Below, piece after piece: positions 1-64,000 of a DNA stretch of 64,000 nt (position 1 is its first letter; each line of letters starts with the position of its first letter). The notes below the pieces were generated by a model. It made no database searches, was not told the DNA's origin, and was given only the letters and a program-made list of their open reading frames with translations. This DNA is from Acidocella aquatica (GTDB taxonomy: Bacteria; Pseudomonadota; Alphaproteobacteria; Acetobacterales; Acetobacteraceae): positions 186,001 to 250,000 of the forward strand of contig NZ_BSOS01000065.1 of NCBI RefSeq assembly GCF_030160635.1. Direction: 5' to 3'. The position numbers and the translations under genes are program-made.

Positions 1-594
1 GGCGTATAAAAAGTTGATGTCCTCAACATCGGCGACCGGAAGCGCGAACCCGGCGCGCTGGAGCAGCCCGGCGCAGTCGCGCAGGTCGGGGAAGGGGGAG
101 ACGCGCGGGCTGACGGCGCCAGTGAGGGTTTCCTCGGCGGTGAGCAGGGCGGTGCGCAAGGTGGCCAGCGTGCCCAGCGCCGGCATGCTGGCGAGCAGCA
201 GCCCTTTTGGGTTGAGCGCGCGGCGTAGCTGGATGAGCGCGCCGGGGAGGTCGTTGATCCAGTGCAGCGAGAAATGCGCGGCGATGAGGTCAAACTTGCG
301 CCCCTCCAGGCCGAAGTTTTCGCTGGCGATCACGAGCGGTTCGCCGCCGGCCTGGGCCGCGAGGCGGGGGGAGACATCGGCGGAGACAACCTGCATGCCG
401 CGTGCGCGCAGGGCCGGGGCAATGGCGCCGCGGCCGCCGAAGTCAAGCGCGGTGGTGAAGGTCTGGGTGGTGTCGTCCAGGCGGCCGAGCAGGCGGGCGG
501 CGAGTTCGTCCAGCACCGGGGCGATGTTTTTGAGGCGGGGGGCGGCGCGGTCGCGGTGTTTGCGCATCGCCTCGAAGTCGAAAATCTGGTCCAA
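1..594 (-). CDS. Class I SAM-dependent methyltransferase (NDUFAF5/BioC-like), 3' end cut by window
   Basis: The reverse strand gives 198 open codons running off the window edge. The N-terminus reads LDQIFDFEAMRKHRDRAAP, typical of alphaproteobacterial relatives of mitochondrial NDUFAF5 and of BioC. A degenerate SAM-binding loop (LDFGGRGAIAP, near residue 50) and the post-motif segment AAHFSLHWINDLPGAL fit this family, which methylates or hydroxylates protein or acyl substrates. The start is taken as TTG at 594-592 because an SD-like AGAGGG lies 7 nt upstream and the family N-terminus begins there; the first ATG, at 567, would remove conserved residues. The gene is exactly back to back with comF, with no intergenic base. 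The family is fairly sure, the substrate unknown. Confidence 0.8.
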   Translation of the reverse strand, partial: MDQIFDFEAMRKHRDRAAPRLKNIAPVLDELAARLLGRLDDTTQTFTTALDFGGRGAIAPALRARGMQVVSADVSPRLAAQAGGEPLVIASENFGLEGRKFDLIAAHFSLHWINDLPGALIQLRRALNPKGLLLASMPALGTLATLRTALLTAEETLTGAVSPRVSPFPDLRDCAGLLQRAGFALPVADVEDINFLYA

Positions 595-1326
595 ATGAAA
601 ACCCTCTTGCGGCGCGTGCTTGATACCCTGCTGCCGCCTGGCTGTCTCGCCTGCGATACGCCGGTTGATGATGACGGGCAGTTTTGTCTCGGTTGTTTCC
701 GCGTGGCGAATTTTGTCTCGGCGCCGATGTGCGCGCAATGCGGGGCGCCGCTGCCCCATGGCGGCTTGGCCGGTGAGGGGGGGCTGTGCCCGCATTGCGC
801 CGCGCGGCCACCCGCCTTCACGCAGGCGCGCGCCGCGCTGCGTTATGATGAGACCGCGAAGAAACTGATCCTGCCCTTTAAATATGCCGACCGCACGGAG
901 ATGGCGCGCGGGCTGGCGCGGCTGATGCGCCGCCCGGGGGCGCGGATGCTGGCGGCGGCGGATGTGCTGGTGCCGGTGCCGCTGCACAGGCTCCGGCTGC
1001 GGGCGCGGCGTTATAACCAGGCGGCGCTGCTGGCGCGCGAACTGGCGCGGCTCAGCGGGCGGCCCTGTGTGCCCGATGGGCTGATCCGCCAGAAACATAC
1101 GGCGCCGCTGGAGGGGTTGAGCGTTGCGCAGCGGCAGGCGGAATTGACCGAGGCGATCATGTTGCGTCCCGGATTCGAGGTGGCGGGGCTGTGTGTTCTG
1201 CTGATTGATGATGTCATGACCTCCGGCACGACCGCGGATGCCTGCGCCACCGCGCTGCTGGCAGCGGGCGCGGGGCGGGTGGATGTGCTCACCGTGGCGC
1301 GCGTGGCTGATCTGCGATTTGAGTAA
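595..1326 (+). CDS. comF: ComF family phosphoribosyltransferase-like protein
   Basis: This is a 243-residue ComF-type protein, usual length for the family. The N-terminus carries three CxxC-like pairs (CLAC, CLGC, CAQC, CPHC within residues 18-65), the zinc-ribbon-like region of ComF proteins. The C-terminal half holds the PRPP-binding signature VLLIDDVMTSGTTADAC. Homologues are linked to natural transformation and DNA uptake, but many alphaproteobacterial copies are annotated only by domain and no other competence gene is visible here. The ATG at 595 gives the expected N-terminus; no clear ribosome binding site precedes it. A short gap leads to grxC on the same strand, so cotranscription with the redox genes downstream is plausible. 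Confidence 0.85.
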   Translation: MKTLLRRVLDTLLPPGCLACDTPVDDDGQFCLGCFRVANFVSAPMCAQCGAPLPHGGLAGEGGLCPHCAARPPAFTQARAALRYDETAKKLILPFKYADRTEMARGLARLMRRPGARMLAAADVLVPVPLHRLRLRARRYNQAALLARELARLSGRPCVPDGLIRQKHTAPLEGLSVAQRQAELTEAIMLRPGFEVAGLCVLLIDDVMTSGTTADACATALLAAGAGRVDVLTVARVADLRFE

Positions 1327-1358
1327 AAAGCACTTGCATAAGCCTAACGCTCGGCTAG

Positions 1359-1625
1359 ATGACTGGGATGGCTGATATTGAAATTTATACCCAGGATTTT
1401 TGCCCCTATTGCGTGCGCGCCAAGGCGTTGCTCCAGCAAAAGGGGATTGGCTTTACTGAAATAAACGCGCCGGGCGGCTCGGCGGCGCGCGCGCAGGCGC
1501 GTGAGCGTTCTGGCGGGAAAACATCGGTGCCGCAGATTTTTATCGACGGCAAAGCGGTTGGCGGGTGCGATGATCTTTTTGCCCTCGAGCGCGCGGGCAG
1601 GCTGGATGCCTTGCTGGGCAAATGA
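1359..1625 (+). CDS. grxC: Glutaredoxin 3
   Basis: A small thioredoxin-fold dithiol oxidoreductase of 88 residues that reduces disulfides or glutathione mixed disulfides in the cytoplasm. It has the CPYC active site at residues 15-18, the TSVPQIFI cis-proline segment and GGCDDL near the glutathione site, all standard for class 1 glutaredoxins. A second ATG at 1368 would start the protein at MADIEIYTQ and fits the family slightly better; no strong ribosome binding site separates the two. The stop overlaps the start of the DUF1178 gene (ATGA at 1622), indicating translational coupling. Confidence 0.93.
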   Translation: MTGMADIEIYTQDFCPYCVRAKALLQQKGIGFTEINAPGGSAARAQARERSGGKTSVPQIFIDGKAVGGCDDLFALERAGRLDALLGK

Positions 1626-2077
1626 TCCATTACCAGTTGCATTGCGCCGGCGCGCATGAGTTCGACGGCTGGTTCAAGGACAGCGACGCCTTCGAGCGTC
1701 AGGCCAAGCGCGGGTTGATCTCCTGCCCGGTTTGCAGCGGGACCAAGGTGGAACGCGCGCTGATGGCGCCGGGGATTCCCCGCAAGGGCCGCGTGAAACC
1801 AGTGGAAACCATGCCCGTGCCCGAACCGGCAAAACCGGCGGCCGGGGGTGTCATCCCCGATGCGGTGCGCGCGGCGTTGGGGAAATTGCGCGCCGAAGTG
1901 GAGAAGAGCTGCGACTATGTGGGCAATGATTTTGCCGAGGAAGCGCGGCGGATTCACCATGGCGAGGCCCCGCCGCGCGGGATTTATGGCGAGAGCAGCG
2001 ACGAGGAGGCTGAAGCCCTGGCCGATGAAGGAATTGATATTGCCCGCATCCCCTGGGTGCCGCGCACGGATAGTTGA
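1622..2077 (+). CDS. DUF1178 family protein
   Basis: A 151-residue cytoplasmic protein of the DUF1178 family, function unknown. The N-terminus IHYQLHCAGAHEFDGWF followed by LISCPVCSGTKVERALMAP is the family signature: a zinc-ribbon-like start with one CPVC pair, then a charged C-terminus ending in an acidic region. The start codon overlaps the grxC stop. The grxC-DUF1178 pairing is common in alphaproteobacteria and hints at a redox or metal-related role, but that is inference only. Confidence 0.85.
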   Translation: MIHYQLHCAGAHEFDGWFKDSDAFERQAKRGLISCPVCSGTKVERALMAPGIPRKGRVKPVETMPVPEPAKPAAGGVIPDAVRAALGKLRAEVEKSCDYVGNDFAEEARRIHHGEAPPRGIYGESSDEEAEALADEGIDIARIPWVPRTDS

Positions 2078-2107
2078 GTCAGGCGGCGCTGGCCCTAGCC
2101 CGCGCCC

Positions 2108-3064
2108 CTAACCGGCGCCAATAAGCACGCCGGTCGCGAACACCAGCGCGCCGCCCAGCGCCACCTGCAATGTGGCGCGGATGGGGGAGGTGTCCATGAA
2201 TTTCCAGCGGATCCAGGAGATGAGGGCGAGTTCGACCGCGACCACGCAGAAGGCGACGAGCAGCGCCATGTGCAGGCTGGGGATGAGGAAGGGCAAGGTG
2301 TGGCCGATGCCGCCCAGGGTTGTCATCAGCCCGGTGACCACGCCGCGGATATAGGGCGTGCCGCGCCCGGTCAGGCTGCCATCGTCGGAGAGGGCTTCGG
2401 CGAAGCCCATGGAGATGCCCGCCCCCAGCGAGGCGGCGGCGCCGACGATGAAGGCGGCGTGCGGATGGCCGGTGGAGAAGGCGGCGGCGAAAATCGGCGC
2501 CAGGGTGGAGACGGAGCCATCCATCAGCCCGACCAGGCCGGGCTGGATGTATTGCAGCATGAAGGCGCGTTCGGCGTGGATGTCTTCGGCGCGGCGGGTT
2601 TTATCGGGCAGGTTTTTGGCGGAGAGCTCGTCGGCGCGGTGTTCGTGCTCAACCTCCGCCTCAGCGAGGTCGCCGAGCAGCTTGCGGATGGAAACATCGG
2701 TCGCGCGCGAGGCGGCGAGGCGGTAGAAGCGCTGGGTTTCGGCTTCCATGCTTTCCACGAGGCTGCGGATGTCGTCGATGCTGGGCTTGGGCAGCTGCCA
2801 GACGGGCTTGCGGGTGAGGAACCCGCGTACGTCCTGCCTACGGATCAGCGGAATATGCTCGCCGAATTTTTCGCGGTAGAGGTCGAGCAGCTTGTGGCGG
2901 TGCTCGTTTTCCTCGGCGGCCATGTCGATGAACATTTGCGCCGAGGCGGGGTATTCCTCGCGCAGGCGTTCGGCGACGTCGTTATAGATACGTCCGTCCT
3001 CTTCCTCGGCGCCGATGGCGAGCGCCAGGACCTCACGTTCGGAAAGCTGTGAGAAATCGCGCAT
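2108..3064 (-). CDS. mbfA: MbfA-type membrane ferritin / iron exporter (rubrerythrin domain + VIT1 domain)
   Basis: A 318-residue protein in two parts. The N-terminal half (about 1-160) is a ferritin-like four-helix domain with ferroxidase-type residues in EEENEHRHK and EAEVEHEHR. The C-terminal half (about 170-318) is a VIT1/CCC1-type membrane domain with the conserved DGSVSTL segment and several hydrophobic helices. This is the layout of MbfA, which exports iron and protects against peroxide and acid stress in Bradyrhizobium and Agrobacterium. The start at 3064 is chosen over an upstream in-frame codon because AGGAGG lies 8 nt before it. A palindrome upstream may be its operator. Confidence in family is high; the transport role follows from homologues. 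Confidence 0.9.
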
Positions 3065-3123
3065 GAAACACTCCTCCTGATGCGCCCATGTGGCGGCAGA
3101 TGGTGGTTTGGTCAAGCGAATCA

Positions 3124-3160
3124 TACGGTTTTGCGAATGCGTCGCATTCCGGCAAACCGT
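3124..3160. promoter_or_regulatory. Palindrome upstream of mbfA (candidate metal-regulator operator or hairpin)
   Basis: The segment contains GAATGC-N3-GCATTC flanked by ACGGTTT and AAACCGT, an imperfect 36-bp dyad lying 60 bp upstream of the mbfA start and 64 bp before the divergent sulfotransferase gene. mbfA genes elsewhere are controlled by iron regulators of the Fur superfamily (Irr). The dyad does not match the Irr ICE consensus, so assignment to a specific regulator is inference. Confidence 0.35.
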
Positions 3161-3223
3161 TGAAGCGGTTCATGTTTTACCGCGCGCGCGGGTGGCGTTG
3201 CCGCATGGGGCAAAGCGGGTAAT

Positions 3224-5104
3224 ATGGGGTGGCAACGGACTGGCGTGGACACGGTGACGCAACAAAAATTGGATGATGTTTTGTGCCGTTGTGGTAGCGG
3301 GCTGCGCCGGGTGCGGTGCTGCGATGCTGATATCTCCGCCTGGCCGGGGGGCGAGGCGGTTGATGCGCTGGATGCCCAGGGGCAGGAGGCGGTTAAGCTT
3401 TTCAACGAGAAGAAATACGTTGAGGCCGAGGCGCTGGCGCTGAAGCTGCTGGATTTGGCGCCGAACCTGCGCCCGGCGTTGCGGGTGCTCTTTGAGATCC
3501 GCAAGGCGCAGAAGCGCGGCACGGCGGAGGAGGCGCTGGCGATAAGGCTGGCGGCGCTGCCCGGCGCGCCGGCGGTGCGCGCGGCGGCTAATTTGCTGCT
3601 GGCGCAATATTATGTGGGGCAGGGGCGCTATGCGCTGGCCCGCCCGCCCGCCGCCGAGGCGGTGATGGCCACCCCCCGGGATGCCACCGCGCAGCATGTG
3701 CTGGGCGTGGTGCTGACCGAGAGCGGGGCGCTGCAGGCCGGTGAACGGCACTATCGCCGGGCGCTGGCTGTGCTGGGGCGCGATGACGGGGTGGTGTTGG
3801 CGAATCTGGCCTGGAATTTGAAATTGCAGGGGCGGCTGGATGATGCCGTGGTGATTTACGAACAGGCCCTCGCGCTGCGGCCGGACAACCGGCGCGGCCA
3901 GGGTGGTTACGCGCAGGCGGAGTTCGCGCGCGGCAACCGGGAAAAGGCGCTGCGCCTGCTCGATGATGGTTTGGCCCGCTGGCCCGATGACAGGGCGCTG
4001 CGGCTGCTGCGCGCGATGGCGGATTTGGCCATGGGCGATGCCGAGGCGGTGCTGGCGCGGCTCAGCAATGCGCCGGAGACCCTGCTCTCAGCCGAGCTTT
4101 GCACGCGCGGCCAGGCGCTGGCGCGGCTTGGCCGCCCGGTGGAAGCGGTGCAGCATTACGCAACCGCGAAATTGCTCCAGCGTGAGCGCCATGGCCAGCA
4201 ATATCAGGCGGAGGCGTTCGCCGCCAAGGCAGAGGCCTGCAAGGCGTATTTCACCGCCGAGCGGGTGCAGCCGCTGCCCCGCGCGGTGGCGCCGCCAGCC
4301 CGCCAGCCGGTGTTTCTGCTGGGGTTTGCGCGCTCGGGCAGTAGCCTTCTGGAGCAGTTGCTAGGCCAGGTGCCGGGTTTTGCGGCGGGGGATGAGTTCT
4401 TCCCGGTGGCGGAGTTGAATGAGATAATTCCGGCGCTGGCCGGTGCCGCGCGCGATTATCCCGAGGCGCTGGATCACGCTCTGGTGGGTGATGGCTGGGC
4501 GCTGCCCGAGCGGCTGCGCCAGCGCTATGAGGAAGCGCGGAACCAGCTGGGGCTGGCGCGGCCGGGGGTGCAATTCATCACCGACCGTTCGGCCTCCAAC
4601 CATTGGCAGCTTGGGCTGATCAAGCTCTTGTTCCCGGATGCGCCGGTTATTCATGTGCTGCGCCATCCGCTCGATGTCATGCTCTCCAACCTTGGGCAGG
4701 ACCGCCGGCTGGAGGCAAATTGCGGGGTTTCAATGCTGGCGCTGGCGCGCCACTATGCGCTGGTGATGTCGCTGATCCGGCATTTTCGCGGGCAGTTGAC
4801 GTTGCGCTATCTGCCGGTGCGCTATGAGGATTTGGTGAGTGATACCGCCGCCAGCCTGCGCCGCGTGGTGGAGTTTGCGGGCGCGGACCCGGCGGCGGTG
4901 CCGCCCGAGGCGGTGTTGCGGGCGAATAGCGCCATGCCGCCCGGCCCGGTGCCGGCGCATTTTTCGGGGCGGGAGGCGGTGCATGGGCGCGGGCTGTATC
5001 GCCACCGCGCTTATCAGACCCAGATGCCGGCGCTGTTCGCCGAGGTGCGGGAGATTTTGGACCCCTGGATTGCCGAACTTGGCTATCGGGAGGACGGACC
5101 ATGA
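3224..5104 (+). CDS. TPR-repeat sulfotransferase
   Basis: A 626-residue fusion. Residues about 30-350 form tetratricopeptide repeats (for example NLAWNLKLQGRLDDAVVIYE and the next repeat ALALRPDNRRGQGGYAQAEF). The C-terminal 260 residues form a PAPS-dependent sulfotransferase domain: the 5'-phosphosulfate loop LLGFARSGSSLLEQLL near residue 365 and the 3'-phosphate region ITDRSASNHWQLGL followed by PVIHVLRHPLDVMLS. The N-terminus has a small cysteine cluster (CRCGSGLRRVRCC). TPR sulfotransferases are presumed to sulfate glycans or proteins, but acceptors are mostly unknown. A GTG at 3245 is an alternative start. The stop overlaps the next TPR gene by ATGA, so they are coupled. Confidence 0.85.
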   Translation: MGWQRTGVDTVTQQKLDDVLCRCGSGLRRVRCCDADISAWPGGEAVDALDAQGQEAVKLFNEKKYVEAEALALKLLDLAPNLRPALRVLFEIRKAQKRGTAEEALAIRLAALPGAPAVRAAANLLLAQYYVGQGRYALARPPAAEAVMATPRDATAQHVLGVVLTESGALQAGERHYRRALAVLGRDDGVVLANLAWNLKLQGRLDDAVVIYEQALALRPDNRRGQGGYAQAEFARGNREKALRLLDDGLARWPDDRALRLLRAMADLAMGDAEAVLARLSNAPETLLSAELCTRGQALARLGRPVEAVQHYATAKLLQRERHGQQYQAEAFAAKAEACKAYFTAERVQPLPRAVAPPARQPVFLLGFARSGSSLLEQLLGQVPGFAAGDEFFPVAELNEIIPALAGAARDYPEALDHALVGDGWALPERLRQRYEEARNQLGLARPGVQFITDRSASNHWQLGLIKLLFPDAPVIHVLRHPLDVMLSNLGQDRRLEANCGVSMLALARHYALVMSLIRHFRGQLTLRYLPVRYEDLVSDTAASLRRVVEFAGADPAAVPPEAVLRANSAMPPGPVPAHFSGREAVHGRGLYRHRAYQTQMPALFAEVREILDPWIAELGYREDGP

Positions 5105-6471
5105 GCGGCGCGCAGCCGGGCAAGCAGGTTGTGCCGCTGGCCGAGGCGCTGGCCAGGCTGGCGGCGCTGGAGCAGGCCAACAAGCTGGTGGAGGCGGATG
5201 ATCTGGCCAACCGCATGCTGGCCGCGATGCCCGAGCATCCGCATATTCTGCATCTGGCGGGGATTATCGCGTATCGCAACGGGCGGATCGCGCAGGCGGT
5301 GGAGCGGATGGAAAAATCCGAGGTGCTGGCGCCCGAGGCGGCACTTTATCCGCGCAATATGTGCGAGGTGTATCGCGGCGCCGGGCAGCTCGATGATGCG
5401 CTGCGCGCGGGGCGGCGGGCGATTGAGCTGGCGCCGCGGGATGCGCGGGCGTATTTCAATCTTGCGCTGATTCACTACGAAAGACTGGAGCTAGACGAGG
5501 CGGTGCGGATTGCCGATCAGGCGATCGCGCTGGAGCCTGATTTTGCCGAGGCGCATTTTGAGAAGGCCGAGGCGCTGCTGCTGGGCGGGCGCATGAAGGA
5601 AGGCTGGGAGAGCTATGAATGGCGCTTCAAGCTAAAGCAGGCCGAGGGGATGCTGCCCAAAACCGGCAAGCCGCAATGGGACGGCCGGCCGCTGGCGCCG
5701 GGCAAGCTGTTGATTGTCGGCGACCAGGGGTTTGGCGACTGCATCCAGTTCAGCCGGTTGATCCCCTGGGCGGCGCTGCTGTGTCCGCAGCCGGTGCTGG
5801 CCTGTTCGGGCGAGCTGACCACGATTTTGCGGCAGATTTCCGGGATTGGAAAAATCGTCACGCGCTGGGAGGATACCGGCGATTACGAGGCGTATATCCC
5901 GCTCTCCGGCCTGCCGCGCCTGGCTGGGATCACCACTGAGAACGTGCCCCCGGCGGGGTATCTCGCGCCCGGCCCGGCGTTGGTGGAAAGCTGGGGCGCG
6001 CGGCTGGACCGGCTGGTGCCCAAGGGCCTGCGGCGCGTCGCCCTGGTGTGGGCCGGGCGGCCGACACATAAGAACGACCGCAAGCGGACGCTGAAACTCG
6101 AACAGTTCGCGCCGCTGTTTGCGCGCGATGATCTGGCGATTCTCACGGTGCAGAAGGGCGAGCAGATTGCCCAGGTGGGCGGTTATTACGGCCGCGCACC
6201 GTTGTTGAATCTCGGCCCGGAGATTGTGGATTTTGCCGACACCATGGCGATATTGCGGCATGTGGAGCGGCTGGTGACCATCGACACCTCGGTTGCGCAT
6301 ATCGCGGGCGCCATCGGCGTGCCCACGGCGCTGGTGCTGCCCCATGCGCCGGACTGGCGCTGGCTGCTGGGGCGGGAGGATACGCCCTGGTATCCGTCGG
6401 TCCGGCTGTTCCGGCAGGAGCGGGCGTATGACTGGAGCGGCGTGATCGAGCGGGTTTCGGATTCGATCTGA
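5101..6471 (+). CDS. TPR protein with GT9/OGT-like glycosyltransferase C-terminal domain
   Basis: A 456-residue protein. Residues about 10-190 are TPR repeats (ARAYFNLALIHYERLELDEA and neighbours). The C-terminal 260 residues resemble the ADP-heptose/GT-B fold proteins annotated as TPR glycosyltransferases: GDQGFGDCIQFSRLIPWAALL for the entry helix, VALVWAGRP, then VERLVTIDTSVAHIAGAIG for the nucleotide-sugar binding end. It starts inside the stop of the TPR sulfotransferase, so both are probably made together and may modify the same acceptor, a glycan or a surface protein. It converges with the MFS gene across a 114-bp gap. The donor sugar cannot be told from the sequence. Confidence 0.75.
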   Translation: MSGAQPGKQVVPLAEALARLAALEQANKLVEADDLANRMLAAMPEHPHILHLAGIIAYRNGRIAQAVERMEKSEVLAPEAALYPRNMCEVYRGAGQLDDALRAGRRAIELAPRDARAYFNLALIHYERLELDEAVRIADQAIALEPDFAEAHFEKAEALLLGGRMKEGWESYEWRFKLKQAEGMLPKTGKPQWDGRPLAPGKLLIVGDQGFGDCIQFSRLIPWAALLCPQPVLACSGELTTILRQISGIGKIVTRWEDTGDYEAYIPLSGLPRLAGITTENVPPAGYLAPGPALVESWGARLDRLVPKGLRRVALVWAGRPTHKNDRKRTLKLEQFAPLFARDDLAILTVQKGEQIAQVGGYYGRAPLLNLGPEIVDFADTMAILRHVERLVTIDTSVAHIAGAIGVPTALVLPHAPDWRWLLGREDTPWYPSVRLFRQERAYDWSGVIERVSDSI

Positions 6472-6585
6472 TCGACTTGCGCGTCACGAAGCTGTGTTTT
6501 TTGTTGCAGACCCGCGCAAATTCGGGCGCGAAATAAACTAACGGATAGTTAGATAAAATCCGCGCAACCGCTCCATTTGGCGCCC

Positions 6586-7761
6586 TCAGGCCGCTCTCCA
6601 GAACCGCAACGCCACCACCAGCATCATCACCTGCATCGCGCACACGATCGCGACGCACCCCGGCCAGCCATAGCCATGCCACACCCTGCCCGGCACCACG
6701 CCACCAGCACTCCCGCCCACGTAATAAATCGCCACATACAGCCCCACGGCGGTTGATTTCGCCTCGCGCGCCGCCACGCTCACATACGCCGTCGCCAAGG
6801 TCTGCTGCATGAAAATCGCGGAACTCATCAGTAGCAGACCAAGCCCGATCAGCCAAAGCGGTGCCGCCAGCGTCAGCGCCAGCCCCACCCAAACCAGCGG
6901 CGCCGCCACCGCCATCACCCGCCGCCGCCCAAAATGGTTCGCCAGGCGTGCCGAGAGCGGGCTCATCACCACCCCGCCCAGATACACCACAAAAATCCCC
7001 CCCAGCGCCGCCGGCCCCAGAAAATAGGGCGCCGCCGCCAAACGGAAATTGATATAGGTGAATACCGCCACGAGGTTGAACAAAACGCCAAAACCGACCA
7101 CGCAGGTCGCCACCAGCTCTACATTGCTTAAATGCAACGGAAACGCCCCGAGCGCGCGGCGCACCCCATACATCGGCTGAAACAGCTTCTCCCGTGGCAG
7201 CATCACCGCGATGATCGCCGCCAGCAGCAGCGTCATCGCCGCGATCGCCCAGAATGCGGCGCGCCAGCCGAACCCGGAGGTCATCATCCCCGCCAGCAAC
7301 CGCCCGCAAAACCCGCCGAAAATCGCGCCGGACATATAAGTTCCCGCCAGCCGCGCCGCCGCTGCGCCGCTGGTCTCCTCGCCGATATAGGCAATGGTGA
7401 TGGTGAAAATAAACGGCAGCAGCAGCCCCTGCACAAACCGCCAAACCACCAGCGCCTCGAAACTCCGCGCCGTCGCCGCCAAAATTGTCGGGACCAGCAG
7501 CAGGATCACCGCGCCCAGAATAAACTTCTTGCGGCCGAACCGGTCAGAGATTAGCCCCACCACGGGCGCCGCCATCGCGGTCGCCACCAGCGGCGCTGTC
7601 ACCGTCAACCCCGTCCGCGCCTCGGAGACATGGAAACTCGCGGCCAGCACCGGCAGCAGCGCCTGCGTGCACCACATGTTGATGAACGTGGCAAAACCAC
7701 CGGCAAATGCCGCGATGTTGAGCCGCGCGCTAGAACCTGCGCTCAAAGACAGTGATGACAT
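6586..7761 (-). CDS. MFS transporter (drug/solute efflux type)
   Basis: A 391-residue major facilitator protein with about twelve hydrophobic helices. The loop 2-3 motif is VGLISDRFGRKKFILGAV, the classical MFS motif A, and a second copy lies mid-protein as LSARLANHFGRRRVMAVA. The first helix carries NMWCTQALLPVLAASFHVS, a pattern of the YnfM/arabinose-efflux-like subgroup. The start at 7761 is inferred because upstream residues are not family-like; it overlaps the 3' end of the polysaccharide export gene by 32 bp and has only a weak ribosome binding site. Substrate unknown. Confidence 0.85.
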   Translation of the reverse strand: MSSLSLSAGSSARLNIAAFAGGFATFINMWCTQALLPVLAASFHVSEARTGLTVTAPLVATAMAAPVVGLISDRFGRKKFILGAVILLLVPTILAATARSFEALVVWRFVQGLLLPFIFTITIAYIGEETSGAAAARLAGTYMSGAIFGGFCGRLLAGMMTSGFGWRAAFWAIAAMTLLLAAIIAVMLPREKLFQPMYGVRRALGAFPLHLSNVELVATCVVGFGVLFNLVAVFTYINFRLAAAPYFLGPAALGGIFVVYLGGVVMSPLSARLANHFGRRRVMAVAAPLVWVGLALTLAAPLWLIGLGLLLMSSAIFMQQTLATAYVSVAAREAKSTAVGLYVAIYYVGGSAGGVVPGRVWHGYGWPGCVAIVCAMQVMMLVVALRFWRAA

Positions 7762-8302
7762 CGCCAGGTTGCGCCAATGCAAACAGAGGAGCGCGATAGG
7801 GGGCGGGGATGCCGCCCTTCTCGCGTGTGACTCCGGCATAGCCTTGCTCAGCCCGATAGGTGAAGCCTCCCGCGACCGAAATTGCAGTCAGGACAGTCAT
7901 GCCCGGACGGAATGGATACTGCCCCGGCGTGTTCACCTCGCCCAGAATGTAGAACGGCCGGTAGGCGGCAACCTCCACCGCGACACTCGGATGCAAAATC
8001 AACCCGCCATCGCGCAGGCCGTTGGCGATGGCGGCGCTCAGCCCATCAGTGCTCAACCCCGCGGCTTTTACCAGCCCCAGCAGCGGCATATCCACCATGC
8101 CGCTGTCATCGACCTGATAAGTGCCTGACATCTGCGCCTGATCATAAATCCTGATCCGCAGCGTGTCCCCCGCTCCCAGCAGATAAGGCCCCCCGGGCGG
8201 CGGCGGCAGTGCGGCCAAATTTGCGCCCGGTGCCGCCAGCGTGGCGCAACCGCTCAAGCCCGCCAGCAATCCACAAAAAATTCCACGCCGCCCCAGCTTC
8301 AT
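7730..8302 (-). CDS. Polysaccharide export outer-membrane lipoprotein (Wza/KpsD-like, short form)
   Basis: A 190-residue protein with a lipoprotein signal peptide: basic MKLGRRG, hydrophobic core, and lipobox LSGC at about residues 16-19. The mature part starts with the Poly_export motif PYLLGAGDTLRIRIYDQ, followed by YQVDDSGMVDMPLLGLV and an SLBB-like domain containing FYILGEVNTPGQYPF. Such proteins form or line the outer-membrane channel for capsule or exopolysaccharide. The short length means one SLBB domain only. No polymerase or chain-length gene lies next to it, so it is separated from a full export locus. Its 3' end overlaps the MFS gene. Confidence 0.88.
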   Translation of the reverse strand: MKLGRRGIFCGLLAGLSGCATLAAPGANLAALPPPPGGPYLLGAGDTLRIRIYDQAQMSGTYQVDDSGMVDMPLLGLVKAAGLSTDGLSAAIANGLRDGGLILHPSVAVEVAAYRPFYILGEVNTPGQYPFRPGMTVLTAISVAGGFTYRAEQGYAGVTREKGGIPAPYRAPLFALAQPGDVITVFERRF

Positions 8303-8357
8303 GGCCCGACTATATTGTACAACTTAAAATAGCGCCAGATTGACCGGCTCATTCCCC

Positions 8358-9026
8358 ATGTTACCAACGCATATGATCGAAGACCGCATCGCCCTCATCG
8401 CCGCCGCCCGTGCCATGTCCGCGCGCGGGCTGGCCCAAGGTACGTCCGGCAATTTGTCGCTCCGCACGGCGCGGGGCATCCTCATCACGCCCTCCGCCAT
8501 CCCCTATGACCAGCTAACCCCCGAAATGCTGCCCCTGATAAGGCTGGACGGCGCATACGGCGCCTATGAGGGCGATTACCGTCCCTCCTCGGAATGGCGG
8601 TTTCATCTTGATATTTACCTCGCCAAGCCAGCGGCCGGCGCCGTGGTGCATCATCACGCGCCCTATTGCACGGCGCTCGCCATGGCGCGGCGCGAAATCC
8701 CGGCATGCCATTATATGATCGCCCGTTTCGGTGGCGCCCCGGTGCGTTGCGCGCCCTATGCGCTGTTTGGCACAGCGGAACTCTCGGCCCATGTGTTGCA
8801 GGCTTTGGAGGAGCGCACCGCCTGCCTGATGGCCAGCCACGGCGCCATCGCCACCGGCAAGACCATCGAGGCCGCGCTCGCCGCCGCCGCCGAGCTGGAA
8901 ACCCTGGCGCAACAATATTTGCTTTCGCTCGCGGCTGGCGGACCGGCGCTGCTCTCGGCGGAAGAAGTCGCCGCCGCCGTGGCGCAGTTCGCCCAGGTCT
9001 ACGGGCCGAATATCAAAAAAGCCTAA
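8358..9026 (+). CDS. Class II aldolase/adducin family protein
   Basis: A 222-residue protein of the zinc-dependent class II aldolase/adducin fold. Diagnostic segments are ARGLAQGTSGNLSLR near the N-terminus, the phosphate-site region ITPSAIPYDQL, the zinc ligands in AVVHHHAPYCTALAM, and the third histidine in MASHGAIATG. Relatives include L-fuculose-phosphate aldolase and tetronate-phosphate decarboxylases; substrate cannot be assigned. The start is uncertain: TTG at 8340, ATG at 8358 and ATG at 8373 are in frame and none has a good ribosome binding site. Its stop overlaps the convergent chemoreceptor by 4 bp. Confidence 0.85.
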   Translation: MLPTHMIEDRIALIAAARAMSARGLAQGTSGNLSLRTARGILITPSAIPYDQLTPEMLPLIRLDGAYGAYEGDYRPSSEWRFHLDIYLAKPAAGAVVHHHAPYCTALAMARREIPACHYMIARFGGAPVRCAPYALFGTAELSAHVLQALEERTACLMASHGAIATGKTIEAALAAAAELETLAQQYLLSLAAGGPALLSAEEVAAAVAQFAQVYGPNIKKA

Positions 9027-10543
9027 TTCACTTCGGTCAGGCGGCGCAGCTTCGCCGCGGCGGGCCGGTAGCTCCCTGGCGTGGTTTCGCGTGCCCGGTT
9101 GATTTTGAAGGCTGAAATGGAACGGTTGAGTTCGTTGATTTCGCTTTTCAGCGAGTGCACCGCCGCTGAAGCCTCCTCCACCATCGCGGCGTTCTGCTGC
9201 ACCACCATGTTCATCTCGTTCACCACCTCGCTCACCTGATTCAAGCCCCCTGACTGGTGCTGCGCCGCGTTGGCGATGCCCGAAACCAGCCCCTCGATCT
9301 GCGCCACATTGGTGCCGATCGTCTCCAGCGACTGCCCGGTTTTGCGCACCAGCTCCACGCCCTGCACCACCTGCGCGGAGGAGGTGGAAATCAACGATTT
9401 GATCGCCTTCGCCGCCTCCGCCGAGCGTTGCGCCAGCGCCCGCACCTCCGAGGCCACAACCGCAAACCCGCGCCCCGCATCACCGGCGCGCGCAGCCTCC
9501 ACCCCGGCATTGAGCGCGAGCAGGTTGGTCTGGAAGGCGATATCATCGATCAACCCGATAATCTGGCTGATTTCCTGCGACGATGCCTCGATCTTGTTCA
9601 TCGCATCGCCCGCCTCGCTCACCACATTGCGCGAATTGGCGGCGCCTGAATTGGCGGCCCCCACGGCGACATGGGCCTGCGCCGCGCCGGTGGCGGTGCG
9701 TTGCACGCCTTGGGTCAGCTCGTTCAACGCGGTGGTGGTTTCCAGCAGACCGGCGGCCTGCTGCTCGGTCCGCCGGGCCAGATCATCGGTCGCCTGGGAG
9801 ATTTCGTCGATACTTGTGTTGATAACCCCGGTCGCCACCTGAATGCCCGAGAGCGTGCCGGCCAGACGCTCCACCGCGCTGTTGAAATCCTCGCGCAGCC
9901 TTGCATATTCGTCAGGCAGGGTGTCGCCGATCCGGTGGGTGAGATCGCCGGTGGCGAGCGCGCTCATCGCCTCGGTTACCGTCTGCATTACTTTTTTGCT
10001 GACCGTTTCGGCCTTGGCCTCGGCGGCCTTGCGCGCCGTCTCCGAGGCGCTGAGATATACTGAAATGGCAAGATCCATGTCCAGAAGTGCGGCTTTGAGC
10101 AGCGCTCCCAGCTCCGCGTTCAGCTCCTCGCAGCTTTCCTGGTGTTGCCAGAACTGGCGTTTGGGCCAACGGGCCGCGACCACGGCGGCGATGAGCGGTT
10201 CCAGGACCAGCGCATACCCGCCGATATACCAGCGCGGCTCCAGACTGATGCGGGCGTGAATCTCGCCCACTTTTGTCACCGCATTCAGATATTCCTGGTC
10301 AAAACGGCCTTCTGAGATGGTGTTCCAATGCAGCATCTGCCGGGCCTCGGCATGTTTCATCATCTCATCGCCGGAGAAAAACGCCCTGGTATGCGGCTCC
10401 GCGCTGATTTTGGTGTAAAAGCCGCTGAGTGCCGCGGGAAGCGCCTGCCGGATTATGGATTTTATGCCCCGCAACCGTGCCAGCGCCTTCGCGTTCAAGT
10501 TAATGAAATTGAGACGATCGGTCAGCGGGTTCGCATCCGGCAT
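9023..10543 (-). CDS. Globin-coupled methyl-accepting chemotaxis protein (soluble oxygen sensor)
   Basis: A 506-residue receptor without transmembrane helices. Residues 1-160 form a protoglobin/globin-coupled sensor domain with the likely haem-proximal histidine H96 in VGEIHARISLEPRWYIGGY. A HAMP-like segment follows (SALATGDLTHRIGDTLPDEY). The C-terminal 280 residues are the MCP signalling coiled coil with the hairpin tip IIGLIDDIAFQTNLLALNAG and VEAARAGDAGRGFAVVASEV. It probably senses oxygen or another gas and controls CheA through CheW, none of which is in the window. The ATG at 10543 is preferred to a GTG at 10546 because GAAGGAAG sits 7 nt upstream. Confidence 0.92.
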   Translation of the reverse strand: MPDANPLTDRLNFINLNAKALARLRGIKSIIRQALPAALSGFYTKISAEPHTRAFFSGDEMMKHAEARQMLHWNTISEGRFDQEYLNAVTKVGEIHARISLEPRWYIGGYALVLEPLIAAVVAARWPKRQFWQHQESCEELNAELGALLKAALLDMDLAISVYLSASETARKAAEAKAETVSKKVMQTVTEAMSALATGDLTHRIGDTLPDEYARLREDFNSAVERLAGTLSGIQVATGVINTSIDEISQATDDLARRTEQQAAGLLETTTALNELTQGVQRTATGAAQAHVAVGAANSGAANSRNVVSEAGDAMNKIEASSQEISQIIGLIDDIAFQTNLLALNAGVEAARAGDAGRGFAVVASEVRALAQRSAEAAKAIKSLISTSSAQVVQGVELVRKTGQSLETIGTNVAQIEGLVSGIANAAQHQSGGLNQVSEVVNEMNMVVQQNAAMVEEASAAVHSLKSEINELNRSISAFKINRARETTPGSYRPAAAKLRRLTEVN

Positions 10544-10681
10544 CACAGGGCTTCCTTCAGGCGTGAGGACATGTGGCCCAGTTTGGCCGCGTCGTGCTTA
10601 AGTCTGGATTAAATCCGGGAATTAAACTTGCCGCCGTGCCGGGGCATTTGGCCGCCGGGGATGGGCATTCTATAACGGCTC

Positions 10682-11443
10682 ATGGATTTTAATTTCTCCG
10701 AGGACGAAATTCAGCGTTACGCGCGGCATATTCTGCTGCGCGAGGTTGGCGGCGTTGGCCAGGCGCGGCTGAAGGCCGCTAAGGTGCTGATTGTTGGCGC
10801 GGGGGGGCTGGGGTCGCCGCTGGCCTTATATCTGGCCGCTGCCGGGGTGGGCACCATTGGCCTGGTGGATGGCGATGTGCTGGAGCTTTCCAACCTGCAA
10901 CGCCAGATCGCGCATGGCATGGAAAATCTGGGACAGCTCAAAACCGAGTCGGCCGCCGAGTCGATGCGCCGGATCAATCCGCTGGTACGGGTGAACACCC
11001 ATGACCATCGGCTGGACGCGGCCAACGTGGCGGGGCTGGTGGAAGCCTATGATATCATCTGCGACGGCACCGATAATTTCGCCACGCGCTTTTTGCTCGC
11101 CGACGCCTGCGTGGCGGCGCGGCGCACGCTGGTGAGCGCCGCGGTGTTGCGTTTTGAGGGGCAGCTCTCCACCTTTAAGCCGCATGCCGACCCGCAGGGG
11201 CCTTGCTACCGTTGCCTCTACCCCGAACCGCCGCCCGAAGGGCTGGTGCCGAGTTGCTCCGAGGCCGGGGTGCTGGGCGCGGTGACCGGGGTGATGGGCA
11301 GCTTGCAGGCAACCGAGGTGCTGAAGGAGATTATGGGGATCGGGACTTCAATGTCCGGCTGGCTGCTGATCTGGGACGCGCTGGACGCGCAATTCAGGAA
11401 AATCAGATTACGGAAAGATAAAGCATGCCCCGTATGTGGTTGA
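10682..11443 (+). CDS. moeB: MoeB/ThiF-family adenylyltransferase
   Basis: A 253-residue E1-like enzyme that adenylates the C-terminal glycine of a sulfur carrier protein (MoaD or ThiS). The ATP-binding region is IVGAGGLGSPLALYLAAAG, then LVDGDVLELSNLQRQI with the conserved arginine, and DGTDNFATRFLLADAC. Two cysteine pairs, CYRC and the terminal CPVC, match the zinc site of MoeB. The choice between molybdopterin and thiamine pathways rests only on similarity to MoeB-like proteins. The 3' end overlaps the SH3-domain gene by 19 bp. Confidence 0.85.
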   Translation: MDFNFSEDEIQRYARHILLREVGGVGQARLKAAKVLIVGAGGLGSPLALYLAAAGVGTIGLVDGDVLELSNLQRQIAHGMENLGQLKTESAAESMRRINPLVRVNTHDHRLDAANVAGLVEAYDIICDGTDNFATRFLLADACVAARRTLVSAAVLRFEGQLSTFKPHADPQGPCYRCLYPEPPPEGLVPSCSEAGVLGAVTGVMGSLQATEVLKEIMGIGTSMSGWLLIWDALDAQFRKIRLRKDKACPVCG

Positions 11444-11949
11444 GATGTTGTGCCCTGGCGTTGTTGCTGCTTGGCGGCTGGACCACCGTGCCCCCGGGCA
11501 GCGGGCCGGGGCCGGGGATTGGGCCGGTGACGAAACTGCCGGTGCCGCGCTTTGTCTCGCTGCGCACCGATGAGGTGAATTTCCGCGCCGGGCCGGGGTT
11601 TCAGTATCCGGTCTCCTGGGTTTATCAGCGCGATGGATTGCCGGTGGAGATCATCGGCGAGTTCGACGTGTGGCGGCAGGTGCTGGCCCCTGACGGTGGA
11701 ACCGGCTGGGTGCATATGGCGACCATTCGCGCGCGCCGCACGTTTTTTATCACCGCGCAGCAGGCGGTGCTGCGGCGGAGTGCTGATGCGGATGCGGCGC
11801 CGGTGGCGTATCTGCAAAACGGTGTCAGCGGCACGTTGATCGCGTGCAAGCCGCCGTCGGATTTCTGCAAGGCGGCGGCCGGGCAATATACGGGGTATTT
11901 GGCGCGCGAGGATTTCTGGGGCGTGTTTCCGGACGAGACCGTTAAGTAA
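11425..11949 (+). CDS. Secreted SH3-domain protein
   Basis: A 174-residue protein with an N-terminal signal peptide (MPRMWLRCCALALLLLGGW) and two bacterial SH3-like segments. The first is the typical VNFRAGPGFQYPVSWVYQ with the following GTGWVHMATI, the second lies in AVLRRSADADAAPVAYLQNG. Homologues sit in the periplasm of alphaproteobacteria and are thought to bind cell wall or to be structural; the exact role is unknown. It overlaps the end of moeB and is followed by the gcrA promoter region. Confidence 0.8.
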   Translation: MPRMWLRCCALALLLLGGWTTVPPGSGPGPGIGPVTKLPVPRFVSLRTDEVNFRAGPGFQYPVSWVYQRDGLPVEIIGEFDVWRQVLAPDGGTGWVHMATIRARRTFFITAQQAVLRRSADADAAPVAYLQNGVSGTLIACKPPSDFCKAAAGQYTGYLAREDFWGVFPDETVK

Positions 11950-11955
11950 AAAAAG

Positions 11956-11964
11956 TTTTCCACA
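11956..11964 (+). promoter_or_regulatory. DnaA-box-like site upstream of gcrA
   Basis: The nonamer TTTTCCACA differs from the consensus DnaA box TTATCCACA at one position and lies 90 bp upstream of the gcrA start. A single GANTC methylation site (GACTC, 11971-11975) follows it. In Caulobacter, DnaA activates gcrA transcription and CcrM methylation feeds into the same circuit, so the arrangement makes sense. A one-mismatch nonamer can occur by chance, so this is an inference from position. Confidence 0.45.
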
Positions 11965-12054
11965 GAAAAGGACTCGTGAAAGTCTCTCTAGATATTGCGG
12001 GTAAGCCTCGCCCTCTCTACTGTATTTTGTAGTTTGAGTGAGGGGAGCCACAAT

Positions 12055-12504
12055 ATGGAGTGGACGGAAGAGGCAATTGCGAAATTGCGGAGCTTATGGG
12101 CCGAAGGGCTTTCAACCGCGGAAATTGGCCGCAGATTGAATATTTCAAAAAATGCCGTGGTCGGGAAGGCGCATCGTCTGAATCTGCCGCCGCGCCCCTC
12201 GCCCATTCGCCGCCATGAGGGCGAGGCGGCGATCGCCCGCCCGGTGGTGCCCAAGCGGGTGCAGGGGGCAACGCTGCCGCCGCTTTCGGCTTCGATGTCG
12301 GTGCCGATGCCGGCGCTGCGGGCGATGATCCCGGCGGTGAAGTTCAGCCAGCGCGCAACACCTTGTTGCTGGCCGATTGGCGAGCCGGGCAAACCCAGCT
12401 TCCACTTCTGCAATGCCTCCGCGGTGACGGGCAAGCCGTATTGCGAAGAGCATGCCGCGATCGCCTATGTGCGGGTGCGCGACCGCCGCGAGGACGCCGC
12501 CTGA
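12055..12504 (+). CDS. gcrA: Cell cycle regulator GcrA
   Basis: A 149-residue transcription regulator. The N-terminus MEWTEEAIAKLRSLWAEGLS followed by AEIGRRLNISKNAVVGKAHR is the GcrA helix-turn-helix, and the C-terminal block CCWPIGEPGKPSFHFC with KPYCEEHAAIAY is the GcrA sigma-70-interaction/cysteine region. In Caulobacter GcrA works with CcrM-methylated GANTC sites to drive genes for chromosome segregation, division and cell polarity. The ATG at 12055 is chosen because AGGGGAG lies 7 nt upstream. mipZ, a known GcrA target elsewhere, lies 13 kb downstream with a GANTC cluster in front. Confidence 0.95.
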   Translation: MEWTEEAIAKLRSLWAEGLSTAEIGRRLNISKNAVVGKAHRLNLPPRPSPIRRHEGEAAIARPVVPKRVQGATLPPLSASMSVPMPALRAMIPAVKFSQRATPCCWPIGEPGKPSFHFCNASAVTGKPYCEEHAAIAYVRVRDRREDAA

Positions 12505-12530
12505 TTTTGTTTGTTTTGGCGGGCAAATTT

Positions 12531-12560
12531 ATCCGATCAGATGCTTCCATCTGATCGGAT
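12531..12560. terminator. Perfect 13-bp inverted repeat with CTTC loop after gcrA
   Basis: ATCCGATCAGATG at 12531-12543 pairs perfectly with CATCTGATCGGAT at 12548-12560, leaving a 4-nt CTTC loop. It sits 27 bp after the gcrA stop. There is no U-run on either side in transcript orientation, so it is not a textbook intrinsic terminator; it may stop or stabilise the gcrA mRNA, or be a regulatory dyad before the cold shock gene. Confidence 0.5.
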
Positions 12561-12793
12561 GTTGCTAAAACGGGTGAGTGACAAAACGCCGGGTTGTTAG
12601 TGACCGCAACTTTTAGATGTTGCCGGCGCGAACAGTCCGGTTTTTTCTGGCGGTTTGAAACCTCCTGCTGCGATGCAGCACATGTTCCAATTGATAAATT
12701 AAGATCAATGCGCGTAATCTCAGCCTTGCCGGCGGACGTGACCGGCATAATGAGGCACGCCCGGTAGCGATCCGGTATAAGGAAGGTGTCGGT

Positions 12794-13039
12794 ATGGAAA
12801 CAATTCATGGTGACAATGCGGGGCAGGAAGCCGCCCTCACGGGCGTTGTCAAATGGTTCAATCCTGGAAAAGGCTATGGGTTCATTGCGCCGGATACCGG
12901 CGGAAATGACATTTTTGTCCATATCAGTGCGGTGCAGCATGCCGGTTTGCGCAAATTGAACGAAGGTGAGCGCGTGCGCTTCGCATTGCAGCAGCGCGAA
13001 GGGCGGGTAGCCGCCGTGGGGATCGAAAAACTGCATTAG
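12794..13039 (+). CDS. Cold shock domain protein
   Basis: An 81-residue single cold-shock-domain protein. RNP1 is GKGYGFIAP and RNP2 is DIFVHIS, in TGVVKWFNPGKGYGFIAP. The N-terminus carries about 13 extra residues compared with CspA. It binds single-stranded RNA or DNA in the cytoplasm. The ATG at 12794 follows AAGGAAGG by about 7 nt. The 289-bp region between gcrA and this gene contains the gcrA hairpin and an otherwise non-coding stretch of about 230 bp, long enough for the structured 5' leader usual in cold-shock mRNAs, though I cannot show a thermosensor. Confidence 0.9.
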   Translation: METIHGDNAGQEAALTGVVKWFNPGKGYGFIAPDTGGNDIFVHISAVQHAGLRKLNEGERVRFALQQREGRVAAVGIEKLH

Positions 13040-13139
13040 AGCGCGGTCGTTTGAGGTTCGCTCGCCTGAGCGGACCGAAAACGTGAATCGCCATTTGAGA
13101 ATTTCAAAGCATGATCGCATTTAACGTGGTCATGCGTTC
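13040..13139. repeat. REP-like intergenic element (AGAGCGCG...GCATGATCGC type)
   Basis: Between the cold shock gene and the aminopeptidase, the sequence begins AGAGCGCGGTCG and later has AGCATGATCGC, with an internal hairpin at 13055-13076 (GGTTCGCTC, loop GCCT, GAGCGGACC; one G-U wobble). The AGAGCRTGAT-style edges resemble dispersed intergenic palindromes common in alphaproteobacterial genomes. I recognise the style but cannot count copies here; a related edge, AGAGCGTGATT, occurs at 43829. Confidence 0.4.
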
Positions 13140-13189
13140 GTGTGGCCGAAATTTGCCGGGGGGCCACGCAACTGCCCTTGGTTGCCCGT

Positions 13190-13217
13190 ACCTGATATAA
13201 CGGACCTGATATAACGG
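13190..13217. repeat. Tandem duplication of 14 bp just upstream of the aminopeptidase gene
   Basis: ACCTGATATAACGG occurs twice head to tail at 13190-13203 and 13204-13217, ten bases before the start codon at 13228. The second copy is followed by ATCAGG, which is inverted relative to the CCTGAT inside the repeat. It overlaps the expected promoter/leader region. Confidence 0.75.
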
Positions 13218-13227
13218 ATCAGGGAAG

Positions 13228-14625
13228 ATGGAGTCGGGCATGGCACGGGAATTGGCGGGGCTGGCGGCGGACGGCGATATGGCGTTGCCGCTTTATGGGG
13301 TGCGTCCGGGCGGTGTCGCGGCGCTTCTGGCTGAACTGCCGCCGGAGGAGGCGGCAATGCTGCGTTTCCAGAATTTTGCCGGACAGGCGGGCGTTGCAAC
13401 GCTGCTGCCTGGTCCTGCCGGAGCGCCGCGGGCGGCGTTGCTGGGTCTGGGCGGTGAGCCGGCCGTGCATGGCTTTGGCGCGGCGGCGGGGGCCTTGCCG
13501 GCCGGGAGTGTGTGGCGGATCGCCGCCGGGGAGTATTCTCCAGAGGATGCGGCGTTGGGCTTTCTGCTTGGCGCCTACAGGTTCGAGCATTTAAAAACAA
13601 AGACGCAAAAAAAACTGGCCCAGCTTGAGCCCTCCCAGGTGCCGGAGCGGGTGCGCGTGGTTGCGCAGGCTGTCTGCACGGCGCGGGACCTGATTAACAC
13701 ACCAGCCAACCTGCTGGGGCCGGCTGAGCTGGCGCGCGCGGTGCTGGAGGTTGGCGCGCGGTTTGGCGCGCGGGCCGCGCATGTGCATGGCGGGGAGGTG
13801 GCGGCGCGCTATCCGGCGCTGGCGGCGGTGGGGGCGGGCTCAGAGCGTGGCCCTGAGGTTGTGGTGCTTGCATGGCAAGGTTCCAACACGGACGCACATG
13901 CGCCGCTGCTCTCGCTTTGCGGCAAGGGTGTGTGTTTCGACACCGGCGGCTACGATCTGAAGCCGGGCGCCGCGATGCTGCGCATGAAAAAAGATATGGG
14001 CGGAGCTGCAATATTGTTGGGGCTTGCGCAGGCGGTGATGGCGCTTGATTTACCGTTACGGTTGCAATTGCGCATTGGTTGCGTGGAGAACAGCATTTCG
14101 GGCCACGCCATGCGGCCTTCCGACGTGTTACAGACTGTTGCTGGTTTAAGCGTGGAAGTTGGCAACACCGATGCGGAAGGCCGGCTTGTGCTGTGCGATT
14201 TGCTCGCGGAGGCCGCGCGTGAATCACCGGATTGGCTGATAGATGCGGCAACGTTGACGGGTGCTGCGCGTGTGGCGCTGGGGCCGGATTTGCCTGCGTT
14301 GTTCTGTAACGACGATCGGCTGGCGGAGACAATTTTGGCGGCGGGGCGGTTGGTTCATGATCCGCTCTGGCGTTTGCCGTTGTTCGATGGATATGCCGCA
14401 TGGCTGGACAGCCCGGTTGCCGATCTCAACACCGTCTCCGCCAAGCCCATGGCTGGTGCGATAGTTGCGGCCTTGTTCCTGCGGCATTTTGTTCCGGCTG
14501 GTGTCGCCTGGGCGCATGTGGATGTATACGGGTGGAATGATTCCACACGCCCTGGCAGGCCGGAAGGCGGCGAGGCGCAGACGTTGCGGGCTTTGCTCTC
14601 GGCGGTTGAGTCGCTCAAGGCGTGA
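13228..14625 (+). CDS. M17 leucyl aminopeptidase family protein
   Basis: A 465-residue M17 metallopeptidase, near family length. The catalytic domain shows CGKGVCFDTGGYDLKPGAAM with metal-binding lysine and aspartate, then KKDMGGAA and the signature NTDAEGRLVL at about residues 310-320. It removes N-terminal amino acids from peptides with two divalent metals in the cytoplasm. The N-terminal domain is short compared with PepA. The start at 13228 follows AGGGAAG closely; a second ATG at 13240 is possible. It stands alone between two intergenic regions. Confidence 0.92.
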   Translation: MESGMARELAGLAADGDMALPLYGVRPGGVAALLAELPPEEAAMLRFQNFAGQAGVATLLPGPAGAPRAALLGLGGEPAVHGFGAAAGALPAGSVWRIAAGEYSPEDAALGFLLGAYRFEHLKTKTQKKLAQLEPSQVPERVRVVAQAVCTARDLINTPANLLGPAELARAVLEVGARFGARAAHVHGGEVAARYPALAAVGAGSERGPEVVVLAWQGSNTDAHAPLLSLCGKGVCFDTGGYDLKPGAAMLRMKKDMGGAAILLGLAQAVMALDLPLRLQLRIGCVENSISGHAMRPSDVLQTVAGLSVEVGNTDAEGRLVLCDLLAEAARESPDWLIDAATLTGAARVALGPDLPALFCNDDRLAETILAAGRLVHDPLWRLPLFDGYAAWLDSPVADLNTVSAKPMAGAIVAALFLRHFVPAGVAWAHVDVYGWNDSTRPGRPEGGEAQTLRALLSAVESLKA

Positions 14626-15060
14626 GCGCGCAAGGGCGCTGATACCCGGGCCATTTTTTGAGGGCGAAGCACGTCTTCGGCCCTCTCGCCAGCGCAAGCC
14701 TCAAACGATCGTGCCTCTGCTTTGAAGCTTGTGGTTTATCCAGGCGCATGCGGATGCAACCGGTTACTATCGCGAGATGATTAAATCTGCGCAACTTTTA
14801 ATGATGATGAAATGTTTTTGTTTTTTAACAGCTTGAATTTTGCAGCTATAATGCGTATTTCCGGTGCTCCTTGTTTCATTGCGTGAAGCTTTCGCCGTTT
14901 GGTTTCGGTTTGCTCAGCGAGGGAACGGGAGATGTGGTTTCTAACTTGTTAATCGTCTGCCGTGGTGACTTGGATTATGTTTTGATAGTCAACCGGATGG
15001 ATATAAGCCACGGCTAAAAATAAAAATGGCTTTCATGCTTTTGGTTAAGGATCTCAGTTT
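14626..15060. other. 435-bp AT-rich intergenic region upstream of marR
   Basis: No supported gene is present. The stretch is notably AT-richer than its neighbours, with runs of T near 14815-14827. It contains one imperfect hairpin (14660-14685), a near-consensus promoter (see 14825-14852) and only tiny open frames such as a six-codon ORF after GGGAACGGGAG at about 14933. It may hold a long leader or a small RNA; nothing in the sequence proves that. Confidence 0.6.
14825..14852 (+). promoter_or_regulatory. Sigma-70-like promoter (TTAACA-N16-TATAAT)
   Basis: TTAACA at 14825-14830 and a perfect TATAAT at 14847-14852 are 16 bp apart, one mismatch from the consensus pair. It points toward marR, whose start is 208 bp downstream, implying a long untranslated leader or an undetected small transcript. 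Confidence 0.45.
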
Positions 15061-15438
15061 ATGGCGGCGCAACTCTCTTCTGACCAACTTGTTGGTATTC
15101 TGCGTGACACAATCGTCTCTCTGGTGCGGCGCGAGGGCGTTGACCTTTCGGCCCGGCAGTTGGGTGTATTTCTGACCTGTTACCTGAACGAGGGCGGGCA
15201 TACCGTGCGCGGGTTGGCACAGGATCTGAATGTCTCCAAGCCTGCGATTACCCGCGCGCTGGACCGCTTGACCGAGTTGGATTTTGTCCGCCGCAAGGTG
15301 GACCCCTCCGATCGCCGGAGCGTGCTGGTGCAGCGCACGGTGAAGGGCGCGGCGTTTTTGCGTGAAACGCGGCATATTATGACCGATGCCCTTGCCGCGA
15401 ATAAGACCGAAGCCGCGAGCCGCCGTAGCGCGAGCTAA
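15061..15438 (+). CDS. MarR family transcriptional regulator
   Basis: A 125-residue winged-helix protein. The recognition helix region is VRGLAQDLNVSKPAITRALD and the wing is VRRKVDPSDRRSVLVQRT, both typical of MarR dimers. The C-terminal helix is short, ending in an alanine/serine-rich tail. Effector and target are unknown; autoregulation at the long upstream region is plausible. The 3' end overlaps the longest reading of lolA, and marR-lolA-xth form one plus-strand block, an order I recognise from other Rhodospirillales. Confidence 0.88.
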   Translation: MAAQLSSDQLVGILRDTIVSLVRREGVDLSARQLGVFLTCYLNEGGHTVRGLAQDLNVSKPAITRALDRLTELDFVRRKVDPSDRRSVLVQRTVKGAAFLRETRHIMTDALAANKTEAASRRSAS

Positions 15439-16093
15439 GGCTGTGGCTTTGAGATGCTGTCGCGTTGTTTTGGCAGCGCTGTTGGGGCTTTTTGTTTTGG
15501 AGTCTGCGCCGGCGATGGCGCAGACGCATCCGTTCGTGTTGAGTCCCGCCGATCAGGCGTTGGTGACGCAGGTCGAGACTTATTTGAACCAACAAACCGG
15601 GCTGACCGCCAATTTCCTGCAGGTGGCGGCGGATGGGTCGACGCGGACAGGCAAAGCCTGGCTGGAGCGGCCGGGGAAGATGCGCTTTGAATACGACCCG
15701 CCGGACAAGCAGTTGCTCGTCGCGGGGTTTGGGCTGCTGGTGTATTATGATCCAGATTTGGACCAGACGACGAATATTCCGCTGGGCAGCACACCGCTCG
15801 GAATTTTGCTGGCAAAGCATGTGAATTTGAATTCGGCCGGCGTGGTGGTGACAAATATCCAGAGGCAGCCTGGCGAAGATGACATTACACTGGTGCGCAA
15901 GGATAAAGCCGCGGCGGGGAGCCTGACGCTGGTGTTCGGCACTGATCCGCTGGAATTGCGGCAATGGGTGGTGGTGGATGCGCAGGGGCGCCAGACCCGG
16001 GTGAGCCTTTATGATATCGTGCCCGGCGGCCCATATCCTGACTCGCTGTTTCAATATAACACCGGCACGTCCCCGATACAGTCGGGCGGTTAA
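15386..16093 (+). CDS. lolA: Outer-membrane lipoprotein carrier protein LolA
   Basis: A 235-residue periplasmic chaperone that takes lipoproteins from LolCDE to the outer membrane. A long basic N-region precedes a hydrophobic core and a signal peptidase site at APAMA/QTHPF. The mature part has the LolA pattern LTANFLQVAADGSTRTGKAW followed by RPGKMRFEYDPPDKQLLVA and later LELRQWVVVDAQGRQT. The ATG at 15386 lies within marR; a GTG at 15443, immediately after the marR stop, would give a more normal signal peptide and is an equally good start. Confidence 0.9.
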   Translation: MPLPRIRPKPRAAVARAKAVALRCCRVVLAALLGLFVLESAPAMAQTHPFVLSPADQALVTQVETYLNQQTGLTANFLQVAADGSTRTGKAWLERPGKMRFEYDPPDKQLLVAGFGLLVYYDPDLDQTTNIPLGSTPLGILLAKHVNLNSAGVVVTNIQRQPGEDDITLVRKDKAAAGSLTLVFGTDPLELRQWVVVDAQGRQTRVSLYDIVPGGPYPDSLFQYNTGTSPIQSGG

Positions 16094-16099
16094 GGTTAC

Positions 16100-16903
16100 A
16101 TGAAGATCACGATTGCGACCTGGAACATCAATTCATTGCGGCTGCGCCAGGGGTTGTTGCATAAGCTTATGGCCGGGCTCGCGCCCGATGTGATTTGTCT
16201 GCAGGAAACCAAGGTGCCGGACGAGCTGTTTCCCGAGGCCATCGCCGGGGAAATTGGTTTTGCGCATGTGCTCAAGCGCGGCATGAAGGGTTATAACGGC
16301 GTTGCGATATTGTCGCGGCTGCCGCTGGTGCTGGCGGAGAACACACCTGATTGGTGCGCGAAGAATGATTGCCGGCATATTTCCGCGCGGCTGGAGACAG
16401 GCGGCTTGCCGCTGACATTGCATAATTTTTATGTGCCGGCGGGTGGCGATATCGCGGACCGGGAGCAGAATGTGAAATTCGGCCATAAGCTGGATTTCAT
16501 TGCGGAGGCGCGGGCGCATTTTGCCGCCTATCCGCCAGGGCGCAGCGTGCTGGTGGGGGATTTGAACATCGCGCCGCTGGAGAACGATGTTTGGAACCAC
16601 AAGCAGTTGCTCGGCATCGTCAGCCACACGCCGGTGGAGACGCAGGGGCTGAACGCCTGGATGGCGGAGGGCTTTGTGGATGCGCTGCGCCATTTCGTGC
16701 CGCCGGAGCAGAAACTCTACACTTGGTGGTCATACCGCAACCGCGACTGGGAGGCCTCCAACCGCGGGCGGCGGCTGGACCATGTGTGGGTGAGCCGTGA
16801 CCTGGAAGCGGGGCTGGTTGGCTGCGAGATTTTGCGGGAGGCGCGCAACTGGGAGCAACCTTCAGACCATGTGCCGGTGAGCGTGACCCTCAAGCTGGAT
16901 TGA
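16100..16903 (+). CDS. xth: Exodeoxyribonuclease III (AP endonuclease)
   Basis: A 267-residue exonuclease/endonuclease/phosphatase-fold enzyme that cleaves DNA at abasic sites and degrades 3' ends in base excision repair. Motifs are the N-terminal TIATWNINSLRLR, metal-binding LQETKVPDELFP, GDLNIAPLENDVWN and the terminal catalytic SDHVPV. Length matches the family. It lies seven bases after lolA on the same strand. Confidence 0.95.
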   Translation: MKITIATWNINSLRLRQGLLHKLMAGLAPDVICLQETKVPDELFPEAIAGEIGFAHVLKRGMKGYNGVAILSRLPLVLAENTPDWCAKNDCRHISARLETGGLPLTLHNFYVPAGGDIADREQNVKFGHKLDFIAEARAHFAAYPPGRSVLVGDLNIAPLENDVWNHKQLLGIVSHTPVETQGLNAWMAEGFVDALRHFVPPEQKLYTWWSYRNRDWEASNRGRRLDHVWVSRDLEAGLVGCEILREARNWEQPSDHVPVSVTLKLD

Positions 16904-16906
16904 GGC

Positions 16907-17455
16907 TCAGGGCGTGCGGATTTCCCAGCCGTTTTCGGTGGGCTCGCAATGGAGCGGCACGGCGTTGGGGGTTAACCCTTCCTTTGTCAGCCCCATGAGG
17001 TCGCGCAGGGCGCGGAAAATGCCGCCATGGGCGACGACGAGCACCGGGCCGGGCTGGGCGAGCACGCGGCGCATGGCGATGCGCGCGCGGATGGTGACCT
17101 CGGCGAAGGTTTCAGCGCCTTCGGGGGTGAAGCGGCCTTCCATCCATTCCGGGAACCAGGGCTGGAGGGGTTTGCCTTCCATGCCGCCGAAAACCACCTC
17201 GCGCAGACCAGCCTCGAAGCTGACCGGCAGGTTGAGGAATTCGTTGATGATGGCGGTGGTCTCGCGCGTGCGCACCATGGGCGAGGAGATGATGGCGGTG
17301 ATGCCCTGGCCGGCGAGCAGCGGCCCGGCGGCCTGCGCCTGCGCGCGGCCGGTGGCGTTCAGCGAGATGTCCAGCGCGCCTTGGGAGAGTCCGGCGGCGT
17401 TATAGTCTGTCTCGCCATGGCGGAGGAACCAGAACGGGACGGATGGCAGGGACAT
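16907..17455 (-). CDS. Histidine phosphatase family protein (phosphoglycerate mutase-like)
   Basis: A 182-residue protein with the catalytic RHGETDYN near residue 13, the second arginine in ISSPMVRTRETT, the acid in LREVVFGGMEG and the late histidine in LVVAHGGIFRAL. This is a complete histidine phosphatase set; substrate unknown and could be a phosphosugar or phosphoprotein. It starts directly after the GST stop with no gap (TAA then ATG), so the two are coupled. Confidence 0.9.
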   Translation of the reverse strand: MSLPSVPFWFLRHGETDYNAAGLSQGALDISLNATGRAQAQAAGPLLAGQGITAIISSPMVRTRETTAIINEFLNLPVSFEAGLREVVFGGMEGKPLQPWFPEWMEGRFTPEGAETFAEVTIRARIAMRRVLAQPGPVLVVAHGGIFRALRDLMGLTKEGLTPNAVPLHCEPTENGWEIRTP

Positions 17456-18073
17456 TTACGCCAGGCCTTCGGCGGCCAAGGATTGTTGCACGCTGGGGCG
17501 GGCGAGCATGCGATCAAGATGTGCCTCGAAACATGCGGGCATTTGCATTTTTGCGCGCGTGCGGGCCCAGAATTCCAGGTAGAACAGCGCGCAATCGGCA
17601 ATGGAGAAATCGCCGAATAGATACGGCTTGGTGCCGAGCGCCGGTTCAAGGTTGGCGAAACCCTGGACGGCGATCTCGCGCCCGGTCTGTTTGATCTTGT
17701 CAGTGTCGCCCGGGGTGGTGCTGAAGGCATCGGCGCGAAACATGCGGGTGAAGCCGCGCATGTGGACGGTGGCGACCATGAAATCGAGCAATTCCAGGGT
17801 GCGGACTTCACCTTCGAGATCGTTGGGGAGGAGATGCATCTCGGGGTTGGTGAGTGCCAGATAAAACGCGATGGCGGGGAATTCGGTGAGGATGCTGCCG
17901 TCGTCGCGTTGCAGCACCGGCACCTTGGCTTTTGGATTGATGGCAAGGAATTCTGGCGTGTGATGCGCGCCTTTGTGCAGTTCGGTTCTGACCAGTTCGA
18001 AGGGTTTGCCGATTTCGCGCAGCAGGACGTGGATGCCGAGTGAACAGGCGCCGGGTGAGTAGAAGAGTTTCAT
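17456..18073 (-). CDS. Glutathione S-transferase family protein
   Basis: A 205-residue GST with thioredoxin-fold N-terminal domain: MKLFYSPGACSLGIHVLLRE resembles beta-class bacterial GSTs, with the cysteine and tyrosine in the active-site area. Glutathione contacts appear in NPKAKVPVLQRDDGSILTE. The C-terminal helical domain follows. It likely conjugates or reduces electrophiles in the cytoplasm; substrate unknown. It is the upstream partner of the histidine phosphatase gene. Confidence 0.93.
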   Translation of the reverse strand: MKLFYSPGACSLGIHVLLREIGKPFELVRTELHKGAHHTPEFLAINPKAKVPVLQRDDGSILTEFPAIAFYLALTNPEMHLLPNDLEGEVRTLELLDFMVATVHMRGFTRMFRADAFSTTPGDTDKIKQTGREIAVQGFANLEPALGTKPYLFGDFSIADCALFYLEFWARTRAKMQMPACFEAHLDRMLARPSVQQSLAAEGLA

Positions 18074-18102
18074 GAGACGCCTCGCGATATGGGTGCGGCT
18101 GG

Positions 18103-19035
18103 CTAGTCGAACAATGAGCTGACCGAACTTTCGGTCGAGATGCGGCGCATGGCCTCGGCCAGCAGCGGGGCGATAGAGAGCTGGCGCACGTTATGCGCCA
18201 GGCGCACGGCCTCGGTGGCGGCGATGGAGTCGGTGATGGTCAGCATCTCGATCTTGGAGGCGGCAATGCGCGCGACGGCGCCGCCGGAGAGCACGCCGTG
18301 GCTGACATAGACGCTGACGGAACGCGCGCCCTCGTTGATCAACGCTTCAGCGGCGTTGCAGAGCGTGCCGCCGGAATCCACGATGTCGTCGATGATGATG
18401 CAGTCGCGTCCTTCCACCTCGCCGATGATGTTCATCACCTCGGAGACGCCGGCGCGCTCGCGGCGCTTGTCGATGATCGCGAGATCGGTGTTGAGGCGCC
18501 GGGCGATGATGCGCGCGCGCAGCACGCCGCCGACATCGGGCGAGACGATCATAGGGTCGCGCCCGGCGAAGCGCTCGGTGATGTCAGCCGAGAACAGCGG
18601 GGCGGCGGGGAGGTTATCCACCGGAATGTCAAAAAAGCCTTGGATCTGGCCTGCATGGAGGTCCATGGTGAGGACGCGGTTGGCGCCGGACTCGGTGATG
18701 AGGTTGGCGACCAGCTTGGCGGAGATGGGTGTGCGCGGGCCTGATTTACGGTCCTGCCGTGCGTAGCCGAAATAGGGGATGACCGGGGTGATGCGCCGGG
18801 CCGAACCGCGGCGCAGGGCGTCGCAGGTGATCAGCAGTTCCATCAGATTGTCGTTGGTCGGATACGAGGTGGACTGGATGACGAACACGTCCTCCCCGCG
18901 CACGTTTTCATGGATTTCGACGAAAACCTCCATATCGGCGAAGCGGCGGATGGAGGCTTTGGCGAGCGGGATGTTCAGACCGGCGGCGACAGCTTCGGCC
19001 AGCGGGCGGTTGCTGTTGCAGGCAACAATTTTCAT
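18103..19035 (-). CDS. prs: Ribose-phosphate pyrophosphokinase (PRPP synthetase)
   Basis: A 310-residue enzyme that makes PRPP from ribose-5-phosphate and ATP for nucleotide, histidine and tryptophan synthesis. The N-terminus [17 protein letters not shown] and [21 protein letters not shown] match class I enzymes; [18 protein letters not shown] and the PRPP loop [15 protein letters not shown] are intact. The start at 19035 follows GGAAAG by about 8 nt; upstream in-frame residues are not family-like. Closely spaced with proC upstream (69 bp). Confidence 0.96.
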
Positions 19036-19104
19036 GAAATTTCTTTCCGGTCTGGCTAAAAGTAAACTCGGGCGCGGTTTAGCAACGGGGGGCGGCAATG
19101 TCCA

Positions 19105-19914
19105 TTAACTGGAGAGCTCGCGTGACCGTTCCGTGGCAGCCTGAATCGCTTTTGCGAAAGTTTCCGGCCAGGCGTCATCCGCGCGCAACACCGCCAGGGC
19201 GCGCTCGGTGGTGCCGCCGGGCGAGGTGACGGCGATGCGCAGGGCGGCGGCGTCCTCATCGCTGGCGGCGAGCAGAGCCGCGGAGCCGATGAGGGTCTGG
19301 CGGGCCATCTGGCGGGCGAGCGCGGGGGGCAGGCCCTGGTCCAGCCCGGCCTGTTCCATCAACTCGGCGAGCAGGAACACATAGGCGGGGCCGCCGCCGG
19401 AAATGGCGGTCACGGGGTCGAGCATGGCCTCGCTCTCGACCCAGGAGATCAGCCCGGTGGCGGCCAGAAGCTCATCGGCCAGGGTTTTTTGCGCGGGGGT
19501 GACATGGCTGCCCGCCACCGCGACGGTGATGCCCTGGCGCACGGCGGCGGGGGTGTTGGGCATGGCGCGCACCACGGCGGCCTTGACCCCCAGCATCGCG
19601 GCGATGGCGTTGAGGGTTTTACCGGCCATGATGGAGATGAACACCGCGTGGCCGCCAAAGCGGGCATAGGCGGGCAGGGCCTGCGCGGCCATTTGCGGCT
19701 TTACCGCGAGGATGACGGCGCCGGGGGCGAAGCCATGCGGAATATCGGCCGCTGATGCGACCACGGTGACATTCGGCCCGGCCAGCGCGGCGGCGGCGGG
19801 TGAGGGGTCAACGACGAGCACGGATGAAAGTCCGCGCTCGCGCCAGCCAGCCAATAATGCGGAGCCCATGCGGCCGCCGCCGACGAGGAGAAGCGAGGGA
19901 AGGGTGTTGCTCAT
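19105..19914 (-). CDS. proC: Pyrroline-5-carboxylate reductase
   Basis: A 269-residue enzyme reducing 1-pyrroline-5-carboxylate to proline with NAD(P)H. The Rossmann start LLVGGGRMGSALLAGW, ILAVKPQMAAQAL and the signature ITAISGGGPAYVFLLAELME with SPGGTTERALAVL are diagnostic. The ATG at 19914 fits the family; the upstream open frame belongs to another frame of ybjN. It lies 13 bp after ybjN, a conserved pairing in alphaproteobacteria. Confidence 0.95.
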   Translation of the reverse strand: MSNTLPSLLLVGGGRMGSALLAGWRERGLSSVLVVDPSPAAAALAGPNVTVVASAADIPHGFAPGAVILAVKPQMAAQALPAYARFGGHAVFISIMAGKTLNAIAAMLGVKAAVVRAMPNTPAAVRQGITVAVAGSHVTPAQKTLADELLAATGLISWVESEAMLDPVTAISGGGPAYVFLLAELMEQAGLDQGLPPALARQMARQTLIGSAALLAASDEDAAALRIAVTSPGGTTERALAVLRADDAWPETFAKAIQAATERSRELSS

Positions 19915-19927
19915 GCGCGGCGGGGTA

Positions 19928-20434
19928 TCACGCCTCGCCGGCACATTCCAGCATGGCGGCTTCCAGCGCATCGCTGGGGGATTTGCCGCCCCAGAGGGTG
20001 AACTGGAAGGCGGGGAAGAAACGCTCGCATTCGGTGATGGCGATGTCCACCAGGTCCTCGATGGATTCGGCCGAGGCGCTGGGGGTGCCGCGCAGCAGCA
20101 CCGAATGGCGGTAGATCGGCATGCCGGTGTCTTCGTCCATGCCGAAATGGCCGATCCACAGGCGCTCATTGGCCTTGGCCAGCAGCTCGTAGAGGGCGCC
20201 GCGGCGTTTGGGCGGTGATTTCAGCTCGAAGGCGCAGGAGAAATGCATGACGGAAATTTCGTCCGACCAGCAGAAATACAGGCCGTAGTCGCACCATTTG
20301 CCGGGGGCTTCGGCGGCCATGTCAGAGTCTGAACGGCGGTCAAAAGCCCAGTCATTGGCCGAGATCACCTGCTCGACCAGGTCGAGCGGGTTGGCGACCG
20401 AGGGATTGTCGAAGGAAAGAGCGAGGCTCGGCAT
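19928..20434 (-). CDS. YbjN domain-containing protein
   Basis: A 168-residue protein of the YbjN family (type III secretion chaperone-like fold), function poorly defined. NPLDLVEQVISANDWAFDRR at the start and VMHFSCAFELKSP, then MPIYRHSVLLRG, match the family in alphaproteobacteria. It is the first gene of the ybjN-proC pair; the ATG at 20434 is preceded by CAGGAGA at 6 nt. A GANTC site (GAGTC, 20434-20438 region) lies over the leader, of uncertain meaning. Confidence 0.85.
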   Translation of the reverse strand: MPSLALSFDNPSVANPLDLVEQVISANDWAFDRRSDSDMAAEAPGKWCDYGLYFCWSDEISVMHFSCAFELKSPPKRRGALYELLAKANERLWIGHFGMDEDTGMPIYRHSVLLRGTPSASAESIEDLVDIAITECERFFPAFQFTLWGGKSPSDALEAAMLECAGEA

Positions 20435-20659
20435 GGGAGTCTCCTGATCCAGGGATGGTCCAAACGGGTGGAGACAACTCTAGCGCTAGTGCCATGAGTG
20501 TTTCTTCACCACGACTCCTAGTCTACCGGGTTTTTATGGCGCGCTGCAATGAAGGAATTTTGCGAAGGGTGACGGCTTGCCAGTTTTGCCCGGGGCGATG
20601 ATAGAGGCGCGGATTGTTGCCGCGCGGTTTGGCGCGGGCGCGAGATTGAGGATTGGTTG

Positions 20660-21292
20660 ATGAGTTACGCGGTGAAGGAGATATTCCTTACCTTGCAGGG
20701 AGAGGGCTTGCAGGCCGGAAGGGCGGCGGTGTTCTGCCGTTTCGCGGGCTGTAACCTGTGGTCCGGCCGCGAGGAGGACCGCGCCGCGGCGGTTTGCACG
20801 TTTTGCGACACTGACTTCATCGGCACGGACGGGCCGGGGGGTGGCAGGTTTGGCGATGCGCAGGCTCTGGCCGGGGCGATTGAGGCGGCCTGGCGCGGCG
20901 GGGGGGCGGAGCGGCTGGTGGTGTTGACCGGCGGGGAGCCGTTTTTGCAGGTTGATGCCGCGTTGACCGCGGCGCTGCATGCGCGGGGTTTTCGCATTGC
21001 CGCCGAGAGCAACGGCACGCTGGCGCCGCCCGAGGGGATCGACTGGCTCTGCATCAGCCCGAAAGCCGGGGCGCCGCTCGCGGTGAGCGGGGGCGACGAG
21101 CTGAAACTGGTGTTTCCGCAGGAGCAGGCGCCGCCCGCCCGGTTTGAGGCGCTGGATTTCACGCATTTTTTGCTGCAGCCGATGGATGGGCCGGAGCGCG
21201 ACGCCAATACAAGGGCGGCCATCGCCTTCTGCCTCGCCCATCCGCGCTGGCGGCTCTCGCTGCAAACACATAAATATCTGGGTATTCCGTGA
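20660..21292 (+). CDS. queE: 7-carboxy-7-deazaguanine synthase
   Basis: A 210-residue radical SAM enzyme converting 6-carboxytetrahydropterin to 7-carboxy-7-deazaguanine in queuosine (preQ0) synthesis. The cluster motif is CX14CX2C: the last three cysteines are in AGC, 14 residues, then CTFC. This unusual spacing, rather than CX3CX2C, is that of the Burkholderia-type QueE. FLTLQGEGLQAGR, the glycine-rich LVVLTGGEPFLQ and LCISPKAG follow. The TTG at 20657 is followed by ATG at 20660, which is preferred. It overlaps queD. Confidence 0.95.
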   Translation: MSYAVKEIFLTLQGEGLQAGRAAVFCRFAGCNLWSGREEDRAAAVCTFCDTDFIGTDGPGGGRFGDAQALAGAIEAAWRGGGAERLVVLTGGEPFLQVDAALTAALHARGFRIAAESNGTLAPPEGIDWLCISPKAGAPLAVSGGDELKLVFPQEQAPPARFEALDFTHFLLQPMDGPERDANTRAAIAFCLAHPRWRLSLQTHKYLGIP

Positions 21293-21657
21293 TGCATGAA
21301 CTGAGCAAACAATTCCGTTTTGAGGCGGCGCACACCTTGCAGCGGCGCATCGATGCCGAGCCGAGCCGGCGGATCCATGGGCATTCGTACCGCGCCGAGG
21401 TGGTGCTGCGCGGCGTGCCGGACGCTGGTAGCGGGATGCTGATCGATCTGGGGCATTTTGCCCAGTGCATCGGCGAGGTGCGCGAGGCGCTGGATCACCG
21501 GTTTTTGGATGACATCACTGATTTGGGCCCGGCGACGCTGGAGAATCTCTCAAGCTGGATATGGCGCAGGCTGGCCGGGGCATGTCCGGGGCTGGTGCGG
21601 GTGAGCGTGTATCGCGACAGCGAGGGCGACACCTGCAGTTATTTCGGGCCGGGGTAG
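21292..21657 (+). CDS. queD: 6-carboxytetrahydropterin synthase homologue (QueD), catalytic cysteine absent
   Basis: A 121-residue member of the PTPS/QueD fold that makes 6-carboxytetrahydropterin from dihydroneopterin triphosphate. Zinc ligands are present: FEAAH and RRIHGHSY, with ALDHRFLDD for the aspartate-histidine pair. The catalytic cysteine of E. coli QueD (CxxxHGH) is replaced: the aligned segment reads SRRIHGH, with serine at that position, and the later catalytic glutamate aligns with aspartate in YRDSEGDTC. The ATG overlaps the queE stop, so the pair is translationally coupled. It could still act by another residue or be a specialised paralogue. Confidence 0.88.
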   Translation: MHELSKQFRFEAAHTLQRRIDAEPSRRIHGHSYRAEVVLRGVPDAGSGMLIDLGHFAQCIGEVREALDHRFLDDITDLGPATLENLSSWIWRRLAGACPGLVRVSVYRDSEGDTCSYFGPG

Positions 21658-21680
21658 GCGGGCTAATAAATCCGGCACAA

Positions 21681-21720
21681 CAAAGGCCCCGGTGGCGAAC
21701 CGCCGGGGCCTTTGTGTTTT
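21681..21720. terminator. Bidirectional intrinsic terminator between queD and eno
   Basis: A 15-bp stem (21681-21695 with 21700-21714; one G-U wobble) with a CGAA tetraloop is followed by TGTTTT on the plus strand and by a T-containing TTGTTGTG on the minus strand. It sits between the converging queD and eno genes, where a shared terminator is expected. Confidence 0.9.
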
Positions 21721-21736
21721 AGACGATCACCGGAAA

Positions 21737-23131
<1,395 letters not shown>

Positions 23132-23159
23132 TCACGCCGTGTTTCAATCTGGTAATAGA

Positions 23160-23177
23160 CGCCCATATGTATGGGCG
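23160..23177. promoter_or_regulatory. Perfect 8-2-8 palindrome between eno and the nitronate monooxygenase gene
   Basis: CGCCCATA-TG-TATGGGCG forms an exact dyad in the 211-bp divergent region, 49 bp upstream of the monooxygenase start at 23226. The size and position fit a dimeric repressor or activator site. No regulator gene lies next to it, so the binding protein cannot be named. Confidence 0.4.
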
Positions 23178-23225
23178 CGTCCACTCAAGGGGGTGGGCTA
23201 AAAGCCAAACCAGGGTTTTCGGACA

Positions 23226-24641
23226 ATGAAGCTTATCAATGCCATCCGCATGGGCGGAACTGAAATTCTGCCCCTCGTGGAGGGCGGCAAGGGAGTTGCT
23301 GTCTCCAACGGCGTGACCGCCGGCCATTGGGCCGCGGGCGGCGGGGCGGGGACGTTCTCGGCGGTTAATCCTGACAAATATGATGCGGACGGGCATGTGA
23401 TCTCGCCGGTTTATCACGGCAAGACCCGGCGTGACCGCCATGAGGAGCTGATTGCCTACGCCATCGAGGGCGGCGTTGCCCAGGCCGAGCGGGCGTATGA
23501 GATATCCGGCGGCAAAGGCCGCATCCACGCCAATATCCTGTGGGAGATGGGCGGCGCGGAGCGGGTTATCACCGGTATCCTCGAGCGCACCAAGGGCATT
23601 GTGAACGGCATCACCTGCGGCGCGGGAATGCCTTACCGGCTCTCCGACATCGCGGCCAAATTCAACGTGCATTATTACCCGATCGTCTCTTCCGGGCGCG
23701 CGTTTTCGGCGCTGTGGAAGCGGGCCTATTCCAAGGCCGCGAATCTGCTTGGCGGCGTGGTGTATGAAGACCCCTGGCTGGCCGGGGGGCATAACGGGCT
23801 TTCCAACAGCGAAGACCCGCAGAAGCCCGAGCCGCCGTTTCCGCGCGTGCTGGCGCTGCGCAAGATCATGCGCGAGTTCGGCCTGGGGGAAACCCCGATT
23901 ATCATGGCGGGCGGTGTGTGGGCGCTGGAGGAATGGGAAGACTGGATCGATAACCCCGAGCTCGGGCCGATCGCCTTTCAGTTCGGCAGCCGCCCGCTGC
24001 TGACCAAGGAAAGCCCGATTCCGGCGAGCTGGAAGGAGCGCCTGCGCACCCTGAAGCCGGGCGATGTGTTCCTCAACAAATTCTCCCCCACCGGGTTTTA
24101 TTCATCCGCCGTGAACAACAGCTTCATTCAGGAGCTGCGCGGCCGCAACGAGCGCCAGGTGGCCTATTCACCCGAGCCGGTTGGCGAGCATGTGGTGGAA
24201 TATGGCGTCGGCGCGCGCAAGCGCTCTGTGTATCTCACGGCGCCTGATTATGCGCGGGTGAAGGGCTGGGAAGACGCTGGTTATGTGGATGCGCTGCGCA
24301 CCCCCGATTCCACGCTGATCTTCGTGACCCCGGACAAGGCCGAGGAGATCCATACCGACCAGGTGAACTGCATGGGCTGCCTGAGCCAGTGCCGGTTCTC
24401 CAACTGGAGCCAGGAGCCGCCGGAATATGACAACGGCAAAAAGGCCGATCCGCGCAGTTTCTGCATCCAGAAGACCTTGCAGGATATTGCCCATGCCGCG
24501 CCGGATGATCTGGACGCGCTGGACCATAACCTGATGTTCGCCGGGCATAATGCCTGCCGCTTTGGCACCGATCCGTTCTATTCCAACGGGTTCATCCCGA
24601 CGGTGCGCGAGCTGGTGGACCGGATTCTGACCGGGAAATAA
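23226..24641 (+). CDS. Nitronate monooxygenase family flavoprotein with cysteine-rich C-terminal extension
   Basis: A 471-residue FMN-binding TIM-barrel protein of the nitronate monooxygenase/2-nitropropane dioxygenase family. Barrel features are GIVNGITCGAGMP, HYYPIVSSGRAFSALW, PIIMAGGVWALEEWEDW and IAFQFGSRPLLT. Residues about 310-471 form an extension not found in the shorter NMO enzymes, with CMGCLSQC followed by a cysteine 30 residues later (DPRSFCIQK) and CRFG near the end: a likely iron-sulfur or zinc site. It may oxidise nitronates or act as an enoyl-type reductase. Start ATG 23226 has no strong ribosome binding site. Confidence 0.85.
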   Translation: MKLINAIRMGGTEILPLVEGGKGVAVSNGVTAGHWAAGGGAGTFSAVNPDKYDADGHVISPVYHGKTRRDRHEELIAYAIEGGVAQAERAYEISGGKGRIHANILWEMGGAERVITGILERTKGIVNGITCGAGMPYRLSDIAAKFNVHYYPIVSSGRAFSALWKRAYSKAANLLGGVVYEDPWLAGGHNGLSNSEDPQKPEPPFPRVLALRKIMREFGLGETPIIMAGGVWALEEWEDWIDNPELGPIAFQFGSRPLLTKESPIPASWKERLRTLKPGDVFLNKFSPTGFYSSAVNNSFIQELRGRNERQVAYSPEPVGEHVVEYGVGARKRSVYLTAPDYARVKGWEDAGYVDALRTPDSTLIFVTPDKAEEIHTDQVNCMGCLSQCRFSNWSQEPPEYDNGKKADPRSFCIQKTLQDIAHAAPDDLDALDHNLMFAGHNACRFGTDPFYSNGFIPTVRELVDRILTGK

Positions 24642-24645
24642 CCGG

Positions 24646-25251
24646 TCAGCCGGGTTTGGGCAGGTAGCGCCCGGCCGCGAGAAAGCCGGCGCCGGTGCCC
24701 GCGAACAGCAGGGCGAGACCGGCGATGTTCAGGCAGGCCCTGGGGTAGCCGAGCGTTGCGGCGTCGAGAAACGGGTAAGGGTAGTAGCCGCTAAGCGCGC
24801 CGTGCAGCAGGGTGTAGGCCGCGTAGACCAGCGGGCAGATGAGCCAGTAGGGGATCTGGCGGAAGCGTAGCGCTCCCTTGGGCACGAAGAGCGCCCAATC
24901 CAGCACATAAAGCGGCGGGTTGATGTCGTGCAGCTGGAAGTTCACCAACCAGTCCAGCCCGGTGAGGTGGTAGAGTTTGCGCAACAGAAAATAATACACC
25001 ACCGCGATTACGAGGATATAGACCCCGATGGCCGTGCGCACGCCGGGGCGGAGGAAAAACGCGGGCCGGGCGGCGGCTGGCAGCAGGGGCGCGGTGAAGG
25101 CCAGGGCCACGAGAAGATTGCCCCAGATGGTGAAGAAGCCGAAATAGGTGATGCTGCCGGGGAGCAGGCCCGCGTGCGAGGTGGTGAGCCAGTATTGGGT
25201 GAGCAGCGCGGACCAGCCGGAGGACGCGCCCGCAACGCGGTATAGGTTCAT
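24646..25251 (-). CDS. Pr6Pr family membrane protein
   Basis: A 201-residue membrane protein with about six hydrophobic helices. YFGFFTIWGNLLVALAFTAP, LDWALFVPKGALRFRQIPYW, and YPYPFLDAATLGYPRACLNI are the conserved blocks of the Pr6Pr (FAR-17a/AIG1-like) family, of unknown function. It stands between the converging monooxygenase gene and the divergent mipZ promoter; the ATG at 25251 lies near the first helix. Confidence 0.85.
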   Translation of the reverse strand: MNLYRVAGASSGWSALLTQYWLTTSHAGLLPGSITYFGFFTIWGNLLVALAFTAPLLPAAARPAFFLRPGVRTAIGVYILVIAVVYYFLLRKLYHLTGLDWLVNFQLHDINPPLYVLDWALFVPKGALRFRQIPYWLICPLVYAAYTLLHGALSGYYPYPFLDAATLGYPRACLNIAGLALLFAGTGAGFLAAGRYLPKPG

Positions 25252-25309
25252 GTCACCCCTCTCCTGTTTTATGCCGGTGGTATAAGGCGGCGGCGCGGCG
25301 GCGCATAAC

Positions 25310-25364
25310 GAATCCTTGGGCAGAATCGGCAGACTCGGTTAAAGGAGGATTCGAAACCCGAGTC
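25310..25364. promoter_or_regulatory. Cluster of five GANTC methylation sites upstream of mipZ, partly in a hairpin
   Basis: GANTC sites are at 25310-25314 (GAATC), 25323-25327 (GAATC), 25332-25336 (GACTC), 25348-25352 (GATTC) and 25360-25364 (GAGTC). By base composition about one per 300 bp is expected. Two lie in the arms of an imperfect hairpin (25332-25340 and 25355-25364). GANTC is the CcrM methylation site that GcrA reads in Caulobacter, where mipZ is a GcrA target, so this is probably the cell-cycle promoter of mipZ. The role of each site is inference. Confidence 0.7.
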
Positions 25365-25376
25365 GGAGAGTTGCCC

Positions 25377-26216
25377 ATGGCCAGCGTGTCTGCCCAATCG
25401 CGTCCTTATGTTATCGTGCTGGGCAATGAGAAGGGCGGCTCGGGCAAATCCACCACCTCCATTCATATCATCGTCTCGCTGCTGCGCGATGGCTACAGCG
25501 TGGGGGCCATGGACCTTGACGCGCGCCAGGGCACGCTGGCCGGCACGCTGGCGGCGCGCAAGCATTTCGTGGAAAGCAAGGGGATTTCGCTGCCGCTGCC
25601 GGAGTTCCGCTCCGTGCACCGCGCGATTTTGGACAACCGGCTGGAGGCCGAGGCCGAGGAACGCACGCGGTTTGATACGGCGTTGGGCGAGTTCGAGGGC
25701 TTGGACGTGGTGGTGATCGATTGCCCGGGGGCGGATACATATCTCTCGCGCTACGGGCATAGCCACGCGGATACGCTGATCACCCCGATCAACGATAGTT
25801 TTGTCGATTTCTCGATGCTGGCGAAGGTGGACCCGGATAACCACGATATTGTGAACCCGAGCATCTACTCGGAAATGGTGTGGGAGGCGCGCAAGAACCG
25901 CTTCTCGCGTGACCGCGGCAAGATCGACTGGATGGTGATGCGCAACCGGCTGGCGGCCTCCGAGGCGCGCAACAAGCGCGATGTGGGCGAGACGCTGGAG
26001 CTGCTGGCCAAGCGGATCGGCTTTCGCACGCTGAAAGGCTTTGGCGAGCGGGTGATCTTTCGCGAGCTTTATTTGCAGGGGCTGACGCTGATGGATGTGC
26101 GCGAGGCGAATATCGGCATCGCGCTGGGATTGTCGCATATCGCCGCCCGTACCGAGGTGCGCGCGCTGATCAGCGCCATCAAGCTGCCGCCGGCGAAAAT
26201 GTCGCTGGTGGCATGA
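25377..26216 (+). CDS. mipZ: Division-plane positioning ATPase MipZ
   Basis: A 279-residue ParA/MinD-family P-loop ATPase that forms a bipolar gradient from ParB at the origins and inhibits FtsZ assembly, putting the division plane at mid-cell. VIVLGNEKGGSGKSTTSIHI is the deviant Walker A, GAMDLDARQGTLAGTLAAR the MipZ-type switch region, and VVVIDCPGADTYLSRYGHSH the Walker B area. ATG at 25377 is used, preceded by GGAGAG at 6 nt; a TTG two codons earlier is less likely. GANTC sites in the promoter point to GcrA/CcrM control. Confidence 0.95.
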   Translation: MASVSAQSRPYVIVLGNEKGGSGKSTTSIHIIVSLLRDGYSVGAMDLDARQGTLAGTLAARKHFVESKGISLPLPEFRSVHRAILDNRLEAEAEERTRFDTALGEFEGLDVVVIDCPGADTYLSRYGHSHADTLITPINDSFVDFSMLAKVDPDNHDIVNPSIYSEMVWEARKNRFSRDRGKIDWMVMRNRLAASEARNKRDVGETLELLAKRIGFRTLKGFGERVIFRELYLQGLTLMDVREANIGIALGLSHIAARTEVRALISAIKLPPAKMSLVA

Positions 26217-26282
26217 TCGCAATTTAGGACTCACGTTCCGGCGCCGCCCGCATTATATGGCGGGAAAATGCTGGAGTGTGTG

Positions 26283-27041
26283 ATGGGGCGCGTGTTTCTG
26301 GCCGGGGCTGGTCCCGGAGACCCGGAATTGCTGACATTGAAGGCCGCGCGCGTGATCGCGGCGGCTGATGTGCTGCTGTATGACAGCCTGGTGGACCCGC
26401 GCGTGGTGGCGATGGCCAGGGCGGATGCGCGCCTCATCGATGTTGGCAAGCGCTGCGGCAAGCATTCGGCCAGCCAGAAGGAGATTTGCCGGCTGTTGGT
26501 GGCGCAGGCGCGCACCGGCAAGCTGGTGGTGCGGCTGAAAGGCGGCGACCCGATGGTTTTTGGCCGGGCCACCGAGGAGATGGAGGCGCTGCAGGCGGCG
26601 GGGATCGGCTTTGAGGTCATCCCCGGCGTTACGGCGGCGACAGCGGCGGCGGCGGCGCTGCATGTCTCGCTCACCAAGCGGGCGGTGGCGCGTTCACTGC
26701 ATTTTCTGGTGGGGCATGGCGCCGAGAGCGGATTGCCGGCGCATGACTGGGTTTCCCTCACCAAATCCGGCGGCACGCTGGTGGTGTATATGGGCGGGCA
26801 GACGCTGCCCGGCCTGGCGGCGCATTTCATCGAGGCGGGGATGGCGCCTGATATGCCGGCCGTGGCGGTGGAGAGTGCGAGCCTCGAAGGGCAGCGGATT
26901 TTGCGCGGAACCATCGGCTCGTTGCCGGGGCTGGTGCTGGGGGCCAAGGCCACCGGGCCGGTGATCGTGTTGATCGGCGAGGCCATGGAGCAGTCTGACG
27001 AGCTGGACGATGTGCTGCTGCAGGTTGAGGCCGAGGGGTAG
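26283..27041 (+). CDS. cobA: Uroporphyrinogen-III C-methyltransferase (SUMT)
   Basis: A 252-residue SAM methyltransferase making precorrin-2 from uroporphyrinogen III, for sirohaem or cobalamin. VFLAGAGPGDPELLTLKAAR, LKGGDPMVFGRATEEM, and VIPGVTAATAAAAA are diagnostic SUMT motifs. An ATG at 26268 is also in frame, but MGRVFLAGAGPG at 26283 gives the usual start. No other cob or cys gene is next to it. The gene on its other side runs in the opposite direction with a 6-bp gap. Confidence 0.92.
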   Translation: MGRVFLAGAGPGDPELLTLKAARVIAAADVLLYDSLVDPRVVAMARADARLIDVGKRCGKHSASQKEICRLLVAQARTGKLVVRLKGGDPMVFGRATEEMEALQAAGIGFEVIPGVTAATAAAAALHVSLTKRAVARSLHFLVGHGAESGLPAHDWVSLTKSGGTLVVYMGGQTLPGLAAHFIEAGMAPDMPAVAVESASLEGQRILRGTIGSLPGLVLGAKATGPVIVLIGEAMEQSDELDDVLLQVEAEG

Positions 27042-27047
27042 GCTTCT

Positions 27048-28019
27048 CTATGCCAGCCGCGCCAGCCGCACCGCCGTGTGGCCAAGGCTGACGCGCAGGC
27101 TGGGCATCACCAGCATGCAACTGTCATAGGGGGTGCGGATTTCGGTATCGCCGTCATGGGCGATCAGCGTATCGGCGGCGGGGATGATCTCGCCGCCCTG
27201 GAAGCTCCGCAGAAACACGAAACGGTTGGTGCGCGCGGTGATGGTGTGGGTGACCTGCGCGAAGGTGATGGGTGCGGGCGGCGGCGGCGGGGCCAAAAGC
27301 ATGCCGGTCTGGCGCAGCAGGGCGCGCACGGTAGCGCGGGTTTGGCTCAGGGCGGCGGGTTCCCAGTGTTGGCCCGCCTCGGCCAATATGCCCGTGGCCT
27401 CGCTGAAGCGGCCGTAGTCGATAAGGCGCTTGCCGCCGGCGTGGCCGCTGTCGGCGATAACGGTGGCGGGTGTCGCCAGCTTGAGCGCAAGCTCGCGCCC
27501 CTGCGCGGTGGGGCCGCACAGCAGAACCGGGTTTGAGGGCCAGAGCATTGTGTGCAGGTCCAGCAGGATATCGGCCGTGTCGACCAGCGGGCGGATTTCG
27601 CGCGCGCGGTTAAGCTCCAAGGAGCGGCGCACGCCAAAGAGCTGCAGATCGTCCCAGACGCGGTTCATGTCCTCCTCGATATGGCGCGAGGCGAGGGGGG
27701 TTTGGGAGTTGAAACGGTCAAACGCGGCGAGGTTAGCGAAGCCGAAGGTGAGCTTGCCCCGGCGGGGGGTGAATTTCGCGCGCAGCAATTCGGCCAGAAT
27801 GGCCGCACCGGCGATCTCATTGCCGTGAATGAGGCTGACCAGGACCACATGCGGGCCGGGGAGGCCGGAGTCATGCGTGGTGAATCCGGGAATGCCGGTG
27901 TTGCCCTGGCGGAAGGCGGAGATGTCAGGTGTTGCGATGTGAACCGGAAACGCCTGAAGGTCCGCCGGGCGGGCGGAATCTACTGGGGCGAAATCAGCCG
28001 GCGGCGGGCCAGGAGTCAT
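27048..28019 (-). CDS. Succinylglutamate desuccinylase/aspartoacylase family protein
   Basis: A 323-residue zinc carboxypeptidase-like protein. The metal site shows VSLIHGNEIAGAAILAELL, with HxxE, and LDLHTMLWPSNPVLLCG for the third ligand; GKLTFGFANLAAFDRFN and EEDMNRVWD fit this family. It hydrolyses an N-acylated amino acid or related amide, substrate unknown. The ATG at 28019 is more likely than an upstream codon in a region with no conserved residues. It is divergent from the ELM1 gene with an 87-bp gap. Confidence 0.85.
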   Translation of the reverse strand: MTPGPPPADFAPVDSARPADLQAFPVHIATPDISAFRQGNTGIPGFTTHDSGLPGPHVVLVSLIHGNEIAGAAILAELLRAKFTPRRGKLTFGFANLAAFDRFNSQTPLASRHIEEDMNRVWDDLQLFGVRRSLELNRAREIRPLVDTADILLDLHTMLWPSNPVLLCGPTAQGRELALKLATPATVIADSGHAGGKRLIDYGRFSEATGILAEAGQHWEPAALSQTRATVRALLRQTGMLLAPPPPPAPITFAQVTHTITARTNRFVFLRSFQGGEIIPAADTLIAHDGDTEIRTPYDSCMLVMPSLRVSLGHTAVRLARLA

Positions 28020-28106
28020 GAAGGCAGTGTAACGCAGTTGTGACGAGGCGCAATCGCGGGGGTGCGCGGGATTGACGCCAGCGAACACACGCCGCAAAGC
28101 CGCCGC

Positions 28107-29039
28107 ATGGTTACCGCAAGAATTTTATGCACCGATCTGGCCGGGTTACGGGCGCAGGCTCTGGGTCTGGCCGAGGCCGCCGGCATGGATGCCGATATGC
28201 GCACGCTGGAATTTCAGCCGCCCTGGGACAAGATTTCGCCCCGGTTATGGCCGAATATTCACTGGGCCGTGGGCGCTGATGCGTTTGAGCCGCCCTTGCC
28301 CGCGGTGGTGCTGGGCTGCGGCGGCGCGGGGGCGCGGGTGGCGGCGGGCCTGCGCGGGCCGGGGGTGAAGGCGGTGGCGATTCAGCATCCGCGCATGAAT
28401 TTGAACAAGTTTGATCTGGTGATGGCGGCGCGGCACGACGGCATTACTGGCGCAAATGTGATCGTGACCCGCACGGCGCTGCACCGGGTGACACAGCCGC
28501 GCCTGGCGGCGGAGCTGATAAAATGGGCGCCGGTGTTTGCGCCTTATCGGCGCCCGCTGTTGGCGGTGCTGCTGGGCGGCAGCAACGGGCGCTACCGCTT
28601 TGAGGCAGCCCAGGGCCGCGAGCTGGCCGGGCACCTCGCGGCGCTGATCCGCCGTGACAGGATCGGCGTGGTGATAACACCCTCGCGCCGGACCGCGCCG
28701 GAGATTGTCAAAATTTTGCGCGAGACGCTGGAGCCGCTGGGCGGCTGGATCTGGGATGGCGCCGGGGAGAATCCGTATTTTGGCATGCTGGCCTGCGCCG
28801 ATGCGATTTTGTGCACGGCGGATTCGGTCTCCATGGTCTCCGAGGCGGTAGCGACCTCCGTACCGGTGTTTTTGCTGCGGCTGCCGGGGAAATCCGCGCG
28901 GATCGGCGCGTTCATGGATAGTCTGGTGGATGCGGGGCGCGTGCACGACTTTGCCGGAAAACTGGAGCTGTGGGATACGCAGAGCCTGGATGACACGCAG
29001 ATGGCGGCGCAACAGATGCGCGACCGCTTGGGATTGTAA
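28107..29039 (+). CDS. ELM1/GT-B-fold protein (DUF1022 family)
   Basis: About 310 residues of the family whose mitochondrial relative ELM1 helps recruit fission factors; bacterial versions look like GT-B glycosyltransferases. Features are VVLGCGGAGARVAAGLRG, VKAVAIQHPRMNLNKFDLV, PLLAVLLGGSNGRYRF, GVVITPSRRTAPEI and the GT-B-like CTADSVSMVSEAVATSVPVF. The ATG at 28107 is preferred; a longer frame from 28062 adds a basic leader. It is coupled with the unknown 628-residue protein, 2 bp downstream, suggesting a shared envelope or glycan role. Confidence 0.8.
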   Translation: MVTARILCTDLAGLRAQALGLAEAAGMDADMRTLEFQPPWDKISPRLWPNIHWAVGADAFEPPLPAVVLGCGGAGARVAAGLRGPGVKAVAIQHPRMNLNKFDLVMAARHDGITGANVIVTRTALHRVTQPRLAAELIKWAPVFAPYRRPLLAVLLGGSNGRYRFEAAQGRELAGHLAALIRRDRIGVVITPSRRTAPEIVKILRETLEPLGGWIWDGAGENPYFGMLACADAILCTADSVSMVSEAVATSVPVFLLRLPGKSARIGAFMDSLVDAGRVHDFAGKLELWDTQSLDDTQMAAQQMRDRLGL

Positions 29040-29041
29040 CG

Positions 29042-30928
29042 ATGCTGGATATTGAGACCTTCGATAATCTGCGTGGCGGCAACGTGGCCTATAAGGCGCT
29101 GGCGCATCCGGTGGCGGCCGAGGGGCTGATACGGGTTGCGGCGGAGGCGGGGCGCATGGCGGTTTTTGACCCCGATGGGATCGCCGGGCCGTTGCTGGCG
29201 CTGTGCCCGGATTTTGATGTCGAGGGCGTTTATGTGCAGGACACGCTGGCGGTCGGCCAGCTGCGCGGCGGGCATGTGGCGCGCGCGCTCACGCAGCTGA
29301 GCACCGCAAAGGTGCGGAGTGTGCTGATTGCCGCGTTCGATGCCGGGCGGGTGGCGGAGCGGCTGGCGCGCTTTGCGCCGCCGGGGGCGCGGGTGCTCAC
29401 GCTGGATGGCGCGAAGCTGCCGGAGGCGATGCTGACCAGCAGGGCGCGGTATCTGGACGCGGTGAATTTCGCCACCAATTTCGTGTTCTTCCGTGATGAC
29501 GGGCGTTTCTCCACGCGGCTGACGACGGCGAATTACTGGGCCGGGTATGGCGCGAAGGCGGTGCGGTTTTTCTGCCGCCTCTACGGCGCGGCGGGCGAGG
29601 TGCTGGCGCAGTGGGAAGAGGCGGCGCCAGCGGGTACTGGCGGGTTTGTGCTGGATAGCGCCGCGGTGCGCGCGCGGTTTGGCCTGGGGGCGTTTACCGG
29701 GCAGCTGTTCATCCATGCGATCGGCGCGGCGGGGCATGATGTGGTGAAATATGCGCTGGATACCTACGCCTCGGACAATGGGGCGTCGCTCTCCTGCACG
29801 CATGATGCGAATGCCTGGCCATCGGAGCGCTTTGCCGGCCTGCCCGCGCCGCGCGCGGATGAGCGGGTGATATTATGGGTGCAGAACAGCCATGCCGTGG
29901 CGATCCCCGCCGGGGCGCTGGCGCTGGACCGCATGGGCGCCGAGGCGCCGGTGGCGCTTGCCGCCGAGGTTGCGCCCTTCGCGACCCTGGCGGTGGATGT
30001 GGCGGCGGTGCTGCCGGGGGTTTCCTGGCCGGCGCAGGTGGAGTTGCGCGCCGGGCGGCATGTGGTGCGTCCGCGCTACGAGGTTGAGCGCGCCGGGCGC
30101 ACGCGCATCGCGCATGTGAATGTGGAGCGCGGGGATCTGCGCGGCGATGCCGGGATCAAGACGCTGCATTCAGAGCTGGGGCGCGGGTTTCTGCTACCCT
30201 TCCCCGTGCTGCCGCGCGGGCGCTTCAAAACCATCGTGCAGCCGACGCCGATGGCGGTGCATGAGCACAACATGCCGCTGCGGCTGGATGTTTTCGGCGC
30301 GGACGGCGTGAAGGCGGCTGAGCGGTTTCTGGGCGTTTTGCCGCGCCGGCATGATCTGGCGCTCGACCTCGACGATGTGTTGCGCCCCGGCGTGCTGGAG
30401 GATGGCGGACATGCCGAGCTGGTCTATGATTTTCGCGACGGCGGCGAGGCCAACGGCTGGCTGCACGCGCTGTTCCGCTTTGAGGACCGGGTGAGCGGGC
30501 ACGCCGCGGAGAGCAGCTTTGGCGGGCATATTTTCAATACGATCATGACCTATAAGAACGAGCCGCAGAGCTACACCGGCAAGGCGCCGGGCCTCTCGAC
30601 GCGGTTGTTTTTGAAGCTGGGGTTTGGCGGGCGGCAGAGTTTTTGCGTGCTGATCTATCCGGCATCCGGGCCGTGGCTGGATTTTTCCAGCACCACGCTG
30701 GAGCTTTATGATGCGGCGGGCGCGCTGCTGGCCAGCGCGGCGCTGCGGATCGCGTGTTCGGGTTCGGCCATTGTGTATCCGGCGAAGTATTTTTCCGGGG
30801 CCGAATTAAGCGCGGCGGGGGAGGCGGGTTATGTGCTCATCCGCGATACCACCTGCCGGCTGTTCGGGTTTCATGGGGTTGACGATGGCGCGGGCGGGTT
30901 TTCATTCGACCATATGTTCGGATTTTAG
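29042..30928 (+). CDS. Unrecognised 628-residue protein coupled to ELM1-like gene
   Basis: I do not recognise this family. The first 100 residues read like a Rossmann-type nucleotide-binding domain with MAVFDPDGIAGPLLALCPDF, then GARVLTLDGAKLPEAM. The rest is rich in beta-strand-like patterns, with FAGLPAPRADERVILWVQNS and LALDLDDVLRPGVLEDGGHA, and ends in a FDHMFGF tail. There is no signal peptide or transmembrane segment, so it is likely cytoplasmic. It follows the ELM1-like gene by two bases and is transcribed with it. A role in surface polysaccharide metabolism would fit, but is a guess. Confidence 0.65.
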   Translation: MLDIETFDNLRGGNVAYKALAHPVAAEGLIRVAAEAGRMAVFDPDGIAGPLLALCPDFDVEGVYVQDTLAVGQLRGGHVARALTQLSTAKVRSVLIAAFDAGRVAERLARFAPPGARVLTLDGAKLPEAMLTSRARYLDAVNFATNFVFFRDDGRFSTRLTTANYWAGYGAKAVRFFCRLYGAAGEVLAQWEEAAPAGTGGFVLDSAAVRARFGLGAFTGQLFIHAIGAAGHDVVKYALDTYASDNGASLSCTHDANAWPSERFAGLPAPRADERVILWVQNSHAVAIPAGALALDRMGAEAPVALAAEVAPFATLAVDVAAVLPGVSWPAQVELRAGRHVVRPRYEVERAGRTRIAHVNVERGDLRGDAGIKTLHSELGRGFLLPFPVLPRGRFKTIVQPTPMAVHEHNMPLRLDVFGADGVKAAERFLGVLPRRHDLALDLDDVLRPGVLEDGGHAELVYDFRDGGEANGWLHALFRFEDRVSGHAAESSFGGHIFNTIMTYKNEPQSYTGKAPGLSTRLFLKLGFGGRQSFCVLIYPASGPWLDFSSTTLELYDAAGALLASAALRIACSGSAIVYPAKYFSGAELSAAGEAGYVLIRDTTCRLFGFHGVDDGAGGFSFDHMFGF

Positions 30929-31242
30929 CTGAAAATCAGCGCCTCGAGCCGTTTGACCTCGATTTCGACGAAGGCCATCGGCGTGTCGGAGGCGTTCATC
31001 ACGTCATGCTCGATGCCCGAGGCGCGGCTGTATGAGTCTCCGGCCTTGCGCGGGTAGTCGGTAATGTTTTTGCCGTCGTCAACGCGCATTGTTGAATCGG
31101 TCAGCATAACGATGAAATAGGGTAATCCGTGGCTGTGCCATCCGGTCACCGCGCCGGGGGCAAAATCCCAGCGTGTGATCCGAACATCGGCATCGTCGCG
31201 CTGGACGGTGGGGACCGCGGGGGTGGTGCATGCGAAGGCCAT
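30925..31242 (-). CDS. Cupin domain-containing protein
   Basis: A 105-residue single-domain cupin. The first metal motif appears as GWHSHGLPYFIVMLTD and the second as YSRASGIEHDVMNAS, giving three histidines and a glutamate-like position. Such small cupins are often dioxygenase-like or bind small ligands; no function can be assigned. GAGGGAG precedes the ATG at 31242 by 7 nt. The stop overlaps the convergent end of the 628-residue gene by 4 bp. Confidence 0.85.
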   Translation of the reverse strand: MAFACTTPAVPTVQRDDADVRITRWDFAPGAVTGWHSHGLPYFIVMLTDSTMRVDDGKNITDYPRKAGDSYSRASGIEHDVMNASDTPMAFVEIEVKRLEALIFS

Positions 31243-31290
31243 TCAGGCTCCCTCTTCTGGTTGGTAATGTTATGTTGGATAATGCGCGAA

Positions 31291-32058
31291 TTATCCGGCG
31301 GGCGCCAATGCCGAAGCCGTGAAATGATGCAACCGGTGTTCCACCAGCGGCACCCATTGCCCGTGTTTTAACACCTCGCTGGGGCGGAATTTGGCCTTGT
31401 AGGCCATTTTTCGGCTCTCCTCGACCCAGTAGCCGAGGTAGACAAACGGCAGGCCCAGCGCCACCGCGCGGGCGGCCAGCCAGAGGATGGCGTAGGTGCC
31501 GAGCGAGCGTTCGTCCATGCCGGTTTCAAAGAAGCTGTAGACGGCGGAAAGCCCGTCGCCGAGGTGGTCGGTGAGGCAGGCGCCGAGCAAGGTGCCCTGG
31601 GGGGTGCGGAATTCGATGACCGAGGTTTCAATCGGCGTGTCCTCGACCATGGCGCGGTAGTCATAAAAACTCATGGTCGCCATGTCGCCCTCGCCGTGGC
31701 GGGCCTGCTGGTAGCGCTGGAAGAGCTGGTATTGCTCGGTGGTGGCGCGGGGCGGGATTTCCTGCACCACCAGATCGGCGTTGAGGCGGGCGATGCGTTT
31801 TTGCGTGCGGTTGGGGGTAAAGTCGCGCGCGCGGATGCGGATGGGCACGCAGGCGTTGCAGCTGGGGCAGACCGGCGCGTAGGCGATGTTGTGGCTGCGC
31901 CGGAAGCCGCCGCGCGAGAGACGGTCGTGCAGGGTTTCAGCCGAGACGCCGGCAAGCTCGGTCACCACCTTGCGCTCGGTGCGGCCCTCCACATAGGGGC
32001 AGGGCAGCGGCGCCGTGGTGTAGAAGAAATGCGGGCGGCGGGCGGGCTTGAAACTCAT
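31291..32058 (-). CDS. bpt: Arginyl/leucyl-tRNA-protein transferase
   Basis: A 255-residue aminoacyl-tRNA-protein transferase of the N-end rule pathway. It transfers an amino acid (leucine in Bpt, arginine in Aat-like forms) to N-terminal aspartate or glutamate so the protein is degraded by ClpAP with ClpS. CPYVEGRTERKVVTELAG and GFRRSHNIAYAPVCPSCNAC are conserved, with FVYLGYWVEESRKMAYKAKF near the end. The ATG at 32058 fits the family; a longer frame adds a non-family leader. It lies 19 bp after the GT87 gene on the same strand. Confidence 0.9.
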   Translation of the reverse strand: MSFKPARRPHFFYTTAPLPCPYVEGRTERKVVTELAGVSAETLHDRLSRGGFRRSHNIAYAPVCPSCNACVPIRIRARDFTPNRTQKRIARLNADLVVQEIPPRATTEQYQLFQRYQQARHGEGDMATMSFYDYRAMVEDTPIETSVIEFRTPQGTLLGACLTDHLGDGLSAVYSFFETGMDERSLGTYAILWLAARAVALGLPFVYLGYWVEESRKMAYKAKFRPSEVLKHGQWVPLVEHRLHHFTASALAPAG

Positions 32059-32077
32059 TATGCGTATGTTTGGGTGT

Positions 32078-33250
32078 TCAAGGGCCTGCGTCAACAACTG
32101 TTTTGCGGAGGCTGCCCGCCGCGCTCAGCGCCAGCACCGCGATGGTGGCGAAAAGCAGGGATTCGGGCAGTGAATAAAGGAACCAGTGCGAGGCCGGAGA
32201 GAGCAGCAGCAGCGGCGCCAGATACACAAGGCAGCCCAGCAGCACCTGCCAGAGCGGGGTTTTACCGGTGAGGCAGAGGGCCATGGCGGCGGGCAGGGTG
32301 ATGGTGTCGTAAGCGTAGGCGTGCGGCACGGCGAGGAAGCTGCCAATGAGCAGCATGGCAACGGCCAGCGGGTAGGGCGCGCGCCGGGCGGCGAGGAAGG
32401 TGAGCGCGGCGGCAAGGGCGCTGCACAGGGTTTGCACCGCCCAGGCCGTGGCGGGCGCCACCCCCAGGGTGACGAGGTTTGCGGCAGGGGTGATGATAAT
32501 ATTCAGGTTGAGGCCGTGGCTGGCGAAATATTGGGTTTGGTAGGCGGGCAGCGTATGCGCCCAGAGCAGCCACAGCCCGGGGGGAAAAGCGAGGCAGGAG
32601 AGTGCGATGAGGCCAAGCGCGGTGGCGCTGGCGGCCACAATGGCGGCCCATTCGCCGCGCGCAAGCAGAAAGAAGGGAATGAGCACGCCAAGCTGGGGTT
32701 TGAGCGTGAGCAGGCCAAAGGCGATGCCGGCCAGCAGCGGGCGCCGGGGCAGCGCCGCGAAGCCGAGGAACAGCAAAGCGGTGGTGAAATAGGCGGTCTC
32801 CCCGGTGACGCCATTGAGCAGCGAGGCGGGGCTGGCCAGCAGGGCCAGCAGCATGAGCCACGGTCTTTGGGGGAAAAATGCAAAAACAGCGGCGATGAAA
32901 ATGCCGAGGCCGGCCAGGGTCCAGAGCCATTGCGCCGCCGCGAAGGAGAAGAATTTGAGCCACCAGCTGGGGAGCAGGAAGGTGGGCGGGTAGAGATAGG
33001 GGTAGAAGCTGTTGAAGCCCGGATAGAGGCTCTGTTGAAACCCCTGCAAGGAAGTGGCGTTGTAAATCTGGGCGATGGGGTGCGTGGCGGCAAAGCGCGG
33101 GAACGACCAGAAGGCCATGAAATCGCTGTTAAGGGCGGGCGGGTGCAGCAGGCAGAGGGCCAATACAGCGAGATTGAGGGCCGCGCAGGCGCCGAGCATG
33201 GCGGTGACGATGAGTTTTCCGGGGTTGGTTGTGGCACGGCGCGGCATCAT
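32078..33250 (-). CDS. GT87 (DUF2029) polytopic glycosyltransferase
   Basis: A 390-residue membrane protein with about ten hydrophobic helices, of the polyprenyl-phosphate-mannose mannosyltransferase-like GT87/DUF2029 family. Diagnostic are SDFMAFWSFPRFAATHPIAQ, YNATSLQGF, and FYPYLYPPTFLLPSWWLK near the N-terminus. Polyprenyl-linked sugar is the likely donor, but acceptor unknown. A second GT87 is at 53.8 kb. It starts with ATG at 33250 (a further ATG at 33247) and is divergent from the hydrolase gene. Confidence 0.85.
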   Translation of the reverse strand: MMPRRATTNPGKLIVTAMLGACAALNLAVLALCLLHPPALNSDFMAFWSFPRFAATHPIAQIYNATSLQGFQQSLYPGFNSFYPYLYPPTFLLPSWWLKFFSFAAAQWLWTLAGLGIFIAAVFAFFPQRPWLMLLALLASPASLLNGVTGETAYFTTALLFLGFAALPRRPLLAGIAFGLLTLKPQLGVLIPFFLLARGEWAAIVAASATALGLIALSCLAFPPGLWLLWAHTLPAYQTQYFASHGLNLNIIITPAANLVTLGVAPATAWAVQTLCSALAAALTFLAARRAPYPLAVAMLLIGSFLAVPHAYAYDTITLPAAMALCLTGKTPLWQVLLGCLVYLAPLLLLSPASHWFLYSLPESLLFATIAVLALSAAGSLRKTVVDAGP

Positions 33251-33314
33251 TTAAGCCATAACCGAGCCGTGCCGGGTGGTCGATGCCCGCGCGGAATTTT
33301 GCAAGGGGTGCGGC

Positions 33315-34166
33315 ATGGCGCGGGCGAATTCGGTTAACTATCTGCTGGGCACGAGCTTCCACAAAATGGCCTTTGTCGAGTTCGGCAACCCGGCCGCGCC
33401 CGCGGTGGTGTGCGTGCATGGGCTCTCGCGCAACGGGCGCGATTTCGACCCGCTGGCGGAGGCGCTCTCGGACCGTTTCCATGTCATCTGCCCCGATCTG
33501 CCGGGACGCGGCAAGTCTGACTGGCTGCCCGATGCCATGGCCTATCAGCCGCCGAGCTATGTGGTGGCGCTGGCGCATCTGCTGGCGGCGCTGAACAAGC
33601 CGGTGGCGTGGGTGGGCACCTCGCTTGGCGGCATCTGCGGCATGATGCTCGCCGCCGCCGGGCATACGCCGATCACGCGCCTCGTGCTCAATGACATTGG
33701 CCCGCATATTCCCGCCGCCGCGCTGAAGCGGGTCGGCGGCACGCTGGCCACGCCGGGCGAGCGTTTTGCCACCATGGCGGCGCTGGAGGCGCATATGCGC
33801 GAGATTTACGCCCCGTTCGGCAGGCTGACGGACCCGCAATGGGCGCATCTGGCGCGGTTCTCCGCCCGGGTGGTGCTCGACCAGACCGGGGCCGGGGCGT
33901 TCGCCATGCATTATGACCCCAAGATCGCCGAGCCGCTGCGTAACACCGTGCCGCTGGATGTGGATATGTGGCCGCTGTGGGAGATGTTGAAGCTGCCCAT
34001 CCTCGCGGTTCGCGGCGCCGCCAGCGACCTGCTGCTGCCCAGCACGTTTGAGCGCATGTGCGAGGCCGGCGCGCAGGGTTATGTGGTGGCGGATGCCGGA
34101 CATGCCCCGGCGCTGATGGACGCACCCGCGATCGCGGCGGTAAGGGCGTTTCTGCTGGGCCGGTAG
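33315..34166 (+). CDS. Alpha/beta hydrolase
   Basis: A 283-residue alpha/beta hydrolase. The oxyanion-region motif is VCVHGLSRNGRDFDPLAE, the nucleophile elbow GTSLGG, and the catalytic histidine lies in DAGHAPALMD near the end. The acid is in RGAASDLLL. Substrate unknown; esterase, lipase and haloalkane dehalogenase relatives exist. A GTG at 33276 would add 13 residues; ATG at 33315 is chosen because AAGGGG lies about 7 nt upstream. Confidence 0.88.
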   Translation: MARANSVNYLLGTSFHKMAFVEFGNPAAPAVVCVHGLSRNGRDFDPLAEALSDRFHVICPDLPGRGKSDWLPDAMAYQPPSYVVALAHLLAALNKPVAWVGTSLGGICGMMLAAAGHTPITRLVLNDIGPHIPAAALKRVGGTLATPGERFATMAALEAHMREIYAPFGRLTDPQWAHLARFSARVVLDQTGAGAFAMHYDPKIAEPLRNTVPLDVDMWPLWEMLKLPILAVRGAASDLLLPSTFERMCEAGAQGYVVADAGHAPALMDAPAIAAVRAFLLGR

Positions 34167-34222
34167 TTGTTAAGCTTTCGTGGCGCGATTGCGCGGCGCG
34201 GGAAAATCCTTAGGGTCGGCGC

Positions 34223-35089
34223 ATGATCGGCAGGATTCTGGACCGCGCGCATATCCCGTTTCTGCGGCGCTCCTTTGTGGCGGCGGGGCAGGCCACGGCC
34301 TCGCAACGGGTCTCGCTGGTGGCGGCGGGCTGCGCATTCTACGCGACGCTGGCGCTCTTTCCCACCATCACCATGCTCATCTCGTTCTACGGTCTGGTCT
34401 ATAACCCGGACACGGTGCAGCCGCAGTTGCAATATCTGCAGACCTTCATGCCGCCGGCGGCGTTTGCGTTGATCTCGGATAGGATACAGAGCCTGGTGCA
34501 GGCCCCGGCGCAGGGGCTGGGGCTGGGCTTTGGGGTGAGTTTGCTGATCTCGTTCTGGTCGTCATCGACCGGGACCAAGTCGATCCTCAATGCGCTCTCG
34601 CTGGCGTATCATGAGCGTGAGGAGCGCGGGATCATCCGGTTTCAACTGGTCTCGCTGGGGATGACGCTGGTGGCGGTGATCGGCGCGGCCCTGGCCATCG
34701 GCCTGCTGGTGTTCATCCCCGTCGCGCTGGCGTTTCTCGGCCTGCCGGGGGATACAAAAATCATCGTCAACCTGCTCAGCCTGGGGGCGATGGTGCTGTT
34801 CGTGCTGGTGGCGCTGGGGTTGCTTTATCGTTTTGGCCCGGCCGGGAACAACCGGATTTTCTACGCGCCGGGGGCGGGCATCGCGACCCTGCTGTGGCTG
34901 CTGGTGTCCTGGGCGTTTGGCTTCTATGTGGGGCATTTCGCGGCCTACAGCGCTACTTATGGGCCGCTCTCCACGCTGATTGGCCTGATGATGTGGTTTT
35001 ATCTCTCGGCCTATGTGGTGCTGTTCGGCGCCGAGGTGAACGCGGCGATGGACCGTGAATGGAAGCGCCAGGCCGCGCGGGAGGTTTAG
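34223..35089 (+). CDS. yihY: YihY/BrkB family inner-membrane protein
   Basis: A 288-residue protein with about six transmembrane helices. RVSLVAAGCAFYATLALFPT at the start, GLGLGFGVSLLISFWSSSTG and YGPLSTLIGLMMWFYLSAYV with VLFGAEVNA near the end match the YihY/virulence factor BrkB family, often annotated wrongly as ribonuclease BN. No biochemical function is proven. It sits between the hydrolase and the phosphotransferase on the same strand. Confidence 0.9.
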   Translation: MIGRILDRAHIPFLRRSFVAAGQATASQRVSLVAAGCAFYATLALFPTITMLISFYGLVYNPDTVQPQLQYLQTFMPPAAFALISDRIQSLVQAPAQGLGLGFGVSLLISFWSSSTGTKSILNALSLAYHEREERGIIRFQLVSLGMTLVAVIGAALAIGLLVFIPVALAFLGLPGDTKIIVNLLSLGAMVLFVLVALGLLYRFGPAGNNRIFYAPGAGIATLLWLLVSWAFGFYVGHFAAYSATYGPLSTLIGLMMWFYLSAYVVLFGAEVNAAMDREWKRQAAREV

Positions 35090-35152
35090 CCCCGCATTGC
35101 CGCCGGTGGTGGAATGTGGAAACCTGACCGCAACATTCCACCAGGGGGACAA

Positions 35153-36019
35153 ATGGGCGAGGCTGAGGTCGAGGCGCTGCCGTTCTGGACGGGCAAGATT
35201 AAAATCTGGCCGCTCACCGGGGGGATCACCAACCGCAACTTCGGCGTGGAACAGGATGACGGGCGGCGCTTCGCGGTGCGGCTGGGCAAGGATATTCCCG
35301 AGCATGGGGTGATGCGCTTCAACGAGCAGGCGGCGGCCAGGGCGGCGGCGCGGGCCGGACTCTCGCCCGAGATTTATTACACGGCGCCAGGTGTGATGGT
35401 GAGCCGGCTGCTGCCGGGGCGCACGCTGAGCCCGGAGGAGATACGCGCGCCCGCGAACCTGCCGCGCGTGGCGGCGCTGATAAAGCAGTGCCACACCGGG
35501 CTGGGGCCTTATTTGCAGGGGCCGCTGCTGGCGTTCTGGGTGTTTCACATCAACCGCTCGTATGGGGCGGCGTTGCGCAGCAATAGTTCCAGCCTGGATG
35601 CGCAGCTGAACCGCCTGCTCGGGGTGAATGAGATGCTGGAGCGGCGCCTGGGGCCGGTGGAGGTGGTGTTCTCGCATAACGACCTGCTGCCGGGGAATGT
35701 TTTCGACGATGGGGAGCGGCTGTGGCTGCTGGACTGGGATTACGCGGGGTTTAATTCATCGTTGTTTGATCTGGCGAACCTCGCCTCCAACAACGGGTTT
35801 GGCCCGCAGCACGATGCGGCGTTGCTGGAAGCATATTTCGGCCAGCCGCCGGGTGCCGCGGTGTGGGATGCCTTCAGGGTGAGCCAATGCGCCTCGCTGT
35901 TGCGCGAGACGCTTTGGAGCGCGGTCTCGGAGATCACCTCCGGGCTGGATTTTGACTATAAGGCGTATACGGCGGAGAATCTGGCGCGCTTCGAGGCGGC
36001 GCTGGCGGGGCTTGGTTGA
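35153..36019 (+). CDS. Phosphotransferase (choline/ethanolamine or aminoglycoside kinase-like)
   Basis: A 288-residue protein with the eukaryotic-like kinase fold of APH/choline kinase. Motifs are LTGGITNRNFGVEQDDGRRF for the nucleotide loop, FSHNDLLPGNVF for the catalytic HxDLxxxN and LLDWDYAGFNSSLFDLANL for the metal-binding aspartate. Family members phosphorylate choline, ethanolamine or thiamine; which one here is unknown. The ATG at 35153 follows GGGGGAC by 3 nt and is preferred to an ATG at 35114. Confidence 0.85.
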   Translation: MGEAEVEALPFWTGKIKIWPLTGGITNRNFGVEQDDGRRFAVRLGKDIPEHGVMRFNEQAAARAAARAGLSPEIYYTAPGVMVSRLLPGRTLSPEEIRAPANLPRVAALIKQCHTGLGPYLQGPLLAFWVFHINRSYGAALRSNSSSLDAQLNRLLGVNEMLERRLGPVEVVFSHNDLLPGNVFDDGERLWLLDWDYAGFNSSLFDLANLASNNGFGPQHDAALLEAYFGQPPGAAVWDAFRVSQCASLLRETLWSAVSEITSGLDFDYKAYTAENLARFEAALAGLG

Positions 36020-36049
36020 ATTGCGGCGGGCGGGGACTATATTGGCGTC

Positions 36050-36280
36050 ATGGCAAATTCAAACGGTCCGGTGATCGATATGACACCGGAGGGCGACTTC
36101 ATCGAGCCACCCAAACCCACGCTGGGTGCGATATTGCTCCGCCTTGCGATGTTCGGTCTTTTTTTGTGCATCGCCGGTGTCATGTTCTGGGTGATGTTCT
36201 GGGCCGCGATTTTCGTGGTCCCGATTTTGGTGCTGCTCGGGCTCGCCGGTTTCATGCTGACGAAACTCCAGGGGCGATAG
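36050..36280 (+). CDS. Small membrane protein, unknown
   Basis: A 76-residue protein with a hydrophilic N-terminus (MANSNGPVIDMTPEGDFIEP) and one or two closely spaced transmembrane segments in residues about 29-68. I do not recognise a family. It follows the phosphotransferase by 30 bp and is followed by convergent transglutaminase, so it is probably the last gene of that strand's unit. Confidence 0.6.
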   Translation: MANSNGPVIDMTPEGDFIEPPKPTLGAILLRLAMFGLFLCIAGVMFWVMFWAAIFVVPILVLLGLAGFMLTKLQGR

Positions 36281-36303
36281 GCCCCGCCTGACAGGCCGGG
36301 TGT

Positions 36304-37170
36304 TCAGGTCAGCACGGGGTCCAGGTCAACGTTCACGCGCAGTGAGTGCCGCCCGCCGCCGAGGATGATGCCGCGCAGCGGGCTGACATCCTGAAAATTA
36401 CGGCCCCAGGCGAGTGTTACGTGTTCATCGCTGACCAGCAGATTATTCGTGGGGTCGAAATCGACCCAGCCGATTTCCTCCCCGAGCCAGGCGGAGACCC
36501 AGGCGTGGGATTGGTCAGCGCCGCGGCGCCTGGTTTGCCCGGCGGGGGGAGAGGTGCGCAGGTAACCGGACACATAGCGCCCCGGCAGGCCCAGCGAGCG
36601 CAGGCAGGCCAGCATGAAATGCGCATAATCCTGGCAGACTCCGGCGCGGGTTTTAAAAATATGCGCCGCCGTGGTGGCGTTGTTGGTGACACCTGGGGTG
36701 TAGGTCATGTCCGTCCAGATACGCAGGTTCAGTTCCAGCAGGCCGGCAAGGATGGTGCGGCCGGGCGGAAAGCTGACGGCGGTATAACCCGCGATTTCAC
36801 CATTTGGCTTGGCGAGCGCGCTGGGCAGGCAGAATTCGGCGACATCGGGGTCTTTAACGCCCCGCACGGCAATGGCCTCCCAGCGCGGGGTTTGCTCCGG
36901 CGGCGGCGGGGCGGGTTGTTCAACCGCGATGGTCGCGCTCAACGATACCACAAACTGCCGGTGCGGCACGGTGAGGGAGATGGTGGTGGTGGTGTTGCCG
37001 AAATGGTCGGTCTCGTCGCGCCTTGTGTCGGGCTGCGGGGAAACGCTCAGCACCGCCTCCCTGATGAATTGGCCGGGCCGCTCGCGCGGCAGCAAATGCA
37101 TGAAATGCGTGCCGAGAACCACGGGTTCGGCATAGTCGTAAGTGGTGGCGTGGTGCAGCCGGTAGATCAT
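36304..37170 (-). CDS. Transglutaminase-like protein of the ATP-grasp/alpha-E system
   Basis: A 288-residue protein with an N-terminal bacterial transglutaminase-like domain (IYRLHHATTYDYAEPVVLGT) and a core domain with catalytic C179 in AGVCQDYAHFMLACLRS, H222 in QSHAWVSAWLG and D239 in GWVDFDPTNN. Relatives accompany circularly permuted ATP-grasp and alpha-E genes and are predicted to be peptidases or amide-transferases in making or cutting a modified peptide. It begins after a 27-bp triplicated repeat that follows the fused gene's stop. No good ribosome binding site is seen before ATG 37170, so coupling to the upstream gene is likely. Confidence 0.9.
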   Translation of the reverse strand: MIYRLHHATTYDYAEPVVLGTHFMHLLPRERPGQFIREAVLSVSPQPDTRRDETDHFGNTTTTISLTVPHRQFVVSLSATIAVEQPAPPPPEQTPRWEAIAVRGVKDPDVAEFCLPSALAKPNGEIAGYTAVSFPPGRTILAGLLELNLRIWTDMTYTPGVTNNATTAAHIFKTRAGVCQDYAHFMLACLRSLGLPGRYVSGYLRTSPPAGQTRRRGADQSHAWVSAWLGEEIGWVDFDPTNNLLVSDEHVTLAWGRNFQDVSPLRGIILGGGRHSLRVNVDLDPVLT

Positions 37171-37176
37171 GCTGGC

Positions 37177-37257
37177 AGGCGCATCGGGATATTCATTGCG
37201 CGAAGGCGCATCGGGATATTCATTGCGCGAAGGCGCATCAGGATATTCATTGCGCGG
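37177..37257. repeat. Three tandem copies of a 27-bp repeat spanning a stop codon
   Basis: Units are 37177-37203, 37204-37230 and 37231-37257. The first two are identical; the third differs at 37240 and at its last base. The minus-strand unit contains ATGAATATCCCGATGCG, and the third copy holds the TGA stop of the fused ATP-grasp/alpha-E gene (37249-37247). The block lies between that stop and the transglutaminase start, and the transglutaminase frame stays open through all three copies, reading NEYPDAPSR each time. Confidence 0.95.
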
Positions 37258-39457
37258 CTTCCAGTTCCAGCTCGTCCTCGAGCTGATGCGCCTCGGGCAG
37301 CAGGCTGAAGAAGCGGCGGTGCACATGGTCGGAGAGCAGGCGCAGGCGGGCGGCGATGGCGGCCAGCGGCTTGGCGAGACCCGTGGTCTCCCCGCTGAGA
37401 TTCACCGCTTCCTGCTGCAGTTGCTTCAGGGATTCCGCGTCGTCCTCGGCGCCCAGATGCTGCAGACAGTTGCGCAAAACGATGAATTGATAGGCAAGGC
37501 TGCGCGGGTTGCCGATATCGGCCAACAGCATGGAGAGCACGGGGCCGGGCGCCAGAATGCCTGCGTGGCGCAAATCGTAGCTGAGCACGGAGTCAGCCAG
37601 TTCGATGCCGAGCGCCATGCCGGGTTCCAGCCGCTCGGGCGGGGCGTTGAGCAAAATAGCGAGACTCTCGGCCAGGGTTTCGGCGCGCTCGAGCCTGCGG
37701 CCCATCTCCAGGAACAGCCAGCCGCCGTCACGCGACATGTTCTCCGCCGCGATGCCCGCGAAGGTGGCGGCGAAGCTGAGCATGGAGGGCAGGGCGGTCT
37801 CCTCGTTGGGGAGGGATTCGGTGGCCTGGTTCAGGGCGAAGCGCACGGTTGCGAGCATGCTGGGGCTCAGGCGCTCGCTGGCGGCGTTGATCAGCCGGGC
37901 CACTTCTTTCAACTGCCCGGTGATGGGCTTGCGCCGCGCCAATGCGCCGCGCAGCTGGCGGCCCGAGAGTGCGCCGCCCGCGAGGTCGGCCGGGAGCAGC
38001 CCGGCCTGGGCCAGACATTTGGCGATCAGCCCGCGCTCGGCCAGATCGCGCGGCAGCGAGGTGCCCGATTCCAGCCGGGGCAGCGCCAGCATCAGCAGGC
38101 GCGAGGCGGATTCCAGCCGCTCGACCGAGCGGCCGAGCCAGAACAGATTGTCGGCCACGCGCGAGGGTAGATGCGCGGCGGCGAGGAACTGGGTGCGCTT
38201 GGGGGTGTCCGAATGGGTGGCGCCGGAGATCAAATGCGGCTCGTCGGCGTCCAGTATCCAGAGGTCTTTCATGCCGGTGACGGCGATGCCCTGCGCCGCG
38301 TTGTTCTGTTCCAGGCCGAAACCGAGGCCGCCGGGGAGAACCTGCCAGGTGGTGCCGTCGTGCCAGGCGTAGAGCCGGAACAGGATGGGGGTGGAGACCA
38401 GATTGGTGCCGTTGACGAAGGGGGCGCGGGACGCGCTTGTCACCGGGTCGCCGGAGGCTTTCGCGAGTAGCGGCGCGGCGCCGAGCATGCGCTGGAACAG
38501 TGGTTCAATATATTCCGCAAATTCAGCGGCTTCCATCAAGGCGCTGCCGGGTGCGTTGAGCATGTTGAGCGCCCCGGAGCGGATCGCGCCGAAGGCGCCG
38601 GGGATGCCAGCGCCGGGGCGGCCGCCTTGTTCCAGCGGGTCCAGGTCTATCCCGGAAAGCCCGCGGATGAGGCTGGCGACGGGCAGCAGGCCGCTCAGGG
38701 TTTTCATGTGCAGGCCGCCGTTGCGGGTGGCGAGGTCGCCGGGTTCAATCAGCAGCACGCCGAGCGCGCGCGCGAGCAGCGCGTCGTCCATGGCGTCCTG
38801 CGTTTGGGCGGGGCTGGAGGCGCCGGCGGAGAGCACGGCAACGACCCCGCCCTGGGCCGAGCGCTGCAGATGGTCCACCAGCATCTCACGCACCGGGCGC
38901 AGGCTGCGCAGCCCGCCGGTGCGGAAGAGTTCGGGCACAGTGCTGGAGGCCATGCGCCGCAGCGAGAGCGCGTGGCCAAGGCCGGGGATGACGCCGGTAT
39001 GGTCGCGCAGAACCTGAAAGCGCCCGTCCGGTCCGCGGATGACATCCGCCGCGTAGAAGGTGAGGCGCGGGAAGCCGAGCTTCTCCCTGGTGTGCAAACT
39101 GCGCAGGAAATGCGGGTTGGCGAACACCAGGGCGGGCGGGAGGCTGCCATCGCGCAGCAGGGTCTGCGGGCCGTAGAGGTCCTCCAGCGCGGCGCTGAGG
39201 AGCTGGGCGCGTTGTATGAGGCCAGCCTCCAGCCAGGAGAATTCGAGCGGGGTGAGCGGCGCGGGCAACGGGTCGTAATGGCGGGTCGGCGCCGCGCCGA
39301 ACGGGGCGGCGAGGCGCATCTGGCGGTTGAGCGCGGCCGAGCGGCGGGCCAGCTCGTCATGGCCGATATCGCGCACAGCCTCCATCACCGGCACCCAGGC
39401 GGTGCGGATCCGGCCGGACCGGTCGATCATTTCATCGCTGGAAGCCAACGCGCTCAT
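37247..39457 (-). CDS. Fused circularly permuted ATP-grasp + alpha-E protein
   Basis: A 736-residue fusion. Residues 1-430 are a circularly permuted type 2 ATP-grasp domain; 431-736 are an alpha-E domain starting PSRVADNLFWLGRSVERLES. The ATP-grasp active-site loops look altered: FQVLRDHTGVIPGLGHAL replaces the EDN-type segment found in the separate ATP-grasp gene, and WQVLPGGLGFGLEQNNAAQG lacks its TRVA/sKDTW pattern. It may be an inactive or re-purposed partner. It is divergent from the intact ATP-grasp and alpha-E genes and followed by transglutaminase. Function of the set: predicted amide or peptide bond formation. Confidence 0.9.
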   Translation of the reverse strand: MSALASSDEMIDRSGRIRTAWVPVMEAVRDIGHDELARRSAALNRQMRLAAPFGAAPTRHYDPLPAPLTPLEFSWLEAGLIQRAQLLSAALEDLYGPQTLLRDGSLPPALVFANPHFLRSLHTREKLGFPRLTFYAADVIRGPDGRFQVLRDHTGVIPGLGHALSLRRMASSTVPELFRTGGLRSLRPVREMLVDHLQRSAQGGVVAVLSAGASSPAQTQDAMDDALLARALGVLLIEPGDLATRNGGLHMKTLSGLLPVASLIRGLSGIDLDPLEQGGRPGAGIPGAFGAIRSGALNMLNAPGSALMEAAEFAEYIEPLFQRMLGAAPLLAKASGDPVTSASRAPFVNGTNLVSTPILFRLYAWHDGTTWQVLPGGLGFGLEQNNAAQGIAVTGMKDLWILDADEPHLISGATHSDTPKRTQFLAAAHLPSRVADNLFWLGRSVERLESASRLLMLALPRLESGTSLPRDLAERGLIAKCLAQAGLLPADLAGGALSGRQLRGALARRKPITGQLKEVARLINAASERLSPSMLATVRFALNQATESLPNEETALPSMLSFAATFAGIAAENMSRDGGWLFLEMGRRLERAETLAESLAILLNAPPERLEPGMALGIELADSVLSYDLRHAGILAPGPVLSMLLADIGNPRSLAYQFIVLRNCLQHLGAEDDAESLKQLQQEAVNLSGETTGLAKPLAAIAARLRLLSDHVHRRFFSLLPEAHQLEDELELEAAQ

Positions 39458-39790
39458 TCGCCCTGGTTAACAGACTGCTCGGCGGCGGGCTATGGTGAAT
39501 TCCGTTGCGCCGCAACATGAGCCACACGATCATGCGATTAGGCCGCCGGTGCGGGTGGCTTGGTCCGGGGCTTGCATGGTTTGCAATAGGGACTTGCGGC
39601 GATACCGATTTTGGATGCAGCCTGTGAGGGACCATAGCGGGAAGGTAGTGTTGGATGGTTGGCAACTGATGAATTCCTTCGCGGTTTTTTATGCTTTGGC
39701 GCCGATTTGCGCTGTTTGTGACCATGATTTGACCGTTCCGGGGGCGGCACTGTCCGCCGTCCAGGACAATTTCCGATCGGAGCCGCGGGT
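39458..39790. other. 333-bp divergent intergenic region of the ATP-grasp cluster
   Basis: This lies between the two divergent halves of the cluster and must carry both promoters. No gene is supported: both strands have short open frames without codon bias or domains. The 3' half is AT-richer, with TTTTTTATGC near 39687 and TTTGACCGTTCCGG near 39730. I see no clear dyad or operator. Confidence 0.5.
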
Positions 39791-41266
39791 TTGAACGAGA
39801 TATTTCGCACCACCTGGCCGGATTACGATCCGGGCCGTTATTTTTGTGAACTCACACACAAGCGCTCCGGCGCCGGCCCGGTGCCGGACTGGCTGATCCA
39901 GCGACTCGGGACGATCGGGCTGGACGCGCTGCGCGCGCGCGCCTCGGCCGCCGAGACCGAGCTGATCGACCTTGGCGTGACCTTCACCGTGTATTCCGAT
40001 GCCACCGCGATCGACCGGATTTTACCGTTTGACTGTATTCCCCGCGTGCTCACGGCGGCGGAATGGAGCCTGCTGGAGCGGGCGTGCATCCAGCGGGTGG
40101 CGGCGCTGAATGCGTTTCTGGGCGACATCTATGGGCCGGGGCATATCGTGCGCGATGGGGTGATCCCCGCCGAGCTGGTCTACGGCAACGCCAACTACCG
40201 GCCGGAGATGAAGGATTTTCCGGTGCCGCACGGCACTTATGTGCATGTCTGCGGCATCGACATCATCCGCGACGAGTTCGGCGATTTCCGCGTGCTGGAG
40301 GATAATGCGCGTACGCCCTCGGGGGTGAGCTATGTCATCGAGAACCGGCATCTGATGCTGCGCACTTTCCCCGACCTGATGGCGGGAATTCGGCTGAAGC
40401 CGGTGGATGATTATGGGCGGCGGCTGCGCGCGGCGATGAGCGAGATCGCGCCGGGCGGACCGGATGATCCGCAGGTCGTGCTACTCTCGCCGGGCATTTA
40501 TAATTCCGCCTATTTCGAGCATGTGTTCCTGGCGCGCGAAATGGGCGTGCCGCTGGTGGTCGGCGCGGATCTGGTGGTGGAGGATGAGCGCGTCTACATG
40601 CGCACAACCAGCGGGTTGCGCCGGGTGCATACGATTTATCGCCGTCTGAACGATGATTTTCTGGACCCGGCGGTGTTCCGGCCGGATTCCATGCTGGGCG
40701 TGCGCGGGTTGATCGGCGCGTGGAAGGCGGGGAATGTCGCGATCGCCAATGCCGTGGGCACCGGCGTTGCGGATGACAAGGCGGTGTATGCCTATATGCC
40801 GCGCATCATCAAATATTACCTCGGGCAGGAGGAGCTGGTGAAGAATGTGGAGACCCATATCTGCCGCGAGCCGGAGGGGCTGCAATATACGCTGGATAAT
40901 CTGCACAAGCTCGTGACCAAGCCGGTGGGCGAGTCCGGCGGATATGGCATCACCATCGGGCCGCGCGCCAGCCAGGAGGAACTGGCGGTGGCGCGGGCCT
41001 CCATCCTGGCTGACCCGGGCAACTGGATCAGCCAGCCGATGATCGGCCTCTCCGTCGCGCCAACGCTGGCGGCCGAGGGGGTCGGGCCGCGGCATCTGGA
41101 TTTGCGGCCGTTCATCATCACCGGAAAGGAAAGCTGGGTGCTGCCCGGCGGGCTGACGCGCGTGGCGATGAAGCGCGGCAGTTTGATTGTGAATTCCAGC
41201 CAGGGCGGCGGCTCCAAGGATACCTGGGTTCTGGCGGATGATTTTGCCGAAGGGGGCGGAAAATGA
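39791..41266 (+). CDS. Circularly permuted type 2 ATP-grasp protein
   Basis: A 491-residue ATP-grasp enzyme of the COG2308 type, predicted to join a carboxylate to an amine. Key segments are AELVYGNANYRPEMKDFPVP, VCGIDIIRDEFGDFRVLEDN with metal-ligand E-D-N, VHTIYRRLNDDFLDP and KESWVLPGGLTRVAMKRGS with GGGSKDTW at the end. No ATG gives this N-terminus, so TTG at 39791 is used; the ribosome binding site is weak. It overlaps alpha-E by ATGA. This copy keeps the active-site residues lost in the fused one. Confidence 0.9.
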   Translation: MNEIFRTTWPDYDPGRYFCELTHKRSGAGPVPDWLIQRLGTIGLDALRARASAAETELIDLGVTFTVYSDATAIDRILPFDCIPRVLTAAEWSLLERACIQRVAALNAFLGDIYGPGHIVRDGVIPAELVYGNANYRPEMKDFPVPHGTYVHVCGIDIIRDEFGDFRVLEDNARTPSGVSYVIENRHLMLRTFPDLMAGIRLKPVDDYGRRLRAAMSEIAPGGPDDPQVVLLSPGIYNSAYFEHVFLAREMGVPLVVGADLVVEDERVYMRTTSGLRRVHTIYRRLNDDFLDPAVFRPDSMLGVRGLIGAWKAGNVAIANAVGTGVADDKAVYAYMPRIIKYYLGQEELVKNVETHICREPEGLQYTLDNLHKLVTKPVGESGGYGITIGPRASQEELAVARASILADPGNWISQPMIGLSVAPTLAAEGVGPRHLDLRPFIITGKESWVLPGGLTRVAMKRGSLIVNSSQGGGSKDTWVLADDFAEGGGK

Positions 41267-42297
41267 GCACGATGCGTTTTGATGCCGTGCTGCTCTCGCG
41301 CGATGCCGAGGGGCTGTTCTGGATGGCGCGCTACCTGGAGCGGGTGGAGAATCTGGCGCGGCTGATTGATGTGACGCAGAGTTTCGAGAGTCCGGGGTTT
41401 GAGACGGATGCCTGGTTCGGGCTGATCCGCATCAACGCGGATGAGAAGAATTTCGCGGCGCGCGGGTTCTCGCCTGATGCGGCGCATGTGAAACGGTTTT
41501 ATCTGCTGGATCGCGGCAACCCGACCTCGGTGCCGGGCAATCTGGAGGACGCGCGCACCAACGCGCGCACGCTGCGCCCGCTCATGAGCACCGAGATGTG
41601 GCGCCAGATCAACATGTTTCACCGCTTTGTCGGGCAGATCACGCCCGAGGACCTGGAGGGCGACGCGCTCTCGCGGCTGTGCACCAGGCTGAAGGACGGG
41701 GTGCAGGCGCATACCGGCATCACCGAGGGGACGTTGTATCGTGACCAGGGCTGGTATTTTTATGAATTGGGCCGCCTGCTGGAACGCGCCGACCAGACCA
41801 CGCGCATGCTCGATATCAAATACACCGCCATCTTGCCGCAGGGGCGCGAGGAAAAGCGGGTGGCCGAGCTGACGCAGTGGAACGCGATTTTGCGCGCCGC
41901 CGCTGGGTATCATGCCTTCAAGCGCCGCTCGCGCGCCAGCTTCTCGGCGGAGGATGTCGTGCATTTTTTGCTGCGCGATCCATCCTCGCCGCGCTCGGCC
42001 TTGTTATGCGTGCGGCGGGCGGAATCGCATCTGGACGATTTGCGGCGGATTTATGGGCTTACCGCGGCCGGAGAGGCGATCGAACTGGCGGAATATTTGC
42101 GCGAGTTGCTTCTGGAAAAGCCAATTGGCCATATTCTCGCCACGGGGCTGCACGAATATCTGGACATGGTGCAGATCCATATTCAGGCGCTTGCGGGCGC
42201 CATCGGCCGCGCCTTTTTCCGTGACTGGCAACCAGCCAGCCCCGCGCCGGTTGCCGCGCAAAGCCAGACACAGGGACCGGCGGAGGCGCTTGCGTGA
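41263..42297 (+). CDS. Alpha-E domain-containing protein
   Basis: A 344-residue all-helical alpha-E protein. The start LLSRDAEGLFWMARYLERVE and later GWYFYELGRLLERADQTTRM with AAGYHAFKRRS are diagnostic. Alpha-E proteins occur next to circularly permuted ATP-grasp genes and are of unknown biochemical function, perhaps carrying or positioning the substrate. Its start overlaps the ATP-grasp stop and its own stop overlaps the GTG start of the glycosyltransferase downstream, so three genes are translationally coupled. Confidence 0.9.
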   Translation: MSTMRFDAVLLSRDAEGLFWMARYLERVENLARLIDVTQSFESPGFETDAWFGLIRINADEKNFAARGFSPDAAHVKRFYLLDRGNPTSVPGNLEDARTNARTLRPLMSTEMWRQINMFHRFVGQITPEDLEGDALSRLCTRLKDGVQAHTGITEGTLYRDQGWYFYELGRLLERADQTTRMLDIKYTAILPQGREEKRVAELTQWNAILRAAAGYHAFKRRSRASFSAEDVVHFLLRDPSSPRSALLCVRRAESHLDDLRRIYGLTAAGEAIELAEYLRELLLEKPIGHILATGLHEYLDMVQIHIQALAGAIGRAFFRDWQPASPAPVAAQSQTQGPAEALA

Positions 42298-43817
42298 ACA
42301 GATTGCGTGACATCCGCTGGCCGTTTTCGGTGTTCGTGCTGGCGCTGCTGCCCCGGTTGAGCGGCCTGGGCAGCAGGCCGTTCTGGCTTGACGAGGCGTT
42401 CACCTTCCAGCGTGCGTCGCTGGCGCCGGCGGCGCTGGTGAACGACTCCTTCATCAACCACCACATGCCGAGCTTCTTCCTCATGCTCTCGCCGCTGGTG
42501 GGGCTGGGCGACCCGCAATATTGGCTGCGGCTGCCCTCGGCGGTGTTCGGCGCGCTGGCGGTGATGCTTGTGTATATGATCGCCTACCGGATCGCCGGGC
42601 GCACCGCGGGGGTTATCGCGGCGCTCATCATCGGCCTCTCGCCCACGGCGCTGGCCTTCAGCCAGGAAGCACGCTCCTACACGCTGGAAATGTGTCTCAT
42701 CCTGGTGGCACTTTACGGGCTTACGCGGCTTGCCATGGATATTCCGGCCGCCTCAAAGCCGATCCGCTGGAATGGAACGGGCGCTTTCTGGGCGGCGTTT
42801 ATCATTGGTTCGGCGGTGGCGCTCGATGTGCTGGGCGATGGGCTGCCCTGGCTGGTGGTCGGCAATGTGATCGGCGCCGCGCTACTCGTGCAGTCACCTG
42901 ACCGCGGGCAGCTCCTGCGCAATTTCATCATCGCCGATCTGATCGTCGCGGCATGCTGCGCGCCGTTTTATTATCTGATGACGCTGCACCAGGGCCAGGG
43001 CTACATCAACAGCGTGATGTGGATTCCGCCGCTGAATTTCTCCCGCCTCTGGTATAATCTGGGCTCGGTTTATTTCATGCGGATCGCCGATTCCGTGACT
43101 TTCAGCTTCATGGATGTGCCAACGCCGGTCGCGCTGATTTGGCTGATCGATGCGACCCTGGCCCTGGCCGTGGCCAGTGCCGCCTGGGCGTTGCGCCGCC
43201 GCCCCGCGATGCTGGCCGTGCTCGGTATATCCTTTGTGTTTCTGCCGTTGATGTTCACGATTGTCTCGCTCTGGCGGCCGATTTTGCTGCCGCGCTATAT
43301 TTTGTGGAGTGCCGCGCCCTTTGCCATTCTCGCCGGAATTGGCGGCGCCGCGCTGCTGGACCTCGCCGCGCCGCGCGCGCGCGCTTTGGTGGTGGCGGGC
43401 GGGGCTTTGTTGCTGCTCGTGAACCTCGCGCCCTATTACCATGCCGAGACCAAGCCGCGCTGGGATATCGCGGCGAAATTGCTGGCGCAGGATGTCAGCC
43501 CGGGGGATGTGGTGTATCTCTACGACACCGGGGCGTTGCCGATTTTGCGCATGTATCTGCCGCCGGGCGCGCGGACCGTGGTGTTGCAAGACTCTGCCGG
43601 CGACCTGAACCATGCCGAGCTGGCGATGAGCCAGGGCAAGCGCGTATGGGCCGTGTATGGCCATGCCGGGCAGAGCGCGGATAAAGTGGCGTTTTCGAAG
43701 TTTTTCGCCGGGGCGGACGCGCTGGGCAGGCCCAGCCTGACACAGGTGGCGGGCGAGCGGATTATGATCGCGCTCTATGACCCGGCAAACCCGAATGGTT
43801 CCGGCGCCGCTGAATGA
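42294..43817 (+). CDS. GT39-family polytopic glycosyltransferase
   Basis: A 507-residue membrane protein with about eleven hydrophobic helices. The first periplasmic loop has FWLDEAFTFQRASL, the DE motif of GT39/ArnT/PMT-type enzymes using polyprenyl-phosphate sugars; VIAALIIGLSPTALAFSQEA with RSYTLEMCLILVAL is also characteristic. It is coupled to alpha-E by GTGA, which may place it in the same operon by chance or give the ATP-grasp product a surface destination. Donor and acceptor unknown. Two hairpins follow before convergent lpxB. Confidence 0.85.
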   Translation: MNRLRDIRWPFSVFVLALLPRLSGLGSRPFWLDEAFTFQRASLAPAALVNDSFINHHMPSFFLMLSPLVGLGDPQYWLRLPSAVFGALAVMLVYMIAYRIAGRTAGVIAALIIGLSPTALAFSQEARSYTLEMCLILVALYGLTRLAMDIPAASKPIRWNGTGAFWAAFIIGSAVALDVLGDGLPWLVVGNVIGAALLVQSPDRGQLLRNFIIADLIVAACCAPFYYLMTLHQGQGYINSVMWIPPLNFSRLWYNLGSVYFMRIADSVTFSFMDVPTPVALIWLIDATLALAVASAAWALRRRPAMLAVLGISFVFLPLMFTIVSLWRPILLPRYILWSAAPFAILAGIGGAALLDLAAPRARALVVAGGALLLLVNLAPYYHAETKPRWDIAAKLLAQDVSPGDVVYLYDTGALPILRMYLPPGARTVVLQDSAGDLNHAELAMSQGKRVWAVYGHAGQSADKVAFSKFFAGADALGRPSLTQVAGERIMIALYDPANPNGSGAAE

Positions 43818-43828
43818 GCTGACGAGGC

Positions 43829-43862
43829 TAGAGCGTGATTACCTCACGTCAATCACGCTCTA
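43829..43862. repeat. First of two perfect hairpins with 10-nt loops
   Basis: TAGAGCGTGATT pairs perfectly with AATCACGCTCTA (12 bp), loop ACCTCACGTC. It lies between the GT39 gene and lpxB, which converge. The AGAGCGTGATT edge is the style of dispersed alphaproteobacterial intergenic palindromes. It may serve as terminator, though U-runs are weak. Confidence 0.6.
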
Positions 43863-43885
43863 GATTATGTTTTACGGTCAATTTC

Positions 43886-43925
43886 ATTGGTTTAGCTTGA
43901 GTCAGGTGATTCAAGCTAAACCAAT
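43886..43925. terminator. Second perfect hairpin, 15-bp stem, 10-nt loop
   Basis: ATTGGTTTAGCTTGA (43886-43900) pairs perfectly with TCAAGCTAAACCAAT (43911-43925), loop GTCAGGTGAT. It lies 7 bp before the end of lpxB in the converging GT39/lpxB gap and could end transcripts from both sides. No strong U-run adjoins it. Confidence 0.6.
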
Positions 43926-43931
43926 ATTGAT

Positions 43932-45092
43932 CTAGGGAGCCTGATTGCCGGATGTTCCAAGTCTGGCGAGGACCCTGGCGGCGGCGGCGGCGGAAGGCGT
44001 TCCGGCGGGTGCGTGCAGGCTTTCCAGCGCGGCGGCGAAACCGGCGCGCTGCGTTGCGGCAGCGGCTTGGTTGGTGATGAGCCCGTGCAATGTCTCGCTC
44101 AGTTTTGCCGGTGTGCAATCCTGTTGCAGCAGCTCGGGCACCAGCTCGCCGCCGGCCAGCAGGTTGATCATGGCGACGTGTTTCACCTTTATCATGCGCC
44201 GCGCCAGCATCGCGCTGACCGGGTTGACCCGGTAGGTCACCGCCATCGGCACGCCGGCCATGGCGAGTTCCAGCGTCGAGGTGCCCGATTTGGTCAGCGC
44301 CGCCTGGGCGGCGGCAAAGGCGTCATAACGGGTGGCGACATCGCGCACGATGATGGGGGGCACCGGCCAGTCCTTGGTCTGCGCGGCCACGGCCTCGGCG
44401 ACGCCGGCGGCGGCCGCGAGCACGGGTTGAAGCTTCGGGATGCGCGCGGAGAGCCGCACCATGGTCTGGCGGAACACCGGGAGCAGGCGCGAGGTTTCGG
44501 TGACGCGCGAGCCCGGCATGAGCACCACCGGCACCGCGTCCGCGCTGATGTTATGCTGGGCGCGAAACCGCGCGGCATCGCCCTTATTGGCGCCCGATTC
44601 CAGCACCGGATGGCCAACGAACACCGGATTTAGCCCGTGCGGGGCAAAAAACGCGGGCTCGAAGGGGAGCAGGCAGAGCAGCTCATCCCATAGGCCGGGG
44701 TAGTGCTTCACCCGCTCCTGCCGCCAGGCCCAGACCTGCGGCGCGACGTAGTGGATGCGCGTAATGCCCGTGCCGGAGATGCCTTTGAGCACGCGCAGGC
44801 AAAAACCGGGGCTGTCGATGGTGACGACGATATCGGGCCGGATGGCCTTGATTGTCTCGATCGTCTGGTTGATGCGCCGTTTCAGCGCGAAAATCCGGGG
44901 GAGGATTTCCGCCAGCCCCATCACCGCCAGCTCCTGCATGGGGAAGATTGATTCCAGCCCGGCTTCGGCCATGCGCGCGCCGCCGATACCTGAGAATTCC
45001 AGCCCCTCGCGTTGCGCCCGCAGTGCGGCGATCAGCCGCGCGCCCAGCACATCACCGCTGGCTTCGCCGGCGATGAGAAAAACCTTGGTCAT
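43932..45092 (-). CDS. lpxB: Lipid-A-disaccharide synthase
   Basis: A 386-residue GT19 enzyme that condenses UDP-diacylglucosamine with lipid X to form the lipid A disaccharide at the inner membrane. KVFLIAGEASGDVLGARLI, EFSGIGGARMAEAGLESIFP, YVAPQVWAWRQERVKHY and the C-terminal SGTSTLELAMAGVPMAVTYR are diagnostic. The start overlaps the stop of the nitrilase-like gene by ATGA. It is the last gene of a minus-strand run beginning with the cytochrome c. Confidence 0.95.
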   Translation of the reverse strand: MTKVFLIAGEASGDVLGARLIAALRAQREGLEFSGIGGARMAEAGLESIFPMQELAVMGLAEILPRIFALKRRINQTIETIKAIRPDIVVTIDSPGFCLRVLKGISGTGITRIHYVAPQVWAWRQERVKHYPGLWDELLCLLPFEPAFFAPHGLNPVFVGHPVLESGANKGDAARFRAQHNISADAVPVVLMPGSRVTETSRLLPVFRQTMVRLSARIPKLQPVLAAAAGVAEAVAAQTKDWPVPPIIVRDVATRYDAFAAAQAALTKSGTSTLELAMAGVPMAVTYRVNPVSAMLARRMIKVKHVAMINLLAGGELVPELLQQDCTPAKLSETLHGLITNQAAAATQRAGFAAALESLHAPAGTPSAAAAARVLARLGTSGNQAP

Positions 45093-45955
45093 GCCAGAGG
45101 CACCACCGGGCAGGGGGGGATTTGGTCCGGCCAGTCGCGATGGTTCAATACGGCGCCCTGGGTGCGCAGGGTATCAATGGCGCCGAAATTCACCGTGGCG
45201 AAAACCAGCCCGGTTGCGTTCATATGGCCGGCCGCCGCCACCCCGTCTTCGGGGAAACCGGCGTCGCAGGGGGTGAACAGGGCGGCCTGGCCGTGGTTTT
45301 CGTCAATGGAGGCGGACCAGGGCGCCTGGCCGGTGAGCGGGATGACGGCGCTATAGCACTGGTTCTCAATGGCGCGGGCGCGGGCGGAAAGGCGCACGCG
45401 GTTGAAGCCGGCCGGGCTGTCGGTGCAGCTGGGGATGAGGATGAGTTTGGCCCCCGCGGTCACCTGGGCGCGCACATGCAGGGGGAATTCGCTATCGTAG
45501 CAGATGGAGACGCCGATGCGCCCGAAGCTGGTCTCAAACACCTGAGGCGGGTTGCCGCCGCTGATGCCCCACCACTCGGCCTCGAAGCGGGTCATGCATT
45601 GTTTGTCCTGAAAGGCCAGCGCGCCGGAAGGCGCGATGAAGGCGGCGCGATTGTTGAGCACGGCGCCAACCCGCATGGGGATGGAGCCCGCCAGCAGGTA
45701 GATTTTATGGCGCGCGGCGGTCTCGCGCAGGGCGGCGATCAGCTCATCGGCCTGGGCGGTGACGGTTGCGAGTTCCGCCGCGAGATCAGGCGTGGTGACG
45801 CTGGCGCCGGCCAGGACCATGGAGAAATATTCGGGCAGTGCCAGCAGGTCAGCCCCGCCGAGTGCTGCTTGCGCGGCCAGGCGCTCGATGCGGGTGATGA
45901 AGGATTCGAAGCTCGGCGGCGGCGAGACGCCGAATTGCGCCAGCGCGAGTTTCAT
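45089..45955 (-). CDS. Carbon-nitrogen hydrolase (nitrilase superfamily)
   Basis: A 288-residue hydrolase with the catalytic triad E-K-C: glutamate in DLLALPEYFSM, lysine in LAFQDKQCMTRFEAEWWG and cysteine in GVSICYDSEFPLHVR. It hydrolyses an amide or nitrile of unknown identity. Starts and stops overlap by ATGA on both sides: with the GNAT gene before it and lpxB after. A GNAT/nitrilase pair is known in other proteobacteria; a partnership in acyl-amide metabolism is inferred. Confidence 0.9.
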   Translation of the reverse strand: MKLALAQFGVSPPPSFESFITRIERLAAQAALGGADLLALPEYFSMVLAGASVTTPDLAAELATVTAQADELIAALRETAARHKIYLLAGSIPMRVGAVLNNRAAFIAPSGALAFQDKQCMTRFEAEWWGISGGNPPQVFETSFGRIGVSICYDSEFPLHVRAQVTAGAKLILIPSCTDSPAGFNRVRLSARARAIENQCYSAVIPLTGQAPWSASIDENHGQAALFTPCDAGFPEDGVAAAGHMNATGLVFATVNFGAIDTLRTQGAVLNHRDWPDQIPPCPVVPLA

Positions 45956-46473
45956 AGGGTTTTGGTCCAGAAGGTCATGGTTTTTTCACTCTCCACCGCC
46001 GCGCCGACATCCCGCCAGGACATGACGCAGGTGAGGTCAGGGCGTTTGGTGTAGCCGCGATGGTGCCAGAATTCATCCAGCGGGACATAACCCGCCGGGC
46101 GCAGCGGGTGGTCCGCAGGCCGCTGCACGGCGCAGAAGGTGGTGATGGCATGGCCGGTGGCGCGGGCCTGGGCCTCGCGCGCGTCGAAAAATTTCACGCC
46201 GATGCCCTGGCCCCGATAGGCCCGCTCCAGCACGCTCTCGCCAAAATAGAACACTTTGGAGATATCCACCCCGGCATCGAGGAAGGGTTTTTGCACGTTC
46301 GGCGTTTCAGCGGCCAGCGGCAGGCAGGTGGAGGCACCGGCGACGTGCTCGCCATCCCACGCCACCACGACTGCGGCGCCCGGGGCCTGGGCATAGGTGC
46401 GCAGATAGGTTTGCTCATAGGCGGTGTTCCCATCGTAGAGATAGGGAAACTCCCGGAAGACGCAAACCCGCAA
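45952..46473 (-). CDS. GNAT family N-acetyltransferase, start codon uncertain
   Basis: A protein of 173 residues from TTG 46473, likely longer. The acetyl-CoA loop is RAYRGQGIGVKFFDAREAQA, with VVVAWDGEHVAGASTCLPL and RVCVFREFPYLYDGNTAYEQ at the start. Conserved-looking sequence continues upstream in the same frame (IKILTLEGAAILPLLPELAR) to 46533, but no ATG, GTG or TTG exists there before an in-frame stop near 46572. AAGGAG sits 5 nt before an ATT at 46503 and 8 nt before a CTG at 46500, so a rare start codon is possible. It is coupled to the nitrilase gene. Confidence 0.8.
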   Translation of the reverse strand: MRVCVFREFPYLYDGNTAYEQTYLRTYAQAPGAAVVVAWDGEHVAGASTCLPLAAETPNVQKPFLDAGVDISKVFYFGESVLERAYRGQGIGVKFFDAREAQARATGHAITTFCAVQRPADHPLRPAGYVPLDEFWHHRGYTKRPDLTCVMSWRDVGAAVESEKTMTFWTKTL

Positions 46474-46528
46474 ACGGGCGAGTTCGGGCAGGAGCGGCAG
46501 AATGGCCGCTCCTTCGAGGGTCAGGATT

Positions 46529-48187
46529 TTAATTGGCGGCCGCGTTGATGAGCGGTTGCGCGCTGGCGATGAAGTTGATCATCGCCTGATGCTTGGCATC
46601 CTGGCTCAACCCGGCCTGGTTGGCGACCACGGGGCAATAGGCCGCGATGAGGTCGTTGGTCAGGTCGGCGTTGCTGATGGTGGCGTTACCGGCGCGGATC
46701 GCGCTGATCAGCGTGCGGGTGCGGTTGGGCATGGTTGCCGGGGTGGCATCCGCGTAGCTGTTCAAAAGATCGCTGCCCGGGTCGGCGATGGAGGTGGCGC
46801 CACCAGCGGGCGAGACACGCGGGCAGCCGAACAGGTCGGCGGCCTTGTTCGCGCTGGGCGGCACCACGGCGATGTCGCGCAGTTCCATCACATCATGCGG
46901 GGTGGCATCGGCGGTGGCGTTATTGCCCATGCTGGTGCGCACATAGTTGGTGACGGCGGCGATCTGCTCATCCGACAGGCTGGCCGCGAAGGCCGGCATG
47001 GCCGGGCCGTTGGTCCTCCAGGCGTCCAGCCCGCTCAACACGGCGCCGATGACGTTGGTGGGTTCAGAGGCGGTGACGGAGTCATTGCCCGCGAGGTTGG
47101 GAATGATCGGGGCCATGCCGCCGCCGGTCTTGCCGTGGCATCCGGCGCAGTTGGCGGTGTAGACGGTGGCGCCCAGGGCGATGGAGGCGGGCGCGTTGGC
47201 CACGGCGGGCGTGGGCGGCACATGCTGCGGCTTGGTTACGTTCTGCAGGTAGTTGGCAATGTCCACATCGTCAGACACGGGGATCTGACTGGTGGAATTG
47301 TCCACAACCTCGCCCATGGCTGCATAGGGCGAGCCTTTGACCATGTTGCCGTCGTCATGCAGGTAGGCCACGAGGTCAGACTGCGCCCAGCCGCCGACGC
47401 CGTATTGTTTGTCGGACGAGATGTTCGGGGCGAAATAGGCATCGATCGGCGCGCCGGCATAGGCTTTGTCCAGCATCATGGCGCTGAGCAGGTTGCGCGG
47501 GGTGTGGCATTCGCCGCAATGGCCGAGCGCCTCGGTGAGGTAGGCGCCGTTCTTCATGCTGTCATCCCAGCTCGGGTCCATATGCAGCGGGCCGGCGCGG
47601 AAGAACATGATGCGCCAGCCGAGCAGCACCGGGCGCTGGTTGAAGGGGAAGGCCATGGAGCTTGGCGTCGGCGCCACGCTCACCGGCGGCAGCGAGAACA
47701 GATAGGCCTTGATCGCCATCACATCCGCGTAGGAGAGCTTGGTGTAGGAGGTGTAGGGCATCGCCGGGTAGAGGAATTTGGGGAACACCAGATAGGAGCG
47801 GCCCGGCGCGTCGCCGTAATGCACGGCGTTGTAGAAATCGGCATCCGACCAGTTGCCGATGCCGGTTGCTTTGTCAGGCGTGATATTGGGGGTGGCAAGG
47901 CCGCCGAAAGGCGTGGCCATGACCAAGCCGCCGGAGAAGGGCGCGTGGTTGGGGCCGGTGTGGCAGGGCATGCAGTCCGCCGCCGCGGTGAGGTATTTGC
48001 CGCGCGCGATCAGCGCCGCCGGGTCGGTTGGCGCGGAGAGGCTGGCCGCCGGGTAATCGGCGGTGTCATCCGCGCTGGCGAAGCGGCTGAAGGCGGCGCC
48101 GCCGAGCAGCAGCGCAAGGGCCGCCAGGGCGATAACCGGGCGGGCGGGGCGGAATTTCGGCAGAGCAAGCGGCATGATCGGACCCAT
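46529..48187 (-). CDS. Triheme cytochrome c (alcohol/gluconate dehydrogenase-subunit-like) with C-terminal extension
   Basis: A 552-residue exported protein: N-terminal signal/anchor from PARPVIALAALALLLGGAAF, then three haem c sites, CMPCH (72-76), CGECH (224-228) and CAGCH (347-351). This is the layout of the cytochrome subunit of membrane-bound alcohol, gluconate or sorbitol dehydrogenases of acetic acid bacteria, passing electrons to ubiquinone. After the third domain about 110 extra residues follow, not typical for it. No dehydrogenase subunit is next to it. ATG 48187 follows AGGAG by 10 nt. The GNAT gene overlaps or abuts its end. Confidence 0.9.
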   Translation of the reverse strand: MGPIMPLALPKFRPARPVIALAALALLLGGAAFSRFASADDTADYPAASLSAPTDPAALIARGKYLTAAADCMPCHTGPNHAPFSGGLVMATPFGGLATPNITPDKATGIGNWSDADFYNAVHYGDAPGRSYLVFPKFLYPAMPYTSYTKLSYADVMAIKAYLFSLPPVSVAPTPSSMAFPFNQRPVLLGWRIMFFRAGPLHMDPSWDDSMKNGAYLTEALGHCGECHTPRNLLSAMMLDKAYAGAPIDAYFAPNISSDKQYGVGGWAQSDLVAYLHDDGNMVKGSPYAAMGEVVDNSTSQIPVSDDVDIANYLQNVTKPQHVPPTPAVANAPASIALGATVYTANCAGCHGKTGGGMAPIIPNLAGNDSVTASEPTNVIGAVLSGLDAWRTNGPAMPAFAASLSDEQIAAVTNYVRTSMGNNATADATPHDVMELRDIAVVPPSANKAADLFGCPRVSPAGGATSIADPGSDLLNSYADATPATMPNRTRTLISAIRAGNATISNADLTNDLIAAYCPVVANQAGLSQDAKHQAMINFIASAQPLINAAAN

Positions 48188-48247
48188 CAGAATTTTGCTC
48201 CTCTTCTTTCGCCAAAATTGAGAATCTATCAAGTGGAGGGGGCGTGG

Positions 48248-48628
48248 TTACTTGTAGAGCTGCTCCGGGGCGACGAGCGGCTTGGCGATTTCCACCAGCT
48301 CTCCGCCGCGCCAGGCAAGAAAAAAGCAGTTTCGCCGCCCGGTGTGGCAGGCAACGCCTTTTTGGTCGACCAGGAGCAACAGAGTGTCGCCGTCGCAGTC
48401 GAGTCTCAGCTCCACCAGCCTCTGTTCCTGGCCGGAGGATTCGCCCTTGCGCCAGAGTTTCCGCCGCGAGCGCGACCAATAGCAGACCTGGCCGGTCTTC
48501 AGGGTTTCCTCGATCGAGTCGCGGTTCATCCAGGCCATCATCAGCACCTCGCCCGTGTCATGCTGCTGGGCGATGGCGGGGATCAGGCCGTTGGCATCGA
48601 AGGTGAGCTTGCCGAGCAGCGTGTTCAT
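48248..48628 (-). CDS. hisI: Phosphoribosyl-AMP cyclohydrolase
   Basis: A 126-residue enzyme for the third step of histidine synthesis, opening the adenine ring of phosphoribosyl-AMP. LRLDCDGDTLLLLVDQKGVA with the DxDxD-type magnesium site and CHTGRRNCFF with zinc-binding cysteines are diagnostic; MMAWMNRDSIEETLKTGQ also. It is the downstream partner of ppk2 with a 4-bp overlap. No other his gene is in the window, so histidine genes are scattered. Confidence 0.95.
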   Translation of the reverse strand: MNTLLGKLTFDANGLIPAIAQQHDTGEVLMMAWMNRDSIEETLKTGQVCYWSRSRRKLWRKGESSGQEQRLVELRLDCDGDTLLLLVDQKGVACHTGRRNCFFLAWRGGELVEIAKPLVAPEQLYK

Positions 48629-49380
48629 GACGCGAGCATGCCGTTGGTGAGGCAGGTTTCATCGAACCGGCAGACGATCTCGGTATGGGTATCGTGCGGG
48701 GTGGCGTCGGCATAATCCACCCGGGTGATGAGATCGGCGATAACGGCCAGGCGGGCGGTCTTTTTGTCATTGGCGCGGACCACCATCCACGGCGCGGTGG
48801 CGCTGTCGGTCGCGCGCAGCATGATGTTGCGGGCCTTGGTGTAGTCATCAAAATGTTTCAGCGCCTTTTCGTCGATTGGGCTGATTTTCCATTGTTTCAG
48901 CGGATCGTCATGGCGGGCCTCAAGGCGCTTTTTCTGCTCCTTGCGGTCGATGTCGAGGTAATATTTGATCACCGTGATGCCGGAATCGGTCAACATGGAC
49001 TCAAACACCGGCACGTTGCGCAAAAACGTATGGTAGTCATGGTCCGAGCAGAAGCCCATGACATGCTCCACCCCGGCGCGGTTGTACCAGGAGCGGTTGA
49101 ACAGCACGATCTCGCCGGCGGCGGGCAGGTGGTTCACATAACGCTGGAAATACCATTGGGTGGCTTCAACGTCGGATGGTTTGGAGAGCGCCACGACGCG
49201 GATGTCCCGCGGGGAGAGATGCTCGATGATGCGCTTGATGGTGCCGTCCTTGCCCGCACCGTCGCGGCCTTCGAGGATGATGAGCACCTTCTGGCCGCGC
49301 GCGATGACATGGCGCTGCAGCTTGACCAGCTCGACTTGCAGGTGGTGCAGGGTTTTGTCGTAGCTCTTATCTTTTGTCAT
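48625..49380 (-). CDS. ppk2: Polyphosphate kinase 2
   Basis: A 251-residue class I PPK2 that uses polyphosphate to phosphorylate nucleoside diphosphates, or the reverse. Walker A is ILEGRDGAGKDGTIKRIIEH, the lid/Walker B region is GEIVLFNRSWYNRAGVEHVM and the arginine-rich WYNRAGVEHVMGFC is typical of the family. Single-domain length fits class I. Its stop overlaps hisI. It may regulate energy and phosphate reserves. Confidence 0.95.
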   Translation of the reverse strand: MTKDKSYDKTLHHLQVELVKLQRHVIARGQKVLIILEGRDGAGKDGTIKRIIEHLSPRDIRVVALSKPSDVEATQWYFQRYVNHLPAAGEIVLFNRSWYNRAGVEHVMGFCSDHDYHTFLRNVPVFESMLTDSGITVIKYYLDIDRKEQKKRLEARHDDPLKQWKISPIDEKALKHFDDYTKARNIMLRATDSATAPWMVVRANDKKTARLAVIADLITRVDYADATPHDTHTEIVCRFDETCLTNGMLAS

Positions 49381-49487
49381 GCGTAATCATAAGCCCAAGC
49401 GGGTTCGGATGCCAGATCGTATCAGAACAGAGACATGCGCGCGATTCAAGGCTATGACTCCCAGGCAAAGACGCGGGGAGAGAAGGC

Positions 49488-50915
49488 ATGGTTCTGGGAT
49501 TATTGCTGGCCGGCGCCGCGGCGGGGCTGGCGGCGGTATATTGGCGCGACACGCATCAGCAAAAACATACCGTGCTGCGCAATTTCCCCGTCATCGGGCA
49601 TTTCCGCTACTTTGCCGAGACCTGGGGCGAGTATATGCGCCAGTATCAATATCTGCCGGACTGGGCGGAGCGGCCGTTCAACCGGCTGGAGCGCAGCTGG
49701 GTGTATCGCTCGGCGAAAGGGGTTTCCAATCTGGTGAGCTTCGGCTCTGAGAATGTGCCAAGCTTTGTGTTCCGCAATGCCGCGTTTCCGGTGCTCGATG
49801 AAGAGGAGCGGCATTTTCCCGGCAAGCTGATCGGCATCGCGAGCGGGCCGGGGGCGTGCGCGCAGCCTTATATGGGGCAGCATTTCTTCAATATTTCCGG
49901 GATGAGCTACGGCGCGCTGAGCCATGCCGCGGTGAGCGCGCTCTCGCGCGGGGCGAAGCTTGCGGGCATATGGATGAGCACCGGCGAGGGCGGGCTCTCG
50001 AAATTCCATCTGGAGGGCGGGGCGGATATCGTCATGCAGATCGGCACCGCCAAATACGGCGTGCGCGATGCCAACGGCGCGCTTTCCGAGGCGCGGCTGC
50101 GCGAGATCGCGGCGATACCGCAGGTGAAGATGTTCGAGGTGAAACTGGCCCAGGGCGCCAAGCCGGGCAAGGGCGGCGTGCTGCCGGGCGTTAAGGTGAC
50201 GGCGGAAATTGCCGCGATTCGCGGCATCCCCGAAGGGCGCGACAGCATCTCCCCCAACCGCCACCGCGACATCGCCAATATCGCCGAGCTGGGCGCGTTC
50301 ATCGCGCGGGTGCGGGGGATCACCGGCAAGCCGGTGGGGGTGAAATTCGTCGTCGGCGATCCGCGCTTCCTTGATGAGTGGTTCAGCGACTGTGTGGAGA
50401 ACCCCGGGCATTGCCCTGATTATATTCAGGTGGACGGCGGCGAGGGCGGCACCGGCGCGGCGCCGGAGCCGCTGGCGGATTATATGGGACTGCCGATTAC
50501 CCAGGCGCTGCCCTATGCCGTGGCGCTGCGCGATGAACACGGGCTGACCGGGCGGATACGCATCATCGCGGCGGGTAAATTGATCACGCCGGACAAGGTG
50601 GCCTGGGCGCTGTGCATGGGGGCTGATTTCGTTTCCTCCGCGCGGGGCTTCATGTTTTCGCTCGGGTGCATCCAGGCGATGAAATGCGGCTCCGGGCGCT
50701 GCCCCACGGGGGTGACCGCCGCCGGCCCGCGTTTGATCGCGGGGCTGGACCCGGCGGACAAGGCGGTGCGGGTGAGCCGCTATGCGGGGCGCTTGATCGA
50801 GGAGGTGGAGATGATCGCGCATTCCTGCGGGCTGACTGACGCCAGCGGCTTGCGGCCGCGCCATGTCACCGAGATCGAGCGCGGTGTCGGCGGTTTCAGG
50901 GCGCATGCGGGATGA
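49488..50915 (+). CDS. FMN-binding glutamate synthase-family protein
   Basis: A 475-residue protein with an N-terminal hydrophobic segment (LGLLLAGAAAGLAAVYW) and a glutamate-synthase large-subunit-like FMN barrel. Barrel motifs are ISGMSYGALSHAAVSALSRG, MSTGEGGLSKFHLEGGADIV, QVDGGEGGTGAAPEPL and CIQAMKCGSGRCPTGV. It lacks the amidotransferase domain of GltB, so it cannot make glutamate from glutamine alone. Substrate unknown; GGAGAG lies just before the ATG. It is coupled to the next gene. Confidence 0.88.
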   Translation: MVLGLLLAGAAAGLAAVYWRDTHQQKHTVLRNFPVIGHFRYFAETWGEYMRQYQYLPDWAERPFNRLERSWVYRSAKGVSNLVSFGSENVPSFVFRNAAFPVLDEEERHFPGKLIGIASGPGACAQPYMGQHFFNISGMSYGALSHAAVSALSRGAKLAGIWMSTGEGGLSKFHLEGGADIVMQIGTAKYGVRDANGALSEARLREIAAIPQVKMFEVKLAQGAKPGKGGVLPGVKVTAEIAAIRGIPEGRDSISPNRHRDIANIAELGAFIARVRGITGKPVGVKFVVGDPRFLDEWFSDCVENPGHCPDYIQVDGGEGGTGAAPEPLADYMGLPITQALPYAVALRDEHGLTGRIRIIAAGKLITPDKVAWALCMGADFVSSARGFMFSLGCIQAMKCGSGRCPTGVTAAGPRLIAGLDPADKAVRVSRYAGRLIEEVEMIAHSCGLTDASGLRPRHVTEIERGVGGFRAHAG

Positions 50916-52648
50916 TGTATCCGCTGCTTTTTCTCCTCGCCGCCGCGCTCAACATCGTGGCCGGGGCGCATCAATGGCCCGGTGTGCTCGCGGGCAGTTT
51001 GAACGATCCTGACAGCTACATGCGCCTGCTGCGGCTGGAGGATGGCATCCGCGCCGGGCATCTGGTGATAACGGTGGCGCGCGATGATTCCGGCGCGGGG
51101 GTGATGGTGGAGTGGTCGCGCCTGCTGGATATGGTGCTGTGGCTGCTGGCGGCACCCTTCGCGCCGTTTATCGGCTGGCACCGGGCGCTTTATGTGGCGG
51201 GGGTGGCGCTGGGGCCGCTGGGGGTTGGCGCGCTGGGGGTTGTCTGCGCCTGGGTGGCGGAACCCTTCGCCGCGCGGCGCTTTTTATGGGCGGCGGCGGT
51301 GGCGGCGGCGCTGTTGCCGGGGCTTCAGGCCTTCGCCATTCCGGGTGTCGTGCATTATCATATTTTGCTGCTGGTGCTGATCGTGCTGACGGTGGGCTGC
51401 GTGGCGCGCGCCTGGCACGATAATATCACCTACGGGCTGCTCGCCGGGGTGAGCGGCGGTTTCGCCATATGGCTTACACCCGAGACCATGCCCTTTGTGC
51501 TGATGGCGTTCGCGGTGCTGCTGCTGCGCTGGCTATATGTGCCCCTGGGCAAGACGATCACCGCCTGCGCGGCCGGATTTTTCGATGTGTTGAGCATCGC
51601 GCTGATGATCGACCCGCCCCAGGGGGGCTGGGGCGTGCCGGAGATTGACCGGCTGTCGCTGGTTTATGTGGTGCTGGGCATGTTGTTGCTGGCGGGCGCC
51701 GGGGGGTTGTGGCTGCTGGAGGCGCGCTGGCGGCTAAAACACGCCCGTCCGCTGGGGGTGGCGCTGATGGTGCTGGCGGTGGCGGCCTGGGTGGCGATGT
51801 TCCCGAAGGTGGCGATGGGGCCTTATGGCATCATGCCGGCAGCGGATGCGCGTAAGTTTTTTGGCGTTATCGCGCAGCAGCAGCCCGTGCGCGGGTTGGA
51901 TCTGCTGGTGTATCTGGGGCCCGGCGCGCTGGCGCTGGCCTATGCGCTATGGCGCGTGGCGGCCCGGCCGGATGGCGGCATCGTGGCGGGCCGTGCGCGC
52001 TGGCTGTGGCTCTATATCGCGGTGTGCGATGCCGTGGCGCTGGTCCTGGGCGTTCAATTCATGCTGTTCGTCGAATTCGCGCCCGCGGCGGCTGCGGTGC
52101 TGCTCCCGGTGGCGTTGAGCGAGATGAGCCTGCGGTTCGAGGCGCGGCCAGCGCTGGCGATGGTCTCGCGCCTGGGCCTGTTGCTGGCCGTGCTGCTGGT
52201 GCCGGTGGCGGCGGCGGGGCTGAACAAGCCTCCCGCGGCGCAGGGGGCGGCCGGGGCAGATTATCCCTCCTGCAACCTGCGTGAAATTGCGCCCTTGCTG
52301 GTTCCGGCGGCTGGTCAGCCCGTGCTGGCCGGAGCGGATGCCGCGCCAGAGCTGCTCTACCGCACGCAGGTGGAGACAGTCGGCTCGCTCTACCACCATG
52401 GCCTGCAGGGCTATTTGCGTGATCGCGCGGCATGGCGCGCAACGCCGGGCGCGCAGGTGCCGGCGGCGGTGTTGGCGACCGGCGCGCGGTTCGTGCTGTT
52501 CTGCCCCACCGCGGCACGCTACCCGCTGGTCGCGGATTTGCCAAAGGTTACGCTATGGGACGTGTTGGAGGCAGGCAACCCGCCGGCCTGGCTGCAGCCT
52601 CTGGGTAGCAACGCGCAGGGCTGGCGGCTTTATAAAATAACCTTCTGA
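50912..52648 (+). CDS. Polytopic membrane protein, STT3/PMT-like glycosyltransferase candidate
   Basis: A 578-residue membrane protein with about twelve hydrophobic helices and a C-terminal soluble part. The first periplasmic loop reads SLNDPDSYMRLLRLEDGIRA, a DxD-like pattern seen in STT3/oligosaccharyltransferases and related lipid-linked sugar transferases; VVEWSRLLDMVLWLLAAP then follows. The C-terminal 100 residues are soluble. It overlaps the previous gene's stop and converges with anmK by 19 bp. Possible role: moving a lipid-linked sugar to protein or glycan. Not firmly assigned. Confidence 0.7.
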   Translation: MMYPLLFLLAAALNIVAGAHQWPGVLAGSLNDPDSYMRLLRLEDGIRAGHLVITVARDDSGAGVMVEWSRLLDMVLWLLAAPFAPFIGWHRALYVAGVALGPLGVGALGVVCAWVAEPFAARRFLWAAAVAAALLPGLQAFAIPGVVHYHILLLVLIVLTVGCVARAWHDNITYGLLAGVSGGFAIWLTPETMPFVLMAFAVLLLRWLYVPLGKTITACAAGFFDVLSIALMIDPPQGGWGVPEIDRLSLVYVVLGMLLLAGAGGLWLLEARWRLKHARPLGVALMVLAVAAWVAMFPKVAMGPYGIMPAADARKFFGVIAQQQPVRGLDLLVYLGPGALALAYALWRVAARPDGGIVAGRARWLWLYIAVCDAVALVLGVQFMLFVEFAPAAAAVLLPVALSEMSLRFEARPALAMVSRLGLLLAVLLVPVAAAGLNKPPAAQGAAGADYPSCNLREIAPLLVPAAGQPVLAGADAAPELLYRTQVETVGSLYHHGLQGYLRDRAAWRATPGAQVPAAVLATGARFVLFCPTAARYPLVADLPKVTLWDVLEAGNPPAWLQPLGSNAQGWRLYKITF

Positions 52649-53712
52649 AGCCGCCCGCCGGTGAGCGGGTGCGCAACGCCGGTGGTGCCGGGCAGCGAGA
52701 GCGGCAGGCCCTTTAGCGAGCGCACGGCCAGATAGGCGAAGCATTGTGCCTCCAGCGCGTCGCCATCCCATCCGGCAGCCTCCACCGGCTGCACCGGCAC
52801 GGCGAATTGCGCTTGCAGCCCGGCCATGAGCACCGGGTTTTTGCGCCCCCCGCCGCCCACGAGCACGCGCAGCGGTGACGCGGGCAACGGCGCCGCCGCG
52901 ATGGCGCGGGTGCAAAAGGCGGCGAGGGTGGCGGCGGCGTTTGCGGGCGGGAGCGCCGCCGTGGCCTGGGCGATGAGGGCGGAGAAGGTGAGGCGGTCCA
53001 ACGATTTTGGCGCGGTTTTGGCGAAATATGGGTGCGCCAGCAGCGTGGCCAGCCGCGCTTCATCCACCGTCCCGGAGGCGGCCAGGGCGCCGTCTTTGTC
53101 ATAAGGCAGGCCAAGATGCGCCTGCGCCAGATCATCCAGCGGGCCGTTGCCGGGGCCGGTGTCGCAGGCGAGGATTTCGCCCTCCGCGCCAAGCCAGGTG
53201 ATGTTGGCGACGCCGCCGATGTTCACAATCAGCAATGGTTTGGGCAGATCGCGCGCCATGGCGGCGTGGAAGACCGGCGCCAGCGGCGCGCCCTGGCCCC
53301 CGGCGGCGACATCGGCGGAACGGAAATCATGCACCACCGGAATGCGCGCGAGCCGCGCCAGCTGGGCCGCATCGCCGATCTGCCAGGTGCGATGCTGTTC
53401 GGGCGCATGCAAGATGGTCTGGCCGTGAAAGCCGATGACATCGGCCGAGCGCCCGGCCAGGGCAATGGCGATGGCGTGGTCATATGTGAGGCGCTGCTCC
53501 ACGTCTTTCAGGAAGGCATCGTCCGGCGTGAGGGTGGGTGCGAGGTCGAGCAGGCGGCGCAGATCGGCGCGCAGCGAGTCCTCATAAGCCAGCATGGCGG
53601 TGGGGCCGAAATGGGTGATGCGCTCGCCATCGGTTTCCAGCCAGGCAACATCCACGCCATCAAGCGAGGTGCCGGACATCAGGCCGATGGCGCGGATTGA
53701 TTTATTGGGCAT
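52630..53712 (-). CDS. anmK: Anhydro-N-acetylmuramic acid kinase
   Basis: A 360-residue enzyme that phosphorylates and opens 1,6-anhydroMurNAc during cell wall recycling. RAIGLMSGTSLDGVDVAWLE, GFHGQTILHAPEQHRTWQIG and NIGGVANITWLGAEGEIL are diagnostic, with DTGPGNGPLDDLAQ. ATG 53712 fits; the upstream frame belongs to other sequence. It is divergent from the GT87 gene, and anmK next to tyrS (here with the GT87 in between) is a usual alphaproteobacterial order. Confidence 0.95.
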   Translation of the reverse strand: MPNKSIRAIGLMSGTSLDGVDVAWLETDGERITHFGPTAMLAYEDSLRADLRRLLDLAPTLTPDDAFLKDVEQRLTYDHAIAIALAGRSADVIGFHGQTILHAPEQHRTWQIGDAAQLARLARIPVVHDFRSADVAAGGQGAPLAPVFHAAMARDLPKPLLIVNIGGVANITWLGAEGEILACDTGPGNGPLDDLAQAHLGLPYDKDGALAASGTVDEARLATLLAHPYFAKTAPKSLDRLTFSALIAQATAALPPANAAATLAAFCTRAIAAAPLPASPLRVLVGGGGRKNPVLMAGLQAQFAVPVQPVEAAGWDGDALEAQCFAYLAVRSLKGLPLSLPGTTGVAHPLTGGRLQKVIL

Positions 53713-53756
53713 AACGGCTGTGCTACGCGTTGTTGTGAAAATAGTTAAGAGGCGGC

Positions 53757-54992
53757 ATGGGCGGGGTTTGGCAACGGTTGCGGGCGTATCTTGTTCTGTC
53801 CTGGCGCATGGGAGCTTATGGCCTTCTCGTAGCGTTCTGGATGGTGCTGTTGCAGGCGGCGGGCACGCACATGGCGCCCCGGCTGAGCTATTTGACCGCG
53901 CACCGGCCAATTGCCAACGATGCGCCGTGCGGCCGGCCCGAATGTGATTTTTCGGTTTTTTGGCCCGCAGGCCGTCTGGCGCGCGAACATGCTTACGCGA
54001 CACTCTACACGCCGCAGCCTTTCAGCCGGGCCGCAGCCACAATGCTGCTCCCTGGCAGCCAGATCGAGACGTTTTTCTACCCCCCGCCCATGCTGCTGCC
54101 GGTGGCACTGATCTCGTATTTGCCGTTTGAATGGGGGTTTTTTGTCTGGACTTTCGGGATGCTTCTGCTTGCCGCCGCCGTGCTGCGCCGGGCGCGGTTG
54201 CCATGGGGGGTGATTTTGGCCGGGCTGCTCAGTCCGGCGGCGCTGCTGGACATTCAGCTCGGGCAGGTGAACATATTGGGTTATGCGCTGTTTCTGGCCG
54301 GACTGCTGCTCTCAAGCGAGCGCCGGGGGGCGGCTGGCGGGTTGCTGGGTTTCCTCGCCTGCAAACCCCAGATCGGGCTTTTGGCGCCCGTCGTGCTGCT
54401 GGCGCAACGCAACGGGCGGGCGTTAGGGGGATTTTTGCTTGTCGTGGGGCTTTTGGTGGCGATGGTTGTGGCAATTTTTGGGTTGGATGCCATCAGTGCT
54501 TACCTCACGATTGGCCGCGCGGAAGATGCCCGTGTTCTGGACTTGCCGTTCCACCCATTATCAAATGAGGGCTGGGGCCTCTCGGTATTCTGGATGTTGC
54601 GTAGTCTTCACGCCGGCGTGCCACTTGCCGGTGCGGTCCAGGCTGGCGTGAGTCTTTGCGCCGCGGGAGTTTGTTATTGGCTTTGGCGCCAGGCGAATAT
54701 TTTGCATGCTGTTAAGGTCGAAATGACGGTATTTTTGGCGCTGCTGGCAACACCTTTTGGTTACACGGGCGAGATGGTGGCCTATTCTCTTGTGCTGGCA
54801 GCCGCAGCGCAGTCGCGCGGCTGGCGGATTGATTTGTTGGATGCCCTGTTCTGGTTGTGGCCTGGGATATGTCTGTTTGTCTCGGTGCAGACGGGCGTAC
54901 TGCTCACCCCGTTGGTCGTGCTGCTGACGTTGGTGCGAAGCTGGGTGCGGGCTGGCATAGGAGCGCCATATTTGTTGCGGGCAACGGAATAA
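53757..54992 (+). CDS. GT87 (DUF2029) polytopic glycosyltransferase, second copy
   Basis: A 411-residue membrane protein with about ten helices. CDFSVFWPAGRLAREHAYAT, FSRAAATMLL, and IETFFYPPPMLLPVALISYL match the GT87 N-terminal pattern. It lies between anmK and tyrS, which are usually neighbours, so it looks inserted. The 45-codon tail sequence directly downstream (55076-55213) repeats its C-terminal pattern TGxLLTPLVV, hinting at a duplication. Donor and acceptor unknown. Confidence 0.85.
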   Translation: MGGVWQRLRAYLVLSWRMGAYGLLVAFWMVLLQAAGTHMAPRLSYLTAHRPIANDAPCGRPECDFSVFWPAGRLAREHAYATLYTPQPFSRAAATMLLPGSQIETFFYPPPMLLPVALISYLPFEWGFFVWTFGMLLLAAAVLRRARLPWGVILAGLLSPAALLDIQLGQVNILGYALFLAGLLLSSERRGAAGGLLGFLACKPQIGLLAPVVLLAQRNGRALGGFLLVVGLLVAMVVAIFGLDAISAYLTIGRAEDARVLDLPFHPLSNEGWGLSVFWMLRSLHAGVPLAGAVQAGVSLCAAGVCYWLWRQANILHAVKVEMTVFLALLATPFGYTGEMVAYSLVLAAAAQSRGWRIDLLDALFWLWPGICLFVSVQTGVLLTPLVVLLTLVRSWVRAGIGAPYLLRATE

Positions 54993-55075
54993 TGCTGTTC
55001 GGGCATGTGCGAAATTGTCTGGCCGTGACAATCGATGGCATCCGTGCTGCGCCCCGCCAGTGCATTGGCGGCCTT

Positions 55076-55213
55076 TGCCCAATGGTGGTGTCGAGAACCG
55101 GCTTTCTGCTCACCCCACTCGTCGTGACCCTGGCGCTCGCGCGCACCTGGTATCGGGCGGGTTTGCCGCTGCCGCATTTGCCGCGGCGGGCGGCTGTGCT
55201 ACCCCGCGCCTGA
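55076..55213 (+). pseudogene. Remnant of a GT87 C-terminus
   Basis: The frame reads MVVSRTGFLLTPLVVTLALA and RTWYRAGLPLPHLPR, aligning with the intact gene's VQTGVLLTPLVVLLTLVRSW and VRAGIGAPYLLRATE in the same order. Only this tail is recognisable, in a different frame from the intact gene and with no start of its own. It is best read as the leftover C-terminus of a former or recombined GT87 copy. Confidence 0.6.
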
Positions 55214-55219
55214 GAGGGT

Positions 55220-56461
55220 ATGAAAAACATGGCGAAGAGTGAGTTTCTGGCCGAGGCGAAGGCGCGCGGCTTTGTGTTTCAATGCACCGACGAGGAGGCG
55301 CTCGATGCCGCCTGCGCTGCGGGGAGCATCGCGGGCTATGCCGGGTTCGATCTGACAGCCGAAAGCCTGCACGTGGGTCATATGATCCCCATCATGCTGC
55401 TGCGCCTGTTCCAGAAGCATGGGCACCGCCCCGTGGCGCTCATGGGCGGGGGGACGACGCGGATCGGCGATCCATCCTTCCGCGAGGAGGCGCGGCAGTT
55501 GCTCTCCGACGAGCAGATCGCCAAAAATCTCATCGGCATCCGCGCGAACATCGAGGCGTTCATCAGCTTTGGCGATGGCCCGAATGATGCCGTGCTGGTC
55601 AATAATGCCGACTGGCTTGACCGTTTGAGCTATATTGAGCTGCTGCGCGAAGTGGGGGTGCATTTCTCGGTCAACCGCATGCTCTCGTTTGATTCAGTGC
55701 GCTCACGGCTTGAACGCGAGCAGGGGCTCACCTTCCTGGAGTTCAACTACTCCATTTTGCAAAGCTATGATTTCCGCGCGCTGAGCCGCCAATACGGCGT
55801 TGTTTTGCAGATGGGCGGCTCCGACCAGTGGGGCAATATCGTCTCCGGCGTCGACCTGGTGCGCCGCACCGACCAGAAGGGCGTGTTTGGCCTCACGACG
55901 CCGCTGATCACCACGGCATCGGGCGCGAAAATGGGCAAGTCGGCGGCCGGCGCGGTGTGGCTCTCGGCCGAAAAGCTCAGCCCGTATCATTACTGGCAGT
56001 TCTGGCGCAACACCGAGGATGCGGATGTTGGCCGGTTCCTGAAACTGTTCACGGATCTACCTCTGGATGAAATCGCGCGGCTGGAAGCGCTGGGCGGGGC
56101 GGAGCTGAACGGCGCCAAGGTGATTTTGGCAACCGAGGCAACCGCGCTGGCGCATGGCCGCGCGGCGGCGGCGGATGCGGCGGCAACGGCGCATAAAATC
56201 TTCAGCCAGGGCGGCGTCGCCGAAGGGTTGCCGCGCGTGGAGATTCCGGCGGCGGAGTTTGGCGCCGGGCTGGCGGCCTTCGCACTGTTCGCCCGCGCGG
56301 GGCTGGCCGCCAGCAACGGCGAGGCGCGGCGGCTGATACGCGGCGGCGGCGCGCGGCTGAATGATGAGGTGGTGGGTGATGAGGCGCAGGTGATCGCGCC
56401 GGCGGCCGAGATGAAGCTCTCCGCCGGCAAGAAGCACCATGTTCTGGTGAAATTAACCTGA
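55220..56461 (+). CDS. tyrS: Tyrosine-tRNA ligase
   Basis: A 413-residue class I aminoacyl-tRNA synthetase. The HIGH motif is HVGH in [16 protein letters not shown] and the KMSKS motif KMGKS in [25 protein letters not shown] and [20 protein letters not shown] with DQWGN are typical. The C-terminal S4-like tail has [15 protein letters not shown]. An ATG at 55229 ([10 protein letters not shown]) is the more family-like start than ATG 55220. Confidence 0.97.
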
Positions 56462-56472
56462 CCTGCTGATTT

Positions 56473-56503
56473 TTCCGGCATCCTGCCGCGTGGGGTGCCG
56501 GAA
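56473..56503. terminator. Hairpin after tyrS
   Basis: TTCCGGCATCC (56473-56483) pairs with GGGTGCCGGAA (56493-56503), an 11-bp stem with one G-U wobble and a 9-nt loop, 11 bp after the tyrS stop. No U-run follows, so it may be a Rho-aided or non-classical terminator. Confidence 0.45.
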
Positions 56504-56624
56504 CTGTCCATCAAAAATTCAACTTCGTCTGCGCGCGTCTGATTGAACGATTCAGGCGGCATCTCCCACATTGCAAAATTCTCCTTTGCGTGGTGTGTGA
56601 GATGCATCAGCCGGAGGAGATCGC

Positions 56625-59600
56625 ATGTCCGTCCATGCCGCGATTACACATCGTACGTCCTACAAATACGACCGCCCCGTTGCTCTGGGCCCGCAGACGA
56701 TCCGCCTGCGCCCGGCCCCGCATGCGCGCACGCCGATCCTCTCGTATTCGCTGAAGGTCTCGCCGCAGCCGCATTTTCTCAACTGGCAGCAGGACCCGCA
56801 GGGCAATTTCATGGCCCGCGTGGTGTTCCCCGAGCGGGTGACGAGCTTTGAGGTGGTGGTGGACGTGGTGGCCGACATGGCGACCATCAACCCGTTCGAT
56901 TTTTTCCTGGAGCCGGAAGCGGAGACTTATCCGTTTACTTATGATGACATTTTGGCCGAGGAGCTGGCGCCGTTCCGCGTACTGCGCAATCCGGGCAAAA
57001 AACTCCAGGCGCTCATCGGCGAGGTCCACGCCGAACATGGCAACAAAGAGCTGCGCATGGTGGACATGCTGGTGCTCATCAACCGGATGATCGCCGAGCG
57101 CATCTCCTATGTGGTGCGCATGGAGCCTGGCGTGTGGAGCCCTGAGCAGACCTTGACCAAGGCGAAAGGCTCATGCCGGGATTCGGCCTGGCTGCTGGTG
57201 AACCTGCTGCGCCACCTGGGGTTCGCGGCGCGGTTTGTTTCGGGTTATCTCATCCAGCTGGTCGCTGATGTGAAACCGGTGGATGGCGGCGCCGAGGGCC
57301 CCGCCGCTGACTTCACTGATCTGCACGCATGGGCGGAGGTATATCTGCCGGGAGCCGGGTGGATCGGGCTGGACGCGACATCGGGCCTGATGGCGGGCGA
57401 GGGGCATATTCCACTGGCGGCCACACCCTCGCCCAGCTCGGCGGCGGCGATTTCCGGGCTGGTGGGCGAGTGCGAGACGGAATTTGAGTTCGACATGAAG
57501 GTGACGCGCGTGGCCGAGACGCCGCGCGTGACCAAGCCTTACACCCCGCGCGTGTGGCAGGATATTCTGGCGCAGGGCCGGGCGGTGGATGCCGCGCTGG
57601 CCAAGGGCGATGTGCGCCTCACCATGGGCGGCGAGCCGACATTTGTGGCGGCCTCCGATTTTGAGGCGCCGGAGTGGAATATTGATGCTTTGGGGCCCAC
57701 AAAGAGACAATTCGCCGGGCGGTTGATCCGCAAGCTCACCCCGCTGTGGAGCAAGGGCGCGGCGCTCACCTATAATATGGGCAAGCATTATCCGGGCGAG
57801 CAGCTGCCGCGCTGGGCGATCCATGCGCATTGGCGCGCCGATGGCGAGCCGGTGTGGAAGAACCCTGAACTGCTGGCGAGCGATGACGATAAGGATGACG
57901 CGGCGGCGGCGGATGCGGCGGCCTTCGCGGGCGCGCTGGCTGAGCGCCTGCAGGTGAATCCGGCGCTGGTGAACCCGGCGTATGAGGACATCCATTATTA
58001 TCTGTGGCGCGAGAAACGCCTGCCCGCGAATGTGGTGGCGATGGATGCCAAACTGGGCGATGAGCTGGAGCGGGCGCGGCTGGCAAAGGTGTTCGGCCAG
58101 GGGCTGGCCGCGCCGGTTGGCAGCGTGCTGCCGTTGCGGCGCGTAGTTATGGAGGGTGAGCGCGCATGGCAGAGCGGCAAATGGTTTTTCCGCGATGATG
58201 TAATGTTCCTGATCCCCGGTGATTCGCCCGTGGGGCTGCGCCTGCCGCTGGAGAGCCTGCCCTGGGCGGACCCGGCGCATATGGAGGTTGCCTTCGAGAC
58301 CGACCCGTTCGCCCCGCGCAAGCCGTTGCCCAAACGTGATTCGATGCAGCTGACGCGCGAGGGTTATGGCGGCAGCGGCATCGAGGGTTTCCGCCCCGTG
58401 CCGCAGGATGCGCCGGTGGTGGGACGCGAGGAGCCGGGGCTGGTGCGTACCGCGCTGGCGGTGGAGGCGCGCGATGGGATTCTGCATGTTTTCTACCCGC
58501 CGCTTTATGATGTGAGTGACTGGCTGGAGCTGACCGCCGCGGTTGAGGAAACCGCCGCCAGCATGGGCCGCAAGGTGGTGCTGGAAGGCTATCTGCCGCC
58601 GGAGGATGATCGGGTGATCAATTTCTCCGTCACACCGGACCCTGGCGTGATCGAGACGAATATTCACCCCGCCGCCAACTGGGGCGAGATCGTGGAGCGT
58701 ACTGAGCAGCTCTACGAGGTGGCGCGCGAAGTGGGGCTGATGACCGAGAAGTTCATGCTCGATGGCAGGCATGTCGGCACGGGCGGCGGCAACCATGTGG
58801 TGATGGGCGGCGCCACGCCCGATGACAGCCCATTTTTGCGCAGGCCCGATCTGCTGAAATCCATGCTGGGATTTTGGCATAACCACCCCTCGCTCAGCTT
58901 CCTGTTCAGCGGCCTGTTCATCGGGCCTTCGAGCCAGCATCCGCGCATCGACGAGGCGCGTGAGGATTCGCTCAACGAGCTGGAGATCGCGTTTCAGCAG
59001 GTGAACAGCGGAACTTATACGCCGCCCTGGCTGGTGGACCGGCTGTTTCGCAACATTCTCGCGGATATGACCGGCAACGGCCATCGCACGGAATTTTGCA
59101 TCGACAAGATGTATGCCCCCAATGGCGGCTCCGGCCGGCGCGGGCTGGTGGAGTTCCGCGCGTTCGAGATGCCGCCGCACGCGCAGATGTCAGCCGCGCA
59201 GGTGCTGCTGATGCGCTCGGCGATCGCGGCATTCTGGAACAAACCCTATGAGCGGCGGCTGGTTCGCTGGGGCACGCGGCTGCATGATGAGTTTCTGTTG
59301 CCGCATTATGCCGAAGCTGATTTCAAGGATGCGCTGGCTGAGCTTGACACTTTGGGATTCGGACTGGACCCGCAATGGTTCGCGCCGCATCTGGAGTTCC
59401 GCTTTCCGCAGGTGGGCGAAATCGCGGTGCGCGACATGCGGGTGGAACTACGCCACGCGCTGGAGCCTTGGCATGTTTTGGGCGAGGAACAAACCTCCGG
59501 CGGCACCGCGCGCTATGTCGATAGTTCCGCCGAGCGGCTGCAGGCGAAAGTCTCGGGCTGGGTGGATGAGCGTTACGCCCTGGCCTGCAACGGCGCCGCG

Positions 59601-59945
59601 CTGCCGCTGCAAAAAACCGAAGTGCCGGGTGAATATGTGGCGGGCGTGCGCTTCAAGGCCTGGCAGCCCTATTCGGCGCTGCACCCCACCATCCCGGCGC
59701 AGGTGCCTCTGGTGTTTGATGTGTATGATAAATGGTCCGGCCGCAGCATTGCGGGCATGAGCCACCATGTCGCGCATCCGGGCGGGCGGGCCTATGATGA
59801 TTTCCCCGTGAACGCGAATGCGGCGGAAGCACGGCGGCGTTCGCGCTTCTTCCCCTTTGGCCATACGCCGGGGCCGATGGCCGAGCCGCGCGAGGTGCGC
59901 GCGGTTGAGTATCCGCGCACGCTGGATCTGCGGCGCAATGCTTAA
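56625..59945 (+). CDS. Transglutaminase-DUF2126 fusion (predicted COOH-NH2 ligase)
   Basis: A 1106-residue fusion. Residues 1-300 are a transglutaminase-like module: C184 in KGSCRDSAWLLVNLLRHLGF, H234 in DLHAWAEVYLPG and D250 in IGLDATSG. From residue about 330 comes the DUF2126 part, with RLTMGGEPTFVAASDFEAPE, EKFMLDGRHVGTGGGNHVVM, GLVEFRAFEMPPH and QVPLVFDVYDKW, a fold assigned to glutamine-synthetase-like carboxylate-amine ligases. It usually lies with ATP-grasp/alpha-E and transglutaminase genes; here it is about 17 kb from the cluster. CCGGAGGAG precedes the ATG by 6 nt. Confidence 0.9.
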   Translation: MSVHAAITHRTSYKYDRPVALGPQTIRLRPAPHARTPILSYSLKVSPQPHFLNWQQDPQGNFMARVVFPERVTSFEVVVDVVADMATINPFDFFLEPEAETYPFTYDDILAEELAPFRVLRNPGKKLQALIGEVHAEHGNKELRMVDMLVLINRMIAERISYVVRMEPGVWSPEQTLTKAKGSCRDSAWLLVNLLRHLGFAARFVSGYLIQLVADVKPVDGGAEGPAADFTDLHAWAEVYLPGAGWIGLDATSGLMAGEGHIPLAATPSPSSAAAISGLVGECETEFEFDMKVTRVAETPRVTKPYTPRVWQDILAQGRAVDAALAKGDVRLTMGGEPTFVAASDFEAPEWNIDALGPTKRQFAGRLIRKLTPLWSKGAALTYNMGKHYPGEQLPRWAIHAHWRADGEPVWKNPELLASDDDKDDAAAADAAAFAGALAERLQVNPALVNPAYEDIHYYLWREKRLPANVVAMDAKLGDELERARLAKVFGQGLAAPVGSVLPLRRVVMEGERAWQSGKWFFRDDVMFLIPGDSPVGLRLPLESLPWADPAHMEVAFETDPFAPRKPLPKRDSMQLTREGYGGSGIEGFRPVPQDAPVVGREEPGLVRTALAVEARDGILHVFYPPLYDVSDWLELTAAVEETAASMGRKVVLEGYLPPEDDRVINFSVTPDPGVIETNIHPAANWGEIVERTEQLYEVAREVGLMTEKFMLDGRHVGTGGGNHVVMGGATPDDSPFLRRPDLLKSMLGFWHNHPSLSFLFSGLFIGPSSQHPRIDEAREDSLNELEIAFQQVNSGTYTPPWLVDRLFRNILADMTGNGHRTEFCIDKMYAPNGGSGRRGLVEFRAFEMPPHAQMSAAQVLLMRSAIAAFWNKPYERRLVRWGTRLHDEFLLPHYAEADFKDALAELDTLGFGLDPQWFAPHLEFRFPQVGEIAVRDMRVELRHALEPWHVLGEEQTSGGTARYVDSSAERLQAKVSGWVDERYALACNGAALPLQKTEVPGEYVAGVRFKAWQPYSALHPTIPAQVPLVFDVYDKWSGRSIAGMSHHVAHPGGRAYDDFPVNANAAEARRRSRFFPFGHTPGPMAEPREVRAVEYPRTLDLRRNA

Positions 59946-60120
59946 AAACCTGATCCGCCGGCTCCAGCGCTACGCCTTTGCCGAGTTGTTCAACGAGCTG
60001 GCGGCGATCCGGCTGGAGCTGGCGCGGCGCAATGAGGTGCTGGAAGGCGCGCTGCTGGCGATCGCGCTGGAGCGCGCGACTCAGGCGAGCTCCAGCAGCT
60101 CCAGCAACGAGGCGGCATAA
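59938..60120 (+). CDS. Small ORF overlapping both neighbours
   Basis: A possible 60-residue protein beginning MLKNLIRRLQRYAFAELFNE and LAAIRLELARRNEV, an amphipathic charged helix, ending in a serine-rich tail that is antisense to the end of the glycosyltransferase. The ATG overlaps the end of the DUF2126 gene by 8 bp. Helical pattern and position suggest a real small gene, but the tail could be chance. Confidence 0.4.
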   Translation: MLKNLIRRLQRYAFAELFNELAAIRLELARRNEVLEGALLAIALERATQASSSSSSNEAA

Positions 60121-62228
60121 CGCGCCATGGCGTGCGCTTCGCAATAGGCGTGGCGCTCGGCCTCGGTGTCATCATGCGCGCTCAGCCGCTCCATGAGCGC
60201 GGCGGCGATCCCGGTTGGGTCAAGCCTGTCTGAAACGGTTTTGACATAGCCGGGTGCCGCGATGTTTTCCGCGAGGTCATGGCTGGCGACGGTTGGCAGC
60301 CCGGCGGCTATGCAATCCTGCAAGGTGCCGGAGATGTTGCCGGGCTGGCCCTCGCGCAGTTGCAGCGCGCAATCAGCGGCCAGCAGATAATCACGGTAGG
60401 CGCGCTCGGGCACAAAGCTTTGGCCAAAGCCCAGCTTGGCGGAAATGCCGAGCTGGGCTGCGAGTTTCTCGAATGCCTCGGTGTCTTCGCTGGGTTCGCC
60501 AACAAATATCAGCCTGGCGCCTTGCAACTGCGCAAAGGCTTGCAGCGCGGCGGGGATGCCTTTGTTGCGGGTGATGAAGCCCAGGCTGATAATAAGTTTT
60601 TCATCCGCCGCAATGCCCAGCGCGGCGCGCGCCCGTTGCCGGGCCGCCGCCGTGCGCGGGGCAAAATCTCGCTGCAGGGCGAAGGGCAGATGCTTTGCCG
60701 CCACGCCAAAGCGCGCCGCCACCTCGGCCACCGGCTGCGGGCTGTGAAAGATCAGCGGCCGCGCGGCGCGCGCGAGTTCACCCAGAAAACTGGCTTCGCG
60801 CAGGTGTTCATCCCTGGACCAGGCGATAATCTCGCGCGGCGCCACGCTGCGCCCCAGCTCCCGGCTGGCCCAGGCGGCGGCGGGTTTGGGGCCGTTGCGG
60901 GTCGCGAGGCCCAGCAGGCGGGAGTCATGGCAGAGCACGGCGCTGCCCCATTTCACGGCCAGATCGTAAATTTCGCCATGCAGTGGCGCGTTGCCGATAA
61001 CGCTGAGCACACGGTCATATTCCGGCGCGGTGTGAGCCAGTGCGGACGCCTGCGCGGTGGAAATGAGCGTGACATCAGCCAGCGGCGCCAGCGCGCGCGC
61101 CAGGGCGGCGGAATAACCGGCGATGCCGGATTTTTCCGGGGGCAGGGGGGTGAGCATGGCGATGCGGGGTTTTCCGCGCCGCAAAATGGCGGGGGCGGGC
61201 AGGGGCAGCGCACCCCAGAGCGAGGCGGCGACGGCCTGGCCGCTGAAGGGGCGCCAGATGTCTGCCTGCGCGGAAATAATTTCCGCCCGCCGCGCCGGGC
61301 CGCGCACCAGCGCCTCCAGAATCCCGGCCAGCCCCGCCGCATCCTCCGGCGCGAAAAGCTCCCCCGCCGCCACGCCCAGGGCGCGGTGGGCCGCGATATC
61401 CGAGGCGATGGAGGGCACCCCCGCGGCGGCGGCCTCGATGACGGGCAGCGAAAACCCTTCCGCCCGCGAGGGGGTGACGACGCAGAGCGCCCGCGCATAG
61501 AGCGCACGCATCTGCGCATCGCTCACCCGGCCGGGAAGCTCCACCCGCGTGATCGCGCGCAGGCGCGCCGCCGTCTCCGCCCGGCAGTTGCCGCTGATTA
61601 CCAGGGGAATGTGGCGCAGCACGGGGCTGGCGGCATGGGCGCGGGCGAGTAATTCGGGGTTTTTGCGGGCATCATCGCCGCCGACCATGAGAATATGGCG
61701 CGGCGGCAGCGGCGTAATGCCCTCCGCCCAGGGCGGCAGCGCCACGCCGGTTATATGCGCGCGCACCGGGCCATAGAGGGCGCGCAGGCGCTCAGCGGTG
61801 TCCTCCGAGTTCGGGAAAAACACATCATAGCGCTTCAGCCAGGCCATCGCGGCGAAATAGTCCAGCCGGTTGAGCGGGTGGGTGAGGTAGTTCGCCTGGT
61901 CGTCATAGGGGATGAAATCATGCACGCACACCGCCTTGGTGATGCCGGGTTCGTGCAGCAGGCGCGCCAAAAAATGCTGGTCAGGGCTCATCGGCGAGGG
62001 GTTGAGCAACACCGCCCCCGGCGGGAGGTCCGGCAGGTAGGCGTGGGGTGAGAGCACCGCCGCCCGCGCGGCCATATCAGCGGGCAGCGGCGGCAGCGCG
62101 GGGGTGAACAGGCCGATGAACGGCTCCGGCGCATGGGCGATGAGATTGCGCGCGTGGTTGCCGATGCCGCGTTCGCTATAGTTGCGGTCCTGCAGGCAGC
62201 GCATGTCGATAATGAGGCGGGGCGGCAT
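60081..62228 (-). CDS. Tandem-module GT4-type glycosyltransferase
   Basis: About 715 residues with two GT-B modules in series. The first (1-360) has GGDDARKNPELLARAHAAS, VVTPSRAEGFSLPVIEAAAA and GVPSIASDIAAH; the second (370-715) has MLTPLPPEKSGIAGYSAALA, ISLGFITRNKGIPAALQAFA, LQLREGQPGNISGTLQDCI and AAGLPTVASHDLAE. Each has the GT4 E-x7-E-like site. This is the arrangement of bifunctional or polymerising sugar transferases. ATG 62228 fits; the open frame continues another 560 codons upstream, but that part is antisense to the FAD gene. Donor unknown. Confidence 0.85.
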   Translation of the reverse strand: MPPRLIIDMRCLQDRNYSERGIGNHARNLIAHAPEPFIGLFTPALPPLPADMAARAAVLSPHAYLPDLPPGAVLLNPSPMSPDQHFLARLLHEPGITKAVCVHDFIPYDDQANYLTHPLNRLDYFAAMAWLKRYDVFFPNSEDTAERLRALYGPVRAHITGVALPPWAEGITPLPPRHILMVGGDDARKNPELLARAHAASPVLRHIPLVISGNCRAETAARLRAITRVELPGRVSDAQMRALYARALCVVTPSRAEGFSLPVIEAAAAGVPSIASDIAAHRALGVAAGELFAPEDAAGLAGILEALVRGPARRAEIISAQADIWRPFSGQAVAASLWGALPLPAPAILRRGKPRIAMLTPLPPEKSGIAGYSAALARALAPLADVTLISTAQASALAHTAPEYDRVLSVIGNAPLHGEIYDLAVKWGSAVLCHDSRLLGLATRNGPKPAAAWASRELGRSVAPREIIAWSRDEHLREASFLGELARAARPLIFHSPQPVAEVAARFGVAAKHLPFALQRDFAPRTAAARQRARAALGIAADEKLIISLGFITRNKGIPAALQAFAQLQGARLIFVGEPSEDTEAFEKLAAQLGISAKLGFGQSFVPERAYRDYLLAADCALQLREGQPGNISGTLQDCIAAGLPTVASHDLAENIAAPGYVKTVSDRLDPTGIAAALMERLSAHDDTEAERHAYCEAHAMARYAASLLELLELA

Positions 62229-62264
62229 TGGCGTTGCGGGCTTTCCGGTTATAGAGCGGAGATT

Positions 62265-63851
62265 ATGGCAATTTATCCCAAACGCATAACCGGCCTGCGC
62301 CTGCCCCTGGACCATGACGAGGCGCAACTGCGCGCCGCTGTTTGCGCGGCTTTCGGCGTGGCCGATGCGCAATTGCTGGGTATGCAGGTGTTCCGCCGCG
62401 CCTTCGATGCGCGCAAGAAGAGCGACATCACGCTGGTCTACACCATCGATGCCGAGCTTGCCGTGCCCGTCGCTCAGGGCGAGCCGGTGCCCGATGTTGC
62501 GTATAAATTCGTCACCCAGGCCAAGGTGCCGCCAGCCCGGCGCCCGGTGGTCATCGGCACCGGGCCGTGCGGCATATTCGCGGCGCTGGTGCTGGCGCAG
62601 ATGGGCTTCGCGCCGATCATCCTGGAGCGCGGCAAGGTCGTCCGCCAGCGCACGAAGGACACCTGGGGCCTGTGGCGGCGCGGTGTGCTCAACCCGGAAT
62701 CCAACGTGCAGTTCGGCGAGGGCGGGGCGGGCACCTTCTCTGACGGCAAGCTCTATTCGCAGATCAAGGACCCGCGCCACCTCGGCCGCAAGGTGCTCAC
62801 CGAGTTCGTGAAGGCCGGCGCGCCGGAAGAGATACTCTTTGTCGCCAAACCGCATATCGGCACCTTCCGCCTGGTCGGCATGGTCGAGACGATGCGCGCG
62901 AGCATCGAGGCGCTGGGCGGTGAATACCGTTTTGGCTGCAAGGTGGCTGACATCGAGATCACCGGGGGCCAGGTGCGCGCGGTGGTGCTGGAATCGGGCG
63001 AGCGGATCGAGACCAGCCATGCCGTACTGGCGGTGGGCCATTCCGCGCGCGACACCTTCGCGATGCTGCACCAGCGCGGCGTGTTCATGGAGGCGAAGCC
63101 CTTTTCGGTCGGCTTCCGCATCGAGCATCCGCAATCGATGATCGACCAGCACCGCTTTGGCGCCTTCGCGGGCAACCCGATTCTGGGCGCGGCGGATTAC
63201 AAGCTGGTGCACCACGCGGGCAACGGCCGCTCGGTCTATAGTTTTTGCATGTGCCCCGGCGGCACGGTGGTGGCCGCCACCTCCGAGCCGGGGCGCGTGG
63301 TGACCAACGGCATGAGCCAGTATTCGCGCAATGAGCGCAACGCCAATGCGGGCATCGTGGTCGGCATCACGCCCGCTGACTACCCCGGCGATGTGCTGGC
63401 CGGTGTGGAATTCCAGCGCCGCTGGGAGTCTGCCGCCTATGTCGCGGGCGGCGGCACTTATGCGGCGCCGGGGCAGCTGGTGGGGGATTTCATCGCCGGG
63501 CGGGCCTCCAAGGCGTTTGGCGAGGTGCTGCCCTCCTACAAACCGGGCGTTCACCTCACCGACCTCGCCCCCACCCTGCCTGATTACGCCATCGCCGCCA
63601 TCCGCGAGGCGCTGCCCGCCTTCGAGAAGCAGATACGCGGGTTTTCCCGGCCCGATGCGGTGCTGACCGGGGTAGAAACCCGCACCTCCTCGCCGGTGCG
63701 CATCACCCGGGGGCGCGATTTCTGCTCGCTCAACACCCAGGGGCTCTATCCGGCGGGCGAGGGGGCGGGTTATGCGGGCGGCATTCTCTCCGCCGGGGTG
63801 GATGGCATCAAGGTCGCCGAGGCGGTGGGGCTGAGCCTGATGGGCGGATGA
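62265..63851 (+). CDS. FAD-dependent oxidoreductase (COG2509-type)
   Basis: A 528-residue flavoprotein. A short N-terminal domain (MAIYPKRITGLRLPLDHDEA) precedes the FAD Rossmann motif VVIGTGPCGIFAALVLAQMG. FGEGGAGTFSDGKLYSQIKD, then SHAVLAVGHSARDTFAML and CMCPGGTVVAATSEPGRVV fit the uncharacterised FAD-dependent dehydrogenase family. Substrate unknown. CGGAGA lies 6 nt before ATG 62265. It is divergent from the tandem glycosyltransferase with a 36-bp gap. Confidence 0.88.
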   Translation: MAIYPKRITGLRLPLDHDEAQLRAAVCAAFGVADAQLLGMQVFRRAFDARKKSDITLVYTIDAELAVPVAQGEPVPDVAYKFVTQAKVPPARRPVVIGTGPCGIFAALVLAQMGFAPIILERGKVVRQRTKDTWGLWRRGVLNPESNVQFGEGGAGTFSDGKLYSQIKDPRHLGRKVLTEFVKAGAPEEILFVAKPHIGTFRLVGMVETMRASIEALGGEYRFGCKVADIEITGGQVRAVVLESGERIETSHAVLAVGHSARDTFAMLHQRGVFMEAKPFSVGFRIEHPQSMIDQHRFGAFAGNPILGAADYKLVHHAGNGRSVYSFCMCPGGTVVAATSEPGRVVTNGMSQYSRNERNANAGIVVGITPADYPGDVLAGVEFQRRWESAAYVAGGGTYAAPGQLVGDFIAGRASKAFGEVLPSYKPGVHLTDLAPTLPDYAIAAIREALPAFEKQIRGFSRPDAVLTGVETRTSSPVRITRGRDFCSLNTQGLYPAGEGAGYAGGILSAGVDGIKVAEAVGLSLMGG

Positions 63852-63923
63852 AACATATTTCCTATCGGCAAACCATGGTATAGAGAGGATATAATTGCCC
63901 GCCACGCCACAGGAGCAGGAAAA

Positions 63924-64000
63924 TGTTGTCGCAGAAATGCAAATATGCGTTGCAGGCGTTGCTGGTGCTGGCGCGCCAGAACAGCGACGAGTTGCTGCTG
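63924..64000 (+). CDS. Rrf2 family transcriptional regulator, 5' part only
   Basis: The first 25 codons, MLSQKCKYALQALLVLARQN and then SDELLL, are the Rrf2 N-terminal helix (MLSxKxKYALxALxxLA), with GGAGCAGG 5 nt before ATG 63924. The winged-helix and cysteine ligands lie beyond the window, so it cannot be told whether it is an iron-sulfur regulator such as IscR. The 72-bp gap from the FAD gene has AATATATCC-like AT-rich sequence. Confidence 0.75.

Follow-up and report, generated by a model that had tools for sequence, protein, structure and literature searches.

The five GANTC sites that crowd the region upstream of mipZ in Acidocella aquatica probably form the core of a predicted sigma-70 promoter of mipZ, in which CcrM methylation would act as the switch and GcrA as its reader; we put the probability of this reading at roughly 0.7. 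Most likely, the arrangement elaborates, within one lineage, on the known control of mipZ by GcrA and CcrM. An earlier note on this DNA had reported five GANTC sites upstream of mipZ and a gcrA gene in the same window, which is the whole 64-kb stretch of DNA analysed. We confirmed the sites at positions 25310, 25323, 25332, 25348 and 25360 as well as the identity of mipZ and the presence of gcrA. The features are given below in window positions; the -35-like element and the ribosome-binding site were read from the sequence.

12055-12504, plus strand: gcrA, 149 amino acids; PF07750, 108 bits; match to GcrA 7ye1, E 4e-21, residues 1-144
24646-25251, minus strand: divergent gene, which has its intergenic region in common with mipZ
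25310-25314: site 1, GAATC, at -30 from the first base of the putative -10, just 5' of the -35-like element
25316-25321, plus strand: putative -35-like element TTGGGC, weak, 18 bp before the -10
25323-25327: site 2, GAATC, in the spacer at register -17; the conserved site and proposed main GcrA site
25332-25336: site 3, GACTC, in the spacer at register -8, three bases before the -10; in the left hairpin arm
25340-25345, plus strand: putative -10 element TAAAGG; TA starts this element in 29 of 30 aligned promoters
25348-25352: site 4, GATTC, at register +8, over the predicted start site (about 25352)
25360-25364: site 5, GAGTC, in the leader beside the ribosome-binding site; in the right hairpin arm
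25365-25370, plus strand: putative ribosome-binding site GGAGAG, six bases before the ATG at 25377
25377-26216, plus strand: mipZ, 279 amino acids; Pfam PF09140, E 3.1e-99; C. crescentus MipZ 2xj4, E 2e-62

A consensus scan of positions 25230-25400 gave no sigma-70-type promoter, so the -10 and -35 elements were assigned from conservation. The putative -10, TAAAGG, is a poor, non-consensus hexamer, and its counterparts elsewhere in the genus are TAAACT, TATCCT, TACTCT and others. In C. crescentus, GcrA is reported to bind GANTC in its methylated form, to contact sigma region 2 and to promote the formation of open complexes (PMC7403470). In A. aquatica, GcrA on the methylated -17 site would hold sigma region 2 and assist RNA polymerase in opening the poor -10. 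We take the -17 site as the main GcrA site because this conserved site has a predicted position of -29 from the start, as in the C. crescentus promoter ctrA P1. The second spacer site, the site before the -35, the GANTC over the start and the leader site would be lineage additions, probably tuning occupancy or the response to methylation.

Both proteins are encoded in the genome. The A. aquatica GcrA gives separate matches to the structures of the DNA-binding (5yiu) and sigma-binding (5yix) domains of Caulobacter GcrA, and CcrM, on contig C67, is matched over its full length (6pbd, E 1e-142) with the C-terminal RAMA domain present. The region upstream of gcrA contains one GACTC and, at 11953-11975, TTTTCCACAG, which we take to resemble a DnaA box; this likeness recalls the control of gcrA by DnaA in Caulobacter. 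gcrA lies 13 kb from mipZ. The two genes are found on one contig in 26 genus genomes and within about 16 kb of each other in 23. Three genomes that belong to one clade (G005, G028 and G036, read by eye) have them 52-57 kb apart and a promoter without spacer sites.

The density of GANTC upstream of mipZ was compared within the genus that includes Acidocella in GTDB and beyond it, using 30 of 32 genus, 32 of 32 family, 49 of 52 class and 57 of 57 named alphaproteobacterial loci. One partial locus (L029) was omitted, as were L061-L083, many of which repeat genus and family loci. The upstream region was defined as 100 or 150 bp ending 45 bases ahead of the conserved GNEKGG motif, and it is partly coding in species with a longer MipZ N-terminus. 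Genus promoters have a mean of 2.77 GANTC per 100 bp (n=30), versus 0.53 in the family (n=32), 0.51 in the class (n=49) and 0.46 in the named alphaproteobacteria (n=57). Every genus promoter has at least one site in 100 bp; nine of the 30 have a single site and six have five. The crowding is thus present in relatives with conserved mipZ promoters, since 16 of the 30 have at least three sites. Outside the genus, at least three sites in 100 bp were found in none of 138 sequences, a total in which some genomes may be counted in both the class and the named set; L231, from the class, has three in 150 bp. Moreover, 28 genus loci contain 80 GANTC in 2.8 kb upstream of mipZ (28.6 per kb), whereas their flanks have 1.60 per kb and mipZ itself 0.72 per kb. 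Together with the low means outside the genus, this makes the density specific to both the promoter and the genus.

GcrA was found in 34 of 38 genus genomes, including all 23 of the near-complete ones, and in 147 of 150 sampled family genomes. Since gcrA is common in the family and the mipZ promoters there are poor in sites, GcrA does not require such a cluster. Despite this wide occurrence of GcrA, mipZ was matched at E <= 1e-60 in just 35 of the 150 family genomes, so that MipZ is either patchy in the family or diverged past the E cut-off. Other family genomes (e.g. loci L040, L041, L043 and L049) have in common an element resembling TTGGCATAA that contains no GANTC and lies about 40-100 bp ahead of mipZ; it is perhaps the other mipZ promoter type of the family.

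The position of the sites was examined in one MAFFT alignment, with registers counted from the TA dinucleotide common to 29 of the 30 promoters; because the promoters are phylogenetically related, the register counts that follow are not independent. The -17 site is present in one register in 22 of the 30 promoters and, given the putative -10, places a GANTC inside the -35/-10 spacer in each. Each of these 22 sites fits YGAKTCK, the published extended motif of GcrA type, on the minus strand, against a background of 10.3%. The leader site, found in 15 promoters, reads CGAGTCG in 15 of 15, which is YGAKTCK on the plus strand (background 8.8%). Fewer matches were obtained in the other registers: six of 13 at the -8 spacer site, which lies one base off in a further promoter (L021), four of 10 at +8, and two of 12 at -30, on the minus strand. 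In A. aquatica three of the five sites match the extended motif and site 1 does not. With the fixed register and the full-length GcrA and CcrM, these matches support the earlier suggestion that mipZ is a likely GcrA/CcrM target, as far as sequence can show.

A mipZ tree was built from 28 genus and six outgroup rows, in which 17 of 31 inner branches are well supported. Over the 28 genus rows it requires three changes for the -17 site and five for the -8 site. The eight promoters without the -17 site comprise a clade of four (L013, L014, L017 and L018) together with L011, L012, L025 and L256, the last of which resembles that clade and was too short for the tree. Judged from these patterns, the promoter has one fixed register, -17, and the remaining sites appear to have been gained and lost around it. 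Thirteen promoters carry both spacer sites, and among them fourfold-site identity is down to 0.27-0.86, with the middle base of each site and the intervening bases variable. The ten rows of our column table were selected because they contain both spacer sites; that choice makes GA and TC invariant, and only the middle base, the intervening bases and the flanks are informative. The pattern GANTCN4GANTCNGNTA, which was composed after the mipZ promoters had been seen, has 18 matches in the 38 genus genomes, of which 13 lie directly 5' of mipZ, one per genome. A reversed control pattern has eight matches in the same genomes, and the five matches away from mipZ are about what chance would give.

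The variable number of sites might suggest that the genus mipZ promoter is a methylation-counting switch, in which zero to four extra GANTC, lying before the -35, next to the -10, over the start or in the leader, supplement a fixed GcrA site at about -29. We consider this extension tentative and rather doubtful. If it were true, several GcrA molecules or methylation events would set a steep threshold for a division-site regulator, and the number of sites would be an evolving dial. Most of what is known of GcrA/CcrM control comes from Caulobacterales, and why GcrA activates some methylated promoters and not others is described as unsettled (PMC7987155). Within the genus, orthologous promoters with a fixed core register range from one to five sites, a natural series that would allow the number and position of methylation sites to be compared with GcrA output at a cell-division gene.

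It is unlikely, though worth weighing first among the alternatives, that a different transcription factor reads a GANTC-containing repeat and that CcrM methylation is incidental. Bases other than GANTC are indeed conserved, namely the GG between the -8 site and the -10 and the flanks of CGAGTCG in the leader, and the sites resemble degenerate copies of each other. However, the middle and intervening bases vary, and GA-TC recurs at different registers depending on the clade. The CcrM/GcrA pair is encoded in the genome, and mipZ is a known target of it elsewhere.

We regard it as quite improbable that the cluster is a protected, hypomethylated switch similar to those promoters of Caulobacter to which MucR binds. 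There are indeed GANTC-dense promoters that escape methylation, as reported for P169 with its four GANTC (PMC5172544), and the A. aquatica promoter is like these MucR-occluded promoters in having several GANTC (PMC5172544). According to the same report, P169-type promoters are kept unmethylated by MucR (PMC5172544), whereas a search for MucR (PF05443) gave zero matches in the A. aquatica genome and did match the Caulobacter control. Another protein might nevertheless do the blocking.

A neutral accident of one lineage, produced by chance and retained through shared ancestry, is very improbable as an explanation of the cluster. Five species (L001-L005) have all five registers in common, and their MipZ proteins are 95-100% identical to that of A. 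aquatica. Moreover, five sites do arise when the 125-bp intergenic region is shuffled, in seven of 100,000 trials. The recurrence of at least three sites in more than half of the genus promoters argues against an accident, as does the repeated gain and loss of sites next to a fixed one while silent divergence is close to saturation, and control words show nothing comparable. In 2000 simulated 64-kb windows (order-1 Markov), five GANTC within 55 bp occurred twice; with a mean of 190 sites, the simulated density is above the real one, which makes this estimate generous. The earlier expectation of one site per 300 bp is close to the random one, which is 191 sites or one per 335 bp in dinucleotide shuffles, but the real background is lower, with 113 sites in the window or one per 566 bp.

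The genome was surveyed over 1,019,540 of its 4,032,656 bp (25.3%), using the draft assembly G000 with 137 contigs, in which the window lies on C65. This quarter contains 1691 GANTC (1.66 per kb). The mipZ cluster is its sole instance of at least four sites in 60 bp, which bears out the impression of the earlier note that the number of sites is extreme, and six further triplets were found. Seven control words of equal make-up behaved quite differently, none exceeding four in 60 bp in the same sample. The spacing GANTCN4GANTC, with the two sites 9 bp apart, occurs in 11 pairs of the 1.02-Mb sample, where 2.8 were expected. We rejected this spacing as a general genome motif, as a dispersed palindrome accounts for three of the 11 pairs and several more fall within long open frames. 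A strict promoter pattern that demands a T at the last position of the -10 gave zero matches in the sample, mipZ included, and is uninformative because the mipZ -10 ends in G.

The palindrome consists of 17-bp arms around four bases, TTGGTTTAGCTTGAATC-NNNN-GATTCAAGCTAAACCAA, with the GANTC pair at its centre. Its copy in the window, at 43887-43924, lies between two genes. In the A. aquatica assembly there are 18 exact arm matches at 11 places; beyond the window these are on contigs C5 (four), C7, C33 (two), C67, C90 and C99. One arm match each was found in G009 and G032 and none in the other 35 genus genomes.

The earlier note had further drawn attention to a hairpin. Its arms exist as GACTCGG (25332-25338) and CCGAGTC (25358-25364), with 7 bp and a 19-nt loop, and the pair could suggest a functional DNA cruciform or RNA leader structure. 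We find such a role hardly credible. The stability of the A. aquatica fold is ordinary, with z -1.5 as DNA and -1.6 and -1.1 as RNA; taken by itself, the predicted leader is no more stably folded than its shuffles (z 0.4). The arms are longer in L005 (z -2.0), and L008 adopts an unrelated fold (z -2.9), but the stem is not kept in L002, L016 and L027, which fold differently. The left arm moreover lies upstream of the predicted start at about 25352. The 7-bp arms result from a GACTC standing near a GAGTC, because GANTC is palindromic apart from its middle base and any such pair is self-complementary. The hairpin was therefore rejected as a meaningful element. We give almost no weight to the idea that the sites serve the divergent gene and not mipZ, since that gene does use the same intergenic region in A. 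aquatica but was matched at only five of the 28 genus loci (L001 and L003-L006), and the core with its spacer site persists beside mipZ where the upstream neighbour differs.

The earlier note had supposed that the cluster could make the MipZ level a sharp sensor of fork passage, which would be a speculative role. With regard to replication timing, the C. crescentus mipZ gene is reported to be far from the origin, so that hemimethylation caused by replication lasts only a short time and does not obviously coincide with activation (PMC3667746). We searched 11 genomes for dnaA and obtained dnaA-mipZ distances for nine, two from the family, seven from the class and none from the genus. Expressed as a fraction of the half-chromosome they are about 0.17, 0.36, 0.37, 0.53, 0.83, 0.89, 0.95, 0.96 and 1.0, and thus follow no rule across these nine alphaproteobacterial genomes.

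Our literature search gave nothing that joins Acidocella with GANTC, or CcrM with Acetobacteraceae and methylation; MipZ, GcrA and Rhodospirillales do occur together in one paper. In Brevundimonas subvibrioides, mipZ is among the genes reported to be regulated by GcrA (PMC7987155), which agrees with our reading of the genus promoter. The account given there of Brevundimonas GcrA describes no preference for an extended motif, unlike what we see at the genus -17 site (PMC7987155).

A start-site study of C. crescentus reports 96 cell-cycle starts that have a GANTC in the preceding 50 bp (PMC4287350). The genus spacer site is similar to those promoters of C. crescentus in which GANTC lies between the -10 and the -35 and which fire at 40-60 min (PMC4287350). 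More than one GANTC is stated for just 11 of the 96 start sites (PMC4287350), in contrast to the genus cluster. At ctrA P1, GANTC is located at -29 from the start (-28 is also given in the text; PMC4287350), the predicted position of the genus -17 site, and a GcrA footprint covers the -35 region when the site is hemimethylated (PMC3667746). ctrA P1 differs in having one site, in belonging to another gene and in that hemimethylation is thought to activate it.

The mipZ promoter of C. crescentus itself is reported to contain two juxtaposed GAnTC, to which GcrA binds in a methylation-dependent manner, and its activity is reduced by mutation of the sites or loss of GcrA (PMC3667746). GAnTC mutation costs 60-80% of activity, a range pooled over several C. 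crescentus promoters (PMC3667746). The fully methylated mipZ probe was bound best by GcrA, and hemimethylation of the sense strand allowed better binding than that of the other strand (PMC3667746). GANTC at mipZ is conserved in five of five Caulobacterales species (PMC3973325). For the cell-cycle promoter P2 of mipZ, the entry in PMC4287350 names CtrA and DnaA motifs and not GANTC, so the mipZ architectures of C. crescentus and of the genus may not be equivalent. Overall, the two systems are alike in the gene, in the GANTC of its promoter and in the presence of GcrA and CcrM, whereas C. crescentus has two sites and the genus up to five, placed in a common register on the putative -10.
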